A DNA stretch of 20,533 nucleotides from the IMG/VR virus record IMGVR_UViG_3300038701_002140, positions 1-20,533 of that record; one strand, 5' to 3'. This DNA is from a virus. The notes under the pieces were generated by a model. The model was not told the origin of the DNA and did no database searches. It worked only from the letters and a program-made list of their open reading frames with translations. Positions 1-20,533 of this stretch are shown piece after piece. Position 1 is the first letter of the stretch; each line of letters begins with the position of its first letter. A program made the position numbers and the translations under genes.

Positions 1-403
1 AACCCAGGCTCCCGTCGAAGTTCACAAACTCCGCCAGCAGGTCCGTATCGACCTTTTCCGCAATCGCCCCGCCCAGTTCAGCCGATGCCGCGTCCATGAT
101 CTGGTCCACGTCGTCCGTCTGCACCATGCGGTTCGTCAGCAGGTACTGACTCATCGCCTCCTTCGGCGTGAACGTCGCCTTGCTGGACTTGCTCAGCGTC
201 GTCGGGTTGCTGAAGTCCTCGCCCTCCGCCACCTCAACCGCCGTCGCCTGCCCGAAGATGCCCACCGTGCGGACGGCATAGCCCGTCGCGTTGAACGGCG
301 TCACCATATTGCTCATCAGAGCTTGTTCGCGCAGCACGAACAGGCTCTCCTCGTAGATGTCGTTGTACAGACTGTTCAAGTCTGATGTTTTGCTGATAGC
401 CAT
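1..403 (-). CDS. Major capsid protein, N-terminal part (cut by window edge)
   Basis: The gene starts at the ATG at 403-401 and runs off the left edge, so only about 134 residues are visible. The start follows a GAGGAGAGGG Shine-Dalgarno. The visible N-terminus (MAISKTSDLNSLYNDIYEES, then a stretch rich in small and acidic residues, then helices around NRMVQTDDVDQIMDAASAEL) resembles HK97-fold coat proteins of the P22 coat/N4-gp56-like type, which form the icosahedral shell. Position supports this: it is the last visible gene of the head operon, directly after the scaffold gene, where tailed phages usually encode the major capsid protein. The C-terminal part of the fold is missing, so the exact family is inferred. 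A different shell or decoration protein is less likely. Confidence 0.78.
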   Translation of the reverse strand, partial: MAISKTSDLNSLYNDIYEESLFVLREQALMSNMVTPFNATGYAVRTVGIFGQATAVEVAEGEDFSNPTTLSKSSKATFTPKEAMSQYLLTNRMVQTDDVDQIMDAASAELGGAIAEKVDTDLLAEFVNFDGSLG

Positions 404-421
404 GTCTCACCCTCTCCTCGT

Positions 422-991
422 TTATTGAATCGCGCCGCGCCGACGACGAGCCGCCCGCCGTTCTGCAATCGTCTCCGTTGCCGGAGGACCGCCCGGCGTC
501 GCCGAAGTCGTGCGCCGCGTGTTGTTCGTGTTGTTGTCGTTGTTCTTAGAGCCGCCACCGATCACCGCCAGTAACGCCTCTGCGTCCGCCCGTAGCGCGT
601 CCGCATCATCCCCCTGAAGCCGTCCCGCCAGTTCCGCAGGCAACCCCATTTCCGCCGCAATCGTCACCCGTTGCGTGTTCAGCCGTTCACGCTCCAGCGC
701 AGCATCACGTTCCGCAATCTGCGCCTCCAACGCCGCCAGCCGTTCCGCCAGTTCCGCGTCAGGCTGTGCCGTCTGTGTCGGTTCCGGCGTTTCCTCCGGC
801 TGATCCTGCGCCTCTAGCGCCTCCAACCGTTCCCGGAGTTCGTTCCGTTCCGTCCGATACCGTGCGTTCTCTTGCCGCAGCTCCTCGACATACGCCCGGT
901 CAAACGTCTGCTGCTGATCGTTGTTCTGTTGCGGGTTCTGCCCACCATCGTTCGCCCCGTCCTGCGGTGCGCTCGTGTTTTCGTCCACCAT
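422..991 (-). CDS. Head scaffolding protein (GP20/DUF4355-like)
   Basis: Scaffolds co-assemble with the capsid protein and leave before DNA packaging. The ~189-residue product has the typical shape. It has a Gln/Asn/Asp-rich disordered N-terminus and a long charged coiled coil (about residues 35-105, heptads such as ENARYRTERNELRERLEALE). A short helical region with a Gly-Leu-Pro turn follows, and the C-terminus is basic and rich in Arg (ERRAARRRRGAIQ), which in this class usually contacts the coat protein. It lies immediately upstream of the capsid gene, as expected. I chose the ATG at 991-989; a GTG one codon upstream is possible. The start overlaps the stop of the preceding gene (ATGTGATGG), which suggests translational coupling. 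The family assignment rests on composition and context, not on a catalytic motif. Confidence 0.75.
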   Translation of the reverse strand: MVDENTSAPQDGANDGGQNPQQNNDQQQTFDRAYVEELRQENARYRTERNELRERLEALEAQDQPEETPEPTQTAQPDAELAERLAALEAQIAERDAALERERLNTQRVTIAAEMGLPAELAGRLQGDDADALRADAEALLAVIGGGSKNNDNNTNNTRRTTSATPGGPPATETIAERRAARRRRGAIQ

Positions 992-1323
992 CACATCCTC
1001 ACTCCCTGCGCCCGGAACATCCGGCGCACATCACGTTCAGTAACATTCATCCCCTTCGCGTTGGCCGTCTCCAGCACCCACTTCACCAGCAACTTCGGAA
1101 ACACCAACCGCGCCTCAAAATTCCCGGCTTGCGCCAGTCGCTCGTCGTATCCCTTCGGATTCCTCACAATCGACCCCGGCGAGGGCGCACCCTTCTTCCA
1201 TACGTCGTGGAGCCGGTCCACGTCCGCCTTACGCATCTGATGCAACGGATACGTCGCCAACAGCAGTTCGCGCCAGGTCAAAAACAGCGGTTTTAAGTTT
1301 GTCTTGCTCGTCTTGTCAGCCAT
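991..1323 (-). CDS. Unknown small protein of the head operon
   Basis: A 110-residue basic protein beginning MADKTSKTNLKPLFLTW. The open frame extends further upstream, but the ATG at 1323 is chosen because GAAGG lies six bases before it and the upstream extension is Gly/Arg-rich, out-of-frame-looking sequence. It is predicted to be mostly helical (RELLLATYPLHQMRKADVDR, then KLLVKWVLETANAKGMNVTE), with no cysteines and no membrane segment. It lies between the MuF-type gene and the scaffold gene, and its stop overlaps the scaffold start. That position would suit a small head-completion or assembly factor, but nothing in the sequence proves it. I do not recognise the family. Confidence 0.6.
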   Translation of the reverse strand: MADKTSKTNLKPLFLTWRELLLATYPLHQMRKADVDRLHDVWKKGAPSPGSIVRNPKGYDERLAQAGNFEARLVFPKLLVKWVLETANAKGMNVTERDVRRMFRAQGVRM

Positions 1324-1337
1324 CAATAACCTTCTTT

Positions 1338-1535
1338 CTAATCCGCTGGATTCCACTCGTAAGCGTCCACCGCATCCACGTCGATGAGCGCCACCTCGTC
1401 CGCATCCGTGCTCAACAACCGCACCGCATACTGCCGTCCGTCCGCCGTAACCCCCACAATCTCCCCGAACCAACGCGGCTCAACTGCCGTCTGCGCCACA
1501 ATCTCACCATCCCGGTCACTCTCAGAGATTCCCAC
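1338..1535 (-). CDS. Unknown small beta-rich protein of the head operon
   Basis: The frame is open to 1595, but the part above 1535 is the shadow of the MuF gene's C-terminus. A GTG at 1535-1533, about 11 bases after GAAAGGA, gives a 65-residue acidic protein. Alternating hydrophobic stretches (GEIVGVTADGRQYAVRLLST, then EVALIDVDAVDAYEW) suggest a small beta barrel or sheet, similar in look to SH3-like domains. The gene overlaps the end of the MuF gene by 14 bp and is followed 14 bp later by the next gene. Codon use has the same GC-rich third positions as its neighbours. Function is unknown. The start is the least certain part. Confidence 0.5.
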   Translation of the reverse strand: MGISESDRDGEIVAQTAVEPRWFGEIVGVTADGRQYAVRLLSTDADEVALIDVDAVDAYEWNPAD

Positions 1536-3270
1536 GACGTTCCCGGTCCTTTCGCAGTATCCGCGCCGTCTGTTCGTCCATATACTGCCCGACACCCATC
1601 TGGCGGTCCCAATCGTCTTTCAAGCGCCTATACTCCGCGCTGTCCCGCCGGATGCCGCTAGACCGTTCCCGCGCCCGTTCTCGTGCGTTCTCAAACGTCC
1701 CCGCGTCCCCCGTGCGCTCAAACACCATATCCAGGTATTCACCATCCCGCGCCCGTTCCAACCGCCGCCGCTGCGCCGTCGTCAGCCGATGCCCGCCCAC
1801 GTCCGCCAGCTTCAACAGCGCGTCCGCCCGAATCGCCTCGTCTTGGTTCAGCGCCCGTTCTGCCACCTCCGCCGAAACCCGCACATTATGCTCATCCCGC
1901 AACAGGTCCTGCACAATCGACACCAAACGGTCCCGGCTCTCAAACGAACTCTGCGACTGCTTAACGTACCGCTTCATGTACTCGTTAAACGTCGGACGAT
2001 CCAACACGAATTGCGCCGTCTCATCTAACGTCAGCGCCCCCGTTTCCATCATGTGTTGCACTCGCGGCGAATTTCCCGCCTCAAAAAGATAATCCGTCAG
2101 CCCACGCATATCCCGAATCTCCGTAAACGCCGCCGAATCGTCCGTCCGATACCCCTTCGTCGTCAGAATCTCCCCACCGTCAGGCCGGAACGGACCACCG
2201 CCGCCCCCAGGAGCGCCAGGAGCGCCAGGAGCACCACCACCACGAGACCCGCCCCGCAACGGACGAACCCGCTGCATCTCCCCATAAATCGGGTCCCGGT
2301 AAACTTGGCTCATATCCCCCCACGCAATCTCGCCCCGGTTCAGCGCGTCCAATCGTCCCGGCCCCATAATCTGTCGTTGTTCCTCGTCCGTCAGCGTCGC
2401 GAACCAATCCGGCCCCGTTATCACCGTGTCCGGCCACCGCGCCCCCCGCACCACCGGCACTGGCGTACACCGCCCCCGGTGATGATCGTTCAATATCGCG
2501 TCATGCCCGTACCGCTGGCCGTGCTTGCTGATGCAACTCGGACACGTCCGGGCGTCCAGCGCCGCGTACCACATCCACTCGGATACAATCTCCCGGTTCG
2601 CCGCGTAACTCGCGTGGGCCGCTCGGCGAGAAGCATACGCCTGCATCGTCCGCACTTGGTTCTCAGCCTGTGAACGCGGCATGTTCGTCCAGCCCTCTAG
2701 AAATGCGCTTATGGCACGCGAGTTCTTGCCCTGCGCCGTCAACGACAAGATGCTATCCCGCACAAATTCCGCGTGATACGACCCGAACGCATCGTACCGT
2801 TGCCGGAACGCCGGGCTGTCCGCGTAATCAACGAGCCGCTTGATTGCCGCCGGGTCAGGGCGCATAAACACCTGCCCCACCTCGCCCGCCAGTTGGCCCG
2901 CACTCGCCAGCGTCATCTGTCGCGCCGCCGCCGCCCCCGCCTCAATCGCCGTCTCCGTCACATCCACCGCCTGCGCCCGGATAATCATGTCGAAGTCTCT
3001 CAACTCCGCCTCAATCGCCAGCACCATCCGGTTAAACGTCGAAAGCTGGCGAATGTCCTCGACCAGCACCCGTTCGCCGTTCTCGCCCAGCCGCGTGTAA
3101 TCCCGCAGGAACCGTTGACGCGGTTCAGCAATCGCCGCCAGAAAACGACCATACGCCCGGTTCAGGCGTTCCGCCGCTGCCGCTTCTTCCCGCGCCAACG
3201 CAAACCGCCACGCATCCCGCGCAACGATTAGTTCTGATGTTGTGGCGGTTCCGGGGGTGTTGGTCGCCAT
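1522..3270 (-). CDS. MuF/SPP1 gp7-like minor head protein with extended C-terminus
   Basis: Proteins of this family sit inside or at the vertex of the procapsid with the portal and help head morphogenesis or DNA ejection. The 582-residue product has a helical N-terminal half followed by the family's zinc-like signature at about residues 237-272: ALDARTCPSC, then KHGQRYG, then HHRGRC and VPVV. C243, C246, H250, H263/H264 and C268 are the probable ligands. After a Gly/Ala/Pro-rich linker (about 339-366, encoded by nearly identical 9-bp units near 2208-2235) comes a 200-residue helical, charged C-terminal region that I cannot assign. In many MuF proteins this place holds an effector or toxin-like domain, but no such domain is recognisable here. 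The start is the ATG at 3270, 11 bases after GGAGG; an in-frame TTG at 3288 is less likely. Confidence 0.85.
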   Translation of the reverse strand: MATNTPGTATTSELIVARDAWRFALAREEAAAAERLNRAYGRFLAAIAEPRQRFLRDYTRLGENGERVLVEDIRQLSTFNRMVLAIEAELRDFDMIIRAQAVDVTETAIEAGAAAARQMTLASAGQLAGEVGQVFMRPDPAAIKRLVDYADSPAFRQRYDAFGSYHAEFVRDSILSLTAQGKNSRAISAFLEGWTNMPRSQAENQVRTMQAYASRRAAHASYAANREIVSEWMWYAALDARTCPSCISKHGQRYGHDAILNDHHRGRCTPVPVVRGARWPDTVITGPDWFATLTDEEQRQIMGPGRLDALNRGEIAWGDMSQVYRDPIYGEMQRVRPLRGGSRGGGAPGAPGAPGGGGGPFRPDGGEILTTKGYRTDDSAAFTEIRDMRGLTDYLFEAGNSPRVQHMMETGALTLDETAQFVLDRPTFNEYMKRYVKQSQSSFESRDRLVSIVQDLLRDEHNVRVSAEVAERALNQDEAIRADALLKLADVGGHRLTTAQRRRLERARDGEYLDMVFERTGDAGTFENARERARERSSGIRRDSAEYRRLKDDWDRQMGVGQYMDEQTARILRKDRERRGNL

Positions 3271-3428
3271 GTCTCCACCAGCCTCCAATCTGCCAGCACA
3301 TGCTGATTGTCATCGTTCGACACAAACCGTTCACACCCGGCACACTGCCCATACAGCATATCCACCGGATGCACCGACGCTTGCCGTTGCCCACACACCG
3401 GGCAGGTCCATTCCGTCATGGCCCACAT
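3228..3428 (-). CDS. Small zinc-ribbon protein within the head operon
   Basis: A 66-residue protein with two CxxC knuckles, CPVCGQ near the N-terminus and CAGC about 20 residues later, the spacing of a treble-clef or rubredoxin-like zinc ribbon. The C-terminus is a flexible Pro/Gln/Asn tail. The start ATG at 3428 overlaps the stop of the upstream gene (TGATG), and the 3' end overlaps the MuF start by 43 bp, so expression is probably coupled. Small zinc-ribbon proteins are common in phage head operons and are mostly uncharacterised. A structural or assembly role is inferred from position only. Confidence 0.65.
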   Translation of the reverse strand: MWAMTEWTCPVCGQRQASVHPVDMLYGQCAGCERFVSNDDNQHVLADWRLVETWRPTPPEPPQHQN

Positions 3429-3739
3429 CACGCGATTGCCTCGTGTAGCGCCAAAATATTTTGACGATATTCGTTCAGCATCGGCACGGTAACGAGCGTG
3501 ATGTCATTCTCAAACGTGTTGGGGTCGAATGACCACGAAACCGTAACATCAAAAACTTTGGCTGCGGCGTTGATTCGGTCATACCACAGCACCCACTCTT
3601 CTTTGGGGAGTGGCTGACCGTTCTTGTAAGTCGGCACTGGCGGCAACAGTCTTTCGGTCAGAACCTCATTCAATACCCCCAGCATTAAATTCAACTGACG
3701 TGCATAAAGCGTCATGCCGTTGTGGAACTCTGGTATCAC
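3428..3739 (-). CDS. Unknown 103-residue protein following the portal
   Basis: The start is a GTG at 3739-3737 that overlaps the portal stop codon as GTGA, with AGGGG eight bases upstream, so the gene looks translationally coupled to the portal. The product begins MIPEFHNGMTLYARQLNLML and has a helical N-terminal half. A Trp/Tyr-containing segment (EEWVLWYDRINAAAKVFDV) follows, and the C-terminus is predicted as a strand then a helix. There are no cysteines, membrane segments or known motifs. It shares the GC-rich codon use of the operon. Its place between portal and MuF suggests a head-assembly accessory, but the function is unknown. Confidence 0.6.
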   Translation of the reverse strand: MIPEFHNGMTLYARQLNLMLGVLNEVLTERLLPPVPTYKNGQPLPKEEWVLWYDRINAAAKVFDVTVSWSFDPNTFENDITLVTVPMLNEYRQNILALHEAIA

Positions 3740-5160
3740 GCGATTAACCCCTGCTCACCGAACAACTCCAACTGTCGCACGACACCCTCACCAGCCGCCG
3801 CGCTCTCGTCCACGATCCGCTGTTCTTCCGTCTCCCAATCACGCCCCAGGTCGCCCGCCAGCGTTTCCCGGCTGACCAGCCCCAGACCGTGCTCAACCTG
3901 CGCCGCCTGAAGTTCCTCGTTGCGGTTCAGCGGTAGCGGATCGTCCCACGTCGCCAGTACCGACGCCTCAAAGTCCATCATCGCCAGCGCCCGCCGCATC
4001 GCCTCCTCAAACACTGCCCCTAGCCGTCCCTGGACCGCGTCGCACAAGTCCAGCATCGACTTATACAGCGTCCGCAGTCCAAAGTTCGTCAACTGACCAA
4101 CCTTGTCATGCACACTCAGCGGATCAACCACCCGGCCCGCAGCAAACGTCGCCGCCCGCAGCCGCCGCTGGTACTCCAACGAACTCGCCAGGTCGCTATT
4201 CATCTCCACGTTGTACACCTGCGCCGGAGCGTCCCCCGTCCCCCGAATCTCAATCAACTCGTCAGCGCCCGTCGTCGGTTCTTCCAACGTCGCGTTCACA
4301 ATCACCGTCTTAGGATGCGCGTGATACCGCAGAATCTTCCCGATATTGCTCATCGTGAAGTTCAGCGCATCATTCAGGTGATCCACCCCATCCACGAACG
4401 AACGGCCATAGTAGGAGTGCGGCTTCCGTAGCGCCTTGCCATCCACAATCGGCGCGAACTCCCACGGCCACAGGTCCATAGCCGTTGGCTTCCACTGGGC
4501 ATCCTTCACGCTCGTATCCTTCACCCATTCGATGATCGCCCACCCTTCAGTCGGCAGATCGCCCAGCCACGACAACACCGCAAATCCCTCGCCCTCAGTC
4601 GGCAACAGGTCCGCCGGAACAATGTCTTGTCGCTTCTGATACTTTCCCGCCGCCCAGGTCAACTGATACCACAGCGCCCGCTTCTTCGACCCGAACCGTT
4701 CCATATCCCAGAACACGGTCACATGACGCGGATCCAACAACGCCATCGTCGGTGGATTCTCTGCGCTTAACGGCTCGTCGTTCTCCGGCTCCACCAACCG
4801 CACGAACACATGTCCCGTCGTCAACGCGCTCTCTACCAGGTCGCCCGTCAGTTCCTCAAATGCGGATTCATCCCGCACCGCGTCCAGCGCGCTAGAAACG
4901 TTGTTATCGCCAGCATCCCCGGCGACGGCCACCGACGGCATTCCGACAAAATCCGCCACCTCGTCAATCATCTGACCCACGAGGTTCACCGTCACGTTGT
5001 CGTCACGCTGCCCCGGATACGTCTTGAGCGTCTGCGGATGACGGCCCTCACGCCAATCCCACCACGAATCAATCGCCTTGATTCGGGTCTGGCGTTCCGT
5101 GTCCGCCTGCGCCTGTAATGTGTCGTCCGTCGGATCATAAACCCGTAGTGTTCCTGGCAT
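3736..5160 (-). CDS. Portal protein (SPP1 gp6-like)
   Basis: The portal is the dodecameric ring at one capsid vertex through which the terminase drives DNA. At 474 residues the protein is in the usual range. Recognisable portal features are the N-terminal helical segment with RKAIDSWWDW-like aromatic residues, the wing sheet region (VFVRLVEPENDEP, MALLDPRHVTVFWD), the clip/stem segment after LNDALNFTMSNIGKILRY, and a C-terminal helical crown (QRIVDESAAAGEGVVRQLE). It lies directly after the large terminase gene (stop at 5162, start at 5160) and before the MuF gene, the standard order. The start is the ATG at 5160, preceded by GGGGGA. Oddly, residues 463-467 near the C-terminus read QLELF, which resembles a bacterial sliding-clamp-binding motif. 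This may be chance. Confidence 0.87.
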   Translation of the reverse strand: MPGTLRVYDPTDDTLQAQADTERQTRIKAIDSWWDWREGRHPQTLKTYPGQRDDNVTVNLVGQMIDEVADFVGMPSVAVAGDAGDNNVSSALDAVRDESAFEELTGDLVESALTTGHVFVRLVEPENDEPLSAENPPTMALLDPRHVTVFWDMERFGSKKRALWYQLTWAAGKYQKRQDIVPADLLPTEGEGFAVLSWLGDLPTEGWAIIEWVKDTSVKDAQWKPTAMDLWPWEFAPIVDGKALRKPHSYYGRSFVDGVDHLNDALNFTMSNIGKILRYHAHPKTVIVNATLEEPTTGADELIEIRGTGDAPAQVYNVEMNSDLASSLEYQRRLRAATFAAGRVVDPLSVHDKVGQLTNFGLRTLYKSMLDLCDAVQGRLGAVFEEAMRRALAMMDFEASVLATWDDPLPLNRNEELQAAQVEHGLGLVSRETLAGDLGRDWETEEQRIVDESAAAGEGVVRQLELFGEQGLIA

Positions 5161-5161
5161 G

Positions 5162-6463
5162 TCATCCCCCGAAGAACGGGTTCCCCTTCCTTACTGTCGC
5201 TTTCGCCGGACCCGCAATGTCCAACGCGGCCACCATGTACCGCATCGAATCCATTGCGTGGTCATCGTGTTCCTGTGGAGCCTCTTTGTTCGCCTTGCCG
5301 TCGATGTCCGGTTGCCACTCATATCCCGCAATCTCATCAATCGTGCAGGTCGGCAACTTCTGGTCCGCCAGCCGGTCATCAACTTCCACCAGCGCATCGT
5401 TAAACAGGAAAATGCGCGGCCTGCCGTCCTCTTGGATTCGGAACCGCTGTTGCGCCGCCTCAATCCCATCCTTACGCGCCTTGTATGCCGGACGTGTCCG
5501 AATCCCCGCCCGGTGCAACGTCGCCCGGTCCTCTGCATCGTGATCCGATACCGTGTACTCAATCCGTTCACCGGCACTCAGCGCGTTAATCTGTTCCGCA
5601 TGATCCGCCACAATCCGGCGGCTCATATAAATCTCGCGATACAGGTACATCCGCCCATCCTCGTCCACCGCCCACCACTGGCACACAAACGGATTCGTGA
5701 ACCCGAAGTCAATCGCCCGGTAACGTCGCCAGTGTGCCGGAATCTCGAACGGCTCAATAACGTGCGTCTCATAACGATAGTCCTCATAAACCGCGCCCTC
5801 GGCCCCGGACCATATACCGTCCTTCAGCCGCTTCTTTCGGACGCCCGTCAGCCGCGCCAGAATCACCGTCTCATAACTCGCGTCCAGCGCCGTGTTGTCG
5901 CTCGTCCGGCTGGCGTATCGGCTTGCTTCCCGGCCCTTAATCAGCTTTTTGTAAATCCAATGCCGATCACTGTCCGGGTTCGTCGTCAGGATGAGTTGCT
6001 TAAACGGTGCAGCTCGTCCACGCAGTCGCGGCAACAATTCCTCAAAGTCCGCCAGCGTGAACAGCGTCGCCTCTTCCATCCACACCACATCAACGCCACC
6101 ATCCAGCCCGATAGACCGAATCGCTTGCCGCTGACCCTCATCTTTCATACCGCCATACGCCAGTAGTGACCCGTTCGGATACTCCCAACGCATCGACGAC
6201 TTATTGAGCTTCGCCGCGCCCTTAATCACCTGATGCTCCAGGAACAACAACGTGCTGTTCGTCATACTCTGGCGCGTCTTGCGGACGGCGAGAGCCGTCA
6301 CACCCGGATACATCCTGCATATCGTGTCCAGCTTGTGCGCCGCAATGTGGCTCTTGCCAGACCCCGCCGGACCGTCCATCAGCAGAACTAAGCTCGTGTC
6401 ATAAAACGCCTGTTGCTGCCAGTGTGAGTTAGGCGCAAAATCGGCTTGCTCATTCGTCGCCAT
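5162..6463 (-). CDS. terL: Terminase large subunit (ATPase and nuclease)
   Basis: This motor packages DNA into the prohead and cuts the concatemer. All key motifs are visible in the 433 residues. They are Walker A GPAGSGKS (31-38), Walker B VDVVWMEE (124-131) with the catalytic Glu, a coupling motif TTN (160-162), and an RNase H-like nuclease domain with acidic residues in RAIDFG (D252), SDHDAED (about D307) and HDDHAMD (about D401/D405). The length is normal for an SPP1/Terminase_6-type subunit. The gene overlaps the end of the small terminase gene by 14 bp, and the portal follows immediately. The ATG at 6463 is the first in-frame start consistent with that overlap. The identification is secure. 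Confidence 0.95.
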   Translation of the reverse strand: MATNEQADFAPNSHWQQQAFYDTSLVLLMDGPAGSGKSHIAAHKLDTICRMYPGVTALAVRKTRQSMTNSTLLFLEHQVIKGAAKLNKSSMRWEYPNGSLLAYGGMKDEGQRQAIRSIGLDGGVDVVWMEEATLFTLADFEELLPRLRGRAAPFKQLILTTNPDSDRHWIYKKLIKGREASRYASRTSDNTALDASYETVILARLTGVRKKRLKDGIWSGAEGAVYEDYRYETHVIEPFEIPAHWRRYRAIDFGFTNPFVCQWWAVDEDGRMYLYREIYMSRRIVADHAEQINALSAGERIEYTVSDHDAEDRATLHRAGIRTRPAYKARKDGIEAAQQRFRIQEDGRPRIFLFNDALVEVDDRLADQKLPTCTIDEIAGYEWQPDIDGKANKEAPQEHDDHAMDSMRYMVAALDIAGPAKATVRKGNPFFGG

Positions 6464-6878
6464 CGCCCCACGCCGCCGCGAGGTCCGGCAACCCGGCCAG
6501 CACCTTCACCGGCATCCCATCGCTTGTCACGTCCACCGACTGCGGCGTCTTGCCCATCACCCGCTCAACGATCAACTTTGCCGCCTGGAACTGCACACGC
6601 TCATCACCAGCATTCAGCAGATTCACGAGCTTGCTCACCGCCTGCACCGCCGCCGCCCGCAACTGCATCTCAGCCGCCACCGCCCGATCCAAACGCACAC
6701 GCTCCGCCAACGCCTCTAACTCAGCCCGCCGTTCCTTGCCATATCGCTTGTAAAACGCGCTACTGCTCACACCCACAGCGTCCAGCGCCGCCTTGATGCT
6801 GTCCGCCTTGCTCCTGGCAAGCACAAAATCAGCCTCATCGGTGTCCAGTTTCGCCAATAACCCCTGTAAATCGTCCAT
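6450..6878 (-). CDS. terS: Terminase small subunit
   Basis: Small terminases recognise the packaging site and regulate the large subunit. The 142-residue product has the expected plan. An N-terminal helix-turn-helix (about residues 22-55, KADSIKAALDAVGVSSSAFY then KRYGKERRAEL) would bind DNA. A central helical oligomerisation region follows (about 60-110, ending AAKLIVERVMGKTP), and a short C-terminal tail is available for contact with the large subunit. The family is inferred from this plan and from its overlap with the large subunit gene. The start ATG (6878) lies inside a set of tandem 10-bp repeats, listed separately. The upstream GGACGGAA is a weak ribosome site. Confidence 0.8.
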   Translation of the reverse strand: MDDLQGLLAKLDTDEADFVLARSKADSIKAALDAVGVSSSAFYKRYGKERRAELEALAERVRLDRAVAAEMQLRAAAVQAVSKLVNLLNAGDERVQFQAAKLIVERVMGKTPQSVDVTSDGMPVKVLAGLPDLAAAWGDGDE

Positions 6879-6909
6879 TTCCGTCCGTTTCTGTCCGGTT
6901 CAGCCGGAC
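6871..6909. repeat. Three tandem decamers and a hairpin over the terS start (candidate pac/cos or operator)
   Basis: On the plus strand, 6871-6900 reads as three adjacent decamers, TCGTCCATTT, CCGTCCGTTT and CTGTCCGGTT, sharing a GTCC core in exact 10-bp phase. The last one runs into an inverted repeat, GTCCGG (6893-6898) with CCGGAC (6904-6909) around TTCAG. The array covers the terS start codon. Phased repeats next to terS are typical of small-terminase binding at packaging sites, and could also serve autoregulation. Both roles are inferred. Confidence 0.4.
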
Positions 6910-6928
6910 ACTACAGACACCTACCGCA

Positions 6929-7339
6929 CTAATCGACGGCGACGCCCGTCTCCACGCCGATCACCTTCGCGTTCGCCGTGCCAATACCCACCGCCAACGC
7001 CGTGATGTATTCGCCACTCGCCAAGTCCGCCACCGGAGCCACACCGCCAGCCGTCGCGCTGATGACATACAGCGTCCCCTTCGCCAGCGTCGCACCCCAG
7101 TTGATCGTCGCGCCCGGCTTCGCATACGCCACCGGCTGCCCGTCCGCCGCACCATTCAGCGCAATCCCCGCGAACGCCGCACTCGCCGCCGCACTCGCAT
7201 CGCCCGGCTTCAGCGCGTTCCCGTCCGTCGTATCCTTATACAGCGGCATCCCCGCCGTAATCGTGCCGCCTGCCGTCCCGTTGCCCACCGGGCCACTCAC
7301 CATCGCCACATTCGCCGCCGTCTGACTTACGTCTGCCAT
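6929..7339 (-). CDS. DUF2190-like capsid decoration or cement protein
   Basis: A 136-residue protein, very rich in Ala/Gly/Val/Thr, beginning MADVSQTAANVAMVSGPVGN. The pattern of short beta strands and turns (GTAGGTITAGMPLYKD, AAFAGIALNGAADGQPVAYA, then GTLYVISATAGG near the end) fits the DUF2190 family of trimeric head decoration proteins that clamp the capsid lattice. The ATG at 7339 is preceded at eight bases by AGGAGG; an in-frame codon at 7360 lacks such a site. It is the first gene of the head operon, before terS, whereas decoration genes more often lie next to the capsid gene. That placement is slightly unusual. Family assignment is from composition and pattern. Confidence 0.65.
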   Translation of the reverse strand: MADVSQTAANVAMVSGPVGNGTAGGTITAGMPLYKDTTDGNALKPGDASAAASAAFAGIALNGAADGQPVAYAKPGATINWGATLAKGTLYVISATAGGVAPVADLASGEYITALAVGIGTANAKVIGVETGVAVD

Positions 7340-7358
7340 AGGTCTGTCCTCCTGAATC

Positions 7359-7380
7359 AAAAAAGGCCCCGCAGGGCCTT
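7359..7380 (-). terminator. Strong intrinsic terminator just upstream of the head operon
   Basis: Read on the minus strand, AAGGCCC-TGCG-GGGCCTT is a perfect 7-bp stem followed by a run of six T. It ends 20 bases before the first head gene's start codon, so any RNA made from upstream would stop here unless read-through or antitermination occurs. Confidence 0.85.
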
Positions 7381-7528
7381 GTGTCTATACGTTGAATCGC
7401 GATTCCCAACACCATGTCCACACGATGCCCAGGCCAGCCGGAACACCGTCACGCGCTACACCACCGGGACCGCCGGAGCAAGACGGTCATTCTGGGGGAG
7501 CCACCACCGATGTTTCACGCGCTACCCC
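7381..7528 (-). ncRNA. Untranslated leader or small RNA with two direct repeats
   Basis: This ~150-base stretch lies between an extended -10 promoter (7530-7538) and the terminator at 7359-7380, with no convincing reading frame of its own. It contains an exact 11-bp direct repeat, GTAGCGCGTGA on the minus strand, at 7525-7515 and 7459-7449, 66 bp apart, and a palindrome GAATCGCGATTC. It could be a free small RNA ending at the terminator, or the leader through which late transcription is controlled. Neither is proved by the sequence. Confidence 0.4.
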
Positions 7529-7529
7529 T

Positions 7530-7538
7530 AGTATAGCA
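7530..7538 (-). promoter_or_regulatory. Extended -10 promoter (TGCTATACT)
   Basis: On the minus strand the sequence TGC-TATACT matches the extended -10 consensus. No good -35 is seen 17 bp upstream, which is tolerable for this promoter type. It would start RNA near 7523 into the leader before the head operon. Confidence 0.45.
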
Positions 7539-7539
7539 T

Positions 7540-7941
7540 CTATACCGCCACCATTACGGTACGATTTTCGCGCCGCATTTTACGCTGCCGTTTTGCCTCA
7601 CAACAATGGCATCGTCGGTCAAACCCCGAACGGTTCCGGGCATCTCGCGGAAAGTATTCCGTAGACGCGGGTTTCTCCTCACCACAACTCCGGCACACCA
7701 AACGCGGCACATCCACCCACACATCCGGCTTGCGATACACGCTCGAATCCCCGCCCCTGCTATCGTAAATCAGCCGGCCATTCTGGATGCTCAAACAGGC
7801 GTATTGTTCCGTCTTTCGCTTCGGGAACGTCATCTCCCCATACTTCCCAACCTCACGCGCCAGCTTAAACTGTTCAGCCCGCCGCCGCTTCGCAGCAATT
7901 ACATCATCTGCCCCCCTCAACACCCGGATATACGCATTCAT
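7540..7941 (-). CDS. Basic protein with C-terminal zinc ribbon
   Basis: A 133-residue basic protein. The N-terminal two thirds are helical and charged (AAKRRRAEQFKLAREVGKYG). The C-terminal part carries CRSCGEEKPASTEYF followed by a second knuckle CHCC about 20 residues on, so C-x2-C and C-x2-C ligands. This CxxCgeekp...F...CxxC pattern is the zinc ribbon often found at the N-terminus of phage HNH endonucleases, but here it ends the protein and no HNH motif follows. Either it is a free DNA- or RNA-binding ribbon protein or a remnant of such a nuclease. The start ATG at 7941 has only a weak ribosome site; an extended -10 promoter lies 34 bp upstream. The gene stands alone between that promoter and the leader region. 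Confidence 0.65.
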   Translation of the reverse strand: MNAYIRVLRGADDVIAAKRRRAEQFKLAREVGKYGEMTFPKRKTEQYACLSIQNGRLIYDSRGGDSSVYRKPDVWVDVPRLVCRSCGEEKPASTEYFPRDARNRSGFDRRCHCCEAKRQRKMRRENRTVMVAV

Positions 7942-7974
7942 ATTGCTACAATCCCGCTTGCATCAATTAGAACA

Positions 7975-7983
7975 AGTATACCA
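7975..7983 (-). promoter_or_regulatory. Extended -10 promoter (TGGTATACT)
   Basis: The minus-strand sequence TGG-TATACT fits an extended -10 element, with TTGCCT 15 bp upstream as a poor -35. It would drive the zinc-ribbon gene starting at 7941. Just upstream, GCAATT-GA-AATTGC forms a small hairpin over the stop codon of the preceding gene. Confidence 0.45.
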
Positions 7984-7993
7984 CAACGCAGAT

Positions 7994-8338
7994 TTAGGCA
8001 ATTTCAATTGCTAATGGTGGGTGCGCTAGCTCAATATGCGCCCCCTCTGGTGCGTCCTTCAAAGGGTAAATCGTCACGGTATCACCGTCCACCATCCGCG
8101 TCACCTCGTCGGCTTCCAGGATGACGTAATACCGTTTCCCCGCATGGCTGGCCTCATACCGTCCCCCGCCGACATGATCCCACGTCAACACTTGAGCCGC
8201 TGTGGAGACAACTTCACGCGCAGTCTTGCCCCGGTCCAATCCAACCAACGCGCCCAGGTTTCCAATGGATACCGAAAAAGTCAACGTTTCTGGCATAGCT
8301 GCTAACTCGCTTTCTAAATCGTCACTCGTGGTCCTCAA
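7994..8338 (-). CDS. Unknown 100-114-residue protein
   Basis: The frame opens with a TTG at 8338 that overlaps the small membrane-protein gene; the first ATG is at 8296 and would give a 100-residue product (MPETLTFSVSIGNLGALVGL). The sequence alternates strands and turns (VLTWDHVGGGRYEASHAGKR, YYVILEADEVTRMVDGD, TVTIYPLKDAPEG), indicating a compact beta-rich soluble domain without cysteines. Neither start has a strong ribosome site, so translational coupling to the upstream small gene is plausible. No family is recognised. It lies in the accessory region between lysogeny and head modules, where lysogenic-conversion genes often sit. Confidence 0.6.
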   Translation of the reverse strand: MRTTSDDLESELAAMPETLTFSVSIGNLGALVGLDRGKTAREVVSTAAQVLTWDHVGGGRYEASHAGKRYYVILEADEVTRMVDGDTVTIYPLKDAPEGAHIELAHPPLAIEIA

Positions 8339-8426
8339 ATACCCCCATCACAATCACCCCAATGACCAGCGCCCACGCCAACGCGAACGCCAGCCACCCC
8401 ACACCCCACTGCACAACCTCATACAT
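8322..8426 (-). CDS. 34-residue single-pass membrane protein
   Basis: A short open frame begins at the ATG at 8426-8424 with GGGGGG six bases upstream; another ATG two codons earlier lies too close to that site. The product starts MYEVVQWGVGWLAFALAWAL and is almost entirely one hydrophobic helix (about residues 5-30), ending with the acidic tail FEDHE. It overlaps the upstream end of the 7994-8338 frame. Such tiny membrane proteins in phage accessory regions can be holin- or antiholin-like, exclusion factors or host-envelope modulators. The sequence does not tell which. The strong ribosome site and hydrophobic segment argue that it is real. Confidence 0.55.
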   Translation of the reverse strand: MYEVVQWGVGWLAFALAWALVIGVIVMGVFEDHE

Positions 8427-8457
8427 CGTCATCCCCCCGGCTTGCCCTGTCCGCTAA

Positions 8458-8886
8458 CTACTCAACCTGCGCTTCAAGCTCTGCAACATAATCGGTGATC
8501 TCCTCAATATTATCCGACGCTCGTGTAATCAACATCGCGGACAACTCATCATCATACGAGTAGACCAGCCCGGCCATGAAGTTAAAAAACATATCATCCG
8601 CCATCCGAGAAAACCGCCAGGCCGCCGCGCAGTCCGGCAAAAGCGGACGCTCATTGTTCTGCCATTGCAGCGCCAACAACGCCACCGAATCCTGTTTCTC
8701 GCGGAACGTGTCATCGTTCAGCGCAATCTCGGAGATGTCGCCCAGCAACGGCCCCATCACGTCCGCCACCTGCGTCAGTTGTTGGGGCGTACACGCCTCA
8801 ATACCCTCGTCCACATCCTGCGCCCCGATCACCCCCACAACAACCAGCAACAACACCACCATCAGCACACGCAATCCACGCAACAT
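8458..8886 (-). CDS. Exported protein of unknown function (likely lysogenic-conversion gene)
   Basis: The ATG at 8886 follows GAGGAG at six bases, so the earlier in-frame TTG is not used. The 142-residue product begins with a classical Sec signal peptide: MLRGLR, then a Val/Leu-rich core and a probable cleavage after VIGA before QDVDEG. The mature part is acidic and helical, with two cysteines (EACTPQQ and LPDCAAAW) that could form a disulfide outside the cytoplasm. It has no lipobox at the cleavage site. Position beside the integrase, with its own terminator upstream, suggests a gene expressed from the prophage that alters the host surface or excludes other phages. That role is inferred. Confidence 0.65.
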   Translation of the reverse strand: MLRGLRVLMVVLLLVVVGVIGAQDVDEGIEACTPQQLTQVADVMGPLLGDISEIALNDDTFREKQDSVALLALQWQNNERPLLPDCAAAWRFSRMADDMFFNFMAGLVYSYDDELSAMLITRASDNIEEITDYVAELEAQVE

Positions 8887-8930
8887 CACACACTCCTCTT
8901 GCAAGTAAATAAGACACCCACAGTATACAC

Positions 8931-8961
8931 AAAAAAGACCCGCCGCCGCCGCAACAGGTCT
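8931..8961 (-). terminator. Intrinsic terminator after the first integrase gene
   Basis: On the minus strand AGACC (8961-8957) pairs with GGTCT (8940-8936) and is followed by five T. The stem is short and the loop long and G/C-rich, so strength is moderate. It separates the integrase gene ending at 8989 from the exported-protein gene. A TATACT -10-like box follows at 8922-8927. Confidence 0.55.
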
Positions 8962-8988
8962 GTTACATCAAATCCCCCCGTCCGCCGT

Positions 8989-10158
8989 CTAACCGAAACT
9001 CACAAATGCCCCCGCATCCGTCGCCGCATAGTCCGGCGGCTCCCCGATGTAGTTCAACGTTACCGCCGCGTCCTTATGCCGCAAAATCTTCTGAATCACA
9101 TTCACCAGCGCCCCCTCCCGATGCAACAGCGCCGCCAGCGTCCGCCGAGCGTCATGCGCGCTGAACGCCACATCACACACCGCCTCGACCCGCCGCGTCA
9201 TCACCGCCCCGATTGATCCCGGCGTCATCCCCCGCGTGGGGTCGAACCGATAATCACCTACCGCCTTCCGATTCCCCCCATGCCGCAACGACTGCCATAC
9301 CGGAACATCCCCCGCAATCCGTCGCGGATCATCATCGGCCATCCCCTCATTATACGCCGCCACCCAATCCATAATCCGCCGCCGCGCCGCGTCCGGCAGC
9401 GTCACCGGGTCCGTGTTACTCCGCTTGCCCAGCGTTTCGACCACCCACACATCCCCCTCTTGCCGGATGCTGTTCAGCGTAATCTGCGCCAACTCCGCCC
9501 GCCGTAACCCGGTATAGAACGCCACACTCAGCAACGCATAATCGCGAATCCCGTCCAGCGTCCCCAGGTCCAACGAGCGCAGCACCGCGTTCACCTGCGC
9601 CCCCGTCAACCGCGTACCTTCCCGCCACAACGGAGCCAGATTGCTCGTCGTCTCACTGGACGGCCCCTTCACCGCCAGCGCCGCCCGGAACTCGTCCTTC
9701 AGCATCGTAATCAACATCATATCCCCGCCATTCCCCGGCATCGGCGTCTGCCCGCTCAACCCGCGCAGGAAATGCCGCAGGGGAGCCAGATACTTCGCGT
9801 TCACCGTCGATGCCGCCAGATTCCGTTCACCGTACAAATGCGCAATGAACGCCTTCACCGTCGCCCGGCTGGGCATCCGAAACCACTGCCCGCGCATCAG
9901 CACCAACTCACGCCCCACCTCCGCCCCGCACCACTGGAGGAAGTACGCCAGCCCATCCCGGTACGCCCGTTCCGTGTGCTTACTCTTGCGCCGCTGCCCC
10001 GGCAACGCCCCGACGTGCGCCAACACCTCATCCACCGCCGCCTGTGCATCGAAATACGTCAACCAGTGTTCTCCCAGCGCATCCGGGTCATACGTCGCCA
10101 CATTGCCCGCTACCCGGTCATCGTATACAATCACATCTGAGGTCGTTTCGTTTAACAT
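8989..10158 (-). CDS. Tyrosine recombinase 1 (XerC/D- or integrase-like)
   Basis: A 389-residue tyrosine recombinase with the full catalytic set: R219 in YTGLRRAEL, K245 in LGKRSNT, H335/R338 in SAHDARR, H361 in LRHKD and nucleophile Y370 in TLNYIG. The N-terminal 160 residues hold the SAM-like core-binding domain (HTERAYRDGLAYFLQW, then STVNAKYLAPLRHFL). The start ATG at 10158 follows AAAGGTG at eight bases. No tRNA-like or other obvious attachment sequence adjoins this gene, unlike the second recombinase. It could be the integrase, but it could equally be a resolvase for multimers of a circular form, comparable in role to Cre of phage P1. The recombinase family is certain; the job is not. 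Confidence 0.9.
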   Translation of the reverse strand: MLNETTSDVIVYDDRVAGNVATYDPDALGEHWLTYFDAQAAVDEVLAHVGALPGQRRKSKHTERAYRDGLAYFLQWCGAEVGRELVLMRGQWFRMPSRATVKAFIAHLYGERNLAASTVNAKYLAPLRHFLRGLSGQTPMPGNGGDMMLITMLKDEFRAALAVKGPSSETTSNLAPLWREGTRLTGAQVNAVLRSLDLGTLDGIRDYALLSVAFYTGLRRAELAQITLNSIRQEGDVWVVETLGKRSNTDPVTLPDAARRRIMDWVAAYNEGMADDDPRRIAGDVPVWQSLRHGGNRKAVGDYRFDPTRGMTPGSIGAVMTRRVEAVCDVAFSAHDARRTLAALLHREGALVNVIQKILRHKDAAVTLNYIGEPPDYAATDAGAFVSFG

Positions 10159-10199
10159 CTGCGAATCACCTTTCTAGTTTGTCAAAAAACCTAGCGTTT

Positions 10200-10243
10200 C
10201 ACCCCACCAGCAAGCCCCGACCAAGAAGCCGCTGAGTGGGGTG
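10200..10243. repeat. Long inverted repeat with ACCCCAC/GTGGGGT arms
   Basis: CACCCCACCAGC pairs with GCTG(A)GTGGGGTG, a 12-bp stem with one bulged A around a 19-base loop, followed on the plus strand by TTTTCG. It lies between the clamp-motif gene and recombinase 1. On the minus strand the T-run comes nine bases after the stem, so it is at best a weak terminator in the direction of transcription. The 7-bp arms recur in three other hairpins between 10.8 and 12.5 kb. Confidence 0.5.
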
Positions 10244-10257
10244 TTTTCGTTATAGAC

Positions 10258-10488
10258 CTAAAACAGTGTGTTGATGTGCGCCTCACGCGCCTCACGCTCG
10301 CGGGCCTCGTCCTCCGTCTCGTCCGGGTACGCCAGCACCAGGTCAAACAACCTGTCGCTGGGGCAGTCGGCTTTCGCCACACCACCACCGAACAAATCCC
10401 CACCCGCGAACATATCCAACTGCCGCGCCTTCACCCGCTTCGGGCGAACCGTCTTGTGATTGTCGTCAAACATACTCAACTGCATCAT
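10258..10488 (-). CDS. Small protein with two sliding-clamp-binding motifs
   Basis: A 76-residue protein with two close matches to the bacterial beta-clamp-binding pentapeptide QL[S/D]LF: QLSMF at residues 3-7 and QLDMF at 23-27. The internal clamp motif of E. coli DNA polymerase III alpha is QADMF, so Met at the fourth place is accepted. The motifs are joined by a basic linker (KTVRPKRVKA). The rest is acidic and helical (ETEDEAREREAREAHINTLF), with no enzyme motif. Inference: it binds the host DnaN ring, perhaps two subunits at once, to inhibit, recruit or redirect replication. The ATG at 10488 has GAGAGG eight bases upstream; the second codon is also ATG. It is transcribed divergently from the XRE regulator from an overlapping promoter, so its expression is probably linked to the lysis/lysogeny decision. 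Family unknown. Confidence 0.7.
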   Translation of the reverse strand: MMQLSMFDDNHKTVRPKRVKARQLDMFAGGDLFGGGVAKADCPSDRLFDLVLAYPDETEDEAREREAREAHINTLF

Positions 10489-10506
10489 GGTGATAACCTC
10501 TCTATC

Positions 10507-10553
10507 TCAAGTTCTTGATGCAATTGTAACGCAATTACTTGACGGATGCAAGT
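10507..10553. promoter_or_regulatory. Probable operator: two CAAG/CTTG inverted repeats
   Basis: TCAAG-TT-CTTGA at 10507-10518 and ACTTG-N7-CAAGT at 10537-10553 share the same half-site. They lie over and next to both promoters of the divergent region, as expected for binding sites of the adjacent XRE-type regulator. The different spacers (2 and 7 bp) make a single mode of binding uncertain. Confidence 0.45.
10523..10551 (-). promoter_or_regulatory. Leftward sigma70-type promoter
   Basis: Minus strand TTGCAT (10551-10546), 17-bp spacer, TACAAT (10528-10523). It would start near 10516 and transcribe the clamp-motif gene and possibly recombinase 1. Its -35 and -10 flank the -35 of the rightward promoter, so the two cannot be fully occupied together. 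Confidence 0.6.
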
Positions 10554-10567
10554 ATTTGATGTACATA
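10539..10567 (+). promoter_or_regulatory. Rightward sigma70-type promoter
   Basis: TTGACG (10539-10544), 17-bp spacer, TACATA (10562-10567). RNA would start near 10574, which supports 10597, not the earlier in-frame ATG at 10546, as the start of the regulator gene. Confidence 0.6.
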
Positions 10568-10596
10568 TTGGGCAACGTAACAGACAGGAAGTGCTC

Positions 10597-10869
10597 ATGA
10601 AGGAAAAACGATTTGTAATCAGGCTTCACACCGCGCACGATGGTTCCCTGTCACCGTATGCTGTCGCCCAGAAACTTAACATCTCTGAGAACACAGCCCG
10701 GAAATACATGGAAGAGGAGATTGTCTCTAAGACGCTCCGCCTTGCCGTCATTCACATGGCGGAATTGTTCGGGGTGGATTGGAAAGACAGTCACATCGTT
10801 AAAGTGATCGAAGTTGAGGAACCCGACGAATCGGGGCAAAAGAAAACCCCACTGGCGGCGACGGCATAG
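10597..10869 (+). CDS. XRE/Cro-CI-type transcriptional regulator
   Basis: A 90-residue protein. Residues 18-60 match a Cro/CI-type five-helix DNA-binding domain, with the helix-turn-helix at about 21-38 (YAVAQKLNISENTARKYM), followed by LRLAVIHMAELFGVDW, the usual 'ria.alGv' closing helix. A short acidic/hydrophilic tail follows, too short for a CI-type peptidase domain, so no RecA-triggered self-cleavage is expected. The ATG at 10597 follows AGGAAG and lies downstream of the predicted transcription start; the ATG at 10546 would fall inside the promoter. It is divergent from the clamp-motif gene and probably represses that promoter and its own through the CAAG/CTTG sites. It could alternatively act as an excisionase-like factor, but the fold favours a repressor or Cro role. 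Confidence 0.72.
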   Translation: MKEKRFVIRLHTAHDGSLSPYAVAQKLNISENTARKYMEEEIVSKTLRLAVIHMAELFGVDWKDSHIVKVIEVEEPDESGQKKTPLAATA

Positions 10870-10888
10870 CAACCATCGTCAGTGGGGT
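10846..10888. repeat. Inverted repeat over the end of the regulator gene
   Basis: ACCCCACTG (10846-10854) pairs perfectly with CAGTGGGGT (10880-10888); the regulator's stop codon (10867-10869) is in the loop, which itself can pair partly (GACGG with CC..CGTC). No T-run follows on the plus strand, so it is not a classical terminator. Same arm sequence as the hairpins at 10200, 12221 and 12435. Confidence 0.5.
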
Positions 10889-11085
10889 GGGGTGACACGG
10901 TTAGGTGCCGTGCCGCTCTACGTAGTGGCAGCTTAACAAATGAATGATGGGAACTCCGCAAGCTAACGCGCCGTTCCCCACCAGATGCATCACTGCGATT
11001 CCACCCCCGACAGATTGCAGTGTGCGCTCTGTCGTTTTCCCTACCTTTGCCGTTTACAAAGTGGGGTCAGGATGGAGTTTTTATG

Positions 11086-11121
11086 TCGGGGCGGCGGGAT
11101 TTGAACCCACGACCTCACCGT
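11086..11121 (-). other. attP: Probable phage attachment site (attP) matching the 3' end of a tRNA-Pro gene
   Basis: On the minus strand this segment has the 3' part of a tRNA: anticodon-stem strand CGGTG, variable loop AGGTC, T arm GTGGG-TTCAAAT-CCCGC and acceptor strand CGCCCCG with discriminator A. The matching 5' half (acceptor CGGGGCG, D arm, anticodon) is absent, so this is not a tRNA gene. A 3'-terminal G72 (so C1:G72) with A73 points to tRNA-Pro. Tyrosine integrases commonly use such 3' tRNA segments as the shared core, so that integration restores the host tRNA. It lies 39 bp beyond the 3' end of recombinase 2. An AGGAT-ACGA-ATCCT inverted repeat at 11130-11143 and a GTGGGGTCAGG box at 11061-11071 flank it as possible integrase sites. 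Confidence 0.72.
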
Positions 11122-11159
11122 ATAGTCTCAGGATACGAATCCTAAACGTGACGTGATGT

Positions 11160-12086
11160 TCACCCGCTGAATCGACGCAATTTGGCGTCATCTGACAACG
11201 GAATCGCCGCCGCACGACTGGCCGCTTCGACCCGCTCATCATCTTCGTGATAGTAGTAGTCAAGCGTCGTCATGTAGTTCGTGTGGCCCAGCACCCGCGC
11301 TGCCGTGCGCGGATCAACCCCGGACCGCTGTAACTGGTCGCCCTTGCGGTGACGTAGTGAGTGTGGCCCCCATGAGCCAATCCCGGCAGCAATGCACGAG
11401 CGCCGGAAATACTGCGCGAGCGCGGATGCCGTCATCGGTTCACCGTCCCGGCTAAACACCGTACTCCCAACGGCCCCCCGGCGAGACAACCAATCGCGCA
11501 ATGCCCGCGCCGTCACGTCACCGAAATACACGGTATACGACACCTCGCCCTTTTCTTCGACCGTTGCCCGTCGCTTACCCAGGTCAAGCCGGTCTATCGT
11601 TAACCCGGCTGCCCCACCCCGGCGACAACCCGTGTCCGCCAGGAACGTCACCAGCGCATAACGGCGCGGCTCCCAGCGTGCATACGTCAACAGCGTGTCG
11701 AGCTTGGCATCCGGCATGATCTTGTCCGGGTCCACCCCCCGCGCCAGCTTTTTCGACGGCACGGCAAACGGCGACTGGTTGACGTAGCCATGTTTGGCGC
11801 ACCAGTTCCAGAACGTTCGTAAGGTTTTCTTGTGCTTCTCAATCGTGGCCGGGGCATACGGCGGATCACGCTGCACTAGCGCGAGATTCACATACTCCAC
11901 CAAGTCGGGCGGCTCGAAATAGTCTACCCGTTCCCCATTTTCAACAATCTGTAGCGGGCGCTCCGGCCCCAACCAGGCGACCATCGGGCGCAGGTCTTGC
12001 GCGTAGGTTGTAGCGGTCGTCTTGCGGTATCCCGCGAGAAATGATTCAACCGCCATCCCCAATGTGCGATTTACATTGCGTGGCAT
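11160..12086 (-). CDS. int: Tyrosine integrase 2, paired with the tRNA-type attachment site
   Basis: A 308-residue phage integrase. Catalytic residues are R155 (DTGCRRGG), K179 (EEKGEV), H242/R245 (PHSLRH), H268 (LGHTN) and nucleophile Y277 (TTLDYYYH; the neighbouring Y278/Y279 are less well placed). The N-terminal SAM-like core-binding domain spans about 10-115 (TTATTYAQDLRPMVAWLG, TIEKHKKTLRTFWNWC). In the usual TGLR box Leu is replaced by Cys, a tolerated variation. The ATG at 12086 follows AGGAG at eight bases. The probable attP lies directly downstream, the classical int-attP layout, so this enzyme is the likelier integrase of the two. It reads away from the rightward operon. No separate excisionase gene is evident. 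Confidence 0.92.
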   Translation of the reverse strand: MPRNVNRTLGMAVESFLAGYRKTTATTYAQDLRPMVAWLGPERPLQIVENGERVDYFEPPDLVEYVNLALVQRDPPYAPATIEKHKKTLRTFWNWCAKHGYVNQSPFAVPSKKLARGVDPDKIMPDAKLDTLLTYARWEPRRYALVTFLADTGCRRGGAAGLTIDRLDLGKRRATVEEKGEVSYTVYFGDVTARALRDWLSRRGAVGSTVFSRDGEPMTASALAQYFRRSCIAAGIGSWGPHSLRHRKGDQLQRSGVDPRTAARVLGHTNYMTTLDYYYHEDDERVEAASRAAAIPLSDDAKLRRFSG

Positions 12087-12220
12087 GGTGTTAGCTCCTA
12101 AACACGTAAACGGTCAAGCATAACGCGGGGTGCGCTATAGGAGCGTAACAGTATTGTGATTCAGGCGTTTCTCAGGCGCTTATACATACAAGTTACCACC
12201 GCACCCCGTTAATCGCAACC

Positions 12221-12281
12221 ACCCCACCTCAGTAGGGACAGGGCCTGCCCTGTCCGCCGGGTGCAAATCCCGCCGTGGGGT
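12221..12281 (+). ncRNA. Structured element 1 (three-stem, tRNA-like in outline)
   Basis: Perfect 7-bp outer stem ACCCCAC (12221-12227) with GTGGGGT (12275-12281). Inside are a 9-bp hairpin (12236-12244 with 12247-12255) and CGGG-TGCAAAT-CCCG (12258-12272), whose loop resembles a tRNA T loop. The D and anticodon arms do not fit a tRNA. Strand is nominal. It is the partner of the element at 12435. Confidence 0.4.
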
Positions 12282-12434
12282 CAGGCTCGTCTAAGCATGT
12301 CCTGACGACCTCAAAATCTAAACTGAATATGCCCGGCAAAGCCCAGCCGGACCCAGGGTCAATGAGAGCGACACTTTCTTAAAGCCGTTTGCGGTTGCCG
12401 TGAAACCGCCGCGCTGGCATCGCGTATCACTGCC

Positions 12435-12484
12435 ACCCCACCCGCGACCAGGCGGGTAGTCGGTGCAATCCCCGGCAGTGGGGT
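12435..12484 (+). ncRNA. Structured element 2, related to element 1
   Basis: Same outer stem ACCCCAC (12435-12441) with GTGGGGT (12478-12484), an inner CCGC-N6-GCGG hairpin and a CGG-TGCAATCC-CCG hairpin. Its 3' half aligns with element 1 over about 27 bases (GGTGCAA, TCCC and GTGGGGTCA shared). A second perfect stem, CACTGCC (12428-12434) with GGCAGTG (12474-12480), uses part of the same bases, so two alternative folds exist. Confidence 0.4.
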
Positions 12485-12644
12485 CACAGCGAGGGCGAAA
12501 GCCGTAGCTGTCAAATGGGCTGGCACCCCGTGACAACTGCCCCCCCAACCTCAACGGATGTCAGAGACCGCGACAGGCACACCGCCTTAATGCTCGCGCA
12601 GACCGTCGAGGCCATTCGCCCAACAACCTAGAAAGGACAATACC

Positions 12645-12938
12645 ATGCACCATATCCAGGTCCTCGCGGCGCAAGACGCCTACCGCGAGCGCCAGCGACT
12701 TGCACAACTGGACAAGAACTACCAACGCCTCAGCAAGGTATACAACGTCGCATTAGACGATCTTGATGAGGTCGAGGATCGCAACGACGACCTAGTAGAC
12801 GAAAACAACGAGCTTGGCCGCGAGGTTCGCAGGTTGAAGCAGGAACTGGCACGCTTGGGTTTTAACACCAACCGCCCCATCAGCGTGATGCAAGAACTCG
12901 AAATTGAACACGCGGTTCGCACCGCACTAGCCAGTTAG
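12645..12938 (+). CDS. Small coiled-coil protein, first gene of the rightward operon
   Basis: A 97-residue acidic protein, beginning MHHIQVLAAQDAYRERQRLA. Residues 15-70 are a continuous heptad-type coiled coil (LDKNYQRLSKVYNVALDDLD, then DLVDENNELGREVRRLKQEL), followed by a short helical tail. No catalytic motif. The ATG at 12645 has GAAAGG eight bases upstream and there are 10 bp to the next gene. It opens the early operon. Oligomerising adaptor or regulatory proteins are common in such positions, but no function can be assigned. Confidence 0.65.
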   Translation: MHHIQVLAAQDAYRERQRLAQLDKNYQRLSKVYNVALDDLDEVEDRNDDLVDENNELGREVRRLKQELARLGFNTNRPISVMQELEIEHAVRTALAS

Positions 12939-12948
12939 GAGAATTACC

Positions 12949-13443
12949 ATGCGTATCACCAACCGACTCGCACTCAACCGCGAGATCTCCGTCACCACCC
13001 GCGAACGCGCCTACCGCGAAACGTGGGGCCGCCCCCGTTGGGCAGACGGCTCCCCCATCCGCACGGACCGCCCCGGCAACCCCATCCCGGCAGGCCCCCG
13101 CGTTCCCGCCCTGCCCCCGGTGGATGAAGCCCTCGCCCGCCTAGAGCGCGCCGCCGCCAACGCCACGCCGAATCGCACCGACGCACACGGCGGCCCGTCT
13201 GTCGATCAGATCATCGCCGCCCGCCGTCGGGGGGTTCGCACCATCGCCACCGGCAGCGCCTGGCGCGGTGGCGAGATCACCATCACCCCGACAGACCCCG
13301 ACCTCTACCGCCACCCCCGCCCCGGCACCCACGAGGCATCAGCGGGCGAAATCTTGCAGATGCCCAGCGCCATGCAACGCCTACACGACGCCATACCGGG
13401 CATCCAGCAACGCGCCTTTGATCGCGCCATGACCGGGAGCTAA
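12949..13443 (+). CDS. Unknown basic protein
   Basis: A 164-residue protein (starts MRITNRLALNREISVTTRER) rich in Arg and Pro, with a disordered-looking middle (RTDRPGNPIPAGPRVPALPP), a possible helix (DEALARLERAAANA) and a C-terminal helical part (LQMPSAMQRLHDAIPGIQQR). AGGAG lies seven bases before the ATG. The stop TAA at 13441-13443 is two bases before the next start, so the genes are tightly coupled. I recognise no family. Arg richness would suit nucleic-acid binding. Confidence 0.6.
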   Translation: MRITNRLALNREISVTTRERAYRETWGRPRWADGSPIRTDRPGNPIPAGPRVPALPPVDEALARLERAAANATPNRTDAHGGPSVDQIIAARRRGVRTIATGSAWRGGEITITPTDPDLYRHPRPGTHEASAGEILQMPSAMQRLHDAIPGIQQRAFDRAMTGS

Positions 13444-13445
13444 CC

Positions 13446-14042
13446 ATGACCGACCACCCAACCACCACCGACGAGCGCCTCCCCATCATCGAGGCCGACA
13501 GCACCGAACGCACCGCGCTTTCGCGCCAGCGCATCAGTGGTGAGATGACCCAACTTGTCACCCTCCACGAGGCCCTCTACGCCGCCCTCGAAGCGACCCA
13601 CCCGGAGGCCGCGCAGCAGATCGCCCAGGCCAACCGCCACGCGGTCAACATCGAAGCCTCTGCCCAGAGCCTCGCCCAGCAAGCGATCTACAACAACAGC
13701 ATCGCCCGTGATCTGCTCACTCTCGCCCAGCAATTCGCCCAGGAGCGCGACACCATCGTTGAGGCCATCCGCACAGGCGATACGTTAGAGGAAGCCGGGG
13801 GCGTCGGCGACCACATCTCCACGCTTATCCAAGATACGGAAGCCTGGGCATCCGAGGTCGAATTTGACGCCGCCTGGCGGATGCTCCAATACGCTGGGAT
13901 CGCCAGCCGGGGCGAGCTGATCGACTGGCTCTTCAACGGTGATGACCACGCCTACGACGCCGACCAATACGAGGCGATGGCAGAACAAACCAGCGACCTC
14001 ATGCAGTACTTCCTAGACAAAGCAGCCGCAGGAGGCGACTAA
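13446..14042 (+). CDS. Unknown acidic helical protein
   Basis: A 198-residue, strongly acidic, almost all-helical protein (for example LHEALYAALEATHPEAAQQI and IARDLLTLAQQFAQERDTIV). Two Trp-containing helices lie near the C-terminus (FDAAWRMLQYAGIASRGEL, IDWLFNGDDHAYDADQYEAM). There are no cysteines and no catalytic motif. GGGAG lies six bases before the ATG. Its charge would fit a DNA mimic or a partner of a basic protein such as its upstream neighbour, but this is only a possibility. Confidence 0.6.
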   Translation: MTDHPTTTDERLPIIEADSTERTALSRQRISGEMTQLVTLHEALYAALEATHPEAAQQIAQANRHAVNIEASAQSLAQQAIYNNSIARDLLTLAQQFAQERDTIVEAIRTGDTLEEAGGVGDHISTLIQDTEAWASEVEFDAAWRMLQYAGIASRGELIDWLFNGDDHAYDADQYEAMAEQTSDLMQYFLDKAAAGGD

Positions 14043-14047
14043 CCACC

Positions 14048-14731
14048 ATGCAAACCAACCTTTTCCCCGGCTTCATCATTCTGACTGACGTACTCAGCCA
14101 GGATATGAGCGAAATCTCAAGCCGCACCGCGCACTGGTTCGCTGTCCGCCCGGAGCACATCATCGCCATTGAGCCGACGAGCAACGAGGACCGCCTCACG
14201 ATCTACATTGCCCGCCACTCGAACAACGATACCCGCATCGTTCTACGCGATGAGCTACTTGCCAAGCTCAACCCGGCACAACCCACCCGTCAACTCATCA
14301 TCGCGCAGATCGAACGCACCAGCACCCGCAGCGGCTCGCGCATGTGGCGGATGAAAACCGCACGCGGCGAACAGGTCAACGTGTTCGGCCCGGACAGCAG
14401 CAACAGCAACTTTGAACTTCTCACGCCAGACTGGGCGGATTACCTGGAAAAAGCCGCCGATGCCTACCTTGCGCCTCACGCCGTTGTAACCGTCACTCAA
14501 GACGGCCAGTGGAACAAGCTCGTCAGCATTGACAGCCCCGCCCCGCCCCTCACCCCGCCGGACGACGAGCGCCCCATCCTGGACCGCATCTTGTCCGGCA
14601 TCGACAAAGCCCAGCAACCCGGCGAAACCGTCGCTCAACTACGGGACCGCCTAGGCAGCCTGGACACGGACGACGACGGACCGCCGCCGATCAACACCGA
14701 CGACCTGCCGGAACCGCCGCCAGCCACCTAG
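14048..14731 (+). CDS. Probable OB-fold protein, SSB-like candidate
   Basis: A 227-residue protein. Residues 82-163 follow an OB-fold plan: strand 1 QLIIAQIERT, strand 2 RMWRMKTA, strand 3 QVNVFG, helix DWADYLEKAADAYL, strand 4 HAVVTVTQDGQ and strand 5 WNKLVSID. The N-terminal 75 residues form another alpha/beta unit (AVRPEHIIAIEPTSNEDRLT). The tail is Pro-rich and acidic (DTDDDGPPPINTDDL onwards), as in single-strand-binding proteins, although the canonical SSB C-terminal DDDIPF motif is absent. Inference: binding of single-stranded DNA during phage replication. The start is 12 bases after GGAGG. No standard SSB gene is seen elsewhere in the window, which leaves the role open for it. Confidence 0.55.
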   Translation: MQTNLFPGFIILTDVLSQDMSEISSRTAHWFAVRPEHIIAIEPTSNEDRLTIYIARHSNNDTRIVLRDELLAKLNPAQPTRQLIIAQIERTSTRSGSRMWRMKTARGEQVNVFGPDSSNSNFELLTPDWADYLEKAADAYLAPHAVVTVTQDGQWNKLVSIDSPAPPLTPPDDERPILDRILSGIDKAQQPGETVAQLRDRLGSLDTDDDGPPPINTDDLPEPPPAT

Positions 14732-14770
14732 AAACCAACTTATCACCACCTATTAGGAGGAACCACCACC

Positions 14771-15403
14771 ATGACGAAGAAGATCGACATCCGTGACGGC
14801 GAGCGCATCATCCCCGGCACGACGCTCACCGTGCCGACCACCCCACCGTTCGGGGGCGGCAGTGTCCGGCAAATCTTGCTGGACAGCTACGGCACGGACC
14901 AGCGCGACGAGTTGGACATGCTCTCCGATGAGGACCTGGCACACGCCGTCATTGACCGTCTGAAAGCTGAGATTGACGCCCGCGACGAGGCCCGCGCCAA
15001 AGCCAAGACCCTCCACAACGCCATTGAAGAAACCCGCGAGCAGTTGTTTATCTGCCTGCCGGAGGCCCAGCACGACGAGTGGACGCGCTTCTTTGAGCCA
15101 CACCATCTGGCAGGAATGGCCGTCGCCACCCTGGACCACATCGCTGAGTCCAACGCCCAAGTCGTCGAGCAGGCACAAGCGGACGCAGCCAAAGCCCGCA
15201 AGTACATCGAAGCACGCGAGAAGGCGTGGGCCGCGTTCACGCAGCGCCTGAACCTCATCCTCGACATGATTAACCTCGAAGTCGAATCCGGCATGACCCA
15301 CGCCCAGCGCAACGGCGCAAATCAGTTGTGGCGCGGCCTGCTGGATATGGCGCTTCGCCAATGGAAGGTGCGCCAGCGAGGCGAGGACGACCTACTGTTC
15401 TAA
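14771..15403 (+). CDS. Unknown coiled-coil protein
   Basis: A 210-residue helical protein preceded by GGAGG ten bases before the ATG. It has an N-terminal extended part (RIIPGTTLTVPTTPPFGGG), then long charged helices (about 52-95, 120-165), one of them beginning LKAEIDARDEARAKAKTLHN, and a C-terminal helix ending in the acidic hydrophobic tail GEDDLLF. No known domain. The genes from 12645 to 15403 share codon use and strong ribosome sites and probably form one transcription unit. A hairpin after this gene may end or attenuate it. Confidence 0.62.
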   Translation: MTKKIDIRDGERIIPGTTLTVPTTPPFGGGSVRQILLDSYGTDQRDELDMLSDEDLAHAVIDRLKAEIDARDEARAKAKTLHNAIEETREQLFICLPEAQHDEWTRFFEPHHLAGMAVATLDHIAESNAQVVEQAQADAAKARKYIEAREKAWAAFTQRLNLILDMINLEVESGMTHAQRNGANQLWRGLLDMALRQWKVRQRGEDDLLF

Positions 15404-15411
15404 ACGCAAAA

Positions 15412-15441
15412 CGGGGCGGCCACCATTACGAGACCGCCCCG
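15412..15441. repeat. GC-rich inverted repeat before parA
   Basis: CGGGGCGG (15412-15419) pairs with CCGCCCCG (15434-15441) around a 14-base loop. No T-run follows, so it is not a typical intrinsic terminator. It lies in the 113-bp gap before parA and could be a partition (parS-like) site, an operator for ParA/ParB or a transcript-processing hairpin. The rest of the gap holds only the AAGGAG ribosome site of parA. Confidence 0.4.
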
Positions 15442-15516
15442 CCCGAACACCGGAGGGAGCCTCGCGGAGTTCACCACCATCATAAACCATACAGCTATTA
15501 AGGAGCATCACCCAAA

Positions 15517-16356
15517 ATGAAAACCATCACCATCATCAACAACAAAGGCGGCATCGGCAAGACCACCCTCGCCGTCCACATCGGCGGCGGCCTCGCCACT
15601 CTCGGCGCTCGTGTCGTCATCATCGACGCCGACCCCCAGGCCCACGCCGGGGCCAGTCTCGCCGCCCCCGCCGGGCGCAGTCTGTTTGACCTGCTCGTCA
15701 ACGACGCGCCCTGGTCGCAGACCATCACCCCCATCCCGCCCGCCTCATACGCCCCAGAGGGCCAGAATCGCGGCTCCCTGGGCGTCGTCACCAACGACCT
15801 CGAAGGCTACGGCATCCCGCAGGCCATCCGCCAGCAACACGGCGACTACATCAGCGGCGCGACCATCATTTCGGATAAGTTGGAAGAGTTGGAGCATAGC
15901 GGCGCGGTAGACGTGGTGATTTTCGACCTCTCCCCTACCCCGTCCGACTTTAACCAGTGGATTGTCACCAACTCCAACGCCGTCATCCTGCCCACGCTCT
16001 GTCAAATGCTCGACCTCAACGGCACCGACGCCAGCATGTCCGGCCTCCAACGCTACCAGCAGCACCGCGCCAAACATGGCGACCCGCTGGACATCATCGG
16101 TATCGTACCCAACATGGTCCGCGACGGCGTGAAAGAACACGAGTACGGCTTAGAGCGCCTGCGCGAGGACTACGGCGACATGGTATTGCGGCCCATCCGC
16201 AACAGTATCGCCGTCGCCGAGGCATCCGCCGAAGCCATGACCATGTTCGCTTACAACAACCGCCACAAGGTCGCGGGCCAACTGTGGCATCTCGTGGACA
16301 TCGTGAAGGCGTGGCTGATCGACACTGCCGCCCAGCAGCGCCGGGAGGGTCGTTAA
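15517..16356 (+). CDS. parA: ParA-type partition ATPase
   Basis: ParA ATPases move or position plasmids, chromosomes or large complexes with a ParB-like partner. The 279-residue protein has the deviant Walker A KGGIGKTT with the signature lysine (about residues 10-17), Walker A' VVIIDADPQ (about 33-41) and a Walker B-like VVIFDLSPT (about 132-140). There is no N-terminal helix-turn-helix, so it is of the small (type Ib or Soj-like) class, which does not autoregulate itself. AGGAG lies 11 bases before the ATG. The ParB-like gene starts two bases after its stop. The presence of this gene in a phage genome points to plasmid-like maintenance. An orphan ParA with another cargo is possible. Confidence 0.9.
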   Translation: MKTITIINNKGGIGKTTLAVHIGGGLATLGARVVIIDADPQAHAGASLAAPAGRSLFDLLVNDAPWSQTITPIPPASYAPEGQNRGSLGVVTNDLEGYGIPQAIRQQHGDYISGATIISDKLEELEHSGAVDVVIFDLSPTPSDFNQWIVTNSNAVILPTLCQMLDLNGTDASMSGLQRYQQHRAKHGDPLDIIGIVPNMVRDGVKEHEYGLERLREDYGDMVLRPIRNSIAVAEASAEAMTMFAYNNRHKVAGQLWHLVDIVKAWLIDTAAQQRREGR

Positions 16357-16358
16357 TC

Positions 16359-18590
16359 ATGGCCCGCAAAAGCAACGGCTACAGCGACAAGCGCCAGCGC
16401 CCCGCGTCAAGCCTCATGTACAGTGACGGCCCCATTGACGACAGTCCGGCCCCCGTCCAGACCAGCATCAAGTCCTACGCGACCCCCCTGGACGCGATCC
16501 ACCCGGACCTGGAGCAGCCCCGCAAGTTTGCCCCCGTCATCATCATGGCGGGGTGGGACGGCTCCCCGGCGGGTATCCCGGACCTGCTCAAGCGTGCCCG
16601 CGTGGAGGCCACCCAGCGCCTTGCCTACCCCCTGGACCCCGTGAAGCTCATCCGTCAGCCGGAGGCCAACGGCATCCGCATTGATGATGACGACGTGCGC
16701 CAGGACACCCTAGCGCGTGATCCCGTCGTCCGCTGGTATCTCGGCATTATCCGCCTCGCCGGGTCCATTGCAGACCCGGACGTTGGCCTGATTAACGCTA
16801 TCACCATCACCAAGCAGGAGGATGACCGCCTGCGTGTCATCACCGGACATCGTCGCCTCATGGCCTTCTGGTTGCTTCGCACGGTATTCGGTGAGGATTA
16901 CGCCGCGATTCCCGCCCAGACCATCCCCGTTCATAACGTCTGGCAACAGGCGGAGGAGAACAACAACCGCGACGACCACAACGACATTGAGGACGCCCGC
17001 ACGTTTGCCCTGCTGATGATGGACCTCTATCGCGCCCAGGGTGCGGAGTTTCTCCCCTACCACGAGATGTTGACCCCGGACGGCTCAGACCGCCCCTACT
17101 ACGCCCAGGTTGCCGACGGCAACAAATGGCGCGTCCCACGCGGCGAGGGCGAGCGCATTGCCCGTGCAATGGCCGCCGCGTCTACCGCACGCCTGCGCCA
17201 CTACCGCGCCCTGCTGCGGATTGACGACACCCTTTGGCGGCTGGCGGACGCCTACGATTGGGCAGAATACTTCATCCGTGACGCCGCCGCCCTCGATGAC
17301 GAGTGGTGGCAGCAGCATGAGGACCTGCCGCAGGCCCAGCTTGCCGCCCGTGTTGAGGCCGCCGTGAAGGACATGCGTGAGGCCGATACCGTTACGGCAG
17401 TAACGGTATCCGACGCGCCCCAGAGCGACCCCACCCCCGCCCCAGATGGGGATAACCCGCAATATACCCACACATTCCAGCGCGGCGATCGCGTCCGCAA
17501 CGAACGCGACGAACTCGGCACCATCACGCACCCCCTGGGCAACGACAAGCGCGTCGGCGTGATCTTCGACAGCATGATTCCCGCCCGTCGTCCCCCGGAG
17601 GAACTCACCCTCGCCCCGGACGAGCCGCCCCCACCAATGGGCTATCGCATGAAGATGAAAACCGGGCGCATCGACGACGGCGCAGAGCATCGCGGCATCA
17701 TGGTTGCCCAGAAACTTATCAACGCGGGCTTGTGGGACAACATCGGCGAACTATGGTTTAACGACGTGTACGCCATCCACGACACGATCATGGGCAGTGT
17801 CAGCGACCTTACGGTTAATGATCTCATCCTAAAGCGGGACGCAAGCGGCCTCACCGTCAGCCTACCCCAGCAACGCCCCACCGTTACCAAACTCGGCTGG
17901 ACCGTCGGTGATCGCTGCACCGTCGTCTCACACGGACAGGGCACGATCACCCGCGTCGTGGCCCATAACGCCGTCAGTGTCGAACTCGACAACGGCAACG
18001 TCCTCTCCCACGTCAACGAGGCGAACCTCCGCGACCCCGCCCCCACGCCGGATAAGGACGTTTCTAGCGCGTCCGGCAGCGCCACTGACATCCTGCGTAA
18101 TCGCGTCCGGGTCGGCACCGTCGTCACGCTAACCAACGGCAACCGCGTCAAGATCGTCAAGCGCCTGTTCAACGGCAGCACCTTCAAAGCCGTTTATGCG
18201 GACGGTAACGAGGTCCTGATTGCCGTCCAGGACATCGCCGCCATCGACCACGACCAGTCTTGGCCGGAGCCACCCGCCCAGGGCGACGACACCACTGAGA
18301 TGACCGACGACGAGTTTGAGGCTCAGTCTCAACCGGATGACGAACCCGCTGTCGCCCTCACGGTCGCAGACCGTGCCGTCGTTGTGCGCCTCCATGCCTT
18401 CGCCGTCGCCACCAAAAACCGTGACATGGCTCACACGTTACAGCAGTGGCTCATGGGGCGGGTGTCAGATCGCACCTATGGCGAGGACCTTGAGGCCTTC
18501 GCCGCGCTGCGCTTTGCCGTCATGGACGACCTGAAAAACCTCAACACACTCATCAACCTAGCGCACGGCCACCAGGACCCCGACGCATGA
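16359..18590 (+). CDS. Large ParB-like protein with three SH3-like modules
   Basis: The 743-residue protein starts at the ATG at 16359, ten bases after GGAGG; the frame is open further upstream only as a shadow of parA. ParB N-domain features are visible: HPDLEQPRKF (48-57, box I), RVITGHRRLMAF (159-170, box II) and AEENNNRDDHNDIEDA (198-213). The box I-box II spacing is far larger than usual, about 100 residues. A helical region follows. Then three segments look like small SH3/KOW-like barrels: about 372-417 (FQRGDRVRNERDELGTIT), 514-558 (WTVGDRCTVVSHGQGTIT) and 585-630 (VGTVVTLTNGNRVKIVKRL). The C-terminus is helical. No clear ParB helix-turn-helix is seen. With parA it probably forms a partition pair; other ParB-fold nuclease or CTPase functions are possible. 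Confidence 0.75.
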   Translation: MARKSNGYSDKRQRPASSLMYSDGPIDDSPAPVQTSIKSYATPLDAIHPDLEQPRKFAPVIIMAGWDGSPAGIPDLLKRARVEATQRLAYPLDPVKLIRQPEANGIRIDDDDVRQDTLARDPVVRWYLGIIRLAGSIADPDVGLINAITITKQEDDRLRVITGHRRLMAFWLLRTVFGEDYAAIPAQTIPVHNVWQQAEENNNRDDHNDIEDARTFALLMMDLYRAQGAEFLPYHEMLTPDGSDRPYYAQVADGNKWRVPRGEGERIARAMAAASTARLRHYRALLRIDDTLWRLADAYDWAEYFIRDAAALDDEWWQQHEDLPQAQLAARVEAAVKDMREADTVTAVTVSDAPQSDPTPAPDGDNPQYTHTFQRGDRVRNERDELGTITHPLGNDKRVGVIFDSMIPARRPPEELTLAPDEPPPPMGYRMKMKTGRIDDGAEHRGIMVAQKLINAGLWDNIGELWFNDVYAIHDTIMGSVSDLTVNDLILKRDASGLTVSLPQQRPTVTKLGWTVGDRCTVVSHGQGTITRVVAHNAVSVELDNGNVLSHVNEANLRDPAPTPDKDVSSASGSATDILRNRVRVGTVVTLTNGNRVKIVKRLFNGSTFKAVYADGNEVLIAVQDIAAIDHDQSWPEPPAQGDDTTEMTDDEFEAQSQPDDEPAVALTVADRAVVVRLHAFAVATKNRDMAHTLQQWLMGRVSDRTYGEDLEAFAALRFAVMDDLKNLNTLINLAHGHQDPDA

Positions 18591-18658
18591 GCGCCCAATC
18601 CTGGCCCCGTGTGCCCGTCCGTCTCAACGTCCACCGCCTGGAGGAGGTCCAACCCGCC

Positions 18659-18889
18659 ATGCCACACAACGACACCGACGCCCACCCGCTGCCCGTTGGC
18701 TGGCGCTCGATTGGTAGCCACACCGTCACCATCGCCCGGCTGGGCCGTCGCTACAACTACAAGCTGTACATCGCCGACGAGCGCGGGCGCTACACCCGCA
18801 CGCACACCAGTCGCTTTAACTACAAATCCGAAGAGGCCGCCATCAGCGCGGCCCGCACCAAATTGAACACCCTGACGAACACGGAGTAA
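18659..18889 (+). CDS. Unknown small basic protein
   Basis: The frame opens at an ATG at 18587 overlapping the ParB-like stop (ATGA), but the ATG at 18659 has GGAGGAGGT ten bases upstream and is preferred, giving 76 residues. The product (MPHNDTDAHPLPVGWRS) has predicted strands (HTVTIARLGRRYNYKLYIAD) followed by an Arg/Tyr-rich segment and a C-terminal helix (SEEAAISAARTKLNTL). A sheet followed by a helix is the outline of AP2-like or small DNA-binding domains, but this is a guess. The gene is four bases from the next start. Family unknown. Confidence 0.55.
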   Translation: MPHNDTDAHPLPVGWRSIGSHTVTIARLGRRYNYKLYIADERGRYTRTHTSRFNYKSEEAAISAARTKLNTLTNTE

Positions 18890-18893
18890 CCCG

Positions 18894-19955
18894 ATGGTAC
18901 TCAATCACCAACAGCCACACACCACCCCCGCACCGGGGGTGGACCGTCACATCACCAACCGCACGCACCAACCCGACCACGACGGCATCCAGCGCCTTGT
19001 GCGCTCGTCGGGGCGCAGTGGTTACGCCATTGGCTGGCTGTACACCTGTTTGCACCGTCACCTCACCGACGGCGGCAAGGACTGGCTCTCGCATAACGAA
19101 GTTGGCGACCTGGCAGGCGGGATGGGGGAAACCGCCGTGAAAAAACACACGAAGGCACTCGTTGACGCCGGGTTGATCCTGCGCGAACAGATCGGCAGCA
19201 CCGTTTACGCCTACCGCCTACCGCCACGCCAGCACATCACCGAGGTTACACGGTTCCCGCAATCCGACAGCCAGCAGGTGAAAAGTATCTTTCGCGTGGT
19301 GAAAACCGCCCCCCGACAGGCGCAAAGCGCCACCAATCTAGAAGAAGAAAAAGAAGATATTTCTATTGTTGAGGATAGGGGAAAGTCTGTTACAGAACCC
19401 ACCACCCCGGACAACGAACAAACCCGCATCGCCCGGCGCTATGTCCGTGATGAGGAGGTGATTGCCATTGCCGCAGAATTGCCACCGAAAACGGTGAAGT
19501 ACATTGCACAAAAGGCGGATGAGGCCAAAACATCACGCGGGGGGTACTTTGCCCAGGCTGTCCGTAACGCTCCAGTGGAGGCTCCCCGCACCAAACCCAA
19601 GCCCCCGGCCAAGAGCCGCATCCCGGTTCCAGGTCGCGACGATGTGGCAGGTGTTTCCATTTCGGAAAAGACTGTCCCACCCTCCGGCCCCGTCATCGCC
19701 CCGGAACCTACCGCGCCCCCGCCCCCGCCGGACACCGACGACGCCACCCGCACCGTGCGGACCTACCTCGCGCAAATGCTACGTAGCGAGGCGCACCTGC
19801 TGAACCGCGCAGCCATCACGCATGACGGCAACCATTGGACGGTCACCGGACCACGCGGCCTACAGCACCACCGGCGCGGCCTACGCGCCTATATCGCCCA
19901 CGCGCTCTGCGTGGACCCCGACGCGATCACCGTCGCGGTGGAGGTCGTAGCATGA
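18894..19955 (+). CDS. Winged-helix protein, putative replication initiator
   Basis: A 353-residue protein with a winged helix at about residues 45-110 (YAIGWLYTCLHRHLTDGGKD, LSHNEVGDLAGGMGETAVKK, HTKALVDAGLILREQIGS, then the wing STVYAYRLP). This is the layout of phage and plasmid replication initiators and replisome organisers. An acidic stretch (148-164) follows, then a helical middle (about 196-226, KTVKYIAQKADEAKTSRGGY), a Pro-rich linker and a C-terminal alpha/beta part (VRTYLAQMLRSEAHLLNRAA). No Walker or relaxase motif. The initiator role is inferred from fold, position in the early operon and a local A/T-rich tract within the gene. A transcriptional regulator is the alternative. The last bases overlap the next gene as ATGA. 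Confidence 0.55.
   Translation: MVLNHQQPHTTPAPGVDRHITNRTHQPDHDGIQRLVRSSGRSGYAIGWLYTCLHRHLTDGGKDWLSHNEVGDLAGGMGETAVKKHTKALVDAGLILREQIGSTVYAYRLPPRQHITEVTRFPQSDSQQVKSIFRVVKTAPRQAQSATNLEEEKEDISIVEDRGKSVTEPTTPDNEQTRIARRYVRDEEVIAIAAELPPKTVKYIAQKADEAKTSRGGYFAQAVRNAPVEAPRTKPKPPAKSRIPVPGRDDVAGVSISEKTVPPSGPVIAPEPTAPPPPPDTDDATRTVRTYLAQMLRSEAHLLNRAAITHDGNHWTVTGPRGLQHHRRGLRAYIAHALCVDPDAITVAVEVVA
19333..19395. other. A/T-rich tract inside the putative rep gene (candidate origin unwinding region)
   Basis: In a strongly GC-rich setting, the segment around 19335-19385 (AATCTAGAAGAAGAAAAAGA, then GATATTTCTATTG) is visibly A/T-rich. GTGAAAA occurs upstream three times (about 19136, 19277 and 19299), too irregular to call iterons. 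As in lambda, where the origin lies inside the O gene, it could be the site where initiation opens DNA. This is a weak candidate. Confidence 0.25.
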
Positions 19956-20233
19956 CTGTCACCCTCACCCCCGAATCGGCGTGTGTCCTGCGTCAACTAC
20001 TCGCCGCCCACCCGCGCCCGGTCCCGCACGGCAAGGTCAACAGCCGCGCCGTGCATCGGTTGGTGCGGACGGGTGCGCTCGTCCGGTATGCGCGTATCAG
20101 CTACGTGCAAAAAACGACGATCCGCCGTCTTGACCCGCACTACGAACTCACACCGCTGGGCGAAGCCGTAGCCCTGGCCCTGCCGGACGTGCTACCGCCG
20201 CACCCGTTCACCCTTGACCAACTGGCAAGCTAG
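19952..20233 (+). CDS. Small winged-helix-like protein
   Basis: A 93-residue basic protein starting at the ATG at 19952, which overlaps the previous stop (ATGA) and follows GGAGGT at six bases; the frame above it is a shadow. The sequence (MTVTLTPESACVLRQLLAAH, KVNSRAVHRLVRTGALVRYA, then YELTPLGEAVALALPD) has the helix-helix-wing outline with the closing LTPLGEAVA seen in MarR- and PadR-like winged helices. It is probably a small DNA-binding regulator or accessory replication protein. There are no cysteines. The specific role is unknown. Confidence 0.6.
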   Translation: MTVTLTPESACVLRQLLAAHPRPVPHGKVNSRAVHRLVRTGALVRYARISYVQKTTIRRLDPHYELTPLGEAVALALPDVLPPHPFTLDQLAS

Positions 20234-20246
20234 AAAGGTTTTTATC

Positions 20247-20471
20247 ATGACCAATACCACCCCCACCCCCATCACCAAACGCGCTGACGCCATCCGGCCC
20301 GGCGACCTGATCCGCTACGGGTCCCGCGTGTGGCGTGTGGACCGCGTGGACCCGCCCGCTCATTTTCGCTGGTACTTACACCTCGTCGTGACGGACACCG
20401 AAACCGGGCACGGCGAGAGTCTGTGCTACGGCGAGGCCGAGCACGTCACCCTCGCGGAGGTGCGCTCATGA
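20247..20471 (+). CDS. Small SH3-like protein
   Basis: A 74-residue protein with the ATG at 20247 eight bases after AGAAAGG. The core IRPGDLIRYGSRVWRVDRVD with the following YLHLVVTDTETGHGE and HVTLAEVRS strands has the look of a five-stranded SH3/KOW-like barrel. It resembles the modules in the ParB-like protein (GDRVR and GDLIR segments), so the two may share origin or partners. The end overlaps the next start codon (ATGA). Function unknown. Confidence 0.58.
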   Translation: MTNTTPTPITKRADAIRPGDLIRYGSRVWRVDRVDPPAHFRWYLHLVVTDTETGHGESLCYGEAEHVTLAEVRS

Positions 20472-20533
20472 CCGCACGATTGCCCGCCTTCGTCAGCACG
20501 CCAGACGACAACCGCATCTATCACACGGACGTC
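20468..20533 (+). CDS. Start of a further gene (cut by right edge)
   Basis: An ATG at 20468 overlaps the previous stop as ATGA, and the frame stays open to the edge, giving 22 residues (MTARLPAFVSTPDDNRIYHT, then DV). The gene before it has a close-coupled layout throughout this operon, which supports a real start, but the product cannot be identified. Confidence 0.5.
   Translation, partial: MTARLPAFVSTPDDNRIYHTDV

Follow-up and report, generated by a model that had tools for sequence, protein, structure and literature searches.

What might a phage protein of 76 residues do that carries two peptides of the type used to dock on the bacterial sliding clamp DnaN, and what does its position opposite a small HTH-like gene suggest about when it is made? 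The gene in question lies in IMG/VR virus record IMGVR_UViG_3300038701_002140, the entire 20,533 bases of which form the window analyzed here. The minus-strand genes of the window include those for scaffold, head morphogenesis, portal, and the large and small terminase subunits, together with an endonuclease VII-like protein and the first integrase, while the plus-strand genes, at 12645–20471, include ParA and an O-like initiator.

In agreement with the original prediction, the open reading frame at 10258–10488 encodes 76 residues (MMQLSMFDDNHKTVRPKRVKARQLDMFAGGDLFGGGVAKADCPSDRLFDLVLAYPDETEDEAREREAREAHINTLF); it is located on the minus strand, starts with an ATG at 10488, runs to 10258, and shows a normal codon score. 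Its codon log-likelihood of 0.48 per codon compares with 0.15–0.54 in the other genes of the window, and none of the five other frames across the gene exceeds 0.04 per codon, which is the score of a plus-strand frame over the same bases that is also open. Taken together, the codon score, ribosome-binding site, promoter-like site, and 3′ hairpin (Table 1) lead us to take the 76-aa gene as real. The hairpin is a probable terminator between this gene and the tyrosine recombinase gene that lies downstream on the same strand (8989–10158), and the 76-aa gene is probably transcribed alone. Strong hairpins with similar CCCCACT/GTGGGG arms end both of the divergent small genes, at 10200–10243 (−) and 10845–10888 (+).

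Table 1. Features of the 76-aa gene, its surroundings, and other sites in the window (coordinates are window positions)
Feature	Position	Strand	Basis or remark
Orphan 76-aa protein gene with two clamp-binding-type motifs	10258..10488	−	ORF call
Motif 1, QLSMF, residues 3–7, acidic DD next	10468..10482	−	Translation
Inter-motif linker DDNHKTVRPKRVKAR, 15 residues, net +4	10423..10467	−	Sequence
Motif 2, QLDMF, residues 23–27; same as DnaE clamp motif of two Chloroflexota genomes	10408..10422	−	
Predicted acidic C-terminal helix, residues 59–75	10264..10314	−	Model confidence about 72 in the helix, low outside it
Ribosome-binding site AGAGAGG, 8 nt from ATG	10497..10503	−	Sequence
Promoter-like TTGCAT-17-TACAAT	10523..10551	−	By eye; under scanner's threshold
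Strong hairpin just past stop codon; T-run about 10 nt beyond	10200..10243	−	Sequence
Inverted repeat CAATTACTTG-acggatg-CAAGTATTTG over both −35 boxes	10532..10558	.	Sequence
Divergent promoter-like TTGACG-17-TACATA, weak −10	10539..10567	+	Sequence; not in scanner's list
Divergent gene for small 90-aa protein, HTH-like	10597..10869	+	Sub-threshold matches only
39-bp segment identical to tRNA-Pro(CGG) 3′ part	11082..11120	−	Beside integrase 11160–12086
Portal C-terminal end QLELFGEQGLIA, clamp-type motif	3760..3774	−	Sequence

The two pentapeptides were claimed to occupy residues 3–7 (QLSMF) and 23–27 (QLDMF) and to match the clamp-binding consensus. Translation places them at exactly these positions, and both conform to QΦx[L/M][F/L], the motif as defined in a review from 2024 (PMC11139829). 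According to the same review, acidic residues are common around clamp motifs, and the E. coli clamp is bound less tightly when motif position 4 is methionine rather than leucine (PMC11139829). From the window's own composition, 0.07 occurrences of QLx[LMI]F are expected in all window proteins and 4e-7 motif pairs in one 76-aa protein. A comparison set of 209 loci of phage and bacterial DNA comprised 2,450 proxy genes, together 564,218 aa; Q[LIMVA]x[LM]F occurred once or more in 18 of these genes and in 1 of 842 small genes, and twice within 40 residues in none of the 2,450. Both sets of figures are uncorrected for the free choice of pattern in the original prediction, but the margin is wide. 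A pair of motifs in a protein this small goes far past what chance would give. The flanks of the two motifs are unlike and their codons differ at positions 3 and 5, which argues that the pair is not a simple recent duplication. As separate observations, a viral 78-aa ORF near a contig end (L331:7161-7394, +; MKQLSIFDDLSPHKLHRKNDPLTSREAA...) carries a single N-terminal clamp-type motif, and a viral contig has an open frame of 959 aa that contains QLDLFSQP twice, 22 residues apart (L220:3683-3763, −), so that large proteins also can carry paired clamp motifs.

The N-terminal third of the protein consists of the two motifs and their linker and is followed by a Gly-rich stretch and the predicted acidic helix. 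The single-sequence AlphaFold2 model gives pLDDT block means of 44–61 for residues 1–60, values that are compatible with disorder in this part of the chain. The linker had been described as basic, which holds for residues 8–22 (net +4) but does not extend to the protein as a whole, which is acidic, with a pI of 5.0 and a net charge of −6 in residues 43–76. The further claim that the protein has no enzyme domain is borne out, with none detectable in Pfam, PHROGs, NCBIfam, or PADLOC, and family and profile searches detected no DNA-binding domain or HTH in it.

QLELF at the end of the portal protein was considered as a third clamp motif and rejected, as related portals do not conserve it; it is probably a chance match, and its absence from related portals indicates that isolated matches arise by chance. 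The same might be argued for the 76-aa protein, whose pentapeptides could be coincidental or could bind something other than the clamp, with the protein serving as a small accessory to the downstream integrase or as a regulator together with the HTH-like protein. Such a role would suit an orphan protein encoded directly upstream of a tyrosine recombinase and in the same direction, a place where small directionality factors may be encoded. However, two consensus pentapeptides within 76 residues are not expected on this account, and both equal DnaE motifs found in the probable host phylum (see below). In addition, a strong hairpin separates the 76-aa gene from the integrase gene, and the protein, at pI 5.0, shows no HTH or basic DNA-binding profile and no family match. 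We consider a function away from the clamp to be improbable.

Because no DnaN-type gene was found in the 20,533-base record, which may be a fragment, any clamp target of the protein is probably that of the host. The tRNA-Pro(CGG) segment (Table 1) is the probable attP of the adjacent integrase, judging from its sequence and position, and searching the species-representative genome collection for the shared 29-base att core gave 109 stretches. Among the 80 matches listed of these 109, 27 are from Chloroflexota, with Planctomycetota and Elusimicrobiota next, and the four that are named among the five longest matches are all Chloroflexota. As the att segment is commonest in Chloroflexota among the matches listed, this phylum is the likely host. 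Two different tyrosine recombinases, at 8989–10158 (−) and 11160–12086 (−), are encoded in this single 20.5-kb record.

The DnaE proteins of two Chloroflexota genomes, G013, which has the longest att match, and G019, contain the internal motif VGQLDMFG; motif 2 of the phage protein is thus the DnaE motif of G013, letter for letter. QLSMF is the internal clamp motif of one other Chloroflexota DnaE, and further DnaE proteins of the phylum have QLLMF, QIQMF, QTTMF, QTSLF, or QVTMF, among others. This identity, though noticed after the fact and among many DnaE variants, is the best independent support for a clamp-directed function. Methionine at position 4, which weakens binding to the E. coli clamp, is common in Chloroflexota DnaE.

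Our preferred reading, to which we assign a probability of roughly 0.45, is that the 76-aa protein is a small, mostly disordered competitor for the pocket of the host clamp that copies the motif of the polymerase. Expressed from the promoter facing the HTH-like gene, the protein would dock on host DnaN via two motifs that mimic the host polymerase's own; with two tags joined by a flexible basic linker, it would occupy the clamp pockets more fully and would compete with the polymerase and other clamp users, such that host replication would be slowed or redirected once the protein is made. We infer the host, the clamp binding, the competition, and the timing alike. Competition for the clamp pocket is the simplest mechanism. 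The two tags could raise the apparent affinity by rebinding or could link two clamps, and it is doubtful, from length only, that a 15-residue spacing would let one molecule bridge both pockets of a single ring. The competitor reading is favored by the fit to the motif definition, a pair beyond chance, the DnaE identity, an att segment pointing to Chloroflexota, the lack of an enzyme or DNA-binding domain, and the precedent of known DnaN-targeting phage proteins and a DnaN-targeting toxin. Against it stand the absence of a homologue in any searched collection, the weaker binding of Met4 than of Leu in E. coli (PMC11139829), the indirect nature of the host assignment, and the low confidence of the structure model.

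The two-part anatomy of the protein, in which the motifs occupy the N-terminal third while the acidic helix stands apart at the C terminus, also suits the chief rival of this reading, in which the protein is a clamp adaptor: the N-terminal motifs would sit on loaded host clamps and the acidic C-terminal helix would recruit a partner, with the phage initiator, integrase, or RNA polymerase as candidates. The adaptor would then serve the phage's own replication or replication-coupled gene expression, as T4 gp33 does in principle, and a record with an O-like initiator and no DnaN of its own would be consistent with such a role. T4 gp33 and gp55 are phage proteins whose clamp motif, as in the 76-aa protein, is carried on a linker, and gp33 is a small phage protein linking the clamp to RNA polymerase (PMC7892883). 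However, gp33 and gp55 recognize gp45, the trimeric clamp encoded by the phage itself, through C-terminal LDFL motifs, whereas the 76-aa protein has two N-terminal QLxMF motifs and the DnaN-type gene that was sought is absent from its possibly fragmentary record. In addition, the helix prediction is weak. Although it is the strongest competitor of our preferred reading, we regard an adaptor as unlikely.

The original prediction further linked the protein to the lysogeny decision through a divergent promoter. The divergent layout is confirmed, with an HTH-like gene at 10597–10869 (+) opposite the 76-aa gene and an inverted repeat shared by the two. The repeat (10-bp arms with one mismatch, spacer 7) lies across both −35 boxes, an arrangement that is typical of a shared operator and that we describe as operator-like. 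Since it spans both promoters, synthesis of the 76-aa protein is probably coupled to the regulatory switch of the phage. The HTH assignment of the 90-aa neighbor is weak: its three-helix model is of low confidence, and a fold search with this model gave no significant match. We infer the lysogeny-switch label from gene order, the predicted promoters, and the shared operator-like repeat. A more ambitious proposal is that the protein, made of hardly more than two copied host-polymerase clamp motifs, is a dedicated bivalent clamp ligand at the phage switch that reads or sets the number of loaded clamps and so couples the replication state of the host to the lysogeny decision. This seems to us very improbable.

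The same gene pair might be read as a toxin module, with the 76-aa protein as a clamp-targeting toxin that the divergent HTH-like protein controls or neutralizes, on the principle of SocB/SocA or RipA. The genes of a toxin and its antitoxin usually point the same way, whereas these two genes diverge. Moreover, PADLOC and NCBIfam gave no creditable match to defense or toxin models, and no antitoxin-type neighbor is present among the matched families. A toxin is highly unlikely here, even though the clamp pocket is a target with precedent: SocB binds it via a usual clamp motif (PMC9690074), and mutations in it relieve the toxicity of RipA (PMC12795458).

Comparison with known clamp partners places the protein in none of the systems considered. 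Twort gp168 and phage G1 gp240, from staphylococcal phages, act against the host clamp and thereby halt host replication (PMC3594737), and the likeness would be that of phage proteins directed against DnaN. However, what gp168 obstructs is the clamp's DNA channel and not its peptide pocket (PMC11139829), whereas the motifs of the 76-aa protein point to the pocket, and tblastn of 50,697 phage records revealed no gp168-type sequence relation. SocB of Caulobacter and RipA of Streptococcus pneumoniae do act on the hydrophobic pocket of the clamp (PMC9690074; PMC12795458), but they belong to bacterial toxin–antitoxin systems with another gene layout, and neither the 76-aa protein nor its neighbor gave a PADLOC match or a relevant NCBIfam or Pfam match. 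DnaE shares identical pentapeptides, with QLDMF in two Chloroflexota genomes and QLSMF in one more, and E. coli alpha likewise has two clamp motifs (PMC11139829); DnaE, however, is a large polymerase, whereas the 76-aa protein comprises little beyond the motifs, the flanks of which are unrelated. Hda, which acts in RIDA, carries a clamp motif in a disordered N terminus (PMC11139829) but has an AAA+ domain, whereas the 76-aa protein has no Pfam family. By sequence and layout the protein belongs to none of these systems, and what it has in common with canonical clamp partners is the motif only.

The known clamp-attacking phage proteins are few, and the best studied hits the DNA channel and not the peptide pocket. 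The effect of several clamp motifs per partner is described as not understood in the 2024 review (PMC11139829). A natural two-motif protein of 76 residues would offer a very simple system in which to study this effect, as well as a starting point for clamp inhibitors directed at the pocket; should the protein fail to bind, the 76-aa gene would be a plain orphan.

Consistent with its orphan status, searches of Pfam, PHROGs, NCBIfam, PADLOC, and the PDB gave no relative of the 76-aa protein, and the single sub-threshold NCBIfam line is chance. Pattern scans confirmed by tblastn found no homologue in IMG/VR or GTDB species contigs, and among the 50,697 phage records tblastn at E up to 10 picked up a single match at chance level, to a fecal phage record that is unannotated. 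Plasmid records, 12 phage relatives picked by terminase, and 154 genomes from the order of the best att match likewise contained no homologue, nor did 400 Chloroflexota genomes, in which the best E value was 7e-4, in 1 of the 400, and the alignments lacked the motifs. An IMG/VR census with a broad two-motif DNA pattern was dominated, among the matches listed, by tandem repeats and antisense frames. A narrow pattern (Met, one codon starting with A, motif, 10–20 codons, motif), which misses other start contexts and codon choices, returned 39 stretches with 0 genuine counterparts. No small protein built of two clamp motifs was found described in the open-access papers searched. Terminase relatives of the phage exist; the stretches fetched from them hold no small two-motif ORF, and the same is true of the terminase-bearing stretches of Chloroflexota genomes that were examined (one only 6.5 kb). 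No IMG/VR relatives were found for the integrases at 8989–10158 and 11160–12086, the HTH-like protein, or ParA, which indicates that, packaging genes excepted, few relatives of this phage are represented in the collections. The ParA-like partition ATPase (15517–16356, +) is followed by a 743-aa protein without a Pfam match (16359–18590), and this module lies near the O-like initiator, a plasmid-like arrangement in a phage that also bears integrases.
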